NCBI GenBank assembly: GCA_934663645.1
Contig: CAKUKR010000001.1
Location: forward strand, 15,081 to 79,080
Direction of reading: 5' to 3'
DNA: 64,000 nt
Source: an uncultured Muribaculaceae bacterium
GTDB taxonomy: Bacteria; Bacteroidota; Bacteroidia; Bacteroidales; Muribaculaceae
The notes below the pieces were generated by a model. That model was not told the origin of the DNA. It saw only the letters and a program-made list of their open reading frames with translations, and made no database searches. Position 1 is the stretch's first letter; each line of letters begins with the position of its first letter. The translations under genes were made by a program, and so were the position numbers. Positions 1 to 64,000 of this stretch are shown in pieces.

Positions 1-1748
1 TGCTGCAGGTAGTCCGCAAACATGCCCGAGTTCAGCTCTGCCACAATGATGTTCTTGTATCGCGAGAGCATCGGGATGGCGTTCTTGGGGAGCGGGTTGA
101 TGTAACGGAACTGTGCGAGCGCGATGGGATGACCCGTGGCGTTCAGCTGTTCGGCGGCAGTGAGCAGGTGGCCGTAAGTGCCTCCCCAGCCCACGAGGAT
201 AGTGTCGGCCGAGAGGTCGCCCTTCGGCTCGTTGAGGGGGATGTCCTCGGCGATACGGGCTATCTTCTCGCGGCGGGCGTCCACCATGCGCTGGTGGTTC
301 TTGCCGTCAGTTGAGATGACAGATGTGTTGTAGTCCTTCTCCAGGCCGCCGACGCGGTGCATTGCGCCCTCTGTGCCAGGGACAGCCCAGTAGCGCACCT
401 TCGTGTCCTCGTCGCGGTCAAAGGGCTTCCAGCCGGCGGCTATCTGCTCTGCCGTGACATAATGGGGCTTGATTTCGGGGAACTCGTCGTCCTCGGGGAT
501 GCGCCATGCTGACGAGCCGTTGGCGATGAATGCATCGGTGAGCAGGATGACCGGGGTCATGTGCTCGAGGGCGATGCGGCACGCCTCAAAGGCCATGTAG
601 AAGCAGTCCGTCGGGCTGACAGCGGCCATGACGCAGACGGGGGACTCGCCGTTGCGGCCGTAGAGGGCCTGCAGCAGGTCTGTCTGCTCGGTCTTGGTGG
701 GAAGTCCTGTCGAGGGACCGCCGCGCTGAACGTCGATGATGACAAGCGGAAGCTCTGCCATCACGGCGAGGCCGATGCCCTCGCTCTTGAGCGCAAGGCC
801 CGGGCCGGATGTAGATGTCACGGCAAGGCTGCCGCCGTAGCTTGCGCCTATCGCGGAGCATACGCCTGCTATTTCGTCCTCCATCTGGCAAGCCTTGACA
901 CCCAGGTCCTTACGCTTGGCCAGCTCGTGGAGTATGTCAGTCGCGGGGGTGATCGGGTATGAGCCGAGGAACAGCGGCAGCCCGCTCTTCTGCGAGGCCA
1001 TGATGAGGCCCCATGCCGTGGCTGTGTTGCCGCTTACGTCGGTATAAATGCCTTTCTTCTCGGATTCGGTCTCTACACGGTAAGTGGACATTGAGGAGTG
1101 CGTATTATGTCCGCAGTCCCAGCCGGCGCGTATCACCTTGGCGTTGGCCTCGTATACTGCGGGTTTCTTGGCGAACTTGGCCTGGAGCTTGCGCAACACA
1201 CTGTCAAGGGGACGGTCGAACAGCCAGCATATCAGCCCGAGGGCAAACATGTTGCGGCTCTTGAGGATACTCTTCATGTCCATGCCCGAATCGGCGAGGG
1301 CGTGCTTGACCAGTGAGGTCATCTGCACGAGCATGATGCGGCGCGGGTCGATGCCCAGCTCCTTGACCGGATCGTTTGTGGCAAACTGCGCCTTCTCCAA
1401 GTCCGCTTTCTGGAACTTGTCGACATCGCAGATTATGATGCCGCTTGGTTTGAGAAACTGCAGATTAGTCTTAAGGGCGGCGGGGTTCATAGCCACCAAC
1501 ACATCAGCCTGGTCGCCGGGAGTATGCACCCCACGGCCGATGTGCACTTGGAAACCGCTCACGCCGCTAAGCGAGCCTTGCGGGGCGCGGATTTCCGCAG
1601 GATAGTCGGGGAATGTCGATATCTGGTTCCCCTCGCCGGCAGAAACATTTGAGAAGATGTTTCCGGCGAGCTGCATACCGTCGCCGGAATCCCCGGCGAA
1701 ACGAACAACCACCCTGTCTAACGTCTTAACGTTGGTGTTTTCTAACAT
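1..1748 (-). CDS. korA: 2-oxoglutarate:ferredoxin oxidoreductase subunit alpha (3' end cut by window)
   Basis: Translation of the complement from the ATG at 1746-1748 gives MLENTNVKTLDRVVVRFAGD and stays open to the left edge, about 582 residues; the family is usually about 610-620, so only the last few dozen residues are missing. The N-terminal stretch (RFAGDSGDGMQLAGN, FPDYPAEIRAPQG) is the gamma-domain part of the fused gamma-alpha subunit, and the visible end (NIIVAELNSGMFADYLQ) matches the KorA C-terminal region. With KorB, expected off the left edge, it makes succinyl-CoA, CO2 and reduced ferredoxin from 2-oxoglutarate in the cytoplasm. It has its own -7 element (1819-1826) just after the terminator of the upstream operon, so it is probably transcribed separately. 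Confidence 0.93.
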   Translation of the reverse strand, partial: MLENTNVKTLDRVVVRFAGDSGDGMQLAGNIFSNVSAGEGNQISTFPDYPAEIRAPQGSLSGVSGFQVHIGRGVHTPGDQADVLVAMNPAALKTNLQFLKPSGIIICDVDKFQKADLEKAQFATNDPVKELGIDPRRIMLVQMTSLVKHALADSGMDMKSILKSRNMFALGLICWLFDRPLDSVLRKLQAKFAKKPAVYEANAKVIRAGWDCGHNTHSSMSTYRVETESEKKGIYTDVSGNTATAWGLIMASQKSGLPLFLGSYPITPATDILHELAKRKDLGVKACQMEDEIAGVCSAIGASYGGSLAVTSTSGPGLALKSEGIGLAVMAELPLVIIDVQRGGPSTGLPTKTEQTDLLQALYGRNGESPVCVMAAVSPTDCFYMAFEACRIALEHMTPVILLTDAFIANGSSAWRIPEDDEFPEIKPHYVTAEQIAAGWKPFDRDEDTKVRYWAVPGTEGAMHRVGGLEKDYNTSVISTDGKNHQRMVDARREKIARIAEDIPLNEPKGDLSADTILVGWGGTYGHLLTAAEQLNATGHPIALAQFRYINPLPKNAIPMLSRYKNIIVAELNSGMFADYLQ

Positions 1749-1818
1749 ATTTCTATACGTATATGCCTCCAACCGCAGTTGGAGCGGCTGTCGGGTTTCA
1801 CTATTCTGTAATTCGATG

Positions 1819-1826
1819 CAAAGGTA
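1819..1826 (-). promoter_or_regulatory. Bacteroidales -7 promoter element of korA
   Basis: On the minus strand this reads TACCTTTG, a full match to the Bacteroidales -7 consensus TAnnTTTG, about 70 bases before the korA ATG. No TTTG -33 box is seen at 19-21 bases. The element lies between the upstream terminator and korA. Confidence 0.5.
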
Positions 1827-1860
1827 GTAATAAAATCGCACCCATGGCCTTTTTGCGGTA

Positions 1861-1892
1861 AAAAAGAGCACGCCGCCCAACGGCCGGCGTGC
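1861..1892 (-). terminator. Rho-independent terminator of the nuclease/TonB operon
   Basis: Read on the minus strand, an 8-bp perfect stem (1868-1875 with 1885-1892) is followed by a run of six T (1860-1865). It starts 27 bases after the CotH stop codon and closes the run of genes that begins with deoC. Confidence 0.8.
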
Positions 1893-1918
1893 CTACAGAG
1901 CCTAAAAGGCTGTCTTTT

Positions 1919-3418
1919 TTATCGTATGATAAGTTTGCGGCCGCCCACAATATACATGCCAGCGGGCAATGATGCCACCTCATCGGCAGTGGCGGCGCGG
2001 CGCACGAGGATGCCAGTGGCGGTGTACACATCGGCAGGATATGCCTCGGTGTCGGCTGCCACGCCCTCAACGCCGCCAACAGCCTCGCGTATGAACTGGT
2101 CAAACCATGCGGCATACTCGTTGAGGTGAGTCGTGACGCGGGAATATGCCCAGTCGATGTTTACCACATCATACGAGGGCCATATCTTGCCGTTCACCAG
2201 GTATGCGGCGCGGGTCTGTGCATAGAAGCGGTCAACGAAATCGCGTACCTTTACAAGATAGTCAGGATAGAACTTCTCCCACTCCTCAAGGACGATGCGG
2301 CGGAACTCGTTGTACTTCCACAGTTCGGCAATCCATGTAGGCAGCGGCAACTTTTCACCTGAGCCTCCATGATATCGCTCCCTTTCTTCCCAAAACGGTC
2401 CTTTGCGGACACCCGGCTCCCAAGTCCATTCGGAGTCCCATATCGGGCCGAAAGTCCATTTGCCGCCGGCCGGGTGGTACATATAGGTGCTGCCGTAGAA
2501 CGCATCGTAGTTGCACGAGACCTCCTGCACTATGTAGTAGCGTGCGAGTGAGGTCAAGTCGAACCAGTCCTGCCAGTCGGACGTGAGTTTGTCAGGATTG
2601 TAGACAGCATGAGTCGCGCCTGTCATCTGTTCGGTAATCCACTGCAACTGCTCATCTGACATCACTTCAGGGGTTTTGATGGTAAACCGGCTTCTTTTCC
2701 CAGCCTCCGTTCCATAATAATTTTGATAAACCCTTATTTGCGGAGAGTCCTGAGTATTATCAATCTCCACGAGCCAGCCGTCGTCAATGGTTGCCGGGTC
2801 GGTGTTGTTCTCGGGCTGCTCGTTGATTTCGAGCCGTCCCTCGTCGATGCGGACAGTCTCGGAAAAGGCGTAGACACCTACGTTGACACCGTTCAGCACT
2901 ACCTCGACAGGGTAAGAGCGCGGCACCCAGCCAAGGCCGATGACACGCGCCATCTCGTATGCCGTCTCGCCTTGGATGTAAAGCTGCGTAGGAGGATGGG
3001 CGATCAGCGCGAAATGCTTGCTCTTCGGGAAGCCGAACGGTTTCTGCTTCTTGGTGAACTTCAGCTTGAACGGCTTCTTGCTCATCTGCCATGAGCTGTT
3101 GCCTCGGCCGCGTATCTGCAGCGTTATAGGCTCATCGGCAGAGCCGAGGGCGTCCACACCCTCCGCACCCATCGGGTCTATCCAAAGGGTAGCGTTGAGG
3201 TATTCCTCTTTGCTCACTACTGGCGCGCCGCCCTCGGTGTTGACATACACCACCGGCAGAGTGCCGGAGACAGGCTGTGCAATGGGTTCATTATCGTTGT
3301 CTGGGTTGTCAGGATAAGAGCCGGGGCGTTCGACGGATTGGGCGTGCAGCAGCGGCGCTGCCGCCAGACAGGCGGCCAAGGACAATGCCTTGACCACCTT
3401 CAGTCGGTTGAAAATCAT
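1919..3418 (-). CDS. Secreted CotH-kinase-family protein with C-terminal sorting tail
   Basis: 499 residues. A signal peptide (about 1-26, ending LLHAQS) is followed by a CotH-like domain over about residues 50-400. Family-type motifs are LQIRGRGNSSW, KPFKLKF and GPIWDSEWTW; the aspartates in CNYDAFYGS and IWDSEW sit where CotH kinases place metal or catalytic acids. The last ~70 residues end in LPAGMYIVGGRKLIIR, the form of a type IX-secretion sorting domain. CotH proteins are atypical surface protein kinases in spore formers; the role of the secreted Bacteroidetes forms is not known to me. It is the last gene of a run with two endonuclease I genes, 54 bases after the previous stop, and is followed by a terminator. 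Whether it phosphorylates or modifies the co-encoded surface proteins is open. Confidence 0.85.
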   Translation of the reverse strand: MIFNRLKVVKALSLAACLAAAPLLHAQSVERPGSYPDNPDNDNEPIAQPVSGTLPVVYVNTEGGAPVVSKEEYLNATLWIDPMGAEGVDALGSADEPITLQIRGRGNSSWQMSKKPFKLKFTKKQKPFGFPKSKHFALIAHPPTQLYIQGETAYEMARVIGLGWVPRSYPVEVVLNGVNVGVYAFSETVRIDEGRLEINEQPENNTDPATIDDGWLVEIDNTQDSPQIRVYQNYYGTEAGKRSRFTIKTPEVMSDEQLQWITEQMTGATHAVYNPDKLTSDWQDWFDLTSLARYYIVQEVSCNYDAFYGSTYMYHPAGGKWTFGPIWDSEWTWEPGVRKGPFWEERERYHGGSGEKLPLPTWIAELWKYNEFRRIVLEEWEKFYPDYLVKVRDFVDRFYAQTRAAYLVNGKIWPSYDVVNIDWAYSRVTTHLNEYAAWFDQFIREAVGGVEGVAADTEAYPADVYTATGILVRRAATADEVASLPAGMYIVGGRKLIIR

Positions 3419-3472
3419 GCTAATAAATTTGCTGTGGATGAATTATATCGTATTGAGGATAAGATTTTCGGG

Positions 3473-5095
3473 TCAGCGCACCACCACCTTTGAGGCGGAC
3501 AGACCGTCGGAGTATGTGACGATATACACGCCCGGGGCTACCGTCAGCGTGATGTCGCCGGCGAGCGAGCCGGAAGCCACGCGGCGGCCGGCCATGTCAT
3601 AGACAGCGGCGGAGGACACGGGAGTGCCTCCCGCTGTGATGCAGAGCATGCCGTGAGCCGGAGAATATGCGGTCGCGGAGTAGACGACAGACGACATTTC
3701 GTCCACTCCCACATTCTTGCGGCGTGTCACCTCGAGGTTGTCGATTTCCCATGTGCCGGAAACAGCGTCGGTCGAGACATAGTGGAAACCGATCTCGATT
3801 TCCTTGCCCACGAATGGGGTCAGGTCAATGTCGCCGGCATCGATGAACTTCCAGCTTGTGCCTTCGCACATGTTGGGTATCTCCACCGTCTGCCATTCGC
3901 CGCCCGCCTCGCGCACGCCCAGCGAGCAGCTTGAGGCGAACGTCTCGGCGTCGTTGAACTTGTTGCCGGCATGGCGGAACTTCATGGCGGCAGCGGCACT
4001 CTCCGTCAGGTCGAGGACAGGGGAAATCGCCCAAGCGTCAGCCGCATGGCACTTGCCGTTGTAGTACGCGCCGCCCACCAGGCCGTAGCGGTCGTCGATC
4101 TTCCAGATATAGGATGCGTCAGAAGGCATCGACACGTTGTCGTAAGTGAATTTCTCGAAGCCGGAAGTCTTGTCAGCCTGCAGTATGACCTCGTCAGTAT
4201 CGGGATCCGGGTCCGGATCGGGATCGGGATCCGGGTCCGGGTCAACCGAACCAGTAGTGCTGAACGCCTCGTTCTGCTTGCTGCCCCAGATATATTCCGC
4301 CAGTTCGGGGTAGTCGATAAACGGATTGCGGTTGCCCTGAATCTTGTATATCTCCTCGTTGCGGTTTCGCTCCTTGTCGTCCACAGGGTCATTCTTGGCC
4401 CATTCGAGCAGCATGGTGTATGCCCAGGGGCGCAGCGAGGGGTATGAGCTGCCGTCAAACATGAAGTTGCGGTCAGTCTGCGTCGCGCTCCAGTTAATGT
4501 CGTCATAGATGGTGAACATGTAGAAGTAGGTGCGGGCAAAGTCCCCCTTGTACTCGTCAGCCGGCTCAAAGACCCATGACGCGCCGCCGCAAGAGCCGCT
4601 TGCCGGGCTGCCGACAGTGGTGACGCCGTTGGTCCATTTCACCGTCGCCACTATGCCGAGGGGATAGTTGGCCTTGCGGTTGTTAGCCTCCGAGTCCGAG
4701 GGGTTCAGGTGGAACAGGTCGCAGTATGCGGCGTTCTTGGTCTTGCCCCACCATGAGTTGGGGACAGAGTGCTCTATGTTCATTCCGCCGTGTCCGCCGG
4801 ATACAGACACATTGTTGTCGCTGTACATGTCCCACCACACCTTCTGTCCATTGACTGTGCGCACGTCGGTCTGCCGGAAAGCGTCCCACGTGTCATCGCC
4901 ATACGAAACCTGTCTGTGGCTTGCGGCAGCAGATTTGGCAGCAGCCTTTAGGGCAGACTGCTTCTTCCCCTCGAGTGCAGAATAGTACCCACTCGGGATT
5001 GCCGCCGACACCGTCAGGCAAGTGGCTGACAGCACAACGGCAGCTGAGATGAGAGAAATAACTTTATTCATATTGAAAATGTCTTTTGTTTTCAT
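3473..5095 (-). CDS. Secreted endonuclease I with jelly-roll and sorting domains
   Basis: 540 residues from the first ATG; an ATG eight codons later (5071) gives MNKVISLISAAVV, a better signal-peptide start. The endonuclease I domain (about 33-265) shows the catalytic His motif EHSVPNSWWG and the metal-site motif DLFHLNPSDSEANNRKANYP, typical of the EndA/NucM/Vvn beta-beta-alpha-metal nucleases that cut DNA and RNA without sequence specificity. A Asp-Pro repeat linker (about 289-305) leads to a choice-of-anchor-J jelly-roll domain (about 308-460) and a C-terminal sorting domain ending VAPGVYIVTYSDGLSASKVV. The protein is therefore expected at the cell surface or outside. Its jelly-roll is closely similar to that of the lipoprotein at 9238-10254. 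The gene starts 4 bases (or 28 with the later start) after the preceding endonuclease gene. Confidence 0.92.
   Translation of the reverse strand: MKTKDIFNMNKVISLISAAVVLSATCLTVSAAIPSGYYSALEGKKQSALKAAAKSAAASHRQVSYGDDTWDAFRQTDVRTVNGQKVWWDMYSDNNVSVSGGHGGMNIEHSVPNSWWGKTKNAAYCDLFHLNPSDSEANNRKANYPLGIVATVKWTNGVTTVGSPASGSCGGASWVFEPADEYKGDFARTYFYMFTIYDDINWSATQTDRNFMFDGSSYPSLRPWAYTMLLEWAKNDPVDDKERNRNEEIYKIQGNRNPFIDYPELAEYIWGSKQNEAFSTTGSVDPDPDPDPDPDPDPDTDEVILQADKTSGFEKFTYDNVSMPSDASYIWKIDDRYGLVGGAYYNGKCHAADAWAISPVLDLTESAAAAMKFRHAGNKFNDAETFASSCSLGVREAGGEWQTVEIPNMCEGTSWKFIDAGDIDLTPFVGKEIEIGFHYVSTDAVSGTWEIDNLEVTRRKNVGVDEMSSVVYSATAYSPAHGMLCITAGGTPVSSAAVYDMAGRRVASGSLAGDITLTVAPGVYIVTYSDGLSASKVVVR
4198..4250 (-). 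repeat. Short tandem repeat coding an Asp-Pro linker
   Basis: Repeated 6-base units of the type GATCCG/GATCGG encode alternating Asp-Pro residues between the nuclease and jelly-roll domains. Such a repeat could change length by slippage without a frameshift, since units are a multiple of three. Confidence 0.7.
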
Positions 5096-5099
5096 TTGG

Positions 5100-6812
5100 T
5101 CAGAATACTGTCGTCTTGCAGGGGCGCAGAGCCTGGTCTGTCGTCACCACGTACACGCCGGCAGGGAGCGAGAACGTCTCGCCGCCGCATACTGAAGCGC
5201 GGTGCAGCACCAGCGTGCCGCTCATGTTGTAGACACGCAGGTTGGTATGCACGGTGTCGAGCAGCACCACGAAGCCGCCCTCTGCCGCTCCTATTGTCAG
5301 GGGCTGGTCGCCGTGGATGCCGACCACGCCGGCGCCGCCGGGAATGACGATGACGTTTGAGGGTTCGGAGAGGTATCCGAGGCGCGACGAGCGCACATAG
5401 TAGGACTCGGTCACATCTGGTGTGCGGCCGTATATGTCGAGGCTGTTGGTGTCGGAATTGAGTTCCTCGCTCTCCGTGTCGTCGCCGTCATAGCGCACTC
5501 GCGTCACCACATAGTTGTCTATCACCTGAAGGGTGGCGTTCCAGTTGGCGGTATACGAATAGTCGGAGAGGTTAGTAGCGTCGGTTGCGGTGAGGGTTTC
5601 CAGTTCAGGCACGGGGAACGCCTTGCCGGAGAGGCTGACGTTGATCTGCTGCCCGAGCGGCAGTCCGCCGTCGTACAGCGTCAGGTTGGCATGGTGCTCA
5701 CCCTCCGAAGTCGGGCGGTAGACTATGTTGAGCAGGAACGACTCGCCCTGGTTCAGCTGCAGAGCGGGTATTGTATTGGCAGAAACGGTGAACATGGTGC
5801 GGTCAGTGCCTGTGATGCGCACAGAGAGGTTTGATGTCAGGTTGCTGCCGGCCACGGTGAGCTGCGCCGAGAGGGTCTTGCCGAGAGCCACATCGCCGAA
5901 AGCCAGCTCGTCGCCATTCTCGGGCGATGTCACCTCGGGGTCGCCGGTGAACGGAGGGGTTACCTGCCCGCCCTGGTCGGCGATATGGAACGTCTCCGTG
6001 GTGCGAGTGCCCCAGATGTATTCCGCCAGCTCGGGAAAATCGATGAAAGGGTTGCGGTTGCCCTGCGCGTTCTGCACAGCGTCGTTGCGCACCTTCTCCT
6101 TCTCGTCCACCGGGTCCATTCGGCTCCATTGCAGGAGCATATCGACGGCCCATGTGCGGAGCGTGGGGTATGAGTTGGACTGGAACATGTAGTTGATAGC
6201 CCAGGGAAGGTCGTCATAGACTGTAGCCATATAGAAAATGGCGCGGGCAAAATCGCCCTTGTAGCGGTCATCGGGCTCGAACACGTTGCCGCTGCCGCCG
6301 CCCATGCCGGTCTTGGCTGGGCCGATTTTCGACACGCCGTTGTCAAACGTGGTGCTGGCGCACTCGCCGAAGGCGTAGTTCAGCTTGGCCTGGTTTGCCG
6401 GCCCGTCAGAGGGGTAAAGGTTCCACAAGTCGCTGTAAGCGGGCGTGTAGTCAACGCTGCCGCTGCTCTTCCACCACGACTTTGGGACGGAGTGCTCACG
6501 CTGCATACGGTTGCGCGAGAAACTGCCGAGGGCGGACTCTCCGCCGCGTATCAAGTAGATGTTGTCGCTGTACATGTCCCACCAACGCTTGCTGCCGTTG
6601 TACAGGTCGGCATAAACGTCGGTGTACTGCCAGTATACGGGCAGCTGCTGGTAGATGAGCTGCGTGTGCGACTGGACACAGGCCTTGGCGGCAGCTTTCA
6701 GCTTGTCACGGCTCTTCCCCTCCATGGCGTCATAGTAGCCTTGGGGATATGCAGCCCATGCACAGCCGACAGCAGCGCAGAGAGCCAGTGCCAGCAATAA
6801 AAGTTTCTTCAT
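5100..6812 (-). CDS. Secreted endonuclease I, second paralogue
   Basis: 570 residues with a clear signal peptide (MKKLLLLALALCAAVGCAWA). The endonuclease I domain (about 21-270) has REHSVPKSWW and DLWNLYPSDGPANQAKLNYAFG; the second motif differs from the 3473-5095 paralogue (DLWNL against DLFHL), so metal coordination or activity may differ. It is followed by an ASPM/SPD-2/Hydin-like beta domain (about 300-405, LAFGDVALGKTLSAQLTVAG), a fibronectin-III-like domain (about 410-500) and a sorting domain ending LPAGVYVVTTDQALRPCKTT. It lacks the jelly-roll of its neighbour. A strong hairpin (6846-6880) lies in the 91-base gap upstream and could set its expression apart from the receptor genes. Confidence 0.92.
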   Translation of the reverse strand: MKKLLLLALALCAAVGCAWAAYPQGYYDAMEGKSRDKLKAAAKACVQSHTQLIYQQLPVYWQYTDVYADLYNGSKRWWDMYSDNIYLIRGGESALGSFSRNRMQREHSVPKSWWKSSGSVDYTPAYSDLWNLYPSDGPANQAKLNYAFGECASTTFDNGVSKIGPAKTGMGGGSGNVFEPDDRYKGDFARAIFYMATVYDDLPWAINYMFQSNSYPTLRTWAVDMLLQWSRMDPVDEKEKVRNDAVQNAQGNRNPFIDFPELAEYIWGTRTTETFHIADQGGQVTPPFTGDPEVTSPENGDELAFGDVALGKTLSAQLTVAGSNLTSNLSVRITGTDRTMFTVSANTIPALQLNQGESFLLNIVYRPTSEGEHHANLTLYDGGLPLGQQINVSLSGKAFPVPELETLTATDATNLSDYSYTANWNATLQVIDNYVVTRVRYDGDDTESEELNSDTNSLDIYGRTPDVTESYYVRSSRLGYLSEPSNVIVIPGGAGVVGIHGDQPLTIGAAEGGFVVLLDTVHTNLRVYNMSGTLVLHRASVCGGETFSLPAGVYVVTTDQALRPCKTTVF

Positions 6813-6845
6813 CAGTTGAACGGATGTATTCTTGTTTCAGATTTA

Positions 6846-6880
6846 ATTCCCCGCTGCGGTGATGTCCGCAAGCGGGGAAT
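6846..6880 (-). promoter_or_regulatory. Strong intercistronic hairpin inside the operon
   Basis: A 10-bp perfect inverted repeat (6846-6855 with 6871-6880) extends after one bulged A by a further 4 bp (6856-6859 with 6866-6869) around a 6-base loop. It lies between the lipoprotein stop and the endonuclease start. No T-run follows on the minus strand, so an mRNA-processing or stability hairpin, or a weak attenuator, is more likely than a terminator. Confidence 0.6.
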
Positions 6881-6903
6881 ATGTTCAGGACGGGGTCAAC
6901 CCC

Positions 6904-9216
6904 TTATTTCACGAGGTAAACCTCGAAGGTGTTGACGCGGTATGTTGCATTGAAGGCGAATGTCACGCTGCTTACGCCGGCGGTGGAAGTCCAGGTGACA
7001 GTATTGCCGTCGCGGGTGACAGTGCCGGCATCGGCAGTGGGAGCGAGCGCACTGTTGGCGTTGCTGCCCTTCATGACAATCTTGGCGACCTTGCCTGAGG
7101 GCACTTTTATGGTCATGCCCGAGCCGTTGTAGAAGCGGACAGTCGGAGTGCCGGATGTCGCGGTTGACATGATGTTGTACCATGCAGTTGCGGTGCCGGT
7201 GCCTGAAGTGAATGTGAATGCGTAGTCGCCTATAGTGAAGCCGCGCAGGGGCTGCCAGCGTTCAGCCTGGCCATTTGACGAACCCTCCTTAGGCTCTTCA
7301 GCGTGATGCTCGCCGTCAAAGTTGGCAGCGTCGGCAGCCTTGAGGACTACTGCATCCTGCAGGTCAGGAGTCGGGCCGGGAGTCGGATCAGGGTCGGGAG
7401 TTACCGAGCCGCCGGTGGACTTGCCGATGACCACGTTGTCTACGGCATACGTTGTGCTGTTGTCCTTGCCGCCGGCTGCGGAGTAGTACTTGAAGCCGAC
7501 ATATACGATGCCGCTGAACGCGCTGAGGTCAACCTCGCCGGACTTCACCCAGTCGCTGTAGCCGCTTGCCGGGGGTGTGGCAAGTGCCGGGCTCAGCTTG
7601 GTGAGCTGTGCGCTTGCGGGGTTGTCGGTAGTCATGACATATACCTCGAGATAGCAGTCGTTTGCAGAGTATGCAGCCTGCGAGTCGAAAGAAAGCACTT
7701 TCTTCTCTGATTTCGACAGGTCGATGGCAGGAGTGATGAGCCAGTTCTCATACGGGCCGCCAGTGGCAGTGCCCAGGTATGCGCTCACGTTAGCGAAATT
7801 GTTGTTGTTGAACGTCTTGATGTACCAGCCGGAGAGGTTTCCCTTGACAGCAGCAAGCTTCCACCCCTTGGCGGTATAGTCGGCTATCTTGGAAGCCTCC
7901 TCGAAGTCGCAAGAGAGTGTGCCGGGAGCGTCGGTCACAGGGGGATTGGGATTGTCAACACCCTCGATGGTGAACTCGTCGGTCGTGCCAGCATTGCCGG
8001 TCACGCCGCCCATGCCCAGAAGGCGCGCGAATGTGCCACGGCAGGAGATGGCCTTGCCGTACACGCCGGGGTTGTCGAGCAGGTTGCCTGCGTTGCGGAA
8101 CGCCGAGCCGCTCTTGAGTTCAACCACCACGCACTGCGTGTAGTCGCGGGTGTCGGCAGTCTCGCCGATGACGAGGTTGTTGTCCATGTCCACGTCCTTG
8201 CCCCAGATGATGTCCTCGTTTGAGGCCACGGCACTCACGCCGCCCTTGACAGCGCCGACGATGTAGCCCTTGACCCAGCCGGCCGCGCCGGTATCCTGGA
8301 GGCCGAGAGCCTCGCTGACGGTGTAGGGTTCATCCTTCTGGCCCTTGCCGCCGAACATCACGTCGGCCGTAGAGCGCAGCAGCAGCTGCCATGTGCCGTT
8401 GAAGTATGACAGCATGGCGCGGACAGTGCCGGTGCCTTTGGGGAGTGTCTGGTTATAGAATGTCGAGTAGCCCGAAGTGCGCACCACGATGGTGTTGCCG
8501 GCCTCATCGACCAGGTTGCGGTTCTCCGTCTTCTGATAAGTCGAGTAAGTGTTCTCGCCGCCCTGCTCGAAATGCACGTTGCGCAGCTCGACGAGCTGGC
8601 TCTGCATGGCACGTATGCCGGCATTGTCAGTAGGGAGGTCGGAGATTTTCATCACCGTGCAGTACATCCCCTCGGCGGGGGCTTCCTCGCCGTAGTTGAT
8701 GTATGTCAGGTCGGTCGAGGGAAGGCCGTTGAGCTGCGTATGCTCCTCAAACTGCGGGTATATCATGAACGACACCTGCGGCGTGCCGTTGTATTCGCCG
8801 TAGCCGCCTATCTGCTCCAAGCCAGCATACTTGCCGATGTACAGGCCGGTAACGTCCATCACCACTTCCTGGCCTACGCGGTACTGGTTGTAGATGCTGT
8901 TCTGGTTGATAGAGATGGTTATCGCGCCGGTAGCGTCCTGCAAGTAGAGCGACTTGTAGATGTTGCCCGAAGCGTCAGAGGAGATGACACGCCCCTTGAT
9001 GATGTAGTTGGAGCCGTCATCCTTCTGCGGACACTTGATGGCATAGTTGGTGTCGTCCTTCCACATCGCCTCCTTGAGGTCGGCGATAGTGGTGTTGGCC
9101 TGCCAAGTGGCGACAGGCTCCTGTATTCCGGGAGCGTCAAAGTCATCCTGACACGAAGCGAGTGCCGTGACCATGAGCAGCGAGGCTCCCAAATATGATA
9201 ATCTTATTCTTTTCAT
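6904..9216 (-). CDS. Surface lipoprotein with DUF5689 and DUF6359 (OB-fold-like) regions
   Basis: 770 residues. A lipoprotein signal (MKRIRLSYLGASLLMVTALA then SCQDD) predicts lipid anchoring at Cys22; the acidic residues just after the Cys resemble surface-export signals of Bacteroidetes lipoproteins. Residues about 40-290 resemble DUF5689 (YIIKGRVISSDASGNIYKSL, LQDATGAITISIN), and about 295-420 resemble DUF6359 (ALGLQDTGAAGWVKGYIVGA). Both families have OB-fold character, a fold often used to bind nucleic acids. A choice-of-anchor-J-like jelly-roll follows (about 435-610), then a Pro-rich linker (TPDPDPTPGPTPD) and a C-terminal beta domain (628-770). It is 21 bases downstream of the next lipoprotein gene and in the same direction as the TonB receptor, which suggests a substrate-binding partner for that receptor. 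Family names are from recall of motifs. Confidence 0.75.
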   Translation of the reverse strand: MKRIRLSYLGASLLMVTALASCQDDFDAPGIQEPVATWQANTTIADLKEAMWKDDTNYAIKCPQKDDGSNYIIKGRVISSDASGNIYKSLYLQDATGAITISINQNSIYNQYRVGQEVVMDVTGLYIGKYAGLEQIGGYGEYNGTPQVSFMIYPQFEEHTQLNGLPSTDLTYINYGEEAPAEGMYCTVMKISDLPTDNAGIRAMQSQLVELRNVHFEQGGENTYSTYQKTENRNLVDEAGNTIVVRTSGYSTFYNQTLPKGTGTVRAMLSYFNGTWQLLLRSTADVMFGGKGQKDEPYTVSEALGLQDTGAAGWVKGYIVGAVKGGVSAVASNEDIIWGKDVDMDNNLVIGETADTRDYTQCVVVELKSGSAFRNAGNLLDNPGVYGKAISCRGTFARLLGMGGVTGNAGTTDEFTIEGVDNPNPPVTDAPGTLSCDFEEASKIADYTAKGWKLAAVKGNLSGWYIKTFNNNNFANVSAYLGTATGGPYENWLITPAIDLSKSEKKVLSFDSQAAYSANDCYLEVYVMTTDNPASAQLTKLSPALATPPASGYSDWVKSGEVDLSAFSGIVYVGFKYYSAAGGKDNSTTYAVDNVVIGKSTGGSVTPDPDPTPGPTPDLQDAVVLKAADAANFDGEHHAEEPKEGSSNGQAERWQPLRGFTIGDYAFTFTSGTGTATAWYNIMSTATSGTPTVRFYNGSGMTIKVPSGKVAKIVMKGSNANSALAPTADAGTVTRDGNTVTWTSTAGVSSVTFAFNATYRVNTFEVYLVK

Positions 9217-9237
9217 TGCTTGTAGTGTTAGAATGAC

Positions 9238-10254
9238 TTACTTGCCGGCATTGACCTTGATTGCGTCGATTTCCCATGAGCCGGCTATCTCGTCGGTTGA
9301 CACGTAGTGGAAACCGAACTGTATCTTCTTGCCAGCGAATGATGTCAGGTCGACGTTGCCGGAATCGATGAATGTCCACGAAGTGCCTTCGCACATATTG
9401 GGCACGGCGACCATGGTCCATTCGCCGCCGTCCTCGCGTACAGCCACAGTACAGCTTGCAGCGAAGTTAGCTGCCGACTCAAACTTGTTTCCGGCGTGGC
9501 GGAATGTCAGCACAGCCGACTTGTAGCCGGTCAGGTCGATGGTCGGCGAAATAGCCCATGCCTCTGAAGCGTGGCACGAACCGCCGAAGAACGACGATGC
9601 CACAAGTCCGTACTTGGCATCCACCTTCCATACGTATGTCGAACCGGAGGGGAGTACCACGTTCTCGAATGTGAAGGCATCAAGGCCAGACGACTTGTCA
9701 GCCTGGTATACCTGCTCGCCAGCTGGGACATCAGGTGTGTCGGGAGTTTCCTCCTCAATGCCGACCTTGTCCCAGTTGTATGCGCTGACGCTCTTGAAGC
9801 CGGCAGTGCCGAAATAGCGGGCTGCGCTGCCCTTGATAGTCACCTGCTTGCCCAAGTTAGCTGGGTTGTCAACGAGGTTGAGGGCAGCACGAGCGTCAGA
9901 GCCGCTCACGAGCTGCACGGGGACGCACTTGGTGATGTCACGCTCGTCGGGAGTGGCTGCCACAAGCATATTGGACGCCACTGTGGCGGGTGTCTCGAAC
10001 TTGACATTTTCCACGGTGTAAGCGTTGGAAATGCTGGTGTCGATCCAGCCGACGATGTAGCCGGTCATCCACACGTTGTCGCCAGTGAACCCCTCGACCA
10101 CCTGGCCCACGGAAACGGGGTTGTCCCACTTGCCCGAGCCGTAATCCTCCGGCACGATTACCGGGGGATACTCCTTGTCATCGCTGCACGAGGAGATGAA
10201 CTGACCGCCCACCAACGCAAGTGCCAACGAAATGTATAATGCAATTTTCTTCAT
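9238..10254 (-). CDS. DUF6359/jelly-roll surface lipoprotein
   Basis: 338 residues, with a lipoprotein signal (MKKIALYISLALALVGGQFISS then CSDDKE). Residues about 40-165 look like a DUF6359 OB-fold-like domain (VWMTGYIVGWIDTSISNAYT, NPANLGKQVTIKGSAARYF). Residues about 185-338 form a choice-of-anchor-J jelly-roll (QADKSSGLDAFTFENVVLPS through SWEIDAIKVNAGK). That jelly-roll is strikingly close to the one in the secreted endonuclease at 3473-5095, with shared stretches such as FRHAGNKF, NMCEGTSW and GFHYVSTD. It lies 36 bases after the TonB receptor gene. A surface-exposed binding component of the same uptake system is the simplest reading. Confidence 0.78.
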   Translation of the reverse strand: MKKIALYISLALALVGGQFISSCSDDKEYPPVIVPEDYGSGKWDNPVSVGQVVEGFTGDNVWMTGYIVGWIDTSISNAYTVENVKFETPATVASNMLVAATPDERDITKCVPVQLVSGSDARAALNLVDNPANLGKQVTIKGSAARYFGTAGFKSVSAYNWDKVGIEEETPDTPDVPAGEQVYQADKSSGLDAFTFENVVLPSGSTYVWKVDAKYGLVASSFFGGSCHASEAWAISPTIDLTGYKSAVLTFRHAGNKFESAANFAASCTVAVREDGGEWTMVAVPNMCEGTSWTFIDSGNVDLTSFAGKKIQFGFHYVSTDEIAGSWEIDAIKVNAGK

Positions 10255-10290
10255 TGTCTTAGTCGTTATTTGTTGTCATGCACACGGGGG

Positions 10291-13086
10291 TCAGAAGCGT
10301 ATTCCGAAGTTGAAGAATATGCGGATGCCCTGCGCGTAGTAATACTTGTTGGGGAACTTGTTGACGTTGTAGTTGGTGTAGTCAAACTTACCCTCCTGAT
10401 AGCCGCCGGTCTGTATGTTGCGGTTGTTGAGCACGTTGTTGACGCTGAGGTTGAAGTTGAGCGAACCGAAGCGTGTGTAAATCACCTTGCCCACAGAGAG
10501 GTTGAGGACGAAGGCTGACTTGAGCTTCTGCTGGTATGCTATCTCCTCGACCTTTGCCTGAACTGCCTCCTGAATGGTCTGTCCCTCGGCGGGAGTTACA
10601 ACAGTGTAGAGTTCGGGCATGGCCTCGTGCCGTGTCGGCGAGAGGTCCACATAGCCGTCAGCGAAATAGTTGGCGTTGATGCCGAAGAACCACATGCCGG
10701 GAGCTGCATAGTCCAAGCCGAGGCTGTAAGCCTGCTGCGGAGTGCCGCCGACGTGGAAGCCCTTCAGGTAAACGCGGCGCGTCACGTCATCCTGCGCGCC
10801 GTTCTCGTATGAGCGCACGCCCATCGGGTTGTTGCGGTAGGTGTATGAAGCGATAGTCCCGGCACCGGTCAATGTCAGCGAGGGGATAATCTTGTATGCG
10901 AAGCCGAGCTCAACACCGGTATAGCGTGTCTGCATGCCAGACATGGCATAGTTCATGAACGTGTTGAGCTGGTAGTCGTAGAAACCCGTGCGGCGCATTC
11001 CGTTCCACATCTCGGTGTAGAAGCCGGTGACGCTTCCGCGGAAGTTCTTGTAGTTCCATACATAGCCGAGGTCAGCGGAGAGGAAACGCTCAGACTGGAG
11101 GTTGGAAACAGCGGTGTCCTTGATACGCGGCGAAACGTATGCGTTGTCAGGGAGCGGGGCGCGAGTGCCGTAAGCGGCGTGTGCCACGAAGTAGTTGCGG
11201 CCGTTGAGCTTGTATGTCGCGCCGGCCTTGATGGCAGCGTTGTCGAATGTGTGGCGTTTGCCAGAGCCGAGCGAGTTCTCAGGGGCGCGGCCGTTCTGCA
11301 TGTTGCCGTGGCGCATGAAGTTGGTATAGCTCATCTCGATGCCGTAGTTCACGTCCCAGTGCAGGGTGTTGATCTGGTTCTGCAGCCAAGCGCGGGCTAT
11401 GTAGGAGCGGATGTTGTAGTCATAACCGAACTTGTCGCCCTCATACACCTTGCGGTTGGGGTTGCGCAGGTCGTTCTGGAGGATTTCGGGGTTGTTGGGG
11501 AAGTCGCGCTCTGCGAAGTTGTCAACGTCGCGCCAGAACTCAGCGCCGAGGAGGTTCTTGATGGTCTTGTAGTAATGGCTCTCGGTATAGGAGAAGCTGA
11601 TGCCGCCCTGGAGCTGGCTGTGGTCGTTGAGGCGGTGGTTGACATACGAGTTGAACATCCACTGGTTGAAGTTGCTGTGGCGTTTCTCGAGTATGTATGT
11701 AGCCTGGCCTTTCAGCTCGGGGTTGCGGTCGTAAAGTATGGAGTTGGTATAGTTGGCCTGGTAGAGTGAGTTCCAGTCTATCTGACGGAAGCTCTTGTCG
11801 TTCATCCACAGGTTGCGGTAAGTCTCATACTGCTCCATTTGCGCATCGTAGAGGGGAGTGCCCTCCTCGGCGGTGGGATAGTAATATGAGGGGAGGTAGC
11901 GGTAGTAGTCGGGACGCGGGTCAGCGGCCTGATACCAGTTGAGGGCAGAGCTTGAGTAGTTGCTCGAGCGGAAGCCGACACCAGTGTTGACAACAGTGCC
12001 CTTGGTGGGTTTCCAGATCCAGTTGATGAGGGCTGAGGGGTCGAATGCCTCAACCACCTTTGCAGCCTTCTTCTTGCCGTCGAGATAACCCCACTGCGGG
12101 TTGTAGAGGTTGTTGCCTGCCAGGTCGTAAGCCTCTTGCGTAGCAGCGGAGTTTGTGGCACGCTGTGTGGGGTTGCCCCAAGTTGAGATGTTCAGCGAGT
12201 GCTTCTCGTTGAATATCTTCTGCAGCGAGAGTGCGTAGCCGAAAGAGTCGTACCACGTGCCTTCGATGACACCCTCGGGAGAGTAGCGGCCGATGATTGA
12301 AGCGGAGAACGCCCAGCCGTTCTTTGTCACGCCGGTGTTGTACTGCAGCATGGCACGCATCATGTAGTTGGAGTTGGTGTAGCTGACGTTGCCACGGAAG
12401 CCGGCAGCATATTCCGAGGCGTAGGTGGTGAAATTGGTCGCGCCGCCCACCATGCCGAAGCCGTAATTGGAGTTCTGGATGCCAGGGTTGATGGTCTTGT
12501 TGCGGAACGCGCTGGAGGTCATGCCGCCGAGGCCAGAATAGTTGAAGCGGCCGCGCATAGCGTCATTGAAGTTAAAACCGTTGATGTAGCCGGCGTTCCA
12601 GGTCTGGTCGTAGCCGCGCATGCGGAAACGTGTGACGGAGAAGTTGTAGTTGGCCGTCTGGTAATACACGTCGTCGTTTGCGCCCTGTATCGTGCCGATG
12701 GACTGTGTCAGCCCCTCGTCGTCGTATGCAGTTTCGTCGTCAGAGTTCTGGTCGTCGGGGAGGAGGTTGATGGCGTCAAACTGCGGGTTGAGCTTGATTT
12801 CGTCGAGCTCGCGCACGATGCCTTTGACAATGTCCACTTCGACGGAGAAGTCATCATAGCCGTAGGCTATGATCTCGAGTTGAGCCGTTCCCGGCTCGGC
12901 GTTTGAAATGGTGAACCGGCCGTCAGCGCCGCTGACCACGAACACGGACTGTCCGCCCAGCATCACGGTGGCGTCGGCAATGGGCTTGCCGTTACGGCCG
13001 TCCACCAATGTGCCTTTCACGCCCGTTTGAGCCAACGAGGGCAGTGCCAGACACAGAAGCAGTGTCAATAGTAGTTTAATTCGCAT
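10291..13086 (-). CDS. TonB-dependent outer-membrane receptor
   Basis: 931 residues. Signal peptide 1-19 (MRIKLLLTLLLCLALPSLAQ), then a carboxypeptidase-regulatory-like domain (about 22-105, TGVKGTLVDGRNGKPIADAT), an Asp-rich stretch (DDQNSDDETAYDDEGLTQSI), a plug-like region and a long beta-barrel ending in the aromatic C-terminus GIRIFFNFGIRF expected for BAM insertion. Such receptors use TonB energy to import bulky substrates across the outer membrane. The gene sits between a secreted EEP nuclease and two OB-fold-like lipoproteins, not beside a SusD gene, so this is not a classical glycan (PUL) pair. Nucleic acid fragments are the substrate suggested by context; this is inference. Confidence 0.88.
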   Translation of the reverse strand: MRIKLLLTLLLCLALPSLAQTGVKGTLVDGRNGKPIADATVMLGGQSVFVVSGADGRFTISNAEPGTAQLEIIAYGYDDFSVEVDIVKGIVRELDEIKLNPQFDAINLLPDDQNSDDETAYDDEGLTQSIGTIQGANDDVYYQTANYNFSVTRFRMRGYDQTWNAGYINGFNFNDAMRGRFNYSGLGGMTSSAFRNKTINPGIQNSNYGFGMVGGATNFTTYASEYAAGFRGNVSYTNSNYMMRAMLQYNTGVTKNGWAFSASIIGRYSPEGVIEGTWYDSFGYALSLQKIFNEKHSLNISTWGNPTQRATNSAATQEAYDLAGNNLYNPQWGYLDGKKKAAKVVEAFDPSALINWIWKPTKGTVVNTGVGFRSSNYSSSALNWYQAADPRPDYYRYLPSYYYPTAEEGTPLYDAQMEQYETYRNLWMNDKSFRQIDWNSLYQANYTNSILYDRNPELKGQATYILEKRHSNFNQWMFNSYVNHRLNDHSQLQGGISFSYTESHYYKTIKNLLGAEFWRDVDNFAERDFPNNPEILQNDLRNPNRKVYEGDKFGYDYNIRSYIARAWLQNQINTLHWDVNYGIEMSYTNFMRHGNMQNGRAPENSLGSGKRHTFDNAAIKAGATYKLNGRNYFVAHAAYGTRAPLPDNAYVSPRIKDTAVSNLQSERFLSADLGYVWNYKNFRGSVTGFYTEMWNGMRRTGFYDYQLNTFMNYAMSGMQTRYTGVELGFAYKIIPSLTLTGAGTIASYTYRNNPMGVRSYENGAQDDVTRRVYLKGFHVGGTPQQAYSLGLDYAAPGMWFFGINANYFADGYVDLSPTRHEAMPELYTVVTPAEGQTIQEAVQAKVEEIAYQQKLKSAFVLNLSVGKVIYTRFGSLNFNLSVNNVLNNRNIQTGGYQEGKFDYTNYNVNKFPNKYYYAQGIRIFFNFGIRF

Positions 13087-13127
13087 ATTCTTATCGGTTA
13101 TTGTTTTAATATCAAGTTGTTATAGCC

Positions 13128-14201
13128 TCACTTGCGACGTACACGCAGGAATATCTCGGTGGGCAGGTGGTCGGAATAGCCGTTAGTCCACACTCCGGAG
13201 GAGTATGTGCGCAGCGGATAGCCCACATACTGGCCGCTCTGCTGAAGCAGAAAGTCCTTGTCGTTCCACACCTTGGCGTTGAAATATTCCAGAGGGTTCT
13301 CGCCCTGTGCCGTCAGCTCGTAGCTGACGATGATCTGGTCAAAGAGATTCCAGCCGCTACGGTAGATGTACGAGCCGATGCCGTCGTCGAGCTTCTTCCA
13401 GAAGGGGTTGAAGTATCCACCCTTGGCAGCGTCTTCCATCTTCTTGACCGCGCCGAGAGTCTTGGCGCACGAGCGGTCGTAAGGGTCGTCGTTGAGGTCG
13501 CCCATGATGATCACGCCCATGTTTGGGTCTATGCGGTGCAGCGAATCAGCGATATGGCGTGTCAGCATAGCCGCCGCGTCGCGCAGTGGCGCACTCTTGC
13601 TGCCGCCGCCTCGCCGCGAGGGCCAGTGGTTGACTATCACACCCACACGCGCCGGGCCGAGCAGCCCGACCACGCACATCTGGTCACGGGTGCGGAAATT
13701 GGGCAGCGAGTCGATGAACAGCGTGTGGTTGGTCACATTGATGGGGCGGAAAAGCTTGGGATTGTACAGCACGCTGACATCGATGCCGCGCAAGTCGGGC
13801 GAGTCATGGTGTATGATCTGCAGATTGAGGCCGCGCAGGCTCTCGTCTTTGACCAGGTCCTCAAGCACGGTGCGGTTCTCCACCTCGCTCACGCCGATTA
13901 TGGCAGGGCCCTCGGGGGTGCTCTTGGTGGTCAGCTGCGAGATGGCATACGCCATGTTGTGTATCTTGTTCCAGTACTTGTGCCCGTCCCACTTGCGGCT
14001 GCCCTTGGGGCTGAACTCGAGGTCGTACTTGCCGTTGTTGTTGATGGTGTCAAACAGGTTCTCCTGGTTGTAGAAGGCGACACCGTATACTTGCGGGCGG
14101 GCCTGTGCCGGCTTCTGCGTCTGTGCGGTGACAGCCGCCCCGGCAAGCAGCAACGCCGCCGCTGCTGCCGCCAATATCCTCCCTTTCTTCATTGTTTTCA
14201 T
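13128..14201 (-). CDS. Secreted endonuclease/exonuclease/phosphatase (EEP) family protein
   Basis: 357 residues with a signal peptide (MKTMKKGRILAAAAAALLLA ... TAQ); a start at the second Met would also work. EEP/DNase I-like active-site motifs appear in order: FYNQENLFDT, GVSEVENR (metal-binding Glu), VNHWPSRRGG (His), MGDLNDDPYD (Asp/Asn) and YSDHLPTEIFL (terminal Asp-His pair). These enzymes cleave phosphodiester bonds in nucleic acids or phospho-substrates. It lies 41 bases after deoC and 41 bases before the TonB receptor gene, in the same run as two endonuclease I genes, so a nucleic acid substrate in the periplasm or outside the cell is favoured. Confidence 0.9.
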   Translation of the reverse strand: MKTMKKGRILAAAAAALLLAGAAVTAQTQKPAQARPQVYGVAFYNQENLFDTINNNGKYDLEFSPKGSRKWDGHKYWNKIHNMAYAISQLTTKSTPEGPAIIGVSEVENRTVLEDLVKDESLRGLNLQIIHHDSPDLRGIDVSVLYNPKLFRPINVTNHTLFIDSLPNFRTRDQMCVVGLLGPARVGVIVNHWPSRRGGGSKSAPLRDAAAMLTRHIADSLHRIDPNMGVIIMGDLNDDPYDRSCAKTLGAVKKMEDAAKGGYFNPFWKKLDDGIGSYIYRSGWNLFDQIIVSYELTAQGENPLEYFNAKVWNDKDFLLQQSGQYVGYPLRTYSSGVWTNGYSDHLPTEIFLRVRRK

Positions 14202-14242
14202 CTGGTTTTCGATTGTTATGGTCTATGACGCGCCACGGCGTG

Positions 14243-15130
14243 TCAGAAATACTTCACTTCCTCACCCTCCATGGACGAGAGCAGTGCGTTGGCAAGGCTG
14301 CTTGCGCCGATGCGGAAGAGGTCGTGACAGAGCCACTCCTCGCCGAGGACATCGCGCACCACGGCGTAATAGCCCAGCGCGTCGGCTGTGCTGCGTATGC
14401 CGCCCGAGGCCTTGAAGCCCACCTTGCGACCGGTCTTCTCGTAATACTCCTTGATGCAGCTGCACATCACGTATGCCGCCTCGAGCGACGCGCCAGGGTA
14501 CATCTTGCCGGTCGAAGTCTTGAGGAAGTCGGCCTCGCTCCACAGGGCAAGCACCGATGCCTTCTTGATGTTCTCGGCCGTGCGCAACGCGCCTGTCTCG
14601 AGTATCACCTTCAGCTTGCCGCCGCGCACCGTGTGCTTCAGCTCCGTCAGCTCGTCGCAGAGGTCCTCGTAATTCTCGTCGGCAAACATGCCGAGGGGGA
14701 AGACCACGTCCACCTCGCTCGCGCCGGCCTCGACTGCGAGGGCGCAGTCAGCCACCTTGACGGCGGTGAACGTCTGGCTCGAAGGGAAACACCCCGCCAC
14801 GACAGCCACATCCACTCCCGGCACGTCGAGGTGCGTGCGCACCACGTCGGCGAAATTGCTGTACACGCATATCGCCGCCACGTTGCGGTATTGCGGGTAG
14901 TCATTGTCGAAATCGTTGACACGCTGCGTGAAGCGTGCTACGCTTTTGACGGAGTCCTCGCTGCTCAGCGTAGTCAGGTCGATCGAGCTGAACAGGAAGC
15001 GGTAAACGTCCTGCGTGTCATACTGCGACACATTCTCCATGATGCGTGCCACCTCGGCAGCGACGCGAGCGTCGTCGCCGGTCACGCGGCTGTCGGCTAT
15101 TGCCTTGTTGTATCTGTCCATCATCTCCAT
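14243..15130 (-). CDS. deoC: Deoxyribose-phosphate aldolase
   Basis: 295 residues; starts MEMMDRYNKAIADSR, with a nearby alternative Met. Motifs typical of DeoC are present: VDVVFPLGMF, LKVILETGAL, FLKTSTGKMYPGAS (Schiff-base region) and KVGFKASGGIRS (phosphate-binding loop with the activating Lys). It cleaves 2-deoxyribose 5-phosphate to glyceraldehyde 3-phosphate and acetaldehyde in the cytoplasm, the last step in using deoxyribose from DNA. It has a -7 element at 15219-15226 and is the first gene of the run containing the secreted nucleases and TonB receptor. In Bacteroides relatives deoC follows uvrC, dtd and mazG; here those are not adjacent. Confidence 0.95.
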   Translation of the reverse strand: MEMMDRYNKAIADSRVTGDDARVAAEVARIMENVSQYDTQDVYRFLFSSIDLTTLSSEDSVKSVARFTQRVNDFDNDYPQYRNVAAICVYSNFADVVRTHLDVPGVDVAVVAGCFPSSQTFTAVKVADCALAVEAGASEVDVVFPLGMFADENYEDLCDELTELKHTVRGGKLKVILETGALRTAENIKKASVLALWSEADFLKTSTGKMYPGASLEAAYVMCSCIKEYYEKTGRKVGFKASGGIRSTADALGYYAVVRDVLGEEWLCHDLFRIGASSLANALLSSMEGEEVKYF

Positions 15131-15218
15131 GAGGTTGGTATGTTATGCTGACACGGATATTGCCCGCTCCGCGTACGGCTTACGCCGCTCCAGAACAGAC
15201 ACCCGATAGTTTAGCACA

Positions 15219-15226
15219 CAAAGGTA
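15219..15226 (-). promoter_or_regulatory. -7 promoter element upstream of deoC operon
   Basis: Minus strand reads TACCTTTG, a full match to TAnnTTTG, about 90 bases upstream of the deoC ATG. No convincing TTTG -33 box is seen at the usual spacing. It would drive deoC and probably the whole nuclease/TonB run. Confidence 0.5.
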
Positions 15227-15314
15227 GTATTTAATTCCTACAAAATGTGCATTTGTGGGAGAAAAAAATCGCGCAAGTGCTGAACAACACCATTTTTCAG
15301 CCATTTTGCAGTGC

Positions 15315-15350
15315 AAAAAAGCCGGAACACCCTGATTGGGATGCCCCGGC
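15315..15350 (-). terminator. Terminator after a small gene remnant
   Basis: On the minus strand, a GC-rich stem (15346-15350 with 15321-15325, continued by an imperfect inner stem) is followed by six T (15315-15320). It stands 28 bases after the stop of the 16-codon fragment at 15378-15428, as expected for the old 3' end of a minus-strand gene. Confidence 0.6.
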
Positions 15351-15377
15351 CTTCGTTCAGTCTATGATTTCAGTCGG

Positions 15378-15428
15378 TTATCTCACACGCACCTTGAGCG
15401 TATGGAGCATGCCGCCCGCATACGCCAT
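15378..15428 (-). pseudogene. Possible 3' remnant of an unidentified gene
   Basis: The minus strand codes MAYAGGMLHTLKVRVR and a stop, with an in-frame stop just upstream of this stretch. The basic, beta-like ending and the terminator right after it suggest the C-terminal end of a lost secreted-protein gene. I cannot name the family, and a random short ORF is possible. Confidence 0.25.
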
Positions 15429-15550
15429 CCTCAAAAGACAGCAGTGTCAGTATATGGAGAGGTAGTGGCCCATGAACATTGCGACAACAGTCATTATCTT
15501 GTCGCACCAGGATAATCATACGTCGCCTCGTGCCGTTTGAGCGATCTCCG

Positions 15551-15606
15551 GCTCAATAGCGACGCAATATGACAGCGTCCACCAGCGCGTGGTTGGTGTG
15601 CAGGTT
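15551..15606 (-). repeat. 56-bp direct repeat, left copy
   Basis: Matches 18583-18638 at 53 of 56 positions in the same orientation. The right copy is the 3' end of the six-hairpin glycosidase gene. The two copies bracket a 3-kb segment with two secreted-protein genes and a regulator. Confidence 0.85.
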
Positions 15607-15627
15607 GAGAGGAAAGGCGACACCATC
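15553..15627 (-). pseudogene. C-terminal fragment of a six-hairpin glycosidase paralogue
   Basis: The minus strand codes NLHTNHALVDAVILRRY followed by TGA, against NLHTNHALMDAVILRRY at the end of the intact 18585-20825 gene (16 of 17 identical, with silent changes). The open frame runs only seven codons further upstream to a stop. It is a broken copy of the gene's 3' end. Confidence 0.75.
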
Positions 15628-15632
15628 TCAAT

Positions 15633-15672
15633 AAAAAAGCTGCATCGCGGAAAACCACGATGCAGCCTTTTT
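15633..15672 (-). terminator. Bidirectional Rho-independent terminator
   Basis: A 12-bp stem with one mismatch (15639-15650 with 15655-15666) around a 4-base AAAA loop is flanked by a six-base A-run (15633-15638) and a five-base T-run (15668-15672). On the minus strand it ends the transcript of the two genes at 15696-16924; it could also stop plus-strand transcription. Confidence 0.85.
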
Positions 15673-15695
15673 CACAGAGTTTTATCGGTGTCCTG

Positions 15696-16454
15696 TTATT
15701 CCTGCACTGCCTTCACAGGACGCACTCCTATTCCGATGCAACGCAGGACATAGAAAGGATAATGGTCAGCATCCAGTTCATCATCAGGACCATAGAATGC
15801 ATAGCAGTCCTCATAGTACCAATATGTCGTGTTCAAATCTGAAGACATATAGTAGCCATATTCACCAGCGTAACCATACCCGTATTTCTCATCATTGTAT
15901 ATGCCATTTGCCGGCAGGAATATACTGTTTCCGTTACGTCCAGTCACCTTGTACCCCTTCGCGGCATCATCCCATGTCCAGACACAGTTCTGCTCAAGCT
16001 CTTCCCACTCAGCACGAGTCGGTATGTGCCAATCCGGCCCAAGGTTTTGCATGGCAGCATCGTCTGCATCCTCGAGCTTATTGATATTGTCAACCATGCC
16101 ATAGTCCTCATCGTTGTTATACTTAGTCAACGTGTGAACATCCCCTTGAGCGTACTTGTAGGTAGCCCAGCTGTATGTTTCCTTTGGCGATGTTTCCGCC
16201 CAGGCGTAGAAGTCCCCATACTCCTGAGGATCCGTCGCGCCAAGGTTGCACGAAGCCCACTTCACGCTCAGGCCGAGATCAACAGCTTGAACCCCATCAG
16301 GCATCTCGCTGTCATCAAGGAAAACAATCTTCTCCACGTCAGCAGCACGATACTCAGACACAGTCCCATTGGACATATAGATCTTCAGACCTTGCGCCTG
16401 CGTTGAAAAAGCGGTCATCATCACCGCCATGACAAATATGTTTGCGAGTCTCAT
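15696..16454 (-). CDS. Secreted FISUMP-type (Fibrobacter major paralogous domain) protein
   Basis: 252 residues with a signal peptide (MRLANIFVMAVMMTAFSTQA). The core (about 55-250) carries the pattern AVDLGLSVKWASCNLGA, YGDFYAWAETSPKETYSWAT, DWHIPTRAEWEEL and a C-terminal GIGVRPVK, which is the form of FISUMP proteins that are abundant in Bacteroides and related gut bacteria. Their function is unknown; they are secreted or surface proteins. The start overlaps the stop of the upstream gene by 4 bases (ATGA), so the two are translationally coupled. Base composition looks lower in GC than the flanking genes. Confidence 0.8.
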   Translation of the reverse strand: MRLANIFVMAVMMTAFSTQAQGLKIYMSNGTVSEYRAADVEKIVFLDDSEMPDGVQAVDLGLSVKWASCNLGATDPQEYGDFYAWAETSPKETYSWATYKYAQGDVHTLTKYNNDEDYGMVDNINKLEDADDAAMQNLGPDWHIPTRAEWEELEQNCVWTWDDAAKGYKVTGRNGNSIFLPANGIYNDEKYGYGYAGEYGYYMSSDLNTTYWYYEDCYAFYGPDDELDADHYPFYVLRCIGIGVRPVKAVQE

Positions 16455-16924
16455 TTCTTTGAAATTTTATATGTTTTCGATTCTGTCTTCACCAAATATA
16501 TCCCTGACGGAAGTCCTCCGACGGGACACGTTACACATCCATCTGCCGCAGCCTTCATGCAGGCGAGCAGACGCCCATCCATTCCATACAGCCAAACATC
16601 GGCCCCTGTGACAAGCCCTGACAATTCCAGGACCTCATTTGAAAGGGAGAACTTGACAGTCACAGCATCAAGTTCCTCCACAGAGCCGGGGTCAGAATTG
16701 GCAAACGTGAACTTGTCAACTTCCGAAATTTCAAAAGAATACCGGCTACCGGCACAAGTCAAGGAAAGAGTGTTCTCCTGAAATTGCACCTCGGGTCTGT
16801 CTGACAAAGCGAACTTCGTCTGTCCACCCGACTTTGACCATACTACCACAAACTCCGGCGAAGCTGCAAACAATCCAGCGACTGCCGTTATGGCGCATGT
16901 CAACAGCATTGATAATCGTTTCAT
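16451..16924 (-). CDS. Small secreted protein with C-terminal sorting-like domain
   Basis: 157 residues. Signal peptide about 1-20 (MKRLSMLLTCAITAVAGLFA), a short N-terminal beta region (FVVVWSKSGGQTKFALSDRP) and a C-terminal region ending GGLPSGIYLVKTESKTYKIS, the shape of a type IX-type sorting domain with almost no cargo. The N-terminal region resembles the segment that precedes the FISUMP domain in the downstream protein (KIYMSNGTVSEYRAADVEKI), so the pair may share a domain. It is the first gene of a two-gene operon with its own promoter (16992-17021) and is divergent from the TPR/AraC regulator, which may control it. Function unknown. Confidence 0.65.
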   Translation of the reverse strand: MKRLSMLLTCAITAVAGLFAASPEFVVVWSKSGGQTKFALSDRPEVQFQENTLSLTCAGSRYSFEISEVDKFTFANSDPGSVEELDAVTVKFSLSNEVLELSGLVTGADVWLYGMDGRLLACMKAAADGCVTCPVGGLPSGIYLVKTESKTYKISKK

Positions 16925-16963
16925 ATACTATACTATTGAGTTTTACATCATGCCCGCAGACTG

Positions 16964-16976
16964 TGCCTGACAGGCA
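16964..16976. promoter_or_regulatory. Palindrome in the divergent promoter region
   Basis: A 6-bp inverted repeat with a single central base (TGCCTG-A-CAGGCA) lies between the -7 element and the start of the 16924 gene. A wider imperfect repeat surrounds it. It could be an operator for the adjacent regulator. Confidence 0.3.
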
Positions 16977-16991
16977 TCATTATTTACAGCG

Positions 16992-17021
16992 CAAAATTAC
17001 CACCTTGCAACCGGCTGCAAA
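16992..17021 (-). promoter_or_regulatory. Bacteroidales promoter of the 16924-15696 gene pair
   Basis: The minus strand has TAATTTTG (16992-16999, full match to TAnnTTTG) and a TTTG box at 17018-17021, with an 18-base spacer, slightly shorter than the usual 19-21. Confidence 0.5.
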
Positions 17022-17118
17022 TAGCCGTTTCGTAAAAAACGCATCTTCAATTCGTAAAAAACAAGGTCACAGCCCCCCACGGCACCGTATTGTCGGGAAA
17101 ATGAAGTAAATTTGCAGC

Positions 17119-18591
17119 ATGCAAAAAGACATTCTCCGACATCGCTGCCTGCGTTTCTTGAAAACAACTGTCTTGATTGGCTTCTTAATGCTGTCTTCAA
17201 CGATGCCTGCATACGGCGATGCCCTGTCAATCAAACAGCAGGGGGACTCAGCATTATACCACCAGCGCTATGCTGAGGCGCTGCGCCTGTATGCGGCGAG
17301 TGCAGACGCGGCACGCCACGAAACGAGGACTGACATCTGGCTGCGTTCCATGAGCAGTATCGGACAGGTATACGCGATGCTCGGCAACCATGACAGGGCA
17401 CTTGCATATTTCAAGAGGGTGCTTCCAGATGCTTCACAAGTCTCGGACCGGGATTTCAAGTCTTTGGTTCTTGTCGGCATAATCTCCAGCCTTTGCCAGC
17501 TGGGCAACACGCAAGAAGCAGAGCTGAACCTCGCTCAACTGGCAAAACATGACTGGCAAAACCACAGCCTCGGCGTGTATTACCAGTACTATCTGACAGG
17601 GTTGATAGCACAAAGCAACAATGACCACTCCACTGCCGCTCAATGTTTCAAGAAAGCGATAACATACGCCAGGACGAGCAAGCTGCCCCCCATATACGAA
17701 ACCGCCGCGACACTGTCAGCAGGGCATTCTTTCAAGCAAGAAAACTCCGTAGACACGGCAGCCAAATACCTCATGTCGGCTTCACAAAGGGCTTCGGCTG
17801 AAGGCTCACAAGCATGGACTGCCTTGGCATATTCCGAGTTGAACGATATTTATATGGCAAACGGAGACACTACGTTAGCCCTGGCGTATAAGAAACGTAC
17901 CGACTCTATATCCCAAGCGATCAGCAACCCCCAAATGCTCGCAACTGCAGAGAACCAGGTGTTCCACACAGAGGAAAAAGACAAAAACAGCCGTATCGGC
18001 GCCCTCAATGACACAGTGATGCGGCAACGCCTTGTCATGGCTGCTTTCGCAGCTCTCATTACGGCAATGGCTGTATTGACGTACATAATCTACAGGCAGA
18101 AAAAGAAACAAGAAGAAACTCTGCGCCTGGTCATAAACAAGGAACAAGAGATATCTCGCCAGGACAATGAGATAACCAAAGTGAGGAAAGAATACCTCAG
18201 TCACATCACCGACAGCAAGACCGCCGACCCGACTGGCGCATTGTCAGGCCTCTTTGACCGAATACTGACTGTATTTGAAAAACCGGAATTCGTTTTCTCC
18301 CCACAGTTCAACCTCGCCGTCCTTTGCAAGGAAGTGGGGTCAAACCGAACTTACGTATCAGCTGCCATCAACCAGCTTTACGGCAAGTCATTCTCCTCTC
18401 TGTTAAATGAAAGACGTGTGCGAGAAGGCTGCAATATGCTCAAAAACTCACAAGAGACTGTAACTGAAATTTCCCATGCGCTGGGATACAACTCCCCTAC
18501 ACGCTTCATATCATCGTTCAAGGCCATAATGGGCATGACACCGGCCGTATACCGCAAACTCTCCAAAGACGGCACGGCAGACGCTCAATAG
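17119..18591 (+). CDS. Membrane-bound TPR/AraC-family transcriptional regulator
   Basis: 490 residues. Signal or anchor segment 8-33, TPR-like helical repeats about 40-280 (DRALAYFKRVL, STAAQCFKKAITYA), a transmembrane helix about 303-325 (RLVMAAFAALITAMAVLTYI), a coiled coil about 326-360 and a C-terminal AraC/HTH_18 domain about 385-485 (AVLCKEVGSNRTYVSAAINQ, ISHALGYNSPTRFISSFKAI). This layout, a periplasmic sensor TPR joined to a cytoplasmic DNA-binding domain, is common among Bacteroidetes one-component regulators. It is divergent from the 16924 gene pair, the likely target. Its stop codon lies inside the 56-bp direct repeat and overlaps the convergent glycosidase gene by 7 bases. Low GC compared with neighbours suggests transfer with the cassette. 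Confidence 0.85.
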   Translation: MQKDILRHRCLRFLKTTVLIGFLMLSSTMPAYGDALSIKQQGDSALYHQRYAEALRLYAASADAARHETRTDIWLRSMSSIGQVYAMLGNHDRALAYFKRVLPDASQVSDRDFKSLVLVGIISSLCQLGNTQEAELNLAQLAKHDWQNHSLGVYYQYYLTGLIAQSNNDHSTAAQCFKKAITYARTSKLPPIYETAATLSAGHSFKQENSVDTAAKYLMSASQRASAEGSQAWTALAYSELNDIYMANGDTTLALAYKKRTDSISQAISNPQMLATAENQVFHTEEKDKNSRIGALNDTVMRQRLVMAAFAALITAMAVLTYIIYRQKKKQEETLRLVINKEQEISRQDNEITKVRKEYLSHITDSKTADPTGALSGLFDRILTVFEKPEFVFSPQFNLAVLCKEVGSNRTYVSAAINQLYGKSFSSLLNERRVREGCNMLKNSQETVTEISHALGYNSPTRFISSFKAIMGMTPAVYRKLSKDGTADAQ

Positions 18592-18638
18592 CGACGCAAT
18601 ATGACAGCGTCCATAAGGGCGTGGTTGGTGTGCAGGTT
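18583..18638 (-). repeat. 56-bp direct repeat, right copy
   Basis: This is the 3' end of the glycosidase gene and also supplies the last codons and stop of the convergent AraC-type gene. It matches 15551-15606 with 3 mismatches. Confidence 0.85.
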
Positions 18639-20825
18639 CATGTTCTCGTCACATTCGCGCAGGGTGAGGCGCAAGGTGTGCCGCCCCTGGGGCAGCGTGA
18701 CGCGGATGCTGTTGGACAGCCCCCAGTCGTCCCAGTTGGCGACACCGCGCTGCGGCATTACCACCATGCCGGCATCAACGCCGTCAACAGAGAGGGTGCG
18801 CACAGCCGCCTTGTTCTCCGTATTGACTGGGCCGTTGCCGTTGGCATACCTCACGCAGACGGCATATTCCCCGGCTTCGGCTATTTCGACGGGTATCTCA
18901 ACGGCAGGACGCTCGTGGTCGGTCTCCGCGAAGCCCGCGCCGCTGTAGCCGCTTACGGGCACAGCGGGACGGTAGCTGATTTCCGGCGACGACAGGGCTG
19001 TCCCCTCACCGGGGATTTCCACCTGCGTCTCCTCGCCGGCATACAGCGGCTCGGAGGCGAATGACGGCACTCCCTCTGCGGAAATGCCCACCACCTGCCA
19101 TTCGCCTGAAGCCGTTATGTCATATCGGGTCTGCCGCGTCTGCGCTACCTCCACGCCGTTGTGCAGCACCTTGTAGCATGCTATGTATTCTATCGGGTTC
19201 CATTCCAGGCGCATGCCGCCGGCAGAGAGCCGTGCCACAGGCGTGACCGGAGCTTTCACATTCGGGGTATGGTTGACCTGCACCGGCGGAATAGCCTCGT
19301 CATCCATGGCGACGACTATGTCGCAGTTGCCTTTCAGCCGCCGTGCGGGTATATAGGTCTCCCCCTCCTTCAGCGGCTTTCCGTTGAGCGTCACGGAGCG
19401 GACGCGGCTGCCGTAGCCGCTGACTGTCACATTGAGCGTCGCGCCACGGTAACTGATGCCCGTGAGAGTGCGCGTGTCGGCAAGAGCCTCGGGGACGAAA
19501 GGCCGCAGCGTGATGCCGTCCGGCTCGAAATTGAGTCCCATGAGCAAGCGCATGGTCAGGGCGATGTTGCCGGAGAGCGACCACAGCATGTTGGAGGAGT
19601 TGAGTTCGGTGTATATGTCGCCGTTGTCGAGGTTGAAATTCTCCTTGTTGGTGGCGAACAGAGCCGCCGGACGCACCACTGCCCCGATAGCCTCGAGCGT
19701 ACCCTGCTCGTTGCCGGCAGCCGCGTTGGCGAGAGCCCAGTACGAGCCGACGAAAGGCCACAGCGCGTTGTTGTGGTAGCTGGGCATATCGGCTATCTGC
19801 GGGAAGAATATGGCTGTGCCGAAGGGGGTGACGGGGTGACGCTCCGTTATGGAACGAGCCTGCTGGGGCGAAGCAATGCCGTACAGGACAGCCAGCGATG
19901 AGCCGAGGGTCTCGTAGCGAGGGTTGGCAATCAGGTTGTCGCGGCCGTAGGTGTACATGAAGTAATCCCCCATTGAGTCGTCCCAGAAGCGGGCGTTGAC
20001 ACGCTCGGCAATGGCATCGGCACGCTCGGCGTATTCGCGAGCCTCAGCTTTCCGCCCGAGTATCGCCGCCATTTGCGACATGACGCGCACGGAGGCCGCG
20101 TATAACATATTCGTGCCCATGGCTTCTGACTTCGCGATGTCAGCCGTCTGCATCCACTTGGGATAGCTCTGCTCGCGCCAGTCGATGAATGATGTCTCTC
20201 CAGTCATCAGCCCCGAGCGCGCCACGGTCTCGCTGTCTTTCGCCAGCGAGCTGCACGCTATCGGGTATACGGTCTCGAGCCACGCCCTGTCGCCGGTGAC
20301 TTTGTAGACTTCCCACGCGGCAAGCACCCACACCAGCCTGTCGGAGGATACGGGCCATGCGCCGCCGCTGCCGGTGTCCTGTATGATCTGCCCCTGTCCG
20401 TTTACCTTGCGCATAAGCGAGATGCGCGAGGCCTCGGGCTGCAACGCTGCCATGGAGAGGATGATGGAGTAGCTCACGTCGCGTGTCCACACGCCCGCCC
20501 ATTCCTTGCCGGTACGCAGCGTGGTGTCCGGCTCGACAGCGTTGACCATCTCGTCAAGGCCCATGTTGAAAACGGCTTGGAGGAGACGGTTGGAGGCCTC
20601 GAGCCGTGGATATGCTGACAGGTCGTTTTTGCGCCGCCAGCTCTGCTCAATGGGCATGAAATAGCCGGGGCGTGCATGGTATGTTGACTTTATCTCCTCC
20701 GGGGAGACTGCCCATGCGCGGTATTCGCCCTGGACTATGGTGTCGCCGCGCCATTCGTAGGCTCCGGTGGAAACTATCGTCGGTGTCACAGCCGCCGCAG
20801 CAGCTATCATCAGGCTTGTCAGCAT
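18585..20825 (-). CDS. Secreted six-hairpin (alpha/alpha barrel) glycosidase-like protein
   Basis: 746 residues with a short signal peptide (MLTSLMIAAAAAVTP). The core (about 70-490) has helical-barrel features of six-hairpin glycosidases: KEWAGVWTRDVSYSIILSMA, DTGSGGAWPVSSDRLVWVLA, FIDWREQSYPKWMQ and YHNNALWPFVGSYWALANAA. The acidic residues in WTRD and DWRE are candidates for catalysis. A fibronectin-like stretch (about 545-620) and a CBM6/35-like C-terminal domain (about 640-746, EIAEAGEYAVCVRYANGNGP ... WDDWGLSNSIRVTLPQGRHT) suggest carbohydrate binding. I cannot assign the GH family. It starts 24 bases after rnr, in the same direction, and converges with the AraC-type gene. Confidence 0.75.
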   Translation of the reverse strand: MLTSLMIAAAAAVTPTIVSTGAYEWRGDTIVQGEYRAWAVSPEEIKSTYHARPGYFMPIEQSWRRKNDLSAYPRLEASNRLLQAVFNMGLDEMVNAVEPDTTLRTGKEWAGVWTRDVSYSIILSMAALQPEASRISLMRKVNGQGQIIQDTGSGGAWPVSSDRLVWVLAAWEVYKVTGDRAWLETVYPIACSSLAKDSETVARSGLMTGETSFIDWREQSYPKWMQTADIAKSEAMGTNMLYAASVRVMSQMAAILGRKAEAREYAERADAIAERVNARFWDDSMGDYFMYTYGRDNLIANPRYETLGSSLAVLYGIASPQQARSITERHPVTPFGTAIFFPQIADMPSYHNNALWPFVGSYWALANAAAGNEQGTLEAIGAVVRPAALFATNKENFNLDNGDIYTELNSSNMLWSLSGNIALTMRLLMGLNFEPDGITLRPFVPEALADTRTLTGISYRGATLNVTVSGYGSRVRSVTLNGKPLKEGETYIPARRLKGNCDIVVAMDDEAIPPVQVNHTPNVKAPVTPVARLSAGGMRLEWNPIEYIACYKVLHNGVEVAQTRQTRYDITASGEWQVVGISAEGVPSFASEPLYAGEETQVEIPGEGTALSSPEISYRPAVPVSGYSGAGFAETDHERPAVEIPVEIAEAGEYAVCVRYANGNGPVNTENKAAVRTLSVDGVDAGMVVMPQRGVANWDDWGLSNSIRVTLPQGRHTLRLTLRECDENMNLHTNHALMDAVILRRY

Positions 20826-20849
20826 ATATCCGGTCAGTGTTTGTGCCGT

Positions 20850-23108
20850 TCAGCGGCGTTTCTTGCGAGCATCCTTTGCAGGGCGTTTGTTGGGGCGGCC
20901 CTTGTGGCTTTTGCCACGGTTGAAATTCACCGGGGCGAGCGGCTTGTCGGGGTTGCCGCTGTCGGAAACGAGGGCGAAATCAAGCTGGCGGCGGTCGAGG
21001 TCGGCGCGTGCCACCTGTATCTTCACACGGTCGCCGAGGGTATAGCGCACATGGGTGTTGCGCCCTATGAGACAATAGTTCTTCTCGTCAAAGTCGTAGT
21101 ACTTGTCGTCGAGGTCGCGCACCGGCACCAGGCCTTCGCACTTGTTTTCATCGAGTTCAACATACAGCCCCCACTCGGTGACGTGCGAGATTATGCCGTC
21201 ATATACCTCGCCGATGTGGTCTGCCATGTATTCCACCTGCTTGTAGCGTATCGAGGCACGCTCGGCGTTTGAGGCGAGCTGCTCCATGTCTGAGGAGTGC
21301 TTGCACAGTTCCTCCGTCTTGACGCGGTCCGCGCTGCGCCCGCCCTCGGCATAGCGTGTCAGCAGCCGGTGCACCATCATGTCGGGATAGCGGCGTATCG
21401 GGGAGGTGAAATGCGTGTAATAGTCCACCGCCAGGCCGTAGTGGCCAATGTTCTCGGTGGTGTATATAGCTTTCGCCATGGAACGGATGGCAAGTATGGA
21501 AAGCATGTTCTCCTCGCCGCGCCCCTTCACGTCGTGGAGCATCTTGTTGAGGCTATTGTTGACCTCACGCGCACGCCCCTCTGTGACTAAGCGGAAGCCG
21601 AACCGTGCGGCTATAAGCGCGAAATTGCCCATCTTCTCGGGGTCGGGGGAGTCATGCACACGGTAGACGAATGTCTTGGCCTTCTTGCCGCGGGCTGCCA
21701 TGCCTACCGACTGCGCCACATACATGTTGGCAAGGAGCATGAACTCCTCGATGAGCTTGTTGGCATCCTTCGACTCCTTGAAGAAGACAGACACGGGGTG
21801 TCCCTTTTCGTCAATCTCGAAGCGCACCTCCTCGCGGTCAAACTCCACAGCCCCGTTGTCAAAACGGCGTTGGCGCAACTTCTTGGCGAGAACATTGAGC
21901 TGCAATATTTCCTCGCGGAAGTCACCCTCGCCAGTCTCGATGATCTGCTGCGCCTCCTCGTATGTGAAACGGCGGTTGCTGCGTATCACCGTGCGGTGTA
22001 TGCGGCAGTTGATGACATTGGCCTCCCCGTCAAGCTCAAATATGGCGGAATATGTAAGTTTGTCCTCGTCTGGACGCAACGAGCAGATGCCGTTGCTGAG
22101 GTGTTCGGGAAGCATCGGGATAGTGCGGTCAACGAGGTAGACGCTCGTGGCACGCTGCTGCGCCTCACGGTCGATAACAGAGCCAGGCAGCACATAATGC
22201 GTCACATCGGCGATATGCACGCCGACCTCCCAGTTGCCGTTTTCCAGCTGGCGTATGGAGAGGGCATCGTCAAAGTCCTTGGCATCTCGAGGGTCAATCG
22301 TAAATGTAGTGACCTGGCGGAAATCTTCGCGCCGCGCCACTTCCTCATCGGTAATGCCGGCATCGATCTTGTCGGCAGCCTTCTCCACAGCCTGCGGGTA
22401 GCGGTAGGGCAAGCCGTACTCGGCAAGTATGGCGTGCATCTCGGCATTGTTCTCCCCTTTCCGGCCGAGGACATCCACGATGACGCCGCGCGGTGTCATC
22501 TCGTCGTCGCGCCATTTCTCGATGCGAGCCACAGCCTTGTCGCCGTCCTTTGCGCCGTGCAGCTTGGAGCGCGGTATGAGGATGTCGGCAGCGAGGAATT
22601 TCGAGTCGGGCACCAGCACGGCGACGTTGTTGTCGTCTATCTTGACCTCGCCGACAAACTTCTGCTCCTTGGCCTCGATGATTTCCACCACGCGGGCCTC
22701 GGGGTCCTGTCCGCGCCGTGAGGCTGAGACGACCACCCTGACCTTGTCGCCGTTGAGGGCGTGCATCGAGTTGCGCTCTGCCACAAATATGCTCTCGTCA
22801 TCGACAATGACCGAGTTGCGGCCGTTGCTGCGGCGCACGAAATAGCCGACGCTCTCCGTGCCTCGGTTGGCTTTCGCCTTGTAGCGGCCGAGGCTCACCT
22901 CGATGATTTCGCCGGCAGCGGCCAGCGCGTCGAGTATGTTGATGACATCTATCCTGTTGGAACGCTGGGTTGCGCCGATGCCGTATGCTATCTGCTTATA
23001 GTTGAAGGCCTGGTTGGGGCTGTGCTGCAAAAACTCCAAGACGAGGCTCTGCACCTCGTTCTTGCGCATACGGTGGCGGTTTGCCCCCATCTTGTCCTTT
23101 TCTTTCAT
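20850..23108 (-). CDS. rnr: Ribonuclease R
   Basis: 752 residues from the ATG at 23106-23108 (MKEKDKMGANRHRMRKNEVQ). A GTG start 13 codons upstream is possible but adds residues unlike the family. An N-terminal winged-helix-like region and cold-shock domains lead to the RNB catalytic domain (TFTIDPRDAKDFDDALSI, with the metal-binding Asp cluster; HYGLAVDYYTHFTSPIRRYP), then an S1 domain (YDGIISHVTEWGLYVELDEN) and a basic tail (RGKSHKGRPNKRPAKDARKK). It degrades structured RNA 3' to 5' in the cytoplasm. A promoter is seen at 23192-23222. The glycosidase gene follows within 24 bases. Confidence 0.96.
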   Translation of the reverse strand: MKEKDKMGANRHRMRKNEVQSLVLEFLQHSPNQAFNYKQIAYGIGATQRSNRIDVINILDALAAAGEIIEVSLGRYKAKANRGTESVGYFVRRSNGRNSVIVDDESIFVAERNSMHALNGDKVRVVVSASRRGQDPEARVVEIIEAKEQKFVGEVKIDDNNVAVLVPDSKFLAADILIPRSKLHGAKDGDKAVARIEKWRDDEMTPRGVIVDVLGRKGENNAEMHAILAEYGLPYRYPQAVEKAADKIDAGITDEEVARREDFRQVTTFTIDPRDAKDFDDALSIRQLENGNWEVGVHIADVTHYVLPGSVIDREAQQRATSVYLVDRTIPMLPEHLSNGICSLRPDEDKLTYSAIFELDGEANVINCRIHRTVIRSNRRFTYEEAQQIIETGEGDFREEILQLNVLAKKLRQRRFDNGAVEFDREEVRFEIDEKGHPVSVFFKESKDANKLIEEFMLLANMYVAQSVGMAARGKKAKTFVYRVHDSPDPEKMGNFALIAARFGFRLVTEGRAREVNNSLNKMLHDVKGRGEENMLSILAIRSMAKAIYTTENIGHYGLAVDYYTHFTSPIRRYPDMMVHRLLTRYAEGGRSADRVKTEELCKHSSDMEQLASNAERASIRYKQVEYMADHIGEVYDGIISHVTEWGLYVELDENKCEGLVPVRDLDDKYYDFDEKNYCLIGRNTHVRYTLGDRVKIQVARADLDRRQLDFALVSDSGNPDKPLAPVNFNRGKSHKGRPNKRPAKDARKKRR

Positions 23109-23191
23109 AAATGACTGTGTATTAGAATAATCACTTGGCGAACACACCTGCCAACGCTCACCGCCAGCTGTATCCCCCTATTATTAGAACG

Positions 23192-23222
23192 CTAATTTAG
23201 CCAGAATTATCGAATGTGCAAA
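23192..23222 (-). promoter_or_regulatory. Promoter of rnr
   Basis: The minus strand has TTTG (23219-23222), a 19-base spacer and TAAATTAG (23192-23199), which matches TAnnTTTG at all but one position. It lies about 85 bases before the rnr ATG. Confidence 0.5.
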
Positions 23223-23269
23223 ATCAAATGCACTTGCCCACACCCTCGTTTTTATGCGCAGCTTGGTAG

Positions 23270-23289
23270 GGACACGGCGTGCCGCGTCC
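23270..23289. repeat. REP-like palindromic element
   Basis: A 9-bp inverted repeat with one mismatch and a 2-base centre, in the context GTAGGGACACGGCGTGCCGC. It resembles short GC-rich intergenic repeats scattered through many bacterial genomes. Only one copy was noticed in this window, between rnr and uvrC. Confidence 0.4.
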
Positions 23290-23367
23290 GAAGAGAAGTA
23301 AACACAATCAGCTGATATGCAGCAATTTAGACGTGACACAGCACACCATGTCCTTACGCTGCAACAA

Positions 23368-25311
23368 CTATTCAGCAGTTGAGGCGAGGGCATCGTGGAC
23401 GAGGCGGGCCTTGGCCTGACCGATTTCGGCCACCAGTTCCTCCTGCGTTGCCTCGCGTATGCGTTTCAGGCTCTTGAAGCGGCGCATCAGCCGTGTCACT
23501 GTCGCCGGGCCTATCCCCTGAATGGTGTCAAGCACGCTGACAGCCTGCCCCTTGGAACGGCGCAGCCGGTGGTGGGTGATGCCAAACCGGTGAGCCTCGT
23601 CGCGCAGATGCTGCACCACCCGCAGCGAGGGACTTTTCTTGTCGATGTACAGCGGGAACGAGTCCCCGGGGAAATAAATCTCCTCGAGGCGTTTCGCTAT
23701 GCCCACGAGAGCCACTTGCCCGCGTATGCCCATTTCGTCAAACGCCTCTACCGCCGCGCTCAGCTGCCCCTTGCCGCCATCGACTACCACCATGTCGGGG
23801 AGGCTCTCCCCTTCCGACATCATACGCGAATAGCGGCGGTGCAGCACCTCCTTCATGGAGGCGAAATCGTCTGCGCCGACGACGGTCTTGATGAGGAAAT
23901 GGCGGTAATCTTTCTTGCTCGGCTTGCCGTTGCGGAACACGACGCAGCTTGCCACCGGATTTGTCCCTTGTATGTTGGAGTTGTCAAAGCACTCTATGTG
24001 GCGCGGCTGCACAGTGAGCCGGAAGTCAGCCTTCATCCGCTCCATTAGCCGCTCCACAGCGGTGTCGGGATTGAGCTTCTCGGCCAGCTTTATCTTGTCT
24101 GCCATATACTGCCGCACGTTTTTCTCGGCGACACCGAGAATGCCGCGCATTGCGCCTCGCTGCGGCACAGTGAACGTCACGCCCTCAAACTCCACGTCAG
24201 GAAGGAACGGCACGATCACTTTCGCAAATTTGCGGTCGAAGCGGCGAGACACTTCCGACACGGCCATCGACAGGATTTCCGCGCCCTGCTCCTCGAGGCG
24301 GCGGCGGTATTCGAGGTTGAGGCTCTGCACTACCGCGCCGTTGTGCAGATGTATGAAGTTGACGTATGCGCTGCGGCCGTCTTCGTCCTCTGCATACCCG
24401 AATATGTCGAAATCGCCGTTTTCCGCCATCGGAATCACGCTCTTGGCGTTGTATTTCTTGACGAGCAGATATTTCTCCTTGACCTGGGCAGCCTCCTCGA
24501 AGCGCAGCTCCGCTGCGAGGCCGTTCATCTGCTGCAACAGCATACGCTCCAACTCAACGGTTCCGCCGCCGAGTATCTTGCGCACCGATGAAACGGTGTC
24601 AGCGTAAGCCGCCTCCCCTATCAGCCCTTGGCACGCGCCGCCGCATTTGCCGATGTGATAGTCCAGGCACAGGCGCAGTTTGCCTCGCTTGACCACATCT
24701 GGCGTTATCGCATGGCGGCAACTGCGCAACGGATAGATGTCGCGTATCAGCTGCAGGACTGTTTTGGCAGAAGCGACGTTGGTATACGGCCCGAAATACC
24801 GTCCTTTTTCGGTATGCTCGCGTGTCAGGAACACCCTTGGGTACATTTCGGAAGTAAGCACTATCCACGGATATGATTTGTCGTCCTTTAGCAGGACATT
24901 GTATCGCGGCGAATACTCCTTGATCATCGCGTTTTCGAGGTGCAGAGCCTCCTCCTCGCTTGCGACGACGATGAAACGCATATCGACGATGTTGCGCACG
25001 AGCAGGTTTGTGCGCAGCACGCTGTGTATGCGGTTGAAATATGAGCTTACACGCCGCTTCAGCCGCTTGGCCTTGCCCACATATATCACCTTGCCGTCAC
25101 GGTTGAGATACATATACACCCCGGGGGATTCGGGCAGGGACAGTATCTTGCGGCGAAGGTTCTCGCCGGGGCGGTTCTCGCGTATGTCCTCGAGGGTTCT
25201 GTCGGGGACAATGTCGATGGAAAAACCGCCGATTTCATCGACGATACGGCCTACATCCACAAGGTCGGAGCTAACCATTGTTTCACGTGGAACATCCTCA
25301 ATCTCTTCCAT
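23368..25311 (-). CDS. uvrC: Excinuclease ABC subunit C
   Basis: 647 residues from the first ATG (MEEIEDVPRETMVSSDLVDV); the next in-frame ATG at 25276-25278 would leave 636. The GIY-YIG nuclease domain (about 60-140) has SPGVYMYLNRDGKVIYVGKA and RRVSSYF. A UVR-like segment, the RNase H-like UvrC domain (IECFDNSNIQGTNPVASCVV, DMVVVDGGKGQLSAAV) and C-terminal HhH motifs (LDTIQGIGPATVTRLMRRFK) follow. It makes both incisions in nucleotide excision repair with UvrA and UvrB. The N-terminal extension before the GIY-YIG domain is long for the family and contains a parS-like site (25279-25294). It lies downstream of apt and mnmG in the same direction. Confidence 0.96.
   Translation of the reverse strand: MEEIEDVPRETMVSSDLVDVGRIVDEIGGFSIDIVPDRTLEDIRENRPGENLRRKILSLPESPGVYMYLNRDGKVIYVGKAKRLKRRVSSYFNRIHSVLRTNLLVRNIVDMRFIVVASEEEALHLENAMIKEYSPRYNVLLKDDKSYPWIVLTSEMYPRVFLTREHTEKGRYFGPYTNVASAKTVLQLIRDIYPLRSCRHAITPDVVKRGKLRLCLDYHIGKCGGACQGLIGEAAYADTVSSVRKILGGGTVELERMLLQQMNGLAAELRFEEAAQVKEKYLLVKKYNAKSVIPMAENGDFDIFGYAEDEDGRSAYVNFIHLHNGAVVQSLNLEYRRRLEEQGAEILSMAVSEVSRRFDRKFAKVIVPFLPDVEFEGVTFTVPQRGAMRGILGVAEKNVRQYMADKIKLAEKLNPDTAVERLMERMKADFRLTVQPRHIECFDNSNIQGTNPVASCVVFRNGKPSKKDYRHFLIKTVVGADDFASMKEVLHRRYSRMMSEGESLPDMVVVDGGKGQLSAAVEAFDEMGIRGQVALVGIAKRLEEIYFPGDSFPLYIDKKSPSLRVVQHLRDEAHRFGITHHRLRRSKGQAVSVLDTIQGIGPATVTRLMRRFKSLKRIREATQEELVAEIGQAKARLVHDALASTAE
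25279..25294. promoter_or_regulatory. parS-like site (ParB/Spo0J binding), copy 1
   Basis: Reads TGTTTCACGTGGAACA, one base from the bacterial parS consensus TGTTTCACGTGAAACA and fully within the variation of known sites. It lies within the first codons of uvrC, or directly before the uvrC start if the second ATG is used. Confidence 0.8.
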
Positions 25312-25343
25312 ATCAGACAGCTATGAGATTAGTTTTGACAATC

Positions 25344-25390
25344 CAGACAGGCATTCACCGCGAAAATTCGAGCGGCGAACAACCTGTCTG
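25344..25390 (-). promoter_or_regulatory. Inverted repeat in the uvrC leader
   Basis: Perfect 8-bp arms CAGACAGG (25344-25351) and CCTGTCTG (25383-25390) around a 31-base loop, 33-79 bases upstream of uvrC. It could form an mRNA leader stem or bind a regulator; no function can be assigned. Confidence 0.3.
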
Positions 25391-25412
25391 ACATCAAGAA
25401 ACTAACTAAACC

Positions 25413-25433
25413 ATATCCGATTTAATCGGATAT
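25413..25433. promoter_or_regulatory. 21-base AT-rich palindrome after apt
   Basis: Two perfect 10-base arms around a single central T, starting 11 bases after the apt stop. No T-run follows on the minus strand, so it is not a clear terminator for apt; an operator or mRNA 3'-end hairpin is possible. Confidence 0.4.
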
Positions 25434-25444
25434 TTTTGGTCATT

Positions 25445-25969
25445 TCAGTACTTCAAAAGCGACGACACCTCGCAGTCCTTCGGCAGGTTGTCACGCCCCT
25501 TCAGATCAGTCAATTCAACGATGAAATTGATGTAGACCTTCTTAGGATTCATGCTCTTGACGAGTTCGTAGGCAGCCGCCATTGTGCCGCCTGTGGCGAG
25601 GAGGTCATCGTGGATTAGGACGACGTCATTCTCGTTGATCGCGTCGCTGTGCATCTCGATAGTGTCAACGCCATACTCTTTGGCATACGCCTTTTTGATA
25701 GTCACGGAGGGGAGCTTGCCAGGCTTGCGGGCTGGCACAAATCCGCAACCGAGCTCGTATGCAACTATCGAGCCGCCGATGAAGCCGCGAGATTCGATGC
25801 CCACGACTTTGGTCACTCCTTTGTCACGATAGAGGTCGGCAACAGCGCGGCCCATAGTGCGCAATGCGTCGCCGTCCTTTATCATCGTGGTCAGGTCGCG
25901 GAACATAATCCCTTTGGAGGGAAAATCAGGCACATCACGGATGATGGCTTTGAGGTCTTCTACTTTCAT
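25445..25969 (-). CDS. apt: Adenine phosphoribosyltransferase
   Basis: 174 residues from the ATG at 25967-25969 (MKVEDLKAIIRDVPDFPSKG); an upstream TTG in frame is less likely because the family starts here. The PRPP-binding loop is VVLIHDDLLATGGTMAAA, and FRDLTTMI and VVGIESRGFIGGS are typical of Apt. It salvages adenine to AMP in the cytoplasm. It lies between mnmG and uvrC, a conserved Bacteroidales order. The 87-base gap to mnmG holds a perfect parS-like palindrome. Confidence 0.95.
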   Translation of the reverse strand: MKVEDLKAIIRDVPDFPSKGIMFRDLTTMIKDGDALRTMGRAVADLYRDKGVTKVVGIESRGFIGGSIVAYELGCGFVPARKPGKLPSVTIKKAYAKEYGVDTIEMHSDAINENDVVLIHDDLLATGGTMAAAYELVKSMNPKKVYINFIVELTDLKGRDNLPKDCEVSSLLKY

Positions 25970-26005
25970 AACTTCGATATTGTATGTTGTTTCTGTCAAA
26001 CCAAT

Positions 26006-26025
26006 ATTGTTCCACGTGGAACAAT
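26006..26025. promoter_or_regulatory. parS-like site, copy 2 (perfect 20-bp palindrome)
   Basis: The core TGTTCCACGTGGAACA (26008-26023) is flanked so that the palindrome extends over 20 bases. It differs from the consensus only at positions that vary among known parS sites. It is intergenic, between mnmG and apt, 712 bases from the first copy edge to edge. Confidence 0.85.
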
Positions 26026-26055
26026 CAGTATATAAAATGCTGTCAGCATGAAGGG

Positions 26056-28023
26056 TTACCTGTTCATCAACAGCAGCAGTATGCTGACATCAGCAGGAGA
26101 GACTCCCGGTATGCGGGAGGCTTGCCCTATCGTCGTCGGACGGATACGCGACAGCTTCTGCCGCGCCTCTGTTGATAGCGACGTCAACGCCTCGTAATCT
26201 GTGTCAGGCTTCAGGACGACATAATCGAGACGTGTCATCTTGTCCGCCAGTTCGCGCTCGCGCTGTATATAGCCCTCATACTTGAGCAGAATTTCCGCAG
26301 CTTCGATGATTTCATCGCGACGGTCAGCAGGCAGAGCCTGAAGCCTGGACTCGACAGCCGGCAATACTTCCGCCAACTTCGACAGTTCGAGGTGCGGGCG
26401 TTTCAGCAGCTCGACAAGGCGGACAGACCCGGAAATGGGAGCAGAGCCGACAGACTCCAACAGCTTATTGACAGCCTCGACGGGCTTGACGGAAAACTCA
26501 GAGCACCACCCTATCAGGCTGTCACGTTCATCGCGCTTTGAAACCATCAGCGAAAGGCGGCGGTCAGAGGCAAGCCCGATTTCATGGCCCAGCGGCGTCA
26601 GGCGCACGTCTGCATCGTCCTGACGAAGCAGTATACGGTACTCGGCTCGTGAAGTGAACATCCGGTATGGCTCATCTACCCCCTTTGTCACGAGGTCGTC
26701 GATTAGCACTCCTATATAGGCCATGTCTCGTCCAAGGACGACTGGAGGCAAATCCCGCAAGGCCCTGGCAGCATTGATGCCAGCCATCAGCCCTTGCGCC
26801 GCAGCCTCCTCATAGCCAGTAGTGCCATTCACCTGACCTGCAAAATAGAGACCGTTGACGAGCTTGGTCTGCAGATCATGGGTCAGCTGGGTGGGGTCGA
26901 AAAAGTCATACTCTATGGCATAGCCGGGACGGTACAGCTGCACGCCAGCGAGCGCGGGTATATGCTGCAACGCTTCAACCTGAACATCCCACGGCAAGGA
27001 ACTTGAGAAGCCGTTGACGTAGAACTCGCAGGTCGTCTCCCCCTCAGGCTCAAGGAAGAGCTGGTGGCTGTCCTTGTCGGCAAAGGTGACAATCTTGGTC
27101 TCGATGCTGGGGCAATAGCGAGGTCCTATGCTTTTGATCTGGCCGTTATAGAGCGGCGAGCGGTCGAGCGACGCCCTCAATATCTCATGCACTTCGGGAT
27201 TGGTGTGAACTATATAGCAGTCACGCGGAGCGAGCGTACGCTGAATCTCCGGCAAAAAGGAGAACTTGTGGAAATCCCTGTTAACCAGCACTCTTTCAGA
27301 CGAGCCAAGTCCTTTGCAAGCGACCCGGGAATTTGTCTCTTCCACCTCGTCGTCACCCTGCTGCGTCACAGCGAGGGAATAGTCAACCGTCCTGCCGTCT
27401 ATGCGAGCCGGCGTGCCTGTCTTCATGCGGTCCGCTACGAAGCCGAGAGACTTCAGCTGCTCTGTCAGACCGTGGCTGGACTGCTCGGAGATGCGGCCGC
27501 CAGGTACTTGCAGTTCGCCGAAGTGCATCAATCCGTTGAGAAAAGTGCCGGCTGTGAGTATTATTTTCCGGGCGTTGAACCTCACACCTAAAGCGGTCAC
27601 AACGCCCTTTACACTCTTGCGACCGTCTGGCAAATCCTCAAGAACAAACTCATTAACAGTGTCTTGGCAGAGCATAAGGTTGTCTGTATCGTCGAGTATC
27701 TGCCGCCACACGTCAATGTACTTGGTGCGGTCGCACTGGGCTCGCGGCGACCATACTGCCGGGCCCTTGGACCGGTTCAGCATGCGGAACTGCACCGAGC
27801 ATAGGTCGGCCACAATGCCAGTCACACCGCCAAGTGCATCTATTTCCCTGACAATCTGCCCCTTGGCTATGCCGCCGATGGCAGGGTTACAGGACATCTG
27901 CGCCACACGGTTCATGTCAGCGGTAATCAGCAATGTCGCCGCGCCAAGACGCGCAGCAGCAACCGCAGCCTCACATCCGGCATGGCCGCCGCCGATCACT
28001 ATGACATCAAAATCAAAACGCAT
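26056..28023 (-). CDS. mnmG: tRNA uridine-5-carboxymethylaminomethyl modification enzyme MnmG
   Basis: 655 residues from the ATG at 28021-28023 (MRFDFDVIVIGGGHAGCEAA); an upstream in-frame start would overlap ybeY and adds unlike residues. The FAD-binding GGGHAGCEAA motif, MSCNPAIGGIAKG, the GTFLNGLMHFGE region and the C-terminal GidA-associated helical domain (SRIPGVSPADVSILLLLMNR) are present. With MnmE it installs the cmnm5 group on the wobble uridine of certain tRNAs. It follows ybeY by 13 bases and precedes apt. The gene name gidA reflects its frequent origin-proximal location, in keeping with the parS-like sites next to it. Confidence 0.97.
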   Translation of the reverse strand: MRFDFDVIVIGGGHAGCEAAVAAARLGAATLLITADMNRVAQMSCNPAIGGIAKGQIVREIDALGGVTGIVADLCSVQFRMLNRSKGPAVWSPRAQCDRTKYIDVWRQILDDTDNLMLCQDTVNEFVLEDLPDGRKSVKGVVTALGVRFNARKIILTAGTFLNGLMHFGELQVPGGRISEQSSHGLTEQLKSLGFVADRMKTGTPARIDGRTVDYSLAVTQQGDDEVEETNSRVACKGLGSSERVLVNRDFHKFSFLPEIQRTLAPRDCYIVHTNPEVHEILRASLDRSPLYNGQIKSIGPRYCPSIETKIVTFADKDSHQLFLEPEGETTCEFYVNGFSSSLPWDVQVEALQHIPALAGVQLYRPGYAIEYDFFDPTQLTHDLQTKLVNGLYFAGQVNGTTGYEEAAAQGLMAGINAARALRDLPPVVLGRDMAYIGVLIDDLVTKGVDEPYRMFTSRAEYRILLRQDDADVRLTPLGHEIGLASDRRLSLMVSKRDERDSLIGWCSEFSVKPVEAVNKLLESVGSAPISGSVRLVELLKRPHLELSKLAEVLPAVESRLQALPADRRDEIIEAAEILLKYEGYIQRERELADKMTRLDYVVLKPDTDYEALTSLSTEARQKLSRIRPTTIGQASRIPGVSPADVSILLLLMNR

Positions 28024-28036
28024 ATTCGGTTTTCCG

Positions 28037-28456
28037 TCAAAGAGTTGAATACAATTCAAGAGCCTTGTTCTCCTCGGCCTCCATGATTTCACGCTCGCCA
28101 GGGCCCTTGTCGTCTATGCCGCAGAGGTGAAGCACACCGTGAATGATGACACGCAGCAGCTCGTTGTCCGCAGACACGCCGAACTTCTCGGCGTTGGAAG
28201 CAACAGTATCGAGCGAGATGAGAATATCGCCGCTGATAACACCGTCATGGTCATAGTCGAAGGTAATGACATCCGTATAATAGTCATGCCCGATGAACTG
28301 GCGGTTGGCGGCGAGGATATACTCATCATCGCAGAAGCAGTAAGTCACCTGCCCTACCCCAAGACCATGGTCACGCGCAACGGCATCTATCCACTGCGTG
28401 ATGCGTTCCTCATCGAGCGAGGGCATCTCCACCCCCTCAGTCATAAACTCTATCAT
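28037..28456 (-). CDS. ybeY: Endoribonuclease YbeY (rRNA maturation)
   Basis: 139 residues from the ATG at 28454-28456 (MIEFMTEGVEMPSLDEERIT); a GTG ten codons upstream is an alternative. The family signature HGVLHLCGIDDKGPGE is near the C-terminus; the usual third zinc ligand of HGxLHLxGyDH is replaced by Asp, as commonly seen in Bacteroidetes versions. DYYTDVITFDYD is also typical. It acts in 16S rRNA 3'-end maturation and ribosome quality control. A -7 element (28511-28518) lies upstream, so it probably heads the ybeY-mnmG-apt-uvrC transcription unit. Confidence 0.93.
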   Translation of the reverse strand: MIEFMTEGVEMPSLDEERITQWIDAVARDHGLGVGQVTYCFCDDEYILAANRQFIGHDYYTDVITFDYDHDGVISGDILISLDTVASNAEKFGVSADNELLRVIIHGVLHLCGIDDKGPGEREIMEAEENKALELYSTL

Positions 28457-28510
28457 AGACAAAAACTTTCGGCGGACACCTGTCACGAGCGTCCGCGCTG
28501 ATTAGGCTGG

Positions 28511-28518
28511 CAAATATA
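28511..28518 (-). promoter_or_regulatory. -7 promoter element of ybeY
   Basis: Minus strand reads TATATTTG, a full match to TAnnTTTG, about 55 bases before the ybeY ATG. No TTTG box is seen at the normal distance. Confidence 0.45.
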
Positions 28519-28740
28519 GCAATTTTTCCGAAAACAGCACTATTATTCGAGAGGAAAAGACGACAACGCCGCGAAACGCCTGTTCGGCTAATTTTCTGAA
28601 ACGTAATCCCCACCATGCACATAAACTCACCAAACAACTGAATACTGCATACTTACATCCCTCAAGACGGCTATTTAACCGCCTCGAGAATACATCATTC
28701 GCACATGGCCGAGCGGAAGGCGGTGAATACAGGCTTCTCG

Positions 28741-28771
28741 AAGCTGGAAAGAAAGGCTCAATTTCCAGCTT
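28741..28771. promoter_or_regulatory. Inverted repeat adjoining the glycosyltransferase promoter
   Basis: Perfect 10-bp arms AAGCTGGAAA and TTTCCAGCTT with an 11-base spacer end two bases before the -33 box. The place and symmetry suit an activator or repressor site. Confidence 0.5.
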
Positions 28772-28773
28772 GA

Positions 28774-28805
28774 TTTGCAAGGAGGCTGAAATATGACTAA
28801 CTTTG
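28774..28805 (+). promoter_or_regulatory. Consensus Bacteroidales promoter
   Basis: TTTG (28774-28777), a 20-base spacer and TAACTTTG (28798-28805) match the sigma-ABfr consensus TTTG-N19-21-TAnnTTTG at every fixed position. The downstream start codon is 22 bases after the -7 box. Confidence 0.85.
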
Positions 28806-28827
28806 GGGAAACAAAAACAGCACAGCG

Positions 28828-29979
28828 ATGAGAATAGGATTTGACGGCAAACGCGCCGTGTGCAACAATACGGGACTGGGAAACTATTCGCGGCTCGTCA
28901 TCGAGCAGCTCGCAGCATCGGCCCATGAGGGCGAGGAACTGTTCGTCTACACGCCGCGCATGACAGACAACCCCCGTCTCTCGCGCATCAAGACATTTCC
29001 GCAAGTGCGAATTATGGAGCGCCACCGGCGTTTCATGGAGAGCGCGGCGGCATGGCGGTCTCGGGGGATAGTCCGCGACCTGCGCCACGACGCTATAGAC
29101 CTGTACCACGGGCTTAGCAACGAGCTGCCGCTTAACATAGGCACCTCTGGCATACCCTCCGTTCTGACGATGCACGATGTGATATACCGCCGTCTCCCCT
29201 ACTGCTATTCGGCCATCGACCGCCTGCTGTACGACTACAAGTACGGCCGCTCCTGCCGGGTCGCCACACGCATCATCGCCATAAGCGAATGTACCAAACG
29301 CGACATCATACATTACTATAATGTGCCGGAGGAGAAAATCGACGTGGTATACCAGGGGTGCGACCCTCAGTTTTCGCGGCAGTGGAGCCGGGAGGAGCTG
29401 GAGACCCTGCGCCGGCGGCTCAACCTGCCGAGGCGGTATGTGGTGCAGGTGGGGACCGTGGAGCGGCGCAAGAACCTCGAGCTGACAGTCCGCGCCATGG
29501 CTGCATTGCCCCTGGAAATCAAGCTTGTCGCTGTGGGGCGCGACAATTCGTATATGAAACGAGTGCAAGCCATAGCTCGCAGAGAAGGTGTTGCAGACCG
29601 CGTCATCTTCATGGGGCCTGTGGCGTTTCCCGACCTGCCAGGGGTGTACCAAGCCGCCGAGGCAATAGCCTACCCCTCACGCTACGAAGGGTTCGGTCTG
29701 CCCGTAATCGAGGGGATATTGAGCCGCCGACCTGTGATTGCAGCCACCGGGTCATGCCTCGAGGAGGCCGGCGGCGACGGGGCAATTTACGTCAACCCGG
29801 ACGACGTGCAGGGCATGGCAGAAGCATTGCAGGCCGTCACCGCCGGCGGTGCTGACACCGCCGCTTTGACAGCACGAGGACTGCGCCATGTGGCCAGGTT
29901 TGACACTTCTGCCATGGCTGACAATATCCGCACAGTATACGCCAAAACGCTTTCAGATTTCCAAAACAGGAATCGATAA
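28828..29979 (+). CDS. GT4-family glycosyltransferase
   Basis: 383 residues beginning MRIGFDGKRAVCNNTGLGNY. A GT-B fold with the donor-site motif YPSRYEGFGLPVIEGILSRR (the E-x7-E pattern) near residues 290-310, and a central QVGTVERRKNLELTVRAMAA stretch, place it in the GT4/GT1 glycosyltransferase group. It transfers a sugar from a nucleotide sugar at the cytoplasmic face of the inner membrane; acceptor unknown. It has a consensus promoter and is the last gene before the dcw cluster, where mraZ would normally be expected. Confidence 0.88.
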   Translation: MRIGFDGKRAVCNNTGLGNYSRLVIEQLAASAHEGEELFVYTPRMTDNPRLSRIKTFPQVRIMERHRRFMESAAAWRSRGIVRDLRHDAIDLYHGLSNELPLNIGTSGIPSVLTMHDVIYRRLPYCYSAIDRLLYDYKYGRSCRVATRIIAISECTKRDIIHYYNVPEEKIDVVYQGCDPQFSRQWSREELETLRRRLNLPRRYVVQVGTVERRKNLELTVRAMAALPLEIKLVAVGRDNSYMKRVQAIARREGVADRVIFMGPVAFPDLPGVYQAAEAIAYPSRYEGFGLPVIEGILSRRPVIAATGSCLEEAGGDGAIYVNPDDVQGMAEALQAVTAGGADTAALTARGLRHVARFDTSAMADNIRTVYAKTLSDFQNRNR

Positions 29980-30201
29980 TGCGAGGCCTCTCAGCATACG
30001 CCTTGCGAGTGTGTAGATAACTTTTTCCGCCTATTCGGCATTATTTAAGAATTAAGCAATGTAAATTGCCGGCGGAATTGTGTACTTTTACAATCCTGAA
30101 CCATAGTGTGTGCATTAGGCAGCAGGAGGCGCGGGCATGAGCAAGACCTTACGTTGCCGTTCAGCAACACACACAGCCACAAGCATAGGGGGGCATAACG
30201 A

Positions 30202-31137
30202 ATGACAGAACAGACATACCACATACCGGCATTGCTGGAAGAAACCGTCAACAGCCTGAATATCAAACCTGACGGCGTATACCTCGACGCCACATTCGGC
30301 GGCGGCGGGCACTCGCGTGCCATCCTCTCTCGCCTCGGCCAGGCAGGACACCTCTACGGGCTGGACCAGGACATCGATGCTCGGGCAAACAGCCCCGAGG
30401 ATGCGCGGTTTACTTTCGTACATTCCAATTTCCGCTATGCCGAAAATTTCATGCACTACCACAACGCCATTCCCTTAGATGGCATTTTGGCAGACCTTGG
30501 CGTTTCATTCCACCATTTCGACACTGCAGAAAGAGGCTTCTCATTCCGCGCCGACGCGCCGCTGGACATGCGCATGAACCAGTCTGCCAGCGTGACAGCG
30601 GCAGACATCGTCAACGGCTATGACGAGCAGCAGCTCGCCGGCCTGCTGCGCCTGTACGGCGACATCAAGCAGCCACGGCTGATGGTGGCTGCCATCATGC
30701 GCTCACGCGCCGCAGAGCCGATACGGACCACATTGCAGCTGGCAGATGCTGTCACCCCGGCACTAAACCCCCGGCAAGTCAAGAAGGAGCTCGCACAGGT
30801 GTTTCAGGCACTGCGCATCGAGGTCAACGGCGAGATGACAGCACTGCGAAAATTCCTCGCCTCCACGGCGCGGATACTCCGACCAGGAGGACGGCTTGCC
30901 GTCCTCACCTATCATTCGCTCGAAGACCGCCTGGTCAAGAACTTCATGCGCTCGGGCAACATGGAGGGGCATTTGGAACAGGACTTCTTCGGCAACATCT
31001 CAACACCATGGCGGCTGGTGACCCGCCAGCCCGTGACCGCGTCACGAGAGGAGGTGGAGGCCAACCCTCGCGCACGCAGCGCGAAACTGCGAGTCGCAGA
31101 ACTGAAAGCAGTACAGGAAATCGACAACCCAGACTGA
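30202..31137 (+). CDS. rsmH: 16S rRNA (cytosine1402-N4)-methyltransferase
   Basis: 311 residues. The SAM-binding loop DATFGGGGHS is at residues 29-38, followed by LYGLDQDIDA and the family-specific RGFSFRADAPLDMRMNQS. It N4-methylates C1402 in the decoding centre of 16S rRNA. It is the first gene of the dcw cluster; mraZ, usually just upstream, is absent from the 222-base gap before it, which shows no other gene or clear promoter. ftsL starts 8 bases after its stop. Confidence 0.96.
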   Translation: MTEQTYHIPALLEETVNSLNIKPDGVYLDATFGGGGHSRAILSRLGQAGHLYGLDQDIDARANSPEDARFTFVHSNFRYAENFMHYHNAIPLDGILADLGVSFHHFDTAERGFSFRADAPLDMRMNQSASVTAADIVNGYDEQQLAGLLRLYGDIKQPRLMVAAIMRSRAAEPIRTTLQLADAVTPALNPRQVKKELAQVFQALRIEVNGEMTALRKFLASTARILRPGGRLAVLTYHSLEDRLVKNFMRSGNMEGHLEQDFFGNISTPWRLVTRQPVTASREEVEANPRARSAKLRVAELKAVQEIDNPD

Positions 31138-31144
31138 CAACGCC

Positions 31145-31558
31145 ATGGCCAAGAAAGCGATACAGAAAGAAGACAAGCCTAAGAAGGGGACGATGCGCTT
31201 CCTGCATTGGCGCGGCATGAGGAACGGAGAAAACCTGTCCATCGACTTCCTGCGCGACAACGGCTGGTTCATCATCGTCGCGACAATCATTATGCTGATA
31301 ATCATCGGGATGCGCTACCGTACACAGACTCTGCAAAAGGAGATCGAGAACCTCAACTCGCAGCTGCGTGCCGCAGAGAGCGAGATGATGACTGAAAAGC
31401 AGAAGTACATGTCGCAGATACGCGAGACCCGCATGCTCGAGCTGGTGCGCCAGAACGGGCTGGGGCTGATACACCAGGAGCAGCCGCCATACGAGATACA
31501 GGCGGACATACCCGTAACAGAACATTCACCGGCACAGCCCACACCAGAAACAAAATGA
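31145..31558 (+). CDS. ftsL: Cell division protein FtsL-like
   Basis: 137 residues: a basic cytoplasmic N-terminus, one transmembrane helix (about 41-56, WFIIVATIIMLIIIGM), a short periplasmic coiled coil (about 58-100) and a Pro/Thr-rich end. This is the layout of FtsL, a member of the FtsQLB complex; sequence conservation in the family is weak, so the call rests partly on the position between rsmH and ftsI. Its stop overlaps the ftsI start by 4 bases (ATGA), pointing to translational coupling. Confidence 0.8.
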   Translation: MAKKAIQKEDKPKKGTMRFLHWRGMRNGENLSIDFLRDNGWFIIVATIIMLIIIGMRYRTQTLQKEIENLNSQLRAAESEMMTEKQKYMSQIRETRMLELVRQNGLGLIHQEQPPYEIQADIPVTEHSPAQPTPETK

Positions 31559-33750
31559 AAAAGACCGGCGCGAACAAGAGACACATCATGGGCCGATATG
31601 CCATCATCATAGGCACATCGCTCATCGTCGCTGTGCTGATAATATACAAGCTGTTCTCAATCGCCGTCATCCACGGCAGAGAATGGAAAGAAACCGCAGC
31701 AAAGGAGCTGTCGAAGACGAGCGTCGCCAACCCGCTGCGCGGCAGCATACTGTCAGACAACGGCAACATACTGGCCTGTACCGTCAACTCGTTCCACATA
31801 AAGCTGGACATGCAGAACTCCGCCTGGAGCAACTCCAAGAAAATAGGCATCAAAGCCAAAACCATCGACTCACTCGCAGACTCGCTGGACCGGTACTACC
31901 CCCTGGTGGCAGGCCTCGAAAAGCTGCAGGCAGACGAGCGCGAGAAGAAGTCGTGGCGGACAAAGCTTCACAACGAGATTGCGAAAGACGTGCCTGACCG
32001 CAACGCCGCCCTGTATGTGAAGAAGTTCGGCGACGAGGAGGATTACCAACGCATCCTGTCATTCCCGGGGATACGCAACTTCTACAAGCCCAACGGCTCG
32101 CTAAGAGGGAACAAGCGGCCGATAGGCACGGAACGCGCAGTCAAGCGCATCTACCCCTACGGCGACATGGCAAAGCTCAGCATCGGCCGAGTCTCGGAAA
32201 TGAGGGTAGCGCAAGCCAACAAGAAGGACACGCTGAACGAGATACACGGCTATTCAGGCCTCGAAAAGGACTTCGACAAGCTGCTGTACGGCGTGCCGGG
32301 CAAGAAGCAGCGCATGTCTGGAGCCGGGGGCACCAAGGACATTGTAGTCGAGAGGCCACAGCACGGATACGACGTGTATTCCACTATCAACATCGACATG
32401 CAGGAAATGCTCGACGAGGAGCTGCGCAGCGTATGCGCCGAGGCTAACGCCGTCTGGGCGACCGCAATAATCATGGAGACGCGGACCGGCGCGATAAAGG
32501 CGCTGTCCAACATGGAGCTGCTCGCTGACAACACTTACGGCGAGGCCATGAACCGTGCCGGGCTGCGGTTTGAGCCAGGCTCGGTCATCAAGCCCATCTC
32601 GCTGATGATCGCCTTTGAGGACGGCCTGGTCAGATCGGTCAACGATGCCGTGGACTGCAGCCCGTTCCAGGGGACGACGGACAACCATGCCCCGGCTGTC
32701 AAGAGCATGAAGCAGGTCATCGGCATGTCCTCCAACACGGGCATCGCTCGCATCCTGTTCCGTGGCTACAAAGACCATCCGGAGAGCTACCACGACCGTC
32801 TGGAGAAGATAGGCTTCTTCGAGCGTTTCCACTCGGGGCTGGGCATCGAGAACACCCCGTATTTCCCGCGCCTGACAGCCACAGACCGCAACGGCAACCC
32901 CATTACCATGACCGCACGGCATCTGAGCCTCGCGCGGCAGACATACGGGTACAACAGCGAAATCCCGCCCATCTACACGCTGGCATACTACAACGCAATC
33001 GCCAACGGCGGCATATTGGTATACCCCCACCTTATCTCGAAAATCACAGACGAGGACGGGCGCGACTCGGTGCTGGCTGTCAAGTCGCAACGGGTCTGCT
33101 CCAAGGAAACTGCTGACAAGGTGGCGGAATGCCTGCGGTATACGGTCACCGGCAACGGCTCGGACCACACTACCGCCATGGCGCTCAAGGACGACCGGGT
33201 GGCCCTGGCCGGCAAGACCGGGACGGCATACCCGGCGTTCAACATGAAGGAGGACGGGCGCACGGGCTATGACCTGTCGCGGCGGCGGTATGCCTTCGCG
33301 GGCTTCTTCCCCTACGAAAACCCAAAGTACTCGATGATGGTGCTCATCCTCGCCCCGGCCGGCGCATCTGCCGCAAGGACCTCGGGCAAGGTGATGCTGA
33401 ACATGGCCCTGCGCCTGTACTCGCGCGGGCTGCTCGACAACACCTCGACATATACCGACCTCCACTCCTCGTCCACCCCAGTGTTCATCGCCCCGCCGGG
33501 CTTCAACACCTCATACATCCGCGACATGCTGGGCATAAGCAGCTGCAAGAAGTTCAGCACGGCAGCGCTGTCACCGTCAGGCACTATGCCCGACATGAGC
33601 GGATACGACCCTGAGACGGCAATAGCCACGCTCGAGCGCATGGGCGTGAACGTGAGGATACTGGGCACAGGGCATGTGGCCGGACAGGACATCCTGCCAG
33701 GCACGCCGCTGCGTCCAGGCATGACAGTTTACCTGACATTAAAAATATAA
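31555..33750 (+). CDS. ftsI: Division-specific peptidoglycan transpeptidase (PBP3/FtsI) with PASTA domain
   Basis: 731 residues: transmembrane anchor about 14-36, a PBP dimerisation domain and a transpeptidase domain. Active-site motifs are S343-V-I-K346 (SxxK), S392-S-N394 (SxN) and K554-T-G-T (KTG). The last ~55 residues (MPDMSGYDPETAIATLERMG ... RPGMTVYLTLKI) form a PASTA domain. It crosslinks septal peptidoglycan in the periplasm with FtsW. murE follows after 7 bases. Confidence 0.95.
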   Translation: MKKTGANKRHIMGRYAIIIGTSLIVAVLIIYKLFSIAVIHGREWKETAAKELSKTSVANPLRGSILSDNGNILACTVNSFHIKLDMQNSAWSNSKKIGIKAKTIDSLADSLDRYYPLVAGLEKLQADEREKKSWRTKLHNEIAKDVPDRNAALYVKKFGDEEDYQRILSFPGIRNFYKPNGSLRGNKRPIGTERAVKRIYPYGDMAKLSIGRVSEMRVAQANKKDTLNEIHGYSGLEKDFDKLLYGVPGKKQRMSGAGGTKDIVVERPQHGYDVYSTINIDMQEMLDEELRSVCAEANAVWATAIIMETRTGAIKALSNMELLADNTYGEAMNRAGLRFEPGSVIKPISLMIAFEDGLVRSVNDAVDCSPFQGTTDNHAPAVKSMKQVIGMSSNTGIARILFRGYKDHPESYHDRLEKIGFFERFHSGLGIENTPYFPRLTATDRNGNPITMTARHLSLARQTYGYNSEIPPIYTLAYYNAIANGGILVYPHLISKITDEDGRDSVLAVKSQRVCSKETADKVAECLRYTVTGNGSDHTTAMALKDDRVALAGKTGTAYPAFNMKEDGRTGYDLSRRRYAFAGFFPYENPKYSMMVLILAPAGASAARTSGKVMLNMALRLYSRGLLDNTSTYTDLHSSSTPVFIAPPGFNTSYIRDMLGISSCKKFSTAALSPSGTMPDMSGYDPETAIATLERMGVNVRILGTGHVAGQDILPGTPLRPGMTVYLTLKI

Positions 33751-33757
33751 CGATACT

Positions 33758-35212
33758 ATGATCATCAAATTATCAAACCTACTCCGTGAGATAGAGCCGC
33801 TGGAAATCATCGGCGACACTGACAAGAACATTGTCAGCCTCGTGAGCGATTCGCGCAAAGCGGTCAAGGGGGGGATGTTTGTGGCAGTGCGCGGCGTGAC
33901 CACCGACGGCCACAAGTACATCCCCGTCGTGGCAAGCAACCATGTGGGCGCCATAGTATGCGAAAACCTCCCCTCCGCAATCGAGAAGGGGATAACATAT
34001 ATCCGTGTCGCCAATTCCGCCGACGCGCTCGGCCGCCTCGCCTCCGCCTGGCACGACCACCCCTCGCGCCACCTAAAGCTGATCGGCGTGACCGGCACCA
34101 ACGGCAAGACCACAACCGCCACCCTGCTCTATGAGATGGCAAAATACGAGGGCTGCCGGGCAGGGCTGCTCTCAACGGTATGCAACTATGTATGCGACCG
34201 CGCCATACCCACCACGCACACCACTCCCGACCCGCTGACGCTCAACGCGCTGCTCGCCGAAATGGTGGAGGCTGGCTGCGAATACGCTTTCATGGAGGTC
34301 TCCTCGCACGCTGCCGACCAGTGCCGCATCGCCGGCCTGAACTTCGCCGGCGCGATATTTTCCAACCTCACGCGAGACCACCTGGACTACCACAAGACGG
34401 TGGAGAACTACATGAACGCAAAGAAGAAGTTTTTCGACATGCTCCCCGAGGACGCTTTCGCGCTCATCAACATCGACGACAGCCACGGCCGCTACATGGT
34501 GCAGAACACCCGCGCCCGTGTCTACACATACTCGCTGCGCACTGACGCTGACTTCCGCTGCCGCATCATGGAGACCCGCCTCGACGGCACACTGCTGACG
34601 CTCAACGGCAGGGAGGTTGAAGTGGCTTTCACCGGACGCTTCAACGCCTACAACCTGACGGCTGTCTACGGCGCGGCTGTCCTGGCCGGCTTCAGCCCCG
34701 AGGAGGTGCTGGTCAACATGAGCCGCCTCGTCCCCGTGGCAGGGCGTTTCCAGACCATACATACACCCAACGGCGTGACTGCGATAGTAGACTATGCCCA
34801 CACCCCGGACGCACTGGTCAACGTGCTCGACACCATACGCGAAATCGTAGGCCCGGAGGGGGAAATCACCACCGTCACCGGCGCGGGCGGCGACCGCGAC
34901 CACGGCAAACGGCCGATAATGGCGAGCGAGGCGGCTCGGCGCAGCGACCGCCTGTTCCTCACCTCTGACAACCCGCGCACCGAAGACCCGCAAGCCATAA
35001 TCGACGACATGGCGAAAGGCCTCGACAGTGAGGCTCTCTCTCGCACGCAGACCATAGTGGACCGCCGCGAGGCTATACGCACCGCACTGCGCACCGCCGC
35101 CCCCGGCTCCGTTGTGCTGATCGCCGGCAAGGGGCATGAGACATACCAGGAAGTGAACGGTGTGCGCCACCATTTCGACGACCGCCAGGAAGTGTATGAC
35201 ACATTCGCCTGA
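33758..35212 (+). CDS. murE: UDP-MurNAc-tripeptide synthetase
   Basis: 484 residues. The Mur-ligase ATP loop GTNGKTT is at 113-119. The DNPR motif at residues 404-407 (SDNPRTEDP) is the signature of enzymes that add meso-diaminopimelate rather than lysine, as expected in a Gram-negative wall. It adds the third residue of the stem peptide in the cytoplasm. It lies between ftsI and mraY in the dcw operon. Confidence 0.96.
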   Translation: MIIKLSNLLREIEPLEIIGDTDKNIVSLVSDSRKAVKGGMFVAVRGVTTDGHKYIPVVASNHVGAIVCENLPSAIEKGITYIRVANSADALGRLASAWHDHPSRHLKLIGVTGTNGKTTTATLLYEMAKYEGCRAGLLSTVCNYVCDRAIPTTHTTPDPLTLNALLAEMVEAGCEYAFMEVSSHAADQCRIAGLNFAGAIFSNLTRDHLDYHKTVENYMNAKKKFFDMLPEDAFALINIDDSHGRYMVQNTRARVYTYSLRTDADFRCRIMETRLDGTLLTLNGREVEVAFTGRFNAYNLTAVYGAAVLAGFSPEEVLVNMSRLVPVAGRFQTIHTPNGVTAIVDYAHTPDALVNVLDTIREIVGPEGEITTVTGAGGDRDHGKRPIMASEAARRSDRLFLTSDNPRTEDPQAIIDDMAKGLDSEALSRTQTIVDRREAIRTALRTAAPGSVVLIAGKGHETYQEVNGVRHHFDDRQEVYDTFA

Positions 35213-35244
35213 CGGACGGCACTTTACAGAACCCTAAAAATGAA

Positions 35245-36519
35245 TTGACAATGATCTATTCTCTGTTTCAGATATTCGGAGACACCGGCTTCCCGGGACA
35301 CCGCCTGATGGATTACATCACATTCCGCGCCGGCATCGCGCTCGCGCTTGGGCTGCTTGTGGCACTGCTGCTCGGCAATGTCATCATACGCCGGCTGCGC
35401 CGCATGCAGATAGGCGAGGATGTGCGCAACCTCGGCCTCGAGGGGCAGATGCAGAAGAAGGGCACCCCCACCATGGGCGGCATCATCATAATACTCGCAA
35501 TCGTCATACCATGCCTGCTGGTGGGCAACCTGAGCAACATCTATCTGATACTAATGCTGGTGGCAACGCTGTGGATGGGCGTTATAGGCTTCCTCGACGA
35601 CTACCGCAAGCTGAAATACCACAACAAGGACGGACTGAAGGGGAAGTACAAGATAACGGGGCAGGTAGGCCTCGGGCTGCTCGTGGGCATAACCATGTGG
35701 CTCTCCCCGGACATAGTGATGCGCGAGAACACTGAAATCGTCAACGAGCAGACACAGCAGACAGAGATAGTCATGAGCCAGGAGGACGTCAAGTCGCCGC
35801 AGACCACCATACCGTTCATCAAGAGCAACAACTTCAACTACGAGTGGCTGACCTCATGGATAGACGACGAGAACGCCGCCTCGACCATGGGGTGGATAGT
35901 GTTCGTGTTTGTGGTGATATTTGTGGTGACGGCAGTCAGCAACGGCGCCAACCTCACGGACGGGCTCGACGGCCTGTGCGCCGGCACGTCGGCGATAATC
36001 GGCGTTGCACTGGCCATAATGGCATACCTGGGCGGCAACATCGTCTATTCAGGCTACCTGAACATCATGTACATACCGGGGTCGGAGGAGATGGTGGTCT
36101 ACGCTGCGGCGTTCATCGGCGCGCTCGTCGGCTTCCTGTGGTACAACGCCTACCCGGCGCAGGTATTCATGGGCGACACCGGCAGCCTTACGCTCGGCGG
36201 CATCCTCGCCGTGTTTGCCATACTCATACGCAAGGAGCTGCTCATTCCGCTGCTGTGCCTCATATTCTTCATCGAGGATCTGTCGGTAATACTCCAAGTG
36301 GCATACTTCAAGTACACCAAGAAGCGTTACGGGGCGGGCAGGCGCATATTCAAGATGACGCCGCTGCACCACCACTTCCAGCGAGAGGCTCCGGCCGGCG
36401 AGAAGATACTGTTCAACTACCCGGCGCACCCGATACCAGAATCCAAGATAGTCTTGCGCTTCTGGATCGTAGGCATACTGCTCGCGGCAATGACATTCGT
36501 GACACTGAAAATCAGATAA
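35245..36519 (+). CDS. mraY: Phospho-MurNAc-pentapeptide translocase
   Basis: 424 residues with about ten membrane helices. Signature motifs: KKGTPTMGG near residues 71-79, GFLDDYRKLKYHNKDGLKGK (Asp pair), NLTDGLDGLCAG, MGDTGSLTLGG and PLHHHFQ. The loop between helices with many polar residues (TEIVNEQTQQTEIVMSQEDV) is an expansion common in Bacteroidetes MraY. It makes lipid I by moving phospho-MurNAc-pentapeptide to undecaprenyl phosphate at the inner membrane. Confidence 0.97.
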   Translation: MTMIYSLFQIFGDTGFPGHRLMDYITFRAGIALALGLLVALLLGNVIIRRLRRMQIGEDVRNLGLEGQMQKKGTPTMGGIIIILAIVIPCLLVGNLSNIYLILMLVATLWMGVIGFLDDYRKLKYHNKDGLKGKYKITGQVGLGLLVGITMWLSPDIVMRENTEIVNEQTQQTEIVMSQEDVKSPQTTIPFIKSNNFNYEWLTSWIDDENAASTMGWIVFVFVVIFVVTAVSNGANLTDGLDGLCAGTSAIIGVALAIMAYLGGNIVYSGYLNIMYIPGSEEMVVYAAAFIGALVGFLWYNAYPAQVFMGDTGSLTLGGILAVFAILIRKELLIPLLCLIFFIEDLSVILQVAYFKYTKKRYGAGRRIFKMTPLHHHFQREAPAGEKILFNYPAHPIPESKIVLRFWIVGILLAAMTFVTLKIR

Positions 36520-36550
36520 CCAAGCATATAACAACATCAACATACTGACA

Positions 36551-37894
36551 ATGAAAAGATTAGTAGTACTCGGAGGCGGCGAGAGCGGATGCGGCTCCGC
36601 CATTCTGGCCCAGGCCAAGGGAATGGACGTTTTCCTGAGCGACTGCGGCAAGATAGCCCCGAAATACATCGAGCTGCTCGACAAATACGGCATACCCTAC
36701 GAGCAGGGGCAGCACTCGGAGGACAAGATACTCAACGCTGACGAGGTGGTGAAAAGCCCCGGCATACCCCCTACTGCCCCGCTGGTGCGCAAACTCGCAG
36801 AACAGGGCACGCCCATCATATCAGAAATCGAGTTCGCGGGACGGTACACCGATGCCAAGACTGTCTGCATCACCGGCTCAAACGGCAAGACCACCACTAC
36901 CCTGCTGACATACCACATACTGCAGGAAGCGGGGATGAATGTGGGCCTGGCGGGCAACGTGGGACGCAGCATGGCGCGCCAGGTGGCAGAGGAAGACCAC
37001 GACGTGTACGTCATCGAGCTGTCGAGCTTCCAGCTCGAGAACATGTATGACTTCAAGGCAGACGTGGCGATAATCATGAACATCACGCCAGACCACCTGG
37101 ACCGGTACGACCACAAGATGGAGAACTATGTAGCCGCCAAGTTCCGGATACTGCAGAACCAGACCAAGGACGACTATTTCATCTACTGGGAGGGCGACCC
37201 GACAGTCACCGCGCAGATACGCGCCATGCAGGTGGAGGCTCAGCAGCTGCCGTTCAGCGAGCAGCAGACGGAGGATGCGGCCTCATGGGTGGACGACAAC
37301 GGCATAATACACTTCCAGCTCCCGACCGGGCAGTGGGAGATACCGCGTGACAAGCTCGCCCTCAAGGGGCTTCACAACCTGTACAACTCAATGGCGGCGG
37401 GCCTGTCGGCATCTCTGCTGCAGGTCAAGGACGAGCGCATACGCCGCGCCCTCGAGGACTTCGAGGCCGTGGAGCACCGCCTCGAGTATGTGGCAACGGT
37501 AGACGGCGTGAAATACATCAACGATTCCAAGGCAACCAACGTCAATTCCACCTGGTACGCCCTCGAGAGCATGGTGACTCCCACTGTCCTCATACTCGGA
37601 GGCAAGGACAAGGGCAATGACTACTCGGAGATACTCCCCTTCGTGCGCGAGAAAGTCAAGGCAATAGTCTGCATGGGCAAGGACAACAGCAAGCTGCTGG
37701 ACTTTTTCACCGGCAAGGTGCCTGAAATCCACGACACCCACTCGCTGAAAGACGCCATGGAGGCGTGCCGCAAGGCCGCTGCCCCCGGCGACACTGTGCT
37801 GCTCTCGCCATGCTGCGCAAGTTTCGACCTGTTCAACAGCTACGAGGACCGCGGCGAGCAGTTCAAGCAGGCTGTCAGAGAAATGACGAAATGA
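36551..37894 (+). CDS. murD: UDP-MurNAc-L-alanine:D-glutamate ligase
   Basis: 447 residues. The start KRLVVLGGGESGCGSAILAQ is the MurD N-terminal nucleotide-binding domain, and the ATP loop GSNGKTT is at residues 109-115. C-terminal motifs include YINDSKATNVNSTWYALES and LLSPCCASFDLFNSYEDRGE. It adds D-glutamate to the stem peptide in the cytoplasm. ftsW begins 33 bases downstream. Confidence 0.96.
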   Translation: MKRLVVLGGGESGCGSAILAQAKGMDVFLSDCGKIAPKYIELLDKYGIPYEQGQHSEDKILNADEVVKSPGIPPTAPLVRKLAEQGTPIISEIEFAGRYTDAKTVCITGSNGKTTTTLLTYHILQEAGMNVGLAGNVGRSMARQVAEEDHDVYVIELSSFQLENMYDFKADVAIIMNITPDHLDRYDHKMENYVAAKFRILQNQTKDDYFIYWEGDPTVTAQIRAMQVEAQQLPFSEQQTEDAASWVDDNGIIHFQLPTGQWEIPRDKLALKGLHNLYNSMAAGLSASLLQVKDERIRRALEDFEAVEHRLEYVATVDGVKYINDSKATNVNSTWYALESMVTPTVLILGGKDKGNDYSEILPFVREKVKAIVCMGKDNSKLLDFFTGKVPEIHDTHSLKDAMEACRKAAAPGDTVLLSPCCASFDLFNSYEDRGEQFKQAVREMTK

Positions 37895-37927
37895 CAACAC
37901 GCGCCACAGCGCCTGAACCGTAGACAG

Positions 37928-39271
37928 ATGACAACAGACTCCTCTCCCGCAATAGAGATACACGAAACAATCGACGGCGTTCCCGCAGGCGATGCCGCTG
38001 CCGTCACGCCTCGCCGCAAAGGGCTGTTCAGCTTTATGGGCAAGAAAGGCGCTGGCAGCAGCAAGGCCTCGGCCCCAAAGTCGGACAAGTACATCTGGGG
38101 CACGTACATAGTGCTGGTAATCTTCGCGCTCGTAGAGGGCTACAGCGCCTCGAGCAGCCTCGTGAAATCGACCGAGGACGTGTACGAGCCGCTGATAGAC
38201 AACGCCAAGTTCCTGCTCATAGGCTTCTTCTTCACCTACACGCTGCAGAAGCTTCACTACAAGTGGATCAAGAAATACGCCGGCCTCGTGTTCTTCGCGA
38301 GCCTTGGCATGCTGGTATGGGCTACATTCAAAGGGCAAAACCTGAACGGGGCAAACCGCGCCATAGACGTATTCGGCATAATCTCGCTGCAACCGCCTGA
38401 GATAATAAAGCTGACAATGGTGATGTACCTGGCCAAGATCCTTGCCAAGTACCAAAAGCCCGGAGGGGTGCGCACCACCGGGGTGATATGGTGCGCTCTG
38501 CTCACTGGCATTGTAGCTATAATTCTGTACCTCAACGGTTTGACCAATGCTCTGATGGTGTTCTGCACTTCGTTTGCCATGTGGCTTATCGGAGGCATCG
38601 AGTGGCGCAAAATCGGGGTTGTGTTCTTGATTACTGTATGCGTCGGAGCAGTAGCCTACACCGTGAAAACCTCCAACCGCGCCGATACCCACGAGAGCCG
38701 CATGACAGAATACTCGCGCGGTGTCAACCCCGATGACACGATAACCGACAAGAACCGCCAGCCCATGTTTGCGCATTTCGCCATAGCCAGGGGAGGCATA
38801 ATCAACGCTCCGGGCTCTTCGCACGAGAGCGCACGCCTGCCCCTCGCCTATTCCGACTTCATCTATTCCATTATAGTAGAGGATATCGGCATCGTTGGCG
38901 GCATACTTCTCATCGGGCTTTACATCGGACTGTTGATGCGAGCCGGGGCGATAGCGAGGAAATGCCGGCGGGCGTTCCCGGCGCTTCTCATCATGGGATG
39001 CGCAGTCATGATAGTGCTGCAGGCACTGGTGCACATGGTCATCGTCGTCGGCCTCGGGCCTGTCTCAGGACAGCCGCTGCCGCTGATTTCGAGGGGTGGA
39101 ACATCTATTATCGTCATGTCGATGGCCTTCGGCATCATGCTCTCCGTGAGCCGCTACGCCGTCCGCAGCAACAACAAGAAGGAAATAAGGGCCGAGCTGA
39201 AGCAGCTCGACACCGACATCAGTGCTGTCAACCCTGCCATAGCTGACAGCGCAGATGCCCCGACAACATAA
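37928..39271 (+). CDS. ftsW: Septal peptidoglycan glycosyltransferase FtsW (SEDS)
   Basis: 447 residues with about ten transmembrane helices after a ~55-residue polar N-terminal extension (SPAIEIHETIDGVPAGDAAA). SEDS signatures include the membrane segments after KYIWGTYIVLVIFALVEGYS, the region FAIARGGIINAPGSSHESAR and the C-terminal GLGPVSGQPLPLISRGGTSI. It polymerises glycan strands from lipid II with FtsI. Its end overlaps none of murG if murG starts at 39291. Confidence 0.94.
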   Translation: MTTDSSPAIEIHETIDGVPAGDAAAVTPRRKGLFSFMGKKGAGSSKASAPKSDKYIWGTYIVLVIFALVEGYSASSSLVKSTEDVYEPLIDNAKFLLIGFFFTYTLQKLHYKWIKKYAGLVFFASLGMLVWATFKGQNLNGANRAIDVFGIISLQPPEIIKLTMVMYLAKILAKYQKPGGVRTTGVIWCALLTGIVAIILYLNGLTNALMVFCTSFAMWLIGGIEWRKIGVVFLITVCVGAVAYTVKTSNRADTHESRMTEYSRGVNPDDTITDKNRQPMFAHFAIARGGIINAPGSSHESARLPLAYSDFIYSIIVEDIGIVGGILLIGLYIGLLMRAGAIARKCRRAFPALLIMGCAVMIVLQALVHMVIVVGLGPVSGQPLPLISRGGTSIIVMSMAFGIMLSVSRYAVRSNNKKEIRAELKQLDTDISAVNPAIADSADAPTT

Positions 39272-39290
39272 ACTACAGAGACACAAACGT

Positions 39291-40409
39291 ATGGACAACA
39301 GCAAACGACCTATACGAGCCATAGTGAGCGGCGGAGGCACAGGAGGACACATCTTCCCCGCCGTATCGATAGCCAACGCGCTGCAACGCCGCTGCGGCGC
39401 CGAGATACTCTTTGTCGGCGCCGAAGACCGCATGGAGATGGAGAAAGTGCCGGCGGCGGGATACCGCATCATAGGGCTGCCCGTAGCGGGCTTCAACCGC
39501 AAGAACCTCTTCAAGAACTTCGCCGTCATACGCAAGCTGATGCGCAGCGTCGCCATGGCCCGCAAGATTATCGCAGACTTCAGGCCCGACATCGCCATAG
39601 GCGTGGGAGGATATGCCTCAGGCCCTACGCTGAAGGCAGCGCAGCGTGCCGGCATACCGACCCTGATACAGGAACAGAACTCATACGCTGGCGTGACCAA
39701 CAAGATGCTCGCACGCGACGCGCGACGCATCTGTGTGGCATATCCGGGGATGGAACGGTTCTTCCCCGCCGACAAGATCGTCATGACCGGCAACCCGGTG
39801 CGCAAAGACCTGCTCTCGTGCTGCCTCACGCCTGAAGAGGCGCGTGCACAGTTCGGCCTCGACCCGAAACGGCCTACAGTCATGTTTGTGGGAGGAAGCC
39901 TCGGGGCTCGCACCATCAACGAGACTCTCGAGCACGATGTTCAGCACCTCGCCGACGCGGGGCTGCAGGTGATATGGCAGACCGGCAAGTATTTTGGCGA
40001 CCGCGGCACTGTGGCTGCCAACGGACGCAAGGGGATAGTCGTCACCAAGTTCATCGCCGACATGGGCACGGCTTACCGTGCTGCCACCCTCGTGGTGTCG
40101 CGAGCCGGAGCCGGGTCGATAAGCGAGCTGCAGCTGCTCGGGCTGCCGGCTATACTCGTACCCTCGCCCAATGTGGCTGAAGACCACCAGACCAAGAACG
40201 CCCACGCCCTCTCCGACCATGGCGCGGCGATAACCGTCACCGACGCTGACGCTCCGCAGAAGCTCGCAGAGACTGTCCTCGACACCGTCTTTGACACGGC
40301 CCGCCTCGAACAGATGAGCAAGGCTGTGCGCGAAATGGCGCTCCCGGACGCAGACGAGAAGATTGTGGACCAGATACTGCAAATAATCAACAACGCCAAT
40401 ACCCTCTGA
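39291..40409 (+). CDS. murG: Lipid II synthase (UDP-GlcNAc transferase) MurG
   Basis: 372 residues from the ATG at 39291 (MDNSKRPIRAIVSGGGTGGH); an upstream ATG at 39255 would overlap ftsW and adds unlike residues. The glycine loop GGGTGGH is at about 14-20, and VGGSLGARTIN, VVSRAGAGSISELQLLGLPA and VPSPNVAEDHQTKNA are typical donor-site motifs. It adds GlcNAc to lipid I at the inner face of the membrane. murC starts 4 bases after its stop. Confidence 0.96.
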   Translation: MDNSKRPIRAIVSGGGTGGHIFPAVSIANALQRRCGAEILFVGAEDRMEMEKVPAAGYRIIGLPVAGFNRKNLFKNFAVIRKLMRSVAMARKIIADFRPDIAIGVGGYASGPTLKAAQRAGIPTLIQEQNSYAGVTNKMLARDARRICVAYPGMERFFPADKIVMTGNPVRKDLLSCCLTPEEARAQFGLDPKRPTVMFVGGSLGARTINETLEHDVQHLADAGLQVIWQTGKYFGDRGTVAANGRKGIVVTKFIADMGTAYRAATLVVSRAGAGSISELQLLGLPAILVPSPNVAEDHQTKNAHALSDHGAAITVTDADAPQKLAETVLDTVFDTARLEQMSKAVREMALPDADEKIVDQILQIINNANTL

Positions 40410-40413
40410 CTTT

Positions 40414-41826
40414 ATGAACGGCAACATTGCACAGCATCTGTATTTCGTGGGCGCCGGGGGCATCGGCATGGCTGCGCTGGTGCGCTATTACCTCTCTCGC
40501 GGAGCGCAGGTGGCGGGCTATGACCTCACGCCCTCCGACCTGACACACGCACTGGAGCGCGAAGGGGCGCAACTCACGTACCGCGACGACACCGCGGACA
40601 TCCCCGACGGCTTCCGCGACCCGGCCCACACCACAGTGGTATACACCCCGGCAGTGGGCGATGACAACCGAATACTCTCATATTTCCGCCAGCGCGGCTT
40701 CAACGTGGTCAAACGGGCGGCAATGCTCGGTCAGATAACACGCCATTCCCGTGCCATCTGCGTAGCCGGCTCGCACGGCAAGACCACTGTCTCCTCCATG
40801 GTTGCACACACCCTGCACACCTCTGACGTGAAATGCAACGCTTTCCTGGGCGGGATACTGCGCAACTACGACAGCAACCTCATACTGGACGACTGCTCCC
40901 CCTGGTCTGTAATCGAGGCGGACGAGTATGACCGCTCGTTCCACCAGCTAAACCCATACATAGCCGTCGTCACATCGACCGACCCGGACCATCTCGACAT
41001 CTACGGTGACGAGGAGGGATACCTCGAGGGGTTCGCCCACTTCACCTCGCTCATCACCACTGGCGGCACGCTCATCCTACATACCGGCCTCAAACTCAAG
41101 CCGCGCACTACCGAGGGTGTCAATACGCTGACATACAGCGGCTCTGACGAGGGCGACTGGCACACCGCCAACATACGCTACGATGACGGACGGCTGTGGT
41201 TTGACATAGTGCACCCCGACGGCGTCATCCGGGACGTAGAGCTTGGAGTGCCGATAGCCATCAACATCGACAACGCTGTGGCTGCGACGGCGGCGGCTCA
41301 CCTCGCCGGCGCCTCAGACGACAACATACGCCATGCGCTGCGCACATTCCTTGGCGCGAAACGCCGCTTTGAGGTATGGCTGCGTCCCGAAGACACGGCG
41401 TGCGGCACCGTACTCATCGACGACTACGCACACAGCCCGCATGAGGTGGAGGCTTCGATAACCTCCGTCCGCAAGCTGTACCCGCACAGGCAGCTGACAG
41501 TCGTGTTCCAGCCGCACCTGTACACGCGCACGCGAGATTTCGCCCCGGAGTTTGCACAGGCGCTCTCCCACGCCGACCGCGTGGTGCTGCTCGAAATATA
41601 CCCGGCACGCGAAAAGCCGATACCCGGTGTGACCTCGCAGATCATTTACGACCGCCTCACTTCTCACGAAAGGCTCATTTGCCCGCGCAAGGATTTGTTG
41701 AATCTGATAAAAAATAGTAACTTTGAAATCCTTATGACTCTGGGAGCCGCCAATCTGGACGTGCTGCTCCCTGACATTAAGGAGATACTAACAGCAAAGA
41801 CCGTTGGCAAGCAAGACCCTGAATAA
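40414..41826 (+). CDS. murC: UDP-MurNAc:L-alanine ligase
   Basis: 470 residues. VGAGGIGMAALVRYYLSRGA at the N-terminus is the Rossmann domain, and the ATP loop GSHGKTT is at 119-125. EADEYDRSFHQL and IDDYAHSPHEVEASI are family motifs. It adds the first stem-peptide alanine. Its last 23 bases overlap the proposed ftsQ start. Confidence 0.96.
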   Translation: MNGNIAQHLYFVGAGGIGMAALVRYYLSRGAQVAGYDLTPSDLTHALEREGAQLTYRDDTADIPDGFRDPAHTTVVYTPAVGDDNRILSYFRQRGFNVVKRAAMLGQITRHSRAICVAGSHGKTTVSSMVAHTLHTSDVKCNAFLGGILRNYDSNLILDDCSPWSVIEADEYDRSFHQLNPYIAVVTSTDPDHLDIYGDEEGYLEGFAHFTSLITTGGTLILHTGLKLKPRTTEGVNTLTYSGSDEGDWHTANIRYDDGRLWFDIVHPDGVIRDVELGVPIAINIDNAVAATAAAHLAGASDDNIRHALRTFLGAKRRFEVWLRPEDTACGTVLIDDYAHSPHEVEASITSVRKLYPHRQLTVVFQPHLYTRTRDFAPEFAQALSHADRVVLLEIYPAREKPIPGVTSQIIYDRLTSHERLICPRKDLLNLIKNSNFEILMTLGAANLDVLLPDIKEILTAKTVGKQDPE

Positions 41827-42703
41827 AGTAGGCAAATGGCTGATACTCATCGCCTTGCTCACCTATACCGTCATAATTACGGTATGGGCAGGCCAACGTG
41901 ATGCCACACGGCGGTGCAGCGGCATTGAGGTGCGCATCGAGCAGCACTCATTCATGGGCGACACCATGACACAGCGCGGCGTAATCACAGAGCTTGCAGC
42001 ATACGACAAGCACCTTGAGGGAAAGGTTCTGAAGGACATCGACACATACGCCATAGAGCGTTACCTGTCGCGCCTGAGCAACTTCGAGTCCGTGCAGTGC
42101 TACATCACCACCAAGGGGAAGCTGCGCATCTCCGTAGTCCCGGTAATCCCCGAGCTGCGCGTCTTCGACGGCAACGACAGCTACTATGTCAACAAGGACG
42201 GCAAGCGTATAGCCGCCAACGCACGCTTCTTCGCAGACATGCCCGTGGTCAGCGGACACTTTACCCGCGACTTCCCTGCCACATCTGTCCTGCCCGTAGC
42301 ACAGTACATCGCCGCCGACTCGCTGTTCAAACGCCTGATAATGATGATACGCGCCGACTCGCCGGACGACATCATACTGGTGCCGCGCATCGCCGGACAT
42401 GTCATCAACATCGGCGACGCCAGCGACCTCCCCGTCAAGTTCCGCAACATACGCCTCGCATACCGCGAGATAATGCCCCACCAGGGCTGGGACAAGTATG
42501 ACACCATCTCCGTCAAGTTTGCCGGCCGCATCGTCGCCACGCGGCGCAACAAGGCGGAGGTGAGCCATGTCCCCGAATACGAGCAGGACGAAGACCTCGA
42601 CGAGGAGGCTCTGCAGTCTGCCACCGCTGGCCAGCAGCTCGCAGCCCCCCGAGACACCACCTCGCGCAGCAAGGCCAAAACCGCACACAAAACCAATACA
42701 TAA
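41804..42703 (+). CDS. ftsQ: Cell division protein FtsQ-like
   Basis: 299 residues from a TTG codon inside the end of murC; no ATG or GTG is available before the transmembrane helix (about 11-29, KWLILIALLTYTVIITVWA), so TTG is the best start. A short POTRA-like region (ITELAAYDKHLEGKVLKDID, RISVVPVIPELRVFDGNDSY) and beta domain follow, and the end is a charged, Thr/Ala-rich tail. FtsQ links early and late division proteins in the periplasm. Identification relies on layout and on its place between murC and ftsA. Confidence 0.85.
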   Translation: MASKTLNKVGKWLILIALLTYTVIITVWAGQRDATRRCSGIEVRIEQHSFMGDTMTQRGVITELAAYDKHLEGKVLKDIDTYAIERYLSRLSNFESVQCYITTKGKLRISVVPVIPELRVFDGNDSYYVNKDGKRIAANARFFADMPVVSGHFTRDFPATSVLPVAQYIAADSLFKRLIMMIRADSPDDIILVPRIAGHVINIGDASDLPVKFRNIRLAYREIMPHQGWDKYDTISVKFAGRIVATRRNKAEVSHVPEYEQDEDLDEEALQSATAGQQLAAPRDTTSRSKAKTAHKTNT

Positions 42704-42734
42704 ACCCTCAACCCTCATTCACAGCGACAAGACA

Positions 42735-44075
42735 ATGGAAAGATACATAGCAGCCCTCGAAATCAGCAGCTCCAAGATTATAGGCGCGGTAGGGAGGATG
42801 ACCCCCGCTGGCAAGCTCGACGTGCTGGCGGTGCAGCAAGAGCAATGCTCCGACTGCGTGCGTTACGGCATAGTCCAGAACGTTGAGGAAGCATACGCCC
42901 GCATTGCCCGCGTCATTGCAAACCTCGAACAAGACAAGGCTGTGACGCCTAACAGGATAAGCGGCGTGTTCATAGGCCTCTCTGGACGCTCCCTGCACGC
43001 CATTGAGGCCAACGTGGAGCTGAACCTCGGCGAGGAGACCGTCATAGGACCCGACACAGTGGTTCGCCTGCGCTCACAGGCTGAGTCCAGGGCCATCGAC
43101 TCCTCCCTCTCTGTTATCGATGCCGTCCCGAGGCTCTTCACTATAGGCAATACCAAGACTGCCGAGCCTGTCGGCAACCTGGGCAGCAGCATCAAGGCGA
43201 CATACGACCTGATAGTATGCCGGGCGCAGCTCAAGAAGAACATTGAGCGCATAGACCTCGAGAAAAGGCTCGACATCAAGACATTCGGATACATCGTCAC
43301 TCCACTCGCAGCCGGCAGCCTGATACCCTCAACCGAGGAGAAGCGGCGAGGCTGCATGCTCGTTGACATCGGCGCGGAAACCACCTCCGTAATAATCTAC
43401 AAGGACGGCAACCTGCGCTATTTCAACACCATCCCCCTCGGCTCGCGTTGCATCACACACGACATCACCTCAACGGGAATGTTCGAGGAGAACGCCGAGA
43501 CATACAAGATACAGTCTGGCAACGCCATGCCGCCAGAGACTGCAGCCAACCTGCGCATACACGACATAGACACCAAGGAAATCAACAAGTGCATAGTGGC
43601 CCGCGCCGAGGAGATAGCCATCAACATACTCGAGCAAGCCAGTTATGCCGGCATCAAGGACTCTGACCTGCCCGGAGGCATAATCCTCATCGGCGGAGGC
43701 TCGCTGCTCAACAACTTCTGCGAACTGATACAGGACATCAGCAAGCTCCCCGTAAGGCGAGGCCAGCTGCCTTCCTCTGTCGAGACCTCCGGCAAATCGC
43801 CAGACTTCAACGCCCTCGAGGTAATCGCCGTGCTGCACACCGCAGCCACACACTCCGAAGCGCAATGCATCACCGCCGCACAGGAGCAGGAACTCCCCAT
43901 AAGCGGCACAACTGGCGGGGACCTCCCCATATCCGGAGGACACAGCGACGGAACACGCAAAGGACCGGAGCGCAAGCCTGGCCGCAAGCGCGGCAAAGGC
44001 GCGTTCTCCAAATGGTTCGGCAAAATCGGCGACATGCTCACCCCGGGCGACGACGAGGACGACGAACTCTCCTGA
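42735..44075 (+). CDS. ftsA: Cell division protein FtsA
   Basis: 446 residues from the ATG at 42735 (MERYIAALEISSSKIIGAVG); an upstream in-frame ATG lies inside ftsQ and is rejected. Actin-like motifs: ALEISSSKIIGAV (phosphate 1), MLVDIGAETTSVIIYKDGNL (phosphate 2) and GIILIGGGSLLN (adenosine). The C-terminal KGAFSKWFGKIGDML is a likely amphipathic membrane-targeting helix, followed here by a short acidic tail (GDDEDDELS) not seen in most FtsA. It tethers FtsZ to the membrane. ftsZ follows after 52 bases. Confidence 0.94.
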   Translation: MERYIAALEISSSKIIGAVGRMTPAGKLDVLAVQQEQCSDCVRYGIVQNVEEAYARIARVIANLEQDKAVTPNRISGVFIGLSGRSLHAIEANVELNLGEETVIGPDTVVRLRSQAESRAIDSSLSVIDAVPRLFTIGNTKTAEPVGNLGSSIKATYDLIVCRAQLKKNIERIDLEKRLDIKTFGYIVTPLAAGSLIPSTEEKRRGCMLVDIGAETTSVIIYKDGNLRYFNTIPLGSRCITHDITSTGMFEENAETYKIQSGNAMPPETAANLRIHDIDTKEINKCIVARAEEIAINILEQASYAGIKDSDLPGGIILIGGGSLLNNFCELIQDISKLPVRRGQLPSSVETSGKSPDFNALEVIAVLHTAATHSEAQCITAAQEQELPISGTTGGDLPISGGHSDGTRKGPERKPGRKRGKGAFSKWFGKIGDMLTPGDDEDDELS

Positions 44076-44127
44076 CAATCCCCTCTCAACACTCACACAT
44101 TAACCTCATTCTCCCAACACATCCACA

Positions 44128-45495
44128 ATGGAAAACGACATACTCAACGAAGAACTGAACGACACCACCACATTCACCCCGACGGATGACGAACGCTTCG
44201 CCGAAAAAGCCATTATCAAGGTAATCGGCGTGGGCGGAGGAGGTGGAAATGCCGTCAACTATATGTACAAGCAACAGATACCGCTGGTGCGTTACGTAGT
44301 CCTAAACACCGACAAGCAGGCCCTCGGCACGATGGATGTACCCGACAAGATTATCCTTGGCTATGACATCACCCAAGGCCAGGGCGCGGGCAACAACCCC
44401 GAAGTGGGGCGGCAATGCGCCGAGGCAAGCGTGGATGATATCAAAAAGCTGTTTGACAAGGACACTGAAATGGTGTTCATAACCGCCGGAATGGGCGGTG
44501 GCACCGGCACGGGCGCAGCGCCAGTGGTAGCCAAGCTCGCCAAGGATGCCGGCATGCTGACTATCGGCATCGTAACAGTCCCGTTCCAGTTTGAAAGCGA
44601 ACAGAAGATACTCACAGCCCTCGACGGCGCCAAGGAGATGCAGCAATACGTGGACGCGCTGCTCGTCATCAACAACGAGAACCTGACGACACTATACCCG
44701 GACATCAGCCTGTTCAACTGCTTCGAGAAAGCCGATGACACCCTCGCCAACGCAGCTCGTTCCATATCCGAGATTATCTCCGAGAAGTGCTTCATAAACG
44801 TTGATTTCCAGGACGTCAAGACCACACTGAAGGACAGCGGCACCGCCATTATCTCCTCGGGCGAAGGCGACGGCGAGAACCGCGTGACAAAAGCCATAGA
44901 GAATGCCCTCAAGTCACCGCTGCTCAAAGCGCACGACATCAAGACCTCAAAGAGGCTGCTCATGAAATTCAGCTGCGCCAGAGAGTGCAAAAACCCCATT
45001 ACTGCCAAGGAACTCAACGAAATAACAGTCTTCACCTCCTCGCTCCCGAAGACTGTCAAGGTGAAATGGGGCATCGCCGACATTCCCGAAATGGAAGACC
45101 GCATCAAGGTCACTATACTTGCTTCCGGATTTGACGTGACACTGCGCGACGGCGAGGACAAAGGCGACGGCCCCATCACATTCTCCTCCGAAGACAACGC
45201 CCAAAAGTCAAAGAAACCCGAAAAGCCAGACACCGACAAGGAGGCTGCTATCGAGACCACCTACGGCACGGGCACTATGAAGCAGATGGCACTGAACCGC
45301 CTCAAGGTGCGGTGCTTCATCATAAAGCCTGAAGAGATGGATGATGACGAGGTGATCGCCGCCATAGAGCGCACGCCCACCACCAAGCGCGACGCACGCG
45401 CCAACGAGGAGATACACAAGCTCCACAACGCCCCGGAGGCTGCTGTGCCACAGCAACAGGCCGGCGGCGAAAGCGGCGGTGCCATAATGTTCTGA
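44128..45495 (+). CDS. ftsZ: Cell division GTPase FtsZ
   Basis: 455 residues. The first nucleotide loop is VIGVGGGGGNAVNYM; the tubulin signature is GMGGGTGTGAAPVVAKL (about 120-135); the T7-type region NNENLTTLYP follows. The linker is long and charged. The C-terminal end (NAPEAAVPQQQAGGESGGAI) does not show a clear form of the conserved peptide that binds FtsA in other bacteria; the region with GRxL-like basic residues may serve. It forms the division ring. It is the last gene of the dcw cluster. Confidence 0.96.
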   Translation: MENDILNEELNDTTTFTPTDDERFAEKAIIKVIGVGGGGGNAVNYMYKQQIPLVRYVVLNTDKQALGTMDVPDKIILGYDITQGQGAGNNPEVGRQCAEASVDDIKKLFDKDTEMVFITAGMGGGTGTGAAPVVAKLAKDAGMLTIGIVTVPFQFESEQKILTALDGAKEMQQYVDALLVINNENLTTLYPDISLFNCFEKADDTLANAARSISEIISEKCFINVDFQDVKTTLKDSGTAIISSGEGDGENRVTKAIENALKSPLLKAHDIKTSKRLLMKFSCARECKNPITAKELNEITVFTSSLPKTVKVKWGIADIPEMEDRIKVTILASGFDVTLRDGEDKGDGPITFSSEDNAQKSKKPEKPDTDKEAAIETTYGTGTMKQMALNRLKVRCFIIKPEEMDDDEVIAAIERTPTTKRDARANEEIHKLHNAPEAAVPQQQAGGESGGAIMF

Positions 45496-45554
45496 CACAG
45501 CCTCGGCAAAACACCTCTCCCCCACCGATACCGAATTGAATACCAACACATTAT

Positions 45555-47288
45555 ATGAACAATACACAATTTGACATGGTCGCCAAGACCTTCCAGGGCC
45601 TCGAGGACGTGCTGCGCGACGAGCTTATAGCCCTGGGCGCGCAGAATGTCGAGACCGGAAACCGGATGGTCTCCTTCACCGGCGACAACGAGATGATGTA
45701 CCGGGCAAACTTCTGCCTGCGCACTGCCCTGCGCATCCTCAAGCCTATAGTCAAATTCACGGCTAAGAACACGGACGACCTCTATGACATCGTCCGCGAC
45801 ATCGAGTGGGAGCAGTACCTCTCGCCCGAAAAGACTTTCGCCATCGACTCGACTGTCTACAGCGACTCGTTCACCCACTCCAAGTTTGTCACCTACCGCG
45901 TCAAGGACGGCATCGTGGACCATTTCACGGACAACTGCGGCAAGCGGCCCTCGATACGTGTCTCGGGCGCGGACGTGATGCTCAACGTGCACATAGCCGG
46001 CGAAAGGGTGACAATCTCGCTCGACTCCTCCGGCGAGCCGCTCAACCAACGCGGCTGGCGCGTGGACAGCACCGCCGCACCTATCAACGAGGTGCTCGCT
46101 GCAGGCATCATACTCAAGACCGGCTGGCACGGCGAGTGCGACTTCGTGGACCCGATGTGCGGCTCGGGCACGTTCCTCATCGAGGCTGCCCTAATCGCCC
46201 AGAACATCTACCCGGGCATCTACCGCAAGTCTTTCGCCTTCGAGCGGTGGGACGACTATGACGCTGACCTGTTCGCCTCAATAGCCTCCGACGACTCCGC
46301 AGAGCGCAGCTTCGACCACCGCATCTACGGCGGCGACATCTCGCCAGATGCCATTGCCGTGACGCGCCGCAACATCCGCGCAGCCAACCTCGACGCGGTC
46401 ATCAGCCTGGTGTGCAAGCCCTTCGACGAATGGACCGAGCCGCCAGCCGACGGCATCCTCGTCACCAACCCCCCTTACGGCGAGCGGCTGCGCCCCGAGA
46501 GCATGGAGGAGCTGTTCTCCGGCATAGGCACTACACTCAAGCGGCATTTCGCCGGCTACCGCGCATGGATAATCGGCTACCGCGACGAGGACCTGCAGTG
46601 CATCGGGCTGAAGCCCTCCGTCAAATTTCCCATACTCAACGGCGCCCTCGAATGTTCGCTGCGCGAGTACGTCCTCTTCGCCGGCCGCTACAACGACTTC
46701 CGCGAGGAGGGTGGCTCGGTGCGCAATGACAACTTCAACCGCGACTACCGCCCCAAGGTGCGCCACCTCTCGGACGGCGAATGGGACAAGGAAACTTCAC
46801 GCTACGGCGACCGCAAGCCGCGTCGCGACCGTGACGACCGCCGCAAAGAGTTCCGCAGGGACGACCGCAGACGCGATTTCAAGCGCGATGACCGCCGTGA
46901 CGACCGCCGCAGGGACTTCCGCAAGGATGACCACAAGGATGACCGCAAGCGCGACTTCAAGCGCGATGACCGGCCTCGCGAGTTTCGCCGTGACGACAGA
47001 CGCGACGAGGGCAGGCGCGACTTCCGCAAAGACGACCGCCGCAGAGACTTCCGGGGAGATTCCCGCAAGGACGACCGCAAGCGCGACTTCAAGCGCGACG
47101 ACCGTGACCGCAAGCCGCGTGAATACCGCGCCAAGCCGGCAACCGTCGTCCCCGACAAAGGCCCGAAAATCTCCGCCGACTTCGCCGTCAACATAGACCG
47201 TGTGGACGGCAAGATAATGCGCTCGCGCCGCACCTGGATGAAAAAACAGTCCGCAGAGGACGGTACTGCCGACAATACTGACAAGTAA
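45555..47288 (+). CDS. THUMP-domain rRNA methyltransferase (RlmL-like) with Arg/Asp-rich tail
   Basis: 577 residues. An N-terminal THUMP/ferredoxin-like RNA-binding region (about 1-165, NTQFDMVAKTFQGLEDVLRD) precedes a class I SAM methyltransferase (FVDPMCGSGTFLIEAALIAQ; catalytic VTNPPYGERLRPESMEELFS). This matches the RlmL N-half family that N2-methylates a guanine of 23S rRNA. Residues about 415-535 are a degenerate repeat of DDRRRDFKRD/DDRKRDFKRD units, a strongly charged, probably disordered RNA-binding tail, with only a short normal end after it. It begins 60 bases after ftsZ; there is no sign of a separate promoter. Confidence 0.9.
   Translation: MNNTQFDMVAKTFQGLEDVLRDELIALGAQNVETGNRMVSFTGDNEMMYRANFCLRTALRILKPIVKFTAKNTDDLYDIVRDIEWEQYLSPEKTFAIDSTVYSDSFTHSKFVTYRVKDGIVDHFTDNCGKRPSIRVSGADVMLNVHIAGERVTISLDSSGEPLNQRGWRVDSTAAPINEVLAAGIILKTGWHGECDFVDPMCGSGTFLIEAALIAQNIYPGIYRKSFAFERWDDYDADLFASIASDDSAERSFDHRIYGGDISPDAIAVTRRNIRAANLDAVISLVCKPFDEWTEPPADGILVTNPPYGERLRPESMEELFSGIGTTLKRHFAGYRAWIIGYRDEDLQCIGLKPSVKFPILNGALECSLREYVLFAGRYNDFREEGGSVRNDNFNRDYRPKVRHLSDGEWDKETSRYGDRKPRRDRDDRRKEFRRDDRRRDFKRDDRRDDRRRDFRKDDHKDDRKRDFKRDDRPREFRRDDRRDEGRRDFRKDDRRRDFRGDSRKDDRKRDFKRDDRDRKPREYRAKPATVVPDKGPKISADFAVNIDRVDGKIMRSRRTWMKKQSAEDGTADNTDK
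46795..47115 (+). repeat. Degenerate tandem repeats coding an Arg/Asp-rich tail
   Basis: The stretch is built of related units of about 24-36 bases coding for DDRRRDFKR-like peptides. Unit boundaries are irregular. Unit number may vary between strains. Confidence 0.65.
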
Positions 47289-47333
47289 AAGAAAAGCACA
47301 TACAGAGTTTTCCGTTACCAACTATAGCAAGCC

Positions 47334-48605
47334 ATGAAAGATTTTCTCAACATACTCCTCCTCGGAAGCGGCGGCAGGGAAGCGGCGATAGCACGCAGCA
47401 TCGCGGCAAGCCCCCGCACGCGCACCCTATACACCGCACCCGGCAACGCATCTCCCTACGGCACCCGCGTTGAACTGAAGCCTACAGACTTCGACGCGAT
47501 ACGCCGCTTCACCGACGGCCATGACATCGACATGATAGTCGTAGGCCCGGAGCAGCCCCTGGTCGAAGGCATAGCTGACGCATTTGCAGACTCCCCGGTC
47601 AAGGTGATCGGCCCGTGCAGCGCAGGGGCGCGTCTCGAGGGAAGCAAGGAGTTTGCCAAGGAGTTCATGTTCCGCCACGGCATACCCACGGCACGCTTCA
47701 TGACCGTCACCGCCGACACCGTGGAGGAGGGGATAGGCTTCCTCGAGTCGATGAAGCCCCCCTACGTCCTCAAGGCTGACGGGCTCGCCGCCGGCAAGGG
47801 CGTGCTTATACTCGATTCGCTCGAAGTTGCAAAGGGCTCGCTGCGCGACATGCTCGACGGCATGTTCGGCGACGCTTCCCAGACCGTCGTCATCGAACAG
47901 TACCTCTCTGGCATCGAGTGTTCCGTATTCGTCGCCACCGACGGCGAGGACTACCGCATACTCCCGGTAGCGAAAGACTACAAGCGAATAGGGGAGGGCG
48001 ATACCGGCCTGAACACCGGCGGCATGGGCGCAGTCTCTCCGGTGCCGTTTGCCGACGAGGAGTTCATGCAGCGTGTTGAGCAACGCATCGTCATACCCAC
48101 CATTGAGGGGCTGCGCCAGGAAGAGATACCCTACAAAGGATTCATTTTCCTCGGCCTGATGAACGTGGAGGGCGACCCGATGGTCATCGAGTACAACGTC
48201 CGTATGGGCGACCCCGAGACCGAAGTAGTCATGCCGCGCATCACCTCCGACATCGTTGACCTGCTCGAAGGCATCGCAGACAGCACGCTGGGGCTGAAGA
48301 CGCTCACCGTTTCGCCGCAAGCCGCCGTCACCGTCATGCTCACCTCTGCCGGCTATCCAGGCGCATACGAGAAGGGGAAGCGCATCAGCGGCCTTTCTGG
48401 ACTCGGCGCGGACATAATCCCCTTTGCCGCAGGAGCGGAAACCGACGAGGAGGGCAACACCGTAACCTCCGGCGGGCGTGTGATTGCGCTCACAGCCATG
48501 GCAGACACCATAGAGGAAGCAGCGAGCCGCGCCAAGGCAGCAGCCGAAACCGTCACCTTCGACGGCCGATACTACCGCCGCGACATCGCCGACGACATAA
48601 GCTGA
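47334..48605 (+). CDS. purD: Phosphoribosylamine-glycine ligase
   Basis: 423 residues with the GARS layout: N-terminal domain (LLLGSGGREAAIARSIAASP), ATP-grasp core (VLKADGLAAGKGVLILDSLE, FLGLMNVEGDPMVIEYNVRM) and C-terminal domain. The usual N-terminal GGREHA is GGREAA here, a substitution of a strongly conserved His. It makes GAR in purine synthesis in the cytoplasm. A perfect palindrome sits just after the stop. The following gene begins 55 bases later. Confidence 0.95.
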   Translation: MKDFLNILLLGSGGREAAIARSIAASPRTRTLYTAPGNASPYGTRVELKPTDFDAIRRFTDGHDIDMIVVGPEQPLVEGIADAFADSPVKVIGPCSAGARLEGSKEFAKEFMFRHGIPTARFMTVTADTVEEGIGFLESMKPPYVLKADGLAAGKGVLILDSLEVAKGSLRDMLDGMFGDASQTVVIEQYLSGIECSVFVATDGEDYRILPVAKDYKRIGEGDTGLNTGGMGAVSPVPFADEEFMQRVEQRIVIPTIEGLRQEEIPYKGFIFLGLMNVEGDPMVIEYNVRMGDPETEVVMPRITSDIVDLLEGIADSTLGLKTLTVSPQAAVTVMLTSAGYPGAYEKGKRISGLSGLGADIIPFAAGAETDEEGNTVTSGGRVIALTAMADTIEEAASRAKAAAETVTFDGRYYRRDIADDIS

Positions 48606-48612
48606 CCTAACG

Positions 48613-48636
48613 GAGTTCTCGGAGCTCCGAGAACTC
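48613..48636. repeat. 24-bp perfect palindrome after purD
   Basis: Two exact 12-base arms with no spacer, 8 bases after the purD stop. No T-run follows, so it is not a typical terminator; a REP-like element, cruciform or protein site is possible. Confidence 0.6.
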
Positions 48637-48660
48637 TGACAATATGCACAAAGGACACCA

Positions 48661-49611
48661 ATGAGCAAAGTAGACGATATGCCAGGCTACCTGGCGGCTC
48701 TTGCAGCAGCCGCCACAGCCTCCGTCACCGCGTTTTGCAGCGGCATACAGCCCCTGTTGCGCACCGACGCATATCTTTGCCCTCCCGACATCTCGCAGTG
48801 GCTCACAGAACCGCTGTGGGGCTTTGTGGCGCAAGCCCTCGTCCTTTGGACGGTCAGCATAGCCGCCATACAACTCAACCGCCGCTGCAACCTCGAGCCT
48901 GGCACGTCTGCTCTTCCCGCGACGTTCTTTCTCATAGCCACGGCGGCCGTCCCCGCTGTCACCGTCTCGCTCTCCTCCGCCTCGCTGCTCGCCGCCGCCG
49001 CCGTCCTTGCGCTGCGGCAGCTGCTCCCGCGTGCCGACCGCGACGCAGCCAGAGAGCTGTTTCTTGCAGCCTCGGCAGCCTCATTCGGCGCAATGACGCA
49101 ATACGCATTCATACCCCTCGCGCTCGCCCTGCTCCCCGCAGCGGCAATCCTCGGGCAGCTAAACGCCAAGGCTATCGCGGCATACCTCATGGGGCTTGCC
49201 GCGCCATGGGCGATAATGCTCGGCTTCGGTGCGGTTTCGCCATTTGAGATACGACTCCCCGAAGTGTGGGAGAGCGGCATCACCAGCCAATGGGGCGCGC
49301 TCGCAGCAGCCGCGCTGACAGCCCTCACAGGCATCGTGCTGATGGTACGCGCAGCTATGACGCCGCAGACCCGCAGCACCCTCATCATGCGGCAGAACCG
49401 CGCCATAGGGACGCTGCTCACAGTCATGACACTCGCCATGGCCGTTGACTACACCAATTTCGCAGTCTACGTCCCGGCCGTCAGCCTCCTGACAGGCTTC
49501 TTCACAGCCGGCATCACCAGCGAAAACACCAACGCATCGCCCACACCCCTCATCCTGACCCTAAGCGCAGCATACACCGCGCTCTATATAATGCAAATCA
49601 TGCAATTATGA
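48661..49611 (+). CDS. Integral membrane protein of unknown function
   Basis: 316 residues, mostly hydrophobic, with about eight to nine predicted membrane helices (for example FLIATAAVPAVTVSLSSASL, FIPLALALLPAAAILGQL, LTLSAAYTALYIMQIMQL). The N-terminal SKVDDMPGYLAALAAAATAS leads into the first helix. I do not recognise a family with confidence; it may be a DUF6427-type Bacteroidetes membrane protein. Its stop overlaps the pdxB start by 4 bases, so the two are probably made together. Function unknown. Confidence 0.7.
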   Translation: MSKVDDMPGYLAALAAAATASVTAFCSGIQPLLRTDAYLCPPDISQWLTEPLWGFVAQALVLWTVSIAAIQLNRRCNLEPGTSALPATFFLIATAAVPAVTVSLSSASLLAAAAVLALRQLLPRADRDAARELFLAASAASFGAMTQYAFIPLALALLPAAAILGQLNAKAIAAYLMGLAAPWAIMLGFGAVSPFEIRLPEVWESGITSQWGALAAAALTALTGIVLMVRAAMTPQTRSTLIMRQNRAIGTLLTVMTLAMAVDYTNFAVYVPAVSLLTGFFTAGITSENTNASPTPLILTLSAAYTALYIMQIMQL

Positions 49612-50621
49612 ACGATAAACGCCCCAAAGTAGTAATCGACTCCGACATACCCTTCATACGCGGACGCATCGAGCCATTCGCCGACACGGCCTATGTGCCG
49701 CAGTTCGGCTTCACCCCGCAGCTTGTCGCCGATGCCGACGCCATGGTGATACGCACGCGCACACGCTGCAACGCCGAGCTGCTTGCCGGCTCAAGCGTGC
49801 AGATTATAGCCACCGCCACCATTGGCATGGACCAGTTTGACCTGCCGTGGTGCCACAGCGCAGGAATAAAGACCGTCAACGCACCGGCGTGCAACGCACC
49901 CGGAGTGGCGCAGTACGTATGGAGCTGCCTGATACGCCACGGCATTGACCCGGCACACACCACCATAGGCATCGTGGGCTGCGGCGGCGTGGGGAGCATC
50001 GTCGCCGACTGGGCGTTGCGCCTCGGCGCAAAAATACTCGTCAGCGACCCCCCGAAAGCCGCCGACGGCACGCTGCAGTACCCCGACACGCCGCTCGACA
50101 CGCTCTTGCAGCAGTCTGACGTGGTCACGCTCCATGTCCCGATGACCCGCGCCGGACAGCACCCCACATACCACCTGATAGGGGAGAGGGAGCTGCAGAT
50201 GATGCGCCCAGGAGCGTGGATCGTCAATGCCGCTCGCGGCCCCGTGGCTGACAACGCCGCGCTCCTCGACGCGATACGCACTCGCGGCATACACGCCATT
50301 ATAGACACTTGGGAGGGAGAACCTGACATCAACCGTGACCTGCTCCGCGCTGCCGACACCGCAACGTACCACATCGCCGGCTACTCGCTTGAGGGGAAGC
50401 AACGCGCCACACGCATGGCTCTCGAAGCTCTGCGCAGCCACTTCGGCTGGGACATCGACACCTCTGGCCTCGCAACGGCATACTCATGCCCCAAAGGCCT
50501 CAACGCACGCGCAATTGCAGACAGTTTCGACCCGCAGCCAGTAATGGACCAGCTGTTGGCCCACCCCGAAAAATTCGACACCCTGAGGGCTGAATACAAA
50601 TTCCGCCCGGAAGTGAAGTAA
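49608..50621 (+). CDS. pdxB: 4-phosphoerythronate dehydrogenase
   Basis: 337 residues of the D-2-hydroxyacid dehydrogenase fold. KVVIDSDIPFIRGRIEPFAD and CNAELLAGSSVQIIATATIG fit PdxB, as does NAPACNAPGVAQYVWSCLIR. NAD site: GIVGCGGVGSIVADWALRLG; catalytic Arg in VNAARGPVADNA, Glu in IIDTWEGEPDI and His in TYHIAGYSLEGKQRATRMAL. It oxidises 4-phosphoerythronate in the DXP-independent-looking branch of pyridoxal phosphate synthesis. Coupled to the upstream membrane protein gene. Confidence 0.9.
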   Translation: MNDKRPKVVIDSDIPFIRGRIEPFADTAYVPQFGFTPQLVADADAMVIRTRTRCNAELLAGSSVQIIATATIGMDQFDLPWCHSAGIKTVNAPACNAPGVAQYVWSCLIRHGIDPAHTTIGIVGCGGVGSIVADWALRLGAKILVSDPPKAADGTLQYPDTPLDTLLQQSDVVTLHVPMTRAGQHPTYHLIGERELQMMRPGAWIVNAARGPVADNAALLDAIRTRGIHAIIDTWEGEPDINRDLLRAADTATYHIAGYSLEGKQRATRMALEALRSHFGWDIDTSGLATAYSCPKGLNARAIADSFDPQPVMDQLLAHPEKFDTLRAEYKFRPEVK

Positions 50622-50658
50622 CACATATCAACCAACACAAACTCAAAGACGTACGCAA

Positions 50659-51732
50659 ATGAATAAACTCTACGCAATCATCATCATGCTGCTCGCCGCA
50701 CTCACCACGGCATGCAGCAACATGTCTGAAAAGGAGATCGAACAGATGACCTCGTCTGGCGTAGTGCTCGTGCAGAACGAAAGCTTCTACGAAATCACCC
50801 TCTCCAACGGCGAGTCAATCTACTTCTCCGACTACGACGAGGAGGAGGGCATCTCCGGCATCGCCACCGAGCTCGACAGCGTCCAGCCGGCAACGCACTA
50901 CGGCACAGGCTTTTTCGTATCCGAACACGGAGAGATAGCCACCAACAACCACGTCGTGGCATCGACTGCAAGCGAGAAGGACATCAACAAGAACGTTGAC
51001 CAGATACTCCGCTACATCAAGGCCGCCGTCGAGGAGTACTACAACGAGCTGAACTCACAGTACCAGCAGATCTCACAAGCGCGCCAGATGGCATACTACG
51101 ACATGTACACAAGCGCAGACGACTACAACACCCTCCTTCAGGCAGAGCAGCAGCTCGCCGCCGAGATGCAGGAGTGCCAGCAATACTACAGCGCGGTGGA
51201 CGATATCAACGCCAGCCAGTCTGACATTACATACCACAACCAGATAAGCATCGCCTACAACGACACTCACGTCACCTCCTCGACAGACTTCATACCCTGC
51301 GTGGTCACCAAGGCCGACCCGGAACACGACCTCGCAATAATACAACTCAAGGACAAGCGCACCCCCGAGGGTCACCACATATTCGAGGTAGGGGAGGGCG
51401 ACCCGCTCGAGGACTACACATTCAAGGAAAAACTAATAGGCAAGATAAAGGAGGACAAGAACAGCCGCCTCTTCATGACCGGCTTCAACCTCGGCCCGCA
51501 GCTCGCGCTTACCAACGAGGGCATCAAGTCGCAGTTCAACAGCGGCGCAGTGAGCCAGCGCACTGCCGACCGCATCATGTACTCCATACCGGCACTGCCC
51601 GGCAGCAGCGGCTCGCCAGTCGTCAACCTGCAAGGACAACTCGTGGCAATCAACTTCGCTGGCATCAACGGCACGCAAGGCTTCAACTATGGCATCCGCG
51701 TCAAGTACCTCCGCCAGCTCCTCGCCTCCTGA
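50659..51732 (+). CDS. Trypsin-like serine protease lipoprotein with helical insertion
   Basis: 357 residues. A lipoprotein signal (MNKLYAIIIMLLAALTTACS, Cys19) anchors it. The catalytic triad is His in ATNNHVV, Asp in PEHDLAIIQLKD and Ser in PGSSGSPVVNLQGQL. Between His and Asp is a ~90-residue helical, likely coiled-coil insertion (VDQILRYIKAAVEEYYNELN to QQYYSAVDDINASQSDIT) that is unusual for S1 proteases. Substrate unknown. It lies on the plus strand, converging with the 1501-residue gene across a perfect hairpin. Confidence 0.85.
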   Translation: MNKLYAIIIMLLAALTTACSNMSEKEIEQMTSSGVVLVQNESFYEITLSNGESIYFSDYDEEEGISGIATELDSVQPATHYGTGFFVSEHGEIATNNHVVASTASEKDINKNVDQILRYIKAAVEEYYNELNSQYQQISQARQMAYYDMYTSADDYNTLLQAEQQLAAEMQECQQYYSAVDDINASQSDITYHNQISIAYNDTHVTSSTDFIPCVVTKADPEHDLAIIQLKDKRTPEGHHIFEVGEGDPLEDYTFKEKLIGKIKEDKNSRLFMTGFNLGPQLALTNEGIKSQFNSGAVSQRTADRIMYSIPALPGSSGSPVVNLQGQLVAINFAGINGTQGFNYGIRVKYLRQLLAS

Positions 51733-51760
51733 TGATCCCGCAATCCCCCCGGCACCATAA

Positions 51761-51796
51761 CAAGCAGGGCGTGCCGCGAATGGCACGCCCTGCTTG
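51761..51796. terminator. Perfect 15-bp hairpin between convergent genes
   Basis: Arms 51761-51775 and 51782-51796 pair without mismatch around a 6-base loop. It lies 29 bases after the protease stop and 25 bases before the end of the large opposite gene. T-runs are weak on both sides, but its place suits a bidirectional terminator. Confidence 0.7.
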
Positions 51797-51820
51797 CGTA
51801 TAGCGTATGTCGTTTAGGGG

Positions 51821-54800
51821 TCAGCGCACTGCCACCTTGCGGGCGAATGTGCCGACACGCAGTATGTAGACGCCTTGCTCCGCGACGCTGATGCGCTCGC
51901 TGTCGGCGGCTGCCGCGATGCGGCTGACCGTCTTGCCGTCGGCGGCTGCAAGCGTCAGCGCCTGTCCTGCCGCGCCTGTGACGATGATGTCGCGGCCCTC
52001 TACGGCAACCGAGATGCCGTCAGCTGAAATGCCGTTCATTCCGCTAAGCTGCACTGTAACCTCCGCAGCTGGCGACGCGCCCTTGTCATAGAGGGCGCGG
52101 ACAGCATACTGCGCCTTGTCACCCTCCGGGACAGAAGCGTCAGTGTAGCGCGGCTCCTGAACAGTGGCTATCACCTCGCCCTCGCGCAGCACCTCGTAGC
52201 CAGTGAGCGTGCATACGGGGACTGTGCAGTCGTTGTAGGTCACGTCATCGAGGAACAGGGCAAACGCGCCGTCGCTGACGCACTGCACTGCAAAGCGGCG
52301 CGCCCCCTCGGGCAGGGCGTAGCGGTATTCAGTCCACGTGTCAGGCACTTCGATATAGTCGGCTGTATGCAGCGCAGTGAACTCCTCAGGGACGGTGCTG
52401 CCGGTAGAGTACAGCACGCGCATACGCTCTGCCGGGGTGTCCTGTGAGGTGAACGCCTTGGCGTAGAACGAAAGTATCTGCTGCTGGCCGTTGAGCATGG
52501 GCGAGACAGCCCAGTCAGAGTTGACATAGTTGAGCGAGGCTGACGCCATGAGCATCTTGTCGCCGCTGTGGGGCGTACCCTCTGCCCAGATGTTTATCCC
52601 CATTGCAGCGGCGTTGCACACCTGCCATGCCTTCGGCGCGGTGCAGTTGGGGTATGTGGTCATCGCGCCGGGGATTACGCTGCCAGCGTTGATGTACACG
52701 GTCTGGTCGTAGTCGCGGTCTGCCATGAGCCACTCGCCGATGCCGTCGATAGCCCAGTCCTCGTAGCTCTCGAAATCGTCCGTCACTGCGCCACGTGCCG
52801 TTGCTGGCAGCCAGGACAGCTCCACTGCACCGTCGGCGTTCTGCAAGCCCGTGAGGGCAGTGGGTGAGGGGAACAGAGGCTCTGTGGCGTTGACAGTGAG
52901 CGGCAGCGCATTGTTGGCAGCGTTGCCGTCGTCCTGCACGCTGACGCTGAACGTCAGGTCATGCCGTCCCTGCGCGAATGTACGGCTCATCGTCACCTGC
53001 ACGCGCTCGCCGGCGGGTATCGCGGGCAGCTCGGCAGAAACGGCCTCGACACCTGGTTCAGCCATTGTGACAGTGCCGGCAGGGATGTCCTCGACACCAT
53101 AGTTGTTGACAGTCACCACATAGTCAGCTGTTTCGCCGGCCGCGATGCGCAGCGGACCTTGCGCAGCCGTCACTGCGGCGTCTACGGCACAGCCCTCCTC
53201 AATGGAGAATGCGTCGAGATACATGTCCGCTCCGCACGCGGTAGTTCCCTTGAAGGCGAAGCGCACCCATTTGTCACGAGGCAGCTGCGAGATGTCTACG
53301 GTGTGGCGTTTCCATCCGGTAGTGCCGTTGTCGCGGTCGTAGGCAGGGGAGAGGGCTGCATAGTCCGCGCCCTCGACAGAGGCGAACAGCTGCACGGTCT
53401 CCGCGCTCGTCACGCCGTCGATATGGCTGTGGTAGAGCGCAAATGAAGCGACAGGGCTTTCCATAGCCGAGAGCGAGATTTTCGGCGAGATGAACCATGA
53501 GCCGATGCCGCTCTCGACCTCGCCGGCACTGTGGAACGTGGCGAGACCCTGGTCGCCGGAATAGTCCAAAGCGACGGGGTTGCGTCCCGAAGCGTCGAGC
53601 GTCCATGCGGAGTTCAGCGGCTCGTCGGTGACGCTCATCCAGGGGTAGAGAGCCATGTCCGCGCCGGCAAAATTCTCGGTTAGGGGAGCAGCGTAGGGAG
53701 TGCCGAACAGCACGTAGTTCGACTCCGTGGCCACGCCGTTCTTGCCGTCAGCCACGGCACGCACCACATAACTTGCGGGCAGTTGCTCGCCAGCGGGTAT
53801 GACCAGCTCGCTGTCCGTGAGCGTGGTGGCTTCCAGCCCCTGTGCCAGGCAGTCGAAGTCGCCGAAATAGCGGTAGACTGTATACGTCATGGCCGAAGCG
53901 TCAAACCAGCCGCCGTTGCGTCCTGCGGTGGGGGCAGACCATGTCAGCACGGGCTTGCCGTCCACGTCGGCGAGCGTGAGGTTTTCCACCGCGCCAGGGT
54001 CGTCCTTGCCTATGTATGCGGTGACGCGGGTCTCCGGGCCTTCGCCTGAGGCGTTCACGCCGTAAGCGTAGTATGTATACTTGCCGTCAGCCGCGATGTC
54101 GGTATCGGTAAATGAGAGCGCAGTGCCGGGGGCAGGGGAGGGGAACTCCTTGACCGCCTCGGCACGGTCGGCACGCATCAGCACCACGCGCTGCAAGTCC
54201 TCGAGCGTGCCGCCGTCAGCATCCGCCGTCGGCGCGGTTACGGTGACCGTTGCGGACAATGCTCCCCCCTCGCCCGGAGTGATTTCCAGAGCCGGCGCAG
54301 CGGGGACTTTGTCGCTGATTTCGCGCAGGGCGATGTTGTCAAGCGTCAGTGTGTACATATTGGGCGCGCTGGTCTCGTGGAAGCCGATGTAGTACAGGCC
54401 GCCGGCCTCGACGCTGAACGCCGCCGTGCCCTTGTCGGGGACTTTGCCGCTCTTGACCTGCGGGTGGTCGGCGAGCTGACGTGTCATGCCGGCCGACGTG
54501 GCGGCAGTGCCCAGCGACACGGAGAAGCTCTCCGGATAGCTCGACATCATGGAGCGGTAGTCGTAGGTGAGCATGTACATCTTGCCGGCCTCGAGGCGGA
54601 TAGCCGGCGAATAGAGCCAGTCGTCGCCGGGGAGGCGGTTCTCGTCATACTTGTAGTACATGTGCTTGGACGAAGCGGAATACTGCCATGTCGCGCCGCC
54701 GTTCAGGTCTTCCACAGTCCACAGGTCGGCATCGTCGGCAGTGTCGAATGTCTCCGCAAAGGGGACTGTACACTCCACGCCTATGGCGAGCCTGTTGGAG

Positions 54801-56326
54801 CGCGTGGGCGCACCCTCGCCATCAATGGTGGAGGCGTATACGTCATAGCTCACGGCACGGCCGTTGGAGACGTAAGCCTCGTCGGTATATTCAGTTGCCG
54901 CAAGACGGTCAGCCACGGTGACGTTGTCAGTCACGCGCACCACGCGGTAGCGCAGCGAGGCAGCGTCAATCGCGCCGTTTGACGCGCCGGCGGTCACGGC
55001 AGTCCACGAGATGTGCGGCTGGCCAGCCTCGTTCTGCGTCAGCGTCACAGAGGCGGGTGCTGCGGGGATGTCGCGTCCGGCGAACACCTCCATTGCCAGA
55101 GCCTCGCCCCGGTCGGTGCTGTTGGCGACAGTTATAGTCACCTGCTGCGTCCCCTCGGCAAACGTGTACGCCTCGGAGGTGACACGCGCCCCGGGCTGCA
55201 CGTCATAGATGGCATGCTCCACGCCGCCTACCTCAATGATTATCGTCAGCGGCCCTGTGAGCGTGCCGCCGATGTGCGTCTTTGTCGGGGCAGTGAGCGT
55301 CACCGTGCCCAGCGGCGGGGTGTCGCCGGTAAACGAGAACGACACGTCAGAGACCTGCCCCGGAGCGTCGTCAGCTATCTCAAGGGGCAGCACATACAGC
55401 CCCGCGAAGCCCTGCTCGGTGGGGAATTGGCGTATCTGCGTCACTGCCTTCGACACCGGGTCAATGCTGTAGAGCGAGGAGATGTATGACCTCACGCCGC
55501 TCTGCATCTGCTCCGTGGTCACCAGTGCGTAGAGCAGCCCCGTGGAGGGGTCGTATGCCATGGTGTTGCGACGCTCAGGGTACACTTTCGGGCCGAACAG
55601 GTAGTCGTAGTCCTTGCCCTGCGCGTCAACAGTGCCCAGCTGCGTCGACGACAGCCAGTATACAGTGCCGTTTCCGTCAGCGGCACAAGCATATACCTCA
55701 CGCTCCATGAGGCGCAATTGTGTCGCCTCGGCGGTCGAGAGGCTGAACTTCGCGAATTTCTTGTATTCAGGCTGGTAGTCGTCCTCCGTATAGAAAAAGC
55801 CGTAGACCTGCCCTGTCTTCTCATCGTATGTCAGGTCTGCAGACACGTTGACCAGGTCAATCTCCTGCTTGGTGCCGATGCTGTTCCACGTCGAGGCGGA
55901 ATACTGGTTGTAATAGACATGCTCGAGGTCTTCGGAAGTGGAGATGCAGTACATCGTCTCCCCCTTCTTGACAGCGGCAATGACAGTCGAGAACGTCGAG
56001 TTGGCATGCTGCAAAGTCATCGAGCCGTCGTTGGCGTCGATGATGTAGAAGCCCGCATCGTCGCTGTCTGTCCAGCTGCTGTCGTATGTCTTCATCGCGC
56101 CGAGGCGCACCTTCACCGGCGGCACGCCCTCAAGGCGGCGCACCGGAGCGCGGCGTACAGCCACATCAGCCGCGTCGCCGCCCTCCGCCCCGGGCAACCG
56201 GGTGGACGAGGTCATAAGCTGCGCGGCTCTGCTGCCCCTGGCGCGTGTCTGCTCTGGGGTTCCCGTCTGCGCCGAAAGGGGCAATATGCCGCAAGCCAGC
56301 ATGAGCGGGATCAAGTATCGTTTCAT
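51821..56326 (-). CDS. Large secreted adhesin-like protein (jelly-roll/FN3 repeats) with sorting domain
   Basis: 1501 residues. Signal peptide 1-19. An N-terminal region (about 60-340) has beta-propeller-like stretches (DGSMTLQHANSTFSTVIAAV, STGLLYALVTTEQMQSGVRS). Fibronectin III-like units alternate with choice-of-anchor J/cleaved-adhesin jelly-rolls: WQYSASSKHMYYKYDE..., WTLDASGRNPVALDYSGDQG and NSDWAVSPMLNGQQQILSFY. The C-terminal ~70 residues (GKTVSRIAAAADSERISVAE then GVYILRVGTFARKVAVR) form a type IX-type sorting domain. The layout recalls the adhesin parts of gingipains and hemagglutinins, without a protease. It follows a small secreted-protein gene (56385-57044) by 58 bases in the same direction. 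Confidence 0.82.
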   Translation of the reverse strand: MKRYLIPLMLACGILPLSAQTGTPEQTRARGSRAAQLMTSSTRLPGAEGGDAADVAVRRAPVRRLEGVPPVKVRLGAMKTYDSSWTDSDDAGFYIIDANDGSMTLQHANSTFSTVIAAVKKGETMYCISTSEDLEHVYYNQYSASTWNSIGTKQEIDLVNVSADLTYDEKTGQVYGFFYTEDDYQPEYKKFAKFSLSTAEATQLRLMEREVYACAADGNGTVYWLSSTQLGTVDAQGKDYDYLFGPKVYPERRNTMAYDPSTGLLYALVTTEQMQSGVRSYISSLYSIDPVSKAVTQIRQFPTEQGFAGLYVLPLEIADDAPGQVSDVSFSFTGDTPPLGTVTLTAPTKTHIGGTLTGPLTIIIEVGGVEHAIYDVQPGARVTSEAYTFAEGTQQVTITVANSTDRGEALAMEVFAGRDIPAAPASVTLTQNEAGQPHISWTAVTAGASNGAIDAASLRYRVVRVTDNVTVADRLAATEYTDEAYVSNGRAVSYDVYASTIDGEGAPTRSNRLAIGVECTVPFAETFDTADDADLWTVEDLNGGATWQYSASSKHMYYKYDENRLPGDDWLYSPAIRLEAGKMYMLTYDYRSMMSSYPESFSVSLGTAATSAGMTRQLADHPQVKSGKVPDKGTAAFSVEAGGLYYIGFHETSAPNMYTLTLDNIALREISDKVPAAPALEITPGEGGALSATVTVTAPTADADGGTLEDLQRVVLMRADRAEAVKEFPSPAPGTALSFTDTDIAADGKYTYYAYGVNASGEGPETRVTAYIGKDDPGAVENLTLADVDGKPVLTWSAPTAGRNGGWFDASAMTYTVYRYFGDFDCLAQGLEATTLTDSELVIPAGEQLPASYVVRAVADGKNGVATESNYVLFGTPYAAPLTENFAGADMALYPWMSVTDEPLNSAWTLDASGRNPVALDYSGDQGLATFHSAGEVESGIGSWFISPKISLSAMESPVASFALYHSHIDGVTSAETVQLFASVEGADYAALSPAYDRDNGTTGWKRHTVDISQLPRDKWVRFAFKGTTACGADMYLDAFSIEEGCAVDAAVTAAQGPLRIAAGETADYVVTVNNYGVEDIPAGTVTMAEPGVEAVSAELPAIPAGERVQVTMSRTFAQGRHDLTFSVSVQDDGNAANNALPLTVNATEPLFPSPTALTGLQNADGAVELSWLPATARGAVTDDFESYEDWAIDGIGEWLMADRDYDQTVYINAGSVIPGAMTTYPNCTAPKAWQVCNAAAMGINIWAEGTPHSGDKMLMASASLNYVNSDWAVSPMLNGQQQILSFYAKAFTSQDTPAERMRVLYSTGSTVPEEFTALHTADYIEVPDTWTEYRYALPEGARRFAVQCVSDGAFALFLDDVTYNDCTVPVCTLTGYEVLREGEVIATVQEPRYTDASVPEGDKAQYAVRALYDKGASPAAEVTVQLSGMNGISADGISVAVEGRDIIVTGAAGQALTLAAADGKTVSRIAAAADSERISVAEQGVYILRVGTFARKVAVR

Positions 56327-56384
56327 GGTCGTATTGCGTGTATAGAGTTAGTTTGCTGTTGATAATCGGCGTGTCCCGGGGCTT

Positions 56385-57044
56385 CTATCTGCGCGACATC
56401 TGCTCCTCGTACAGGCTGACAACCTCCTGGCTGTACTCGTCGCCGCCCTCGGCAGCCTTGTAGAAGAGGGCACGCGCCACGTCGCGGTATTCCTCTGTGA
56501 TGTCGTCAAAACTGACCAGGATGTCCGCCATTGCTCTCATGGCCGGCACACACCCGCCCTTGGCAGCCATGACGATGTATTGCAGCGTCACCTCGCCGCG
56601 CTCGCCGGCGGTAGGGGAGGCCTGCACCGCACGTGCCAACGCCCAGTAGACGTTGGGATCGTCAGAGAAGAGGGCGGCGAACATCATCAGCTCGTCCTCG
56701 CCCATGTCCTCAAAGACCTCAGGGTCGTACTCCACCGGGGTGAGGTCGCTTATCTCCTCGGCGGTGAAAGGGAGCGTCTGCTCGGCATAGCCTGTGCTGT
56801 CCACGTCCACATATTCGATGAACTCCCCAGGGACAACAGAGTCCTCTGCCACCCATGCAGTGTCCATGTCGGCGTATATGTCCTCGTCATATACCACCAC
56901 AGAGTCCATGTCATAGTCGAGAGTGTCGATATACTCATACTGGTCAGCATGAGAAGAGCAGCGGGCAGAGCCGCCGCTTTGCGCCAGCGACGCGCCGCAG
57001 CACAGGGCGGCGCAAGCAGCGATGAAAAGGAAGATTTTTCGCAT
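56385..57044 (-). CDS. Small secreted Sel1/TPR-like protein of unknown function
   Basis: 219 residues from the ATG at 57042-57044 (MRKIFLFIAACAALCCGASL), where a signal peptide begins; an upstream in-frame ATG would lie before the promoter's -7 box (57106-57113). The middle is Asp/Tyr-rich (YEYIDTLDYDMDSVVVYDED) and the end has helix pairs resembling Sel1-like repeats (LQYIVMAAKGGCVPAMRAMA, ARALFYKAAEGGDEYSQEVV). It is the first gene of a pair with the large adhesin-like protein. No function can be named. Confidence 0.7.
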   Translation of the reverse strand: MRKIFLFIAACAALCCGASLAQSGGSARCSSHADQYEYIDTLDYDMDSVVVYDEDIYADMDTAWVAEDSVVPGEFIEYVDVDSTGYAEQTLPFTAEEISDLTPVEYDPEVFEDMGEDELMMFAALFSDDPNVYWALARAVQASPTAGERGEVTLQYIVMAAKGGCVPAMRAMADILVSFDDITEEYRDVARALFYKAAEGGDEYSQEVVSLYEEQMSRR

Positions 57045-57080
57045 ATTCGTTAGTTTGTCTATTAAAAAAAATGCACACGG

Positions 57081-57094
57081 CTGCCGAAAGGCAG
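57081..57094 (-). promoter_or_regulatory. Small 5' UTR stem-loop
   Basis: A 5-bp perfect stem (CTGCC/GGCAG) with a 4-base loop lies between the -7 element and the start of the 57044 gene. It could affect mRNA stability; nothing more can be said. Confidence 0.3.
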
Positions 57095-57105
57095 GACGCA
57101 CGTTG

Positions 57106-57113
57106 CAAAGATA
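57106..57113 (-). promoter_or_regulatory. -7 promoter element of the 57044 gene
   Basis: Minus strand reads TATCTTTG, a full match to TAnnTTTG, about 60 bases before the chosen ATG. It supports the start at 57044, since the longer frame would begin upstream of it. Confidence 0.5.
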
Positions 57114-57218
57114 CTTATAATTATTCACATAATGGCCTTTTGAGGTCATTATTATCGCCAAAAAGGCAAAATGTCCTGCCCAAACAGTGCTTCTGCAAGA
57201 ACAATTACATCAGGAGAT

Positions 57219-57250
57219 TATGCTCCGTATGGATATTATTCCTACATTTG
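57219..57250 (+). promoter_or_regulatory. Promoter of the 57292 gene
   Basis: TATG (57219-57222, one base from TTTG), a 20-base spacer and TACATTTG (57243-57250, a full match to TAnnTTTG). It rules out an earlier start at 57187 for the gene that follows. Confidence 0.6.
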
Positions 57251-57291
57251 CATCTGATTACCAACAATGCCCCACACAAATGCCAACAAAA

Positions 57292-57972
57292 ATGAATACA
57301 CGGATTTTCCGATGCGTCATAGCCCTTGTGTGCGTTGCCTTGTCATCAGTCGCAAACGCAGCAAACGACAAGGCAACAGAGCCTGTGACCGCCGAAACCT
57401 ACGAATACGGACCAGGAATAATTGATGCGTATATCGGACTGAAAAACAACACCGATGATACTGTAACAAGTCTAAGTTTCCAGATTTCATATTTCGACAT
57501 GGACGGAAACCAGCTTGACTACGAAGACTTCAACACTCACACCGCAATAGAGCCGGGGCTTGCCAAGAAAGTCAAGATACCGGCCAACGAGCCGCTGCGG
57601 TATTCCAAGTATATGCGCGATTTCAAAATCAAATTCAGGCTGAAAGCGGTCAACGGCAAGGCGGTAAGCGGCGACTGGCAAATCCCCTCAAAAGACAAAG
57701 ACATTGAGCCGACAACCAGACCTGCAAATCCCCCCATTCCACCTGCATACGAAAGGACAAGCGGTTTCAGCGGCCTTATGATGGTAATAATCATGGGCAT
57801 ACCGTTGCTCGGCATATTAGCCGGGTTGTACGTACTTGTGGCATCAATGGCAAAACGGCGTAACCGCAGCGCTGCCTTGTGGGTGCTTATAGCCCTTGTC
57901 TCCACGCCAGTTCTCGCGGCAGTCATCCTGCTGTGCATCGGCAGCGACACCCACAACCAGCCACGCTCATAG
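57292..57972 (+). CDS. Small secreted/membrane protein of unknown function
   Basis: 226 residues from the ATG at 57292 (MNTRIFRCVIALVCVALSSV, signal peptide); an ATG four codons earlier is also possible. The first half (about 25-130) looks like an Ig-like beta domain (YIGLKNNTDDTVTSLSFQIS, YFDMDGNQLDYEDF), then a Pro-rich linker, then two membrane helices near the C-terminus (LMMVIIMGIPLLGILAGLYV; LWVLIALVSTPVLAAVILLC). It has its own promoter and is divergent from the 57044 gene. No family recognised. Confidence 0.65.
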   Translation: MNTRIFRCVIALVCVALSSVANAANDKATEPVTAETYEYGPGIIDAYIGLKNNTDDTVTSLSFQISYFDMDGNQLDYEDFNTHTAIEPGLAKKVKIPANEPLRYSKYMRDFKIKFRLKAVNGKAVSGDWQIPSKDKDIEPTTRPANPPIPPAYERTSGFSGLMMVIIMGIPLLGILAGLYVLVASMAKRRNRSAALWVLIALVSTPVLAAVILLCIGSDTHNQPRS

Positions 57973-58001
57973 TTTTGCATGCGGGGCGCGGCGAGGGCGG
58001 T

Positions 58002-58032
58002 TTTGCCGTTACGGGGAAAAATTGTAATTTTG
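58002..58032 (+). promoter_or_regulatory. Consensus promoter of the acyltransferase operon
   Basis: TTTG (58002-58005), a 19-base spacer and TAATTTTG (58025-58032) match the Bacteroidales consensus in full. The ATG is 68 bases after the -7 box, so it probably drives the acyltransferase, sigma-54 regulator, lptE, and perhaps secG. Confidence 0.8.
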
Positions 58033-58099
58033 CGCATACATTGGCGCAGGTGCGCGCGGATCGGGATTTACGCCCGCGCTGCCCCCTAATCAGTTTGAT

Positions 58100-58948
58100 A
58101 TGCAAGACAATACAGAGCTGCCGATACGGCCTGACGTGCTGAATTTCGACGACATAAAGAAGATGGCCCCGGCGCTGGCGAAACACCGCCGCCTTGTCGA
58201 GCGTGTCATGCACTGGCTGTGGGTGGATCGCGTCAACCAGGTGCACGGCCGCTATTGCGACACTCCCGGGGCGGAGTTCTCGCACCGTCTGGTCGAGGAG
58301 GAATTCAAGATAAAGCTGCGCATCGACAACATCGAGGCGCTCAAGCAGTTCCCCGCAGGAGCGTTCATCACCGTCAGCAACCACCCCTTCGGTGGCATGG
58401 ACGGCATACTGCTCATACACATCGTCTCCTCGCTGCGCCCGGAATACCGAGTGATGGTCAACTTCTTCCTCAACAACCTGCGGGCGATGCGGCCGTCATT
58501 CATCGCCGTTGACCCCTCCGCCAGCGCCGACCCGGAAAAGCGGCGCATCTCGATGCTCGGCATACGCGAGGCAATAGCGCAGGTGCGTGCCGGCAAGCCC
58601 CTGGGCTTCTTCCCCGCAGGCGCGGTCTCAAAGCTGCAGCGCAACCTCCGCATCGCCGACCGACAGTGGCAGCCCTCCGTAATACGCCTGATACGCCAGC
58701 TCCATGTGCCGGTAGTGCCGATTTACTTTCACGGGCACAACAGCGCATTCTCCAATATCCTCGGGGTGATAGACTGGCGTCTGCGCACACTGCGCCTCCC
58801 ACGCGAAGTGTTCCGTATGCGAGGCCGCAAGGTGCACGTCAGCATAGGCGACCCTATCATGCCCCAGCAGCAGGACGAGTGCAGCACCATTGAGGAGCTG
58901 GGGGCGATGCTGCGACAAAAGACCTATTCACTATCCTCGATAAAATGA
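58100..58948 (+). CDS. PlsC-type lysophospholipid acyltransferase family protein
   Basis: 282 residues. The acyltransferase motif is SNHPFGGMDG (His-x5-Asp form), with further conserved blocks VDPSASADPEKR and LGFFPAGAVSKLQR and VPVVPIYFHGHNSAF. This resembles the 'putative hemolysin' or ornithine/glycine-lipid type acyltransferases of Bacteroidetes more than PlsC itself. It works at the inner membrane on a lipid acceptor; which one is unknown. Its stop overlaps the sigma-54 regulator start by 4 bases. Confidence 0.85.
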   Translation: MQDNTELPIRPDVLNFDDIKKMAPALAKHRRLVERVMHWLWVDRVNQVHGRYCDTPGAEFSHRLVEEEFKIKLRIDNIEALKQFPAGAFITVSNHPFGGMDGILLIHIVSSLRPEYRVMVNFFLNNLRAMRPSFIAVDPSASADPEKRRISMLGIREAIAQVRAGKPLGFFPAGAVSKLQRNLRIADRQWQPSVIRLIRQLHVPVVPIYFHGHNSAFSNILGVIDWRLRTLRLPREVFRMRGRKVHVSIGDPIMPQQQDECSTIEELGAMLRQKTYSLSSIK

Positions 58949-60222
58949 AAACAAACGGGGCGGCAGCCTGCATGCCCCCGCAAAACACGATTATGAAGCA
59001 ACACGAAGTCATTAGCCTCGCAGACGACCCAAAGGTGACGGAAGCGAAAAGAAGATTCTCGATAATAGGCAATTCGCAGGCTCTGCTCGAAGCTGTGGGG
59101 CGAGCCGTGCGCGTTGCCCCGATTGACCTGTCGGTGCTGGTAAACGGCGAGAGCGGAAGCGGCAAGGAGTTCTTCCCGAAAATCATACACCATTTCGGCT
59201 CGCGCAAGCACAAGAAATACATCGCCGTCAACTGCGGCGCAATCCCCGAGGGAACTATCGACTCCGAGCTGTTCGGCCATGAGAAAGGCTCGTTCACTGG
59301 AGCAATATCAGACCGCAAGGGGTATTTCGAGGAGGCCGACGGCGGCACAATATTCCTCGACGAGGTGGCTGAGCTGCCCATGACTACACAGGCGCGGCTG
59401 CTGCGTGTGCTCGAGACCGGCGAATTCCTGAAAGTCGGCTCGTCAAAGGTGCAGAAAACCGACATCCGCATCGTCGCCGCAACCAACGTTGACCTCCCCG
59501 AAGCTGTCGCCAAGGGGAAGTTCCGCGAAGACCTGTACTACCGCCTCTCGACAATACACATTGTAGTCCCCAACCTCCACGACCGCGGCGACGACATCAT
59601 GCTGCTGGCACGCAAGTTTGCCAACGACTTCTCCGAGAAGTACATGACACCCCCTATCACATTCAGCACCGACGCCCGCAGGTACATGCTGCTGTACCGC
59701 TGGCCAGGCAACGTGCGCCAACTCAAGAACGTCGTGGAGCAGCTCGCCCTGTTCGAGTCCGGACGCGAGGTGGACCGCCGCACTCTCATGGAAAGCCTCC
59801 CCGCCTCGTCTTCAATTGACAATTCCCTCATCGTCCGCGAGAGGACACACTCCTACGAAACGGAACGCGAAATGCTCTGGCAGGTCATCGCCGCAATGAA
59901 GGCTGAAATGGAAGCCATGTCGGCACGGATCGAAACCCTGTCGTCGGGGCAGTCCGCCGCGCAGTCCTCTGCCCCCGCCACGCTGCGCCACATCATCGGC
60001 CTGACAGACGTGGAAGAGCCGGCTGTAGAGACCCTGCCGGCCGAGACTGTGGAAGCCCCTCGCGACATGGAACGAAACGCCGAGCGTGAAACCATCATCG
60101 ACGCACTGCGCCGCAACAAGGGCAACAAAAGCCGCGCAGCTGCCGACCTGGGCATCTCTGAAAGGACCATATACCGCAAAATCAAAGAGTTGAACATACC
60201 CCAGAAACTCGCCAAGGAATGA
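58945..60222 (+). CDS. Sigma-54-dependent enhancer-binding regulator (AAA+ and Fis-type HTH)
   Basis: 425 residues; a second ATG at 58993 (MKQHEVISLADDPKVTEAKR) is an alternative start. The AAA+ core has Walker A NGESGSGKE (67-75), GSFTGA at 115-120 (the loop that contacts sigma-54, with Ser for the usual Ala), Walker B GGTIFLDE (133-140) and YRWPGNVRQLKN. A Fis-type HTH lies at about 385-420 (RRNKGNKSRAAADLGISERT). There is no receiver or other clear N-terminal sensor domain, so input is probably by protein partner or by expression level. It is coupled to the acyltransferase gene and overlaps lptE by 4 bases, a conserved Bacteroidetes arrangement. Confidence 0.94.
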   Translation: MKTNGAAACMPPQNTIMKQHEVISLADDPKVTEAKRRFSIIGNSQALLEAVGRAVRVAPIDLSVLVNGESGSGKEFFPKIIHHFGSRKHKKYIAVNCGAIPEGTIDSELFGHEKGSFTGAISDRKGYFEEADGGTIFLDEVAELPMTTQARLLRVLETGEFLKVGSSKVQKTDIRIVAATNVDLPEAVAKGKFREDLYYRLSTIHIVVPNLHDRGDDIMLLARKFANDFSEKYMTPPITFSTDARRYMLLYRWPGNVRQLKNVVEQLALFESGREVDRRTLMESLPASSSIDNSLIVRERTHSYETEREMLWQVIAAMKAEMEAMSARIETLSSGQSAAQSSAPATLRHIIGLTDVEEPAVETLPAETVEAPRDMERNAERETIIDALRRNKGNKSRAAADLGISERTIYRKIKELNIPQKLAKE

Positions 60223-60755
60223 AAGCCATACGCCGCAAATACGCCGTCAAAGCCGCTCTGACGCTCTTCGCCATAGCCGCCACGCCGCTTTTCACGTCGT
60301 GCGTGCCGAGGTACACACTAAACGGCTCGGCAATAAACTATGACATTTACAAGAGCATCAGCATCGGCGAGTTCCCGATACGCGCCGCGCTGGTATACCC
60401 GCCGCTGCAGCAGACTTTCGAGAACACTCTGCGCGATGCCGTGGCGCGGCAGACACGCCTGCAGGTTATCGACAACAATGCCGACATGAGCCTCACCGGC
60501 GAGATAACCGGCTACTCCCTCTCTCCCCAGTCCGTTGGCGAGGACGCTTACGCCACACAGACTCGCCTCACCATAACGGTGCGCGTGAAATACACCGATG
60601 CCGCCAACCCCGCAAACAACGTGGACCAGTCGTTCTCGGCATACCGCGACTTCTCAAGCTCGGTAATGCTCACAGACGTGCAGGACGACCTGTGCACCGA
60701 AATTTCCAAGGAGCTGGTAGACCTGATATTCAACGCCACTCTGGGCAACTGGTAA
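60219..60755 (+). CDS. lptE: LPS assembly lipoprotein LptE-like
   Basis: 178 residues with a lipoprotein signal (KAALTLFAIAATPLFTS then Cys27). The domain runs from YTLNGSAINYDIYKSISIGE through FENTLRDAVARQTRLQVIDN to an end at DLIFNATLGNW. The pattern fits Bacteroidetes LptE, the plug lipoprotein of the LptD outer-membrane LPS translocon. Its place between the sigma-54 regulator and secG supports the call. It overlaps the regulator by 4 bases. Confidence 0.85.
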   Translation: MKAIRRKYAVKAALTLFAIAATPLFTSCVPRYTLNGSAINYDIYKSISIGEFPIRAALVYPPLQQTFENTLRDAVARQTRLQVIDNNADMSLTGEITGYSLSPQSVGEDAYATQTRLTITVRVKYTDAANPANNVDQSFSAYRDFSSSVMLTDVQDDLCTEISKELVDLIFNATLGNW

Positions 60756-60765
60756 CGAATGAAGC

Positions 60766-61428
60766 ATGGAAACAATTGAACTGTTGCGCGAAATCATCGA
60801 GGGCAGCCATGTCCCCACAGCCGCCGAGGCTGAAGAGCTGTCACGCATCTGGCCGGCGTGCATAGTCCCTGATGCCGCACTCCTGCTGCAGGGCGACGCG
60901 GAAGATGACACCGCTGCCAAGGCCCGCATTGCCGCCGGGCTGGGAGACCGCGACGCCTTGTTCCGCCTGCTGGGCAAGGACGGCGACGTGTTTGACAATT
61001 TCTACCCCGACCCTCGGCATACAGCCCCCTCGACTGAAGACACAATTGACGCCTTCCTCGGCAAATTCTCCCACGGCGACCCGTCCCGCGAGGCAAAAGC
61101 CGCCGAACAGGCCATCTTCAACCCCGCTCCCGACGACTACCTCTCCTCGCTCGCCGCAGAGCAGTCCGAGCCAGCGCCGGCAGAGGACATTGCACCGGCA
61201 GCCGAAGACGAGCCGAAGACCGGGCCGCAGCAGACAGCAGCAGAGCCGCCCGCACCCGCGTCGCTGTCCGAAAGTTTCGCCCGCGTCATGATCAAAAACC
61301 GCAATTACGGCAAGGCTCTCGAAATTATTCAGGCGATTAGCTTGAATAATCCGGAAAAAAGTGCTTACTTTGCAGACCAAATCCGTTTCCTGAAAAAACT
61401 GATTATTAACGACAATAACAAGCGATAA
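60766..61428 (+). CDS. Conserved TPR-like protein between lptE and secG
   Basis: 220 residues. The N-terminal half is helical (METIELLREIIEGSHVPTAA), the middle is Pro/Ala/Glu-rich and probably disordered, and the end (ARVMIKNRNYGKALEIIQAI, YFADQIRFLKKLI) looks like a single TPR. A protein of this kind sits between lptE and secG in other Bacteroidales. No signal peptide is seen, so it is probably cytoplasmic. Function unknown. secG starts 3 bases after it. Confidence 0.7.
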   Translation: METIELLREIIEGSHVPTAAEAEELSRIWPACIVPDAALLLQGDAEDDTAAKARIAAGLGDRDALFRLLGKDGDVFDNFYPDPRHTAPSTEDTIDAFLGKFSHGDPSREAKAAEQAIFNPAPDDYLSSLAAEQSEPAPAEDIAPAAEDEPKTGPQQTAAEPPAPASLSESFARVMIKNRNYGKALEIIQAISLNNPEKSAYFADQIRFLKKLIINDNNKR

Positions 61429-61431
61429 AAA

Positions 61432-61806
61432 ATGTACATCTTATTATGCATCGTCATCGTGATTGCCTGCCTTCTTCTCATCGGCGCTGTGCTGATACAG
61501 AAGTCAAAGGGAGGCGGTCTGGCATCTGACTACTCGAGCGGCAACCAGTACATGGGCTACCGCAAGACCACAGACTTCATCGAGAAGGCCACCTGGACGC
61601 TCGCCATCGTCATCTGCCTGGCAAGCATCCTCGGCGCATTCGCGGTCAAGGCTCCCCTGACATCAGATGTCCGCCCCGCCACACCGACGCAGACCACTGC
61701 ACCGGCAGCTGCACCTTCGACTACAGCTCCCGCTCCCAAGCCCGCTGCTGCACCGGCACAGGCACCTGCGCCCGCAGCAGAGCAGCCGGCTGCTCCCGCC
61801 AAGTAA
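61432..61806 (+). CDS. secG: Preprotein translocase subunit SecG
   Basis: 124 residues: two membrane helices (YILLCIVIVIACLLLIGAVL; WTLAIVICLASILGAFAV) joined by the conserved IQKSKGGGLASDYSS loop. The C-terminal Pro/Ala-rich tail (PAPKPAAAPAQAPAPAAEQP) is common in Bacteroidetes SecG. It works in the SecYEG channel. A hairpin follows (61837-61869). Confidence 0.93.
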   Translation: MYILLCIVIVIACLLLIGAVLIQKSKGGGLASDYSSGNQYMGYRKTTDFIEKATWTLAIVICLASILGAFAVKAPLTSDVRPATPTQTTAPAAAPSTTAPAPKPAAAPAQAPAPAAEQPAAPAK

Positions 61807-61836
61807 GCAACGGACGCGAGACAACGACAATAACAG

Positions 61837-61869
61837 CACACTGCTCCCCGCACCCGGGGAGGCGGTGTG
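61837..61869 (+). terminator. Strong hairpin after secG
   Basis: An 8-bp outer stem (61837-61844 with 61862-61869, one G-T pair) and 6-bp inner stem (61845-61850 with 61855-61860), separated by one bulged G, enclose a 4-base loop. Only a weak T-rich stretch follows. It marks the border between the conserved secG operon and the methyltransferase gene. Confidence 0.6.
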
Positions 61870-61909
61870 TCTTGTCGTATCAAACACAACAGTCTATAAT
61901 TCGCAGCTT

Positions 61910-62899
61910 ATGACCACAATAACCAAAGAAAAAGCACCTCGCAACAGGACACTCTCCGTCTCGGAAGAGGAAATACCCACTCTGGAAACGTATCTGTCGT
62001 CTCGCGAAGAGTTGACAGACCAATTTCGCGACGACATGATAGTCAACGGCGACATATACGACTGTATCGACCTGATACCAAATGAGTATTTCGACCTGAT
62101 AATCATAGATCCACCATATAATCTGGACAAGAATTTCCACGGCAACAAGTTCTCGTCAATGTCCTCCGACGAGTATGAGGACTACCTGCGCAGCTGGCTG
62201 TACAAGGTATGCGACAAGCTGAAACCCGGGGGCTCGCTGTACATGTGCGGCGACTGGAAGTGTTCAGCATCAATGAAGCGCGTCCTCGACGAAAAGCTCG
62301 CCGTAATCAACCGCATATCCTGGCAGCGCGAAAAGGGGCGCGGAGCGCGTGGCAACTGGAAAAACGGCATGGAAGATATTTGGTTTGCGGTCAAAGACCC
62401 CAAGAACTACTATTTTGACGTGGACGCCGTCATGATGAAGCGGCGTGTACTAGCCCCGTACCGCGTAGACGGCAAGCCGAAAGACTGGCAGGAAACACAG
62501 TCCGGCAATTTCCGCAAGACGTATCCATCCAATTTTTGGGACGACATAAGCATCCCATTCTGGTCTATGCCCGAAAATACAGACCACCCCACCCAAAAGC
62601 CGGAGAAGCTGTACGCTAAGCTCATACTGGCTTCGTCTCGTGAGGGCGACAGGATATTCGACCCGTTCCTCGGCAGCGGCACTGCCGCCGTGGTCGCCAA
62701 AAAGCTCGGACGGCACTGCATCGGCGTGGAAATCAACCGCGAATACTGCCTGTGGGCAGCAAAGCGGCTGCGCGGTGCTGCAGAAGACAGCACAATTCAG
62801 GGGTATTCAGACGGTGTTTTCTGGGAGCGAAACACCCTCGCAGAGCAGAAACGGAAAGCAACCATTCCAGTAGCCAGAACTGAGCCAACTCTCTTTTAA
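61910..62899 (+). CDS. Type II site-specific DNA methyltransferase (beta-class, adenine-N6 type)
   Basis: 329 residues from the ATG at 61910 (MTTITKEKAPRNRTLSVSEE); an earlier in-frame start would run through the secG end and terminator and is rejected. The catalytic motif IV DPPY is at 67-70 and the SAM-binding motif DPFLGSGTA at 251-259, with HPTQKPEKL at 226-234. Motif IV before motif I is the beta order (as in HinfI-like enzymes), and DPPY suits N6-adenine, or possibly N4-cytosine, methylation. It sits directly before a probable restriction endonuclease gene whose frame overlaps its end. Confidence 0.9.
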   Translation: MTTITKEKAPRNRTLSVSEEEIPTLETYLSSREELTDQFRDDMIVNGDIYDCIDLIPNEYFDLIIIDPPYNLDKNFHGNKFSSMSSDEYEDYLRSWLYKVCDKLKPGGSLYMCGDWKCSASMKRVLDEKLAVINRISWQREKGRGARGNWKNGMEDIWFAVKDPKNYYFDVDAVMMKRRVLAPYRVDGKPKDWQETQSGNFRKTYPSNFWDDISIPFWSMPENTDHPTQKPEKLYAKLILASSREGDRIFDPFLGSGTAAVVAKKLGRHCIGVEINREYCLWAAKRLRGAAEDSTIQGYSDGVFWERNTLAEQKRKATIPVARTEPTLF

Positions 62900-62930
62900 C
62901 TGGCCTCTGCTGACGAATTACATTGAGACA

Positions 62931-64000
62931 ATGAACGATAGCTGCAAAAAATTCGTCGACTACATAACCGGCAATGCGCCGAAACATGTCAAGTTGGCAT
63001 TGGTGGAAGACGCTGTTGCCCGGTTTGTATTGGCAAAAGACAGGTCTGTGTACCATAACCAGTCGTTTGCTGTAAGGTTTTGCTATTCCAAAGGCAAGTC
63101 AAGCTCGTTCAGCAACACGGTCTTGTCACTGTCAGCTTTGGAAAAATATGACCATATCCCATTCTTCGTCGTGCTTGTCCGCAGAAATGCCGACAACCTG
63201 ATTCTGTTGGCCAACACCACTTTCCTGCGCAAAATCAGCCACAGTTCGCAGTATTTGAGACAAGACAACATCGTTGGCAGCTTCAACGGTTCAGACATCA
63301 TGCGCCAAGCATACGGTGTCAGCAACAGCCCAGAGCATTTCGATTACCTGTTTGATGCACACAGGGGGCTCGACTGGCAAGACAACCTTGCTCGGCTTGT
63401 AGAGGAGACCAACCGCATAACTCCTCAACAAGAAGCATTTATACCTACTGAAGAGGAATTGCAAAAAATACACGGATCCGTAGACCTGGCTATGCGATTC
63501 GTGCTTTCAGACGACTTCCAGACAGTAAGAAAAGACTTGGAAAGCCGGTGCAGCAAATGCCGCAATGAAATCATGATAGCTTCGCATATCGAGAATGTCA
63601 ACATTCGCGGACGGCTTATCGAAAGCCTCATTACGGCTGATGAGAGCATCAGGGCGGCTTTGGCGCAAAACCTGAAAAACGCCGAAAACCTTTTGCCGAC
63701 ATACGACAGTCGCAACGGCCTGGGTGATTACGTGGTATCTTTTAACACCGGAACCGCATACGTAGACATCAAGACAAAAATCGTCTACCTGTCGTCAAAC
63801 CCAAAAGCATACAACATTGACAAGTTCCTGCGGCAGATATCAGACGGCAATAGCCTGCTGCTCTTTTTCTTCATCGGCATTGACGAAACAGGCGTATTCA
63901 ATACTGCATTATGCTCCGTCTACCATGACCAGCTGCTGCACGCCAGCATACGCCAATGCCTTTGGTCCGGGAGGGGCTCGCGAGGGACAATCCAATTTAA
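62931..64000 (+). CDS. Probable type II restriction endonuclease (3' end cut by window)
   Basis: The frame from the ATG at 62931 stays open to the right edge, 356 residues seen (MNDSCKKFVDYITGNAPKHV). It also stays open upstream as far as 62874, overlapping the methyltransferase end, but only CTG codons could start it there. Features fit a PD-(D/E)xK nuclease: an early helix with Glu in IRGRLIESLIT (226-236), Asp266 in LGDYVVSF, then beta strand AYVDIKTK with Asp279-x-Lys281. It lacks recognised domains of other functions, and its codons look lower in GC than the dcw genes. Adjacent to the methyltransferase, the best reading is its cognate endonuclease. No named family can be given. Confidence 0.65.
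   Translation, partial: MNDSCKKFVDYITGNAPKHVKLALVEDAVARFVLAKDRSVYHNQSFAVRFCYSKGKSSSFSNTVLSLSALEKYDHIPFFVVLVRRNADNLILLANTTFLRKISHSSQYLRQDNIVGSFNGSDIMRQAYGVSNSPEHFDYLFDAHRGLDWQDNLARLVEETNRITPQQEAFIPTEEELQKIHGSVDLAMRFVLSDDFQTVRKDLESRCSKCRNEIMIASHIENVNIRGRLIESLITADESIRAALAQNLKNAENLLPTYDSRNGLGDYVVSFNTGTAYVDIKTKIVYLSSNPKAYNIDKFLRQISDGNSLLLFFFIGIDETGVFNTALCSVYHDQLLHASIRQCLWSGRGSRGTIQF

What the first reader, a model, noticed from the sequence alone, without database searches (positions are those of the whole stretch)
1919..15130. Possible extracellular nucleic-acid scavenging operon
Eight minus-strand genes with gaps of 4-91 bases run from a promoter to a terminator: deoC, a secreted EEP nuclease, a TonB receptor, two surface lipoproteins with OB-fold-like regions, two secreted endonuclease I proteins and a CotH-like protein. 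Seen directly: gene order, spacing, nuclease motifs and signals. Known: endonuclease I and EEP enzymes cut nucleic acids, and DeoC uses deoxyribose phosphate. Inferred: they form one system that cuts, captures, imports and consumes DNA, a nucleic-acid analogue of a polysaccharide utilisation locus with no SusD.
Basis: partly seen in the sequence, partly recalled or inferred. Interest (0 to 1): 0.75.

Follow-up and report, generated by a model that had tools for sequence, protein, structure and literature searches.

The report
Gut bacterial DNA-import operon
A gut bacterium carries, in one run of genes, relatives of the two surface proteins that a distant cousin needs to take up DNA from its surroundings, together with DNA-cutting enzymes and a DNA-sugar enzyme, which suggests a machine that imports DNA for food, for genetic exchange, or both.

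Summary
The eight minus-strand genes are real (gaps 4-91 bp); the promoter and terminator are not supported. The core is a known thing in a new setting: the barrel protein (10291-13086) and DUF5689 lipoprotein (6904-9216) are homologues of Riemerella anatipestifer RA0C_RS04915/RS04920, whose clean deletions abolish natural transformation (PMC8459023). I found what I take to be that Riemerella locus; an EEP nuclease gene adjoins the pair there too. DUF5689 adjoins the barrel in 110 of 112 Bacteroidota loci and EEP lies within 6 kb in 79; DUF5689 was found in 29/29 genomes with the barrel and 0/20 without. Colinear endonuclease I plus deoC mark one small clade that holds the window; CotH was found in none of the 112. 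Best reading: an outer-membrane DNA importer of the Riemerella kind, here placed in one operon with nucleases and deoC, so probably also used for feeding (inferred). Against: the essential Riemerella HHH protein was not found in 47 other genomes. New variant of a known kind; it makes DNA passage through the Bacteroidota outer membrane testable in gut bacteria.

The parts
14243..15130 (-). deoC, deoxyribose-phosphate aldolase, first gene of the run; part of the clade-specific enlargement
   Evidence: TIGR00126 136 bits over cut-off 117.3; linked to the barrel in 5 of 112 other loci
13128..14201 (-). EEP nuclease with a signal-peptide-like start; probably periplasmic or surface
   Evidence: PF19580 350.6 bits; 33% identical to the EEP next to the Riemerella pair, E 3e-66; within 6 kb of the barrel in 79 of 112 loci
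10291..13086 (-). TonB-dependent-transporter-like barrel, homologue of RA0C_RS04915; proposed DNA channel
   Evidence: 30% identity along the whole length to L104 barrel, E 1e-118; fold matches to TonB-dependent transporters
9238..10254 (-). Second lipoprotein, DUF6359 + choice-of-anchor J, lipobox SSC then SDDKE
   Evidence: PF19886 117.7 bits; NF038128 46.9 bits, cut-off 30
6904..9216 (-). DUF5689 + DUF6359 + choice-of-anchor J lipoprotein, homologue of RA0C_RS04920; proposed surface DNA binder
   Evidence: PF18942 199.2 bits; NF052645 172.6 bits, under its cut-off of 475; 30% identity over the DUF5689 part to L104, E 1e-24
5100..6812 (-). Endonuclease I protein, secreted, weak type IX tail
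   Evidence: PF04231 154.1 bits; TIGR04183 16.6 bits, cut-off 23
3473..5095 (-). Endonuclease I protein with choice-of-anchor J domain, secreted, near-threshold type IX tail
   Evidence: PF04231 168.7 bits; NF038128 40.4 bits, TIGR04183 21.7 bits, cut-off 23
1919..3418 (-). CotH-like protein at the end of the run; probably not part of the system
   Evidence: PF08757 121.3 bits; no homologue found in 112 related loci by a single-sequence search

Best explanation
The core of the operon is an outer-membrane DNA importer of the kind that Riemerella needs for natural transformation. The DUF5689 lipoprotein, with its partner lipoprotein, binds extracellular DNA at the cell surface; the TonB-dependent barrel passes it into the periplasm with energy from TonB; the EEP nuclease cuts it there or at the surface. 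In the window's clade two secreted endonuclease I proteins and DeoC have joined the same run of genes, so that DNA is also shortened outside and its deoxyribose used inside: the same door, used at least in part for feeding. Shown here: gene order, homology, linkage, co-occurrence, restriction of the enlarged form to one clade. Shown by others in Riemerella: each core gene is essential for transformation, and tonB mutants lower it. Inferred: DNA as the direct substrate, the site and order of cutting, co-transcription, and nutritional use.
For: Clean deletions of RA0C_RS04915 and RS04920 gave no detectable transformants (PMC8459023). Locus with the published order of recA, comEC, barrel and lipoprotein found in G467, with an EEP gene beside the barrel; its barrel is 94% identical to a protein named R. 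anatipestifer. Window barrel, lipoprotein and EEP are homologous to its three. DUF5689 within 6 kb and on the barrel's strand in 110/112 loci, EEP within 6 kb in 79/112 in both orientations. DUF5689 in 29/29 genomes with the barrel, 0/20 without. Enlarged operon forms one clade, support 0.905. tonBA and tonBB mutants lower transformation in R. anatipestifer. Foldseek matches of the lipoprotein model include DNA-bound tandem OB folds. In F. johnsoniae two neighbouring EndA genes are induced by phosphate depletion (FC column 4.66 and 4.13, PMC8115612).
Against: The HHH protein essential in Riemerella was found in only 2 of 49 genomes, both Riemerella-like (single-sequence search). EEP also occurs in 15/20 genomes without the barrel and was not a reported hit in the Riemerella screen. 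The top Foldseek match of the lipoprotein model is a glycan-binding protein. DeoC and endonuclease I linkage is rare (5 and 10 of 112). F. johnsoniae has the genes yet was not transformable as tested. The tonBB effect was put down to iron. One ComEC among the window's closest relatives has an in-frame stop (G002). The window's own genome is not held. No experiment exists for this locus.
Confidence: 0.6

Rival explanations
1. Competence only: the locus serves genetic exchange. The nucleases are entry nucleases that make ends or remove the strand that is not transported, because ComEC here has no recognisable nuclease domain, and deoC is a passenger.
For: Transformation phenotype of both core genes in Riemerella; ComEC in 7/7 and DprA in 48/49 genomes; no Lactamase_B domain hit in 5 of 5 ComEC proteins scanned, Riemerella's included.
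Against: ComEC and DprA are also common in the control genomes, so they tell little; the Riemerella HHH protein was not found; two secreted endonucleases and DeoC are odd for competence; a ComEC with a stop in G002.
Confidence: 0.2
2. Feeding only: cut, capture, import and consume DNA, a nucleic-acid counterpart of a polysaccharide utilisation locus, with no role in genetic exchange.
For: DeoC, EEP and two endonuclease I genes in one run; precedents for phosphate-responsive SusCD-like systems in Flavobacterium (PMC8115612) and for DNA-derived carbon reaching Lutibacter in sediments (PMC8289736).
Against: The experimentally studied relatives of the two core genes act in transformation; most loci with the pair lack DeoC and endonuclease I within 6 kb.
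Confidence: 0.14
3. The barrel imports something else or shapes the cell surface, and the transformation phenotype in Riemerella is indirect; the nucleases are neighbours without a shared task.
Against: Linkage with nucleases of two unrelated families, and no detectable transformants in either deletion.
Confidence: 0.06

Closest known systems
Riemerella anatipestifer RA0C_RS04915/RS04920 transformation pair (PMC8459023)
   Same: Barrel followed on the same strand by a DUF5689 + choice-of-anchor J lipoprotein; full-length homology; EEP nuclease gene next to the pair
   Different: Window has a second lipoprotein (DUF6359), EEP colinear and not divergent, and deoC and two endonuclease I genes in the run; comEC is not beside it; no transformation data
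Phosphate utilisation systems (PusCD) of Flavobacterium johnsoniae (PMC8115612, passages)
   Same: TonB-type importer with surface lipoprotein and phosphorus-releasing enzymes; that species also induces two EndA nucleases on phosphate depletion
   Different: PusCD is SusCD-like and lies with phosphatases and phosphodiesterases; the EndA genes there are listed as orphans; no SusD family hit here
Polysaccharide utilisation locus (SusCD)
   Same: Works like one in outline: surface binding lipoprotein, TonB-dependent channel, degrading enzymes
   Different: No SusD or glycan enzyme family hit in the eight proteins; not a member
Vibrio cholerae Dns and Xds extracellular nucleases (abstract starts only; families recalled)
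   Same: Two extracellular nucleases that degrade extracellular DNA; as recalled, one endonuclease I and one EEP
   Different: No TonB-type DNA importer in the same operon; uptake in Vibrio is by pilus (recalled)

Membership tests
Riemerella-type transformation pair (RS04915/RS04920) | Barrel homologous along its full length | tested here: met
   blastp 30% over 970 columns, E 1e-118
Riemerella-type transformation pair (RS04915/RS04920) | Adjacent DUF5689 + choice-of-anchor J lipoprotein on the same strand | tested here: met
   in the window the DUF6359 lipoprotein gene lies between the two
Riemerella-type transformation pair (RS04915/RS04920) | Lipoprotein over the curated cut-off of the M949_1556 family | tested here: not met
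   172.6 bits against 475 for the window; L104 reaches 599.3. So a homologue, not a member of that narrow family
Riemerella-type transformation pair (RS04915/RS04920) | ComEC and DprA in the genome | tested here: inconclusive
   Own genome not held; ComEC in 7/7 relatives, DprA in 48/49 genomes; both also common in controls
Riemerella-type transformation pair (RS04915/RS04920) | HHH protein (RS02645 homologue) in the genome | tested here: inconclusive
   Not found in 47 of 47 non-Riemerella genomes by a single-sequence search; distant forms could be missed; own genome not held
Riemerella-type transformation pair (RS04915/RS04920) | Loss of DNA uptake in deletion mutants | not testable with these tools
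   Known for Riemerella only
TonB-dependent transporter | Plugged 22-strand barrel | tested here: inconclusive
   Model matches Fiu, FecA, FhuA by Foldseek, but mean pLDDT is 69.9, the plug region is poor and Pfam Plug and barrel models do not hit
SusCD polysaccharide utilisation locus | SusD homologue and glycan enzymes | tested here: not met
   No such family among the eight proteins in Pfam or NCBIfam
Type IX secretion cargo (the two endonuclease I proteins) | C-terminal sorting domain over the curated cut-off | tested here: inconclusive
   TIGR04183 21.7 and 16.6 bits, cut-off 23; presence of the secretion system not tested

The most novel reading that the evidence does not exclude
Much of the Bacteroidota uses a pilus-free, TonB-driven DNA importer made of this barrel and the DUF5689 lipoprotein, with the neighbouring EEP nuclease as the strand-removing enzyme that ComEC lacks in this phylum; and in one gut clade this competence door has been turned into a DNA-utilisation locus by the addition of surface endonucleases and DeoC.
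Probability: 0.3. Interest if true: 0.87.

Novelty: new variant of a known kind. Interest (0 to 1): 0.68.

Why it matters
How Bacteroidota bring DNA across the outer membrane is open: a 2024 paper on Porphyromonas gingivalis competence says that the step into the periplasm remains unclear and that its pilus is not involved (PMC11532111, section 16). A small gene module whose Riemerella version is essential, found here in 92 of 198 genomes of the window's presumed order and 90 of 119 of its presumed family, makes that question testable in gut bacteria. It bears on gene flow in the gut, and on whether DNA uptake for genes and DNA uptake for food share one machine.

Tried and rejected
CotH as a member: rejected, no homologue found in 112 loci (single-sequence search). 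Promoter and terminator: not supported. HHH_3 family as a marker: uninformative, the strong hits lie in a long frame of about 600-915 aa present in genomes with and without the barrel. DUF1343/NamZ_N, the family of Riemerella RS09020: 25/29 vs 18/20, no association. ComEC near the pair: none in the loci searched, only in the two Riemerella-like loci. A second, weaker barrel group (75-145 bits): one member scanned has Plug and barrel Pfam hits; not counted as this family. Solved structures by sequence: 3 weak hits for the barrel (best E 0.07) and 1 for the lipoprotein (E 0.075). Literature searches gave one paper that deals with this gene pair (PMC8459023); two searches were on M949_1556 and on Vibrio nucleases. 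The library holds open-licence PubMed Central papers only, so absence from print is not claimed. PMC6557517 passages were of no use. VIA-align compared the lipoprotein model mainly through its anchor J domain, so the folds of DUF5689 and DUF6359 are barely tested there; the OB-fold reading rests on Foldseek rows with TM-scores of 0.38 or less by target length.

Choice and dropping of rows. The genome-contig scan was run with one protein, not with an alignment, and returned 7 loci. Of 90 family genomes with a barrel 20 were fetched, of 92 order genomes 20, both chosen for room on the contig and spread of score; of 93 in the family of G217, 20 loci from 19 genomes, chosen for genome size near 2 Mb (to find Riemerella) plus G487; of 46 in the phylum sample all (G001 through L001). 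Split barrels in L059, L060 and L151 were left out of the tree but kept in the linkage counts. L014 (ComEC with a stop) was left out of the ComEC profile. L061-L064 belong to the second barrel group or repeat G205 and were not counted. Loci cut by contig ends were kept and lower the counts. The barrel-negative set was the 20 listed of 29.

Full report
What is there. Eight minus-strand ORFs lie at the stated places with gaps of 41, 41, 36, 21, 91, 4 and 54 bp: deoC, EEP nuclease, barrel, DUF6359 lipoprotein, DUF5689 lipoprotein, two endonuclease I proteins, CotH. The barrel has a CarboxypepD_reg domain but no Pfam plug or barrel hit; its predicted structure (pLDDT 69.9, plug region poor) matches TonB-dependent receptors such as Fiu and FecA. 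Both lipoproteins have a lipobox cysteine followed by acidic residues (CQDD, CSDD; read), as surface lipoproteins of this phylum do (that rule is recalled). The promoter and terminator are not supported.

The lead. The only paper in the library that names DUF5689 is a transposon screen for natural transformation in Riemerella anatipestifer, PMC8459023. I read its abstract, the second part of the Results, the screen and deletion sections, the Discussion, and passages. RA0C_RS04915 is an outer-membrane protein with PF13620; RA0C_RS04920 has DUF5689 and is annotated as choice-of-anchor J. Three insertion mutants hit RS04915, and clean deletions of either gene were below detection. The authors propose, as speculation, that RS04920 binds DNA and RS04915 passes it. 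[quoted passage not shown]

The test of homology. In G467 (one contig of 2,164,087 bp; locus GC 35%) the order is recA, a DinB-like gene, three Sdh-like genes, comEC, a 145-aa gene, a carboxyltransferase, an EEP nuclease, then divergently the barrel and the DUF5689 lipoprotein (the DinB and Sdh names are recalled from the sequence starts). Counted in steps of five this is RS04870 (recA), RS04895 (comEC), RS04915 and RS04920 of the paper; a ComF-like gene and DprA lie about 40-50 kb on. The best named homologue of its barrel is from R. anatipestifer, 94% identical, and its lipoprotein passes the NCBIfam M949_1556 model (599 bits, cut-off 475). So I take G467 for R. anatipestifer or a very near strain. 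The window proteins match its three: barrel 30% along the whole length, E 1e-118; lipoprotein 30% over the DUF5689 part, E 1e-24; EEP 33%, E 3e-66. The EEP gene would be RS04910; the screen table does not list it as a hit, and no deletion of it is in the table.

Distribution. A profile of eight barrels (A1) found full-length members in 46 of 296 genomes of the phylum sample (44 at 390 bits or more, two split), 92 of 198 of the order, 90 of 119 of the family (a few of them fragments) and 93 of 100 of the family of G217. A flavobacterial barrel matched 110 of 120 genomes of its family at E 1e-30, some weakly or in part.

Linkage. In 112 loci (7, 20 family, 20 order, 45 phylum, 20 from the family of G217; 111 genomes) DUF5689 is within 6 kb on the barrel's strand in 110; EEP within 6 kb in 79 (4/7, 13/20, 16/20, 28/45, 18/20), divergent in 67 and colinear in 12; endonuclease I in 10 (3/7, 2/20, 4/20, 1/45, 0/20); DeoC in 5 (3/7, 2/20, 0/20, 0/45, 0/20); CotH in 0. 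So EEP stays near the pair in both orientations. The base rate of endonuclease I genes was not measured. In 49 genomes DUF5689 was found in 29 of 29 with the barrel and 0 of 20 without (Fisher p 4e-14, not corrected for kinship; the positive set was picked by the barrel, all of them at loci or genomes I already held). EEP was in 29/29 vs 15/20 and is single-copy in 41 of the 44 genomes that have it (the second match of G536 is under the cut-off), so it has a life of its own.

The clade-specific part. In a FastTree tree of 110 barrels the loci with deoC, EEP, barrel, lipoproteins and endonuclease I colinear (window, L001, L002, L003, L127) form one clade, support 0.905. Endonuclease I genes also lie near the pair in L147, L149, L148, L151, L093 and L136, in different positions and with different extra domains; some of these may be separate events, but this was not tested. 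The operon in the window is thus an enlarged form of a widespread pair.

The nuclease question. Five of five ComEC proteins scanned, that of G467 included, have the Competence domain and no Lactamase_B hit. That domain degrades the strand that is not transported elsewhere, and transformable species without it are known (PMC12455585, passages). The adjacent EEP nuclease is a candidate for that job in this phylum. Against it: it also occurs without the barrel, and it was not a hit in the Riemerella screen, which with 3,000 mutants may not have been exhaustive.

Feeding or genes. For feeding: deoC and two secreted endonucleases in one run; in F. johnsoniae two EndA nucleases are induced by phosphate depletion (FC 4.66 and 4.13, PMC8115612 passages); Lutibacter, a Bacteroidota, took up carbon from DNA in sediments (PMC8289736 passages). 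For genetic exchange: the Riemerella phenotype, its dependence on tonBA and tonBB (PMC8383284, section 20; the abstract puts the tonBB effect down to iron), ComEC in 7/7 and DprA in 48/49 genomes, both common anyway. Against a full Riemerella-type pathway here: the HHH protein was not found in 47 genomes, one ComEC among the window's closest relatives has a stop (G002), and F. johnsoniae has the genes yet was not transformable as tested. R. columbina transforms better without phosphate (PMC7965970 abstract), R. anatipestifer worse (PMC8383284 abstract), so the phosphate link is unsettled. A member of the lipoprotein's family, M949_1556, is reported to affect antigenicity and pathogenicity (title seen in a reference list), so an indirect role is not excluded. 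I conclude that the importer serves DNA and that in this clade feeding is probably at least part of its use.

Verdict.

Noticed in passing
L093:13052-18952 and L062:3073-8156: A second TonB-type barrel group (846-850 aa) is followed by a protein without Pfam hit and an endonuclease I with bacterial Ig domains: perhaps another barrel + lipoprotein + nuclease set.
   Followed up: partly
L014 (G002:C46) and L011 (G003:C2): ComEC has an in-frame TGA in G002 and a shorter frame in G003 (532 aa against about 660-690 in others); both belong to the window's barrel clade. Assembly error not excluded.
   Followed up: no
L104:2405-12134: In the Riemerella-like genome an EEP nuclease gene lies between comEC and the transformation pair, divergent from the pair.
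   Followed up: yes
genomes G437, G461, G476, G487: Two full-length barrel family members per genome; in G461, G476 and G487 one of them scores about 830 bits, far above the rest of that sample.
   Followed up: no
control genomes: DUF5689 also scores over its cut-off in the Bacillus subtilis control genome, so the domain is not confined to Bacteroidota.
   Followed up: no
window 15696-16924: Two overlapping minus-strand genes upstream of deoC: one weakly FISUMP-like (17.5 bits, cut-off 41.65), one with a weak type IX tail; a TTTG-N18-TAATTTTG promoter-like motif lies about 75 bp before the first. Not part of the run.
   Followed up: no
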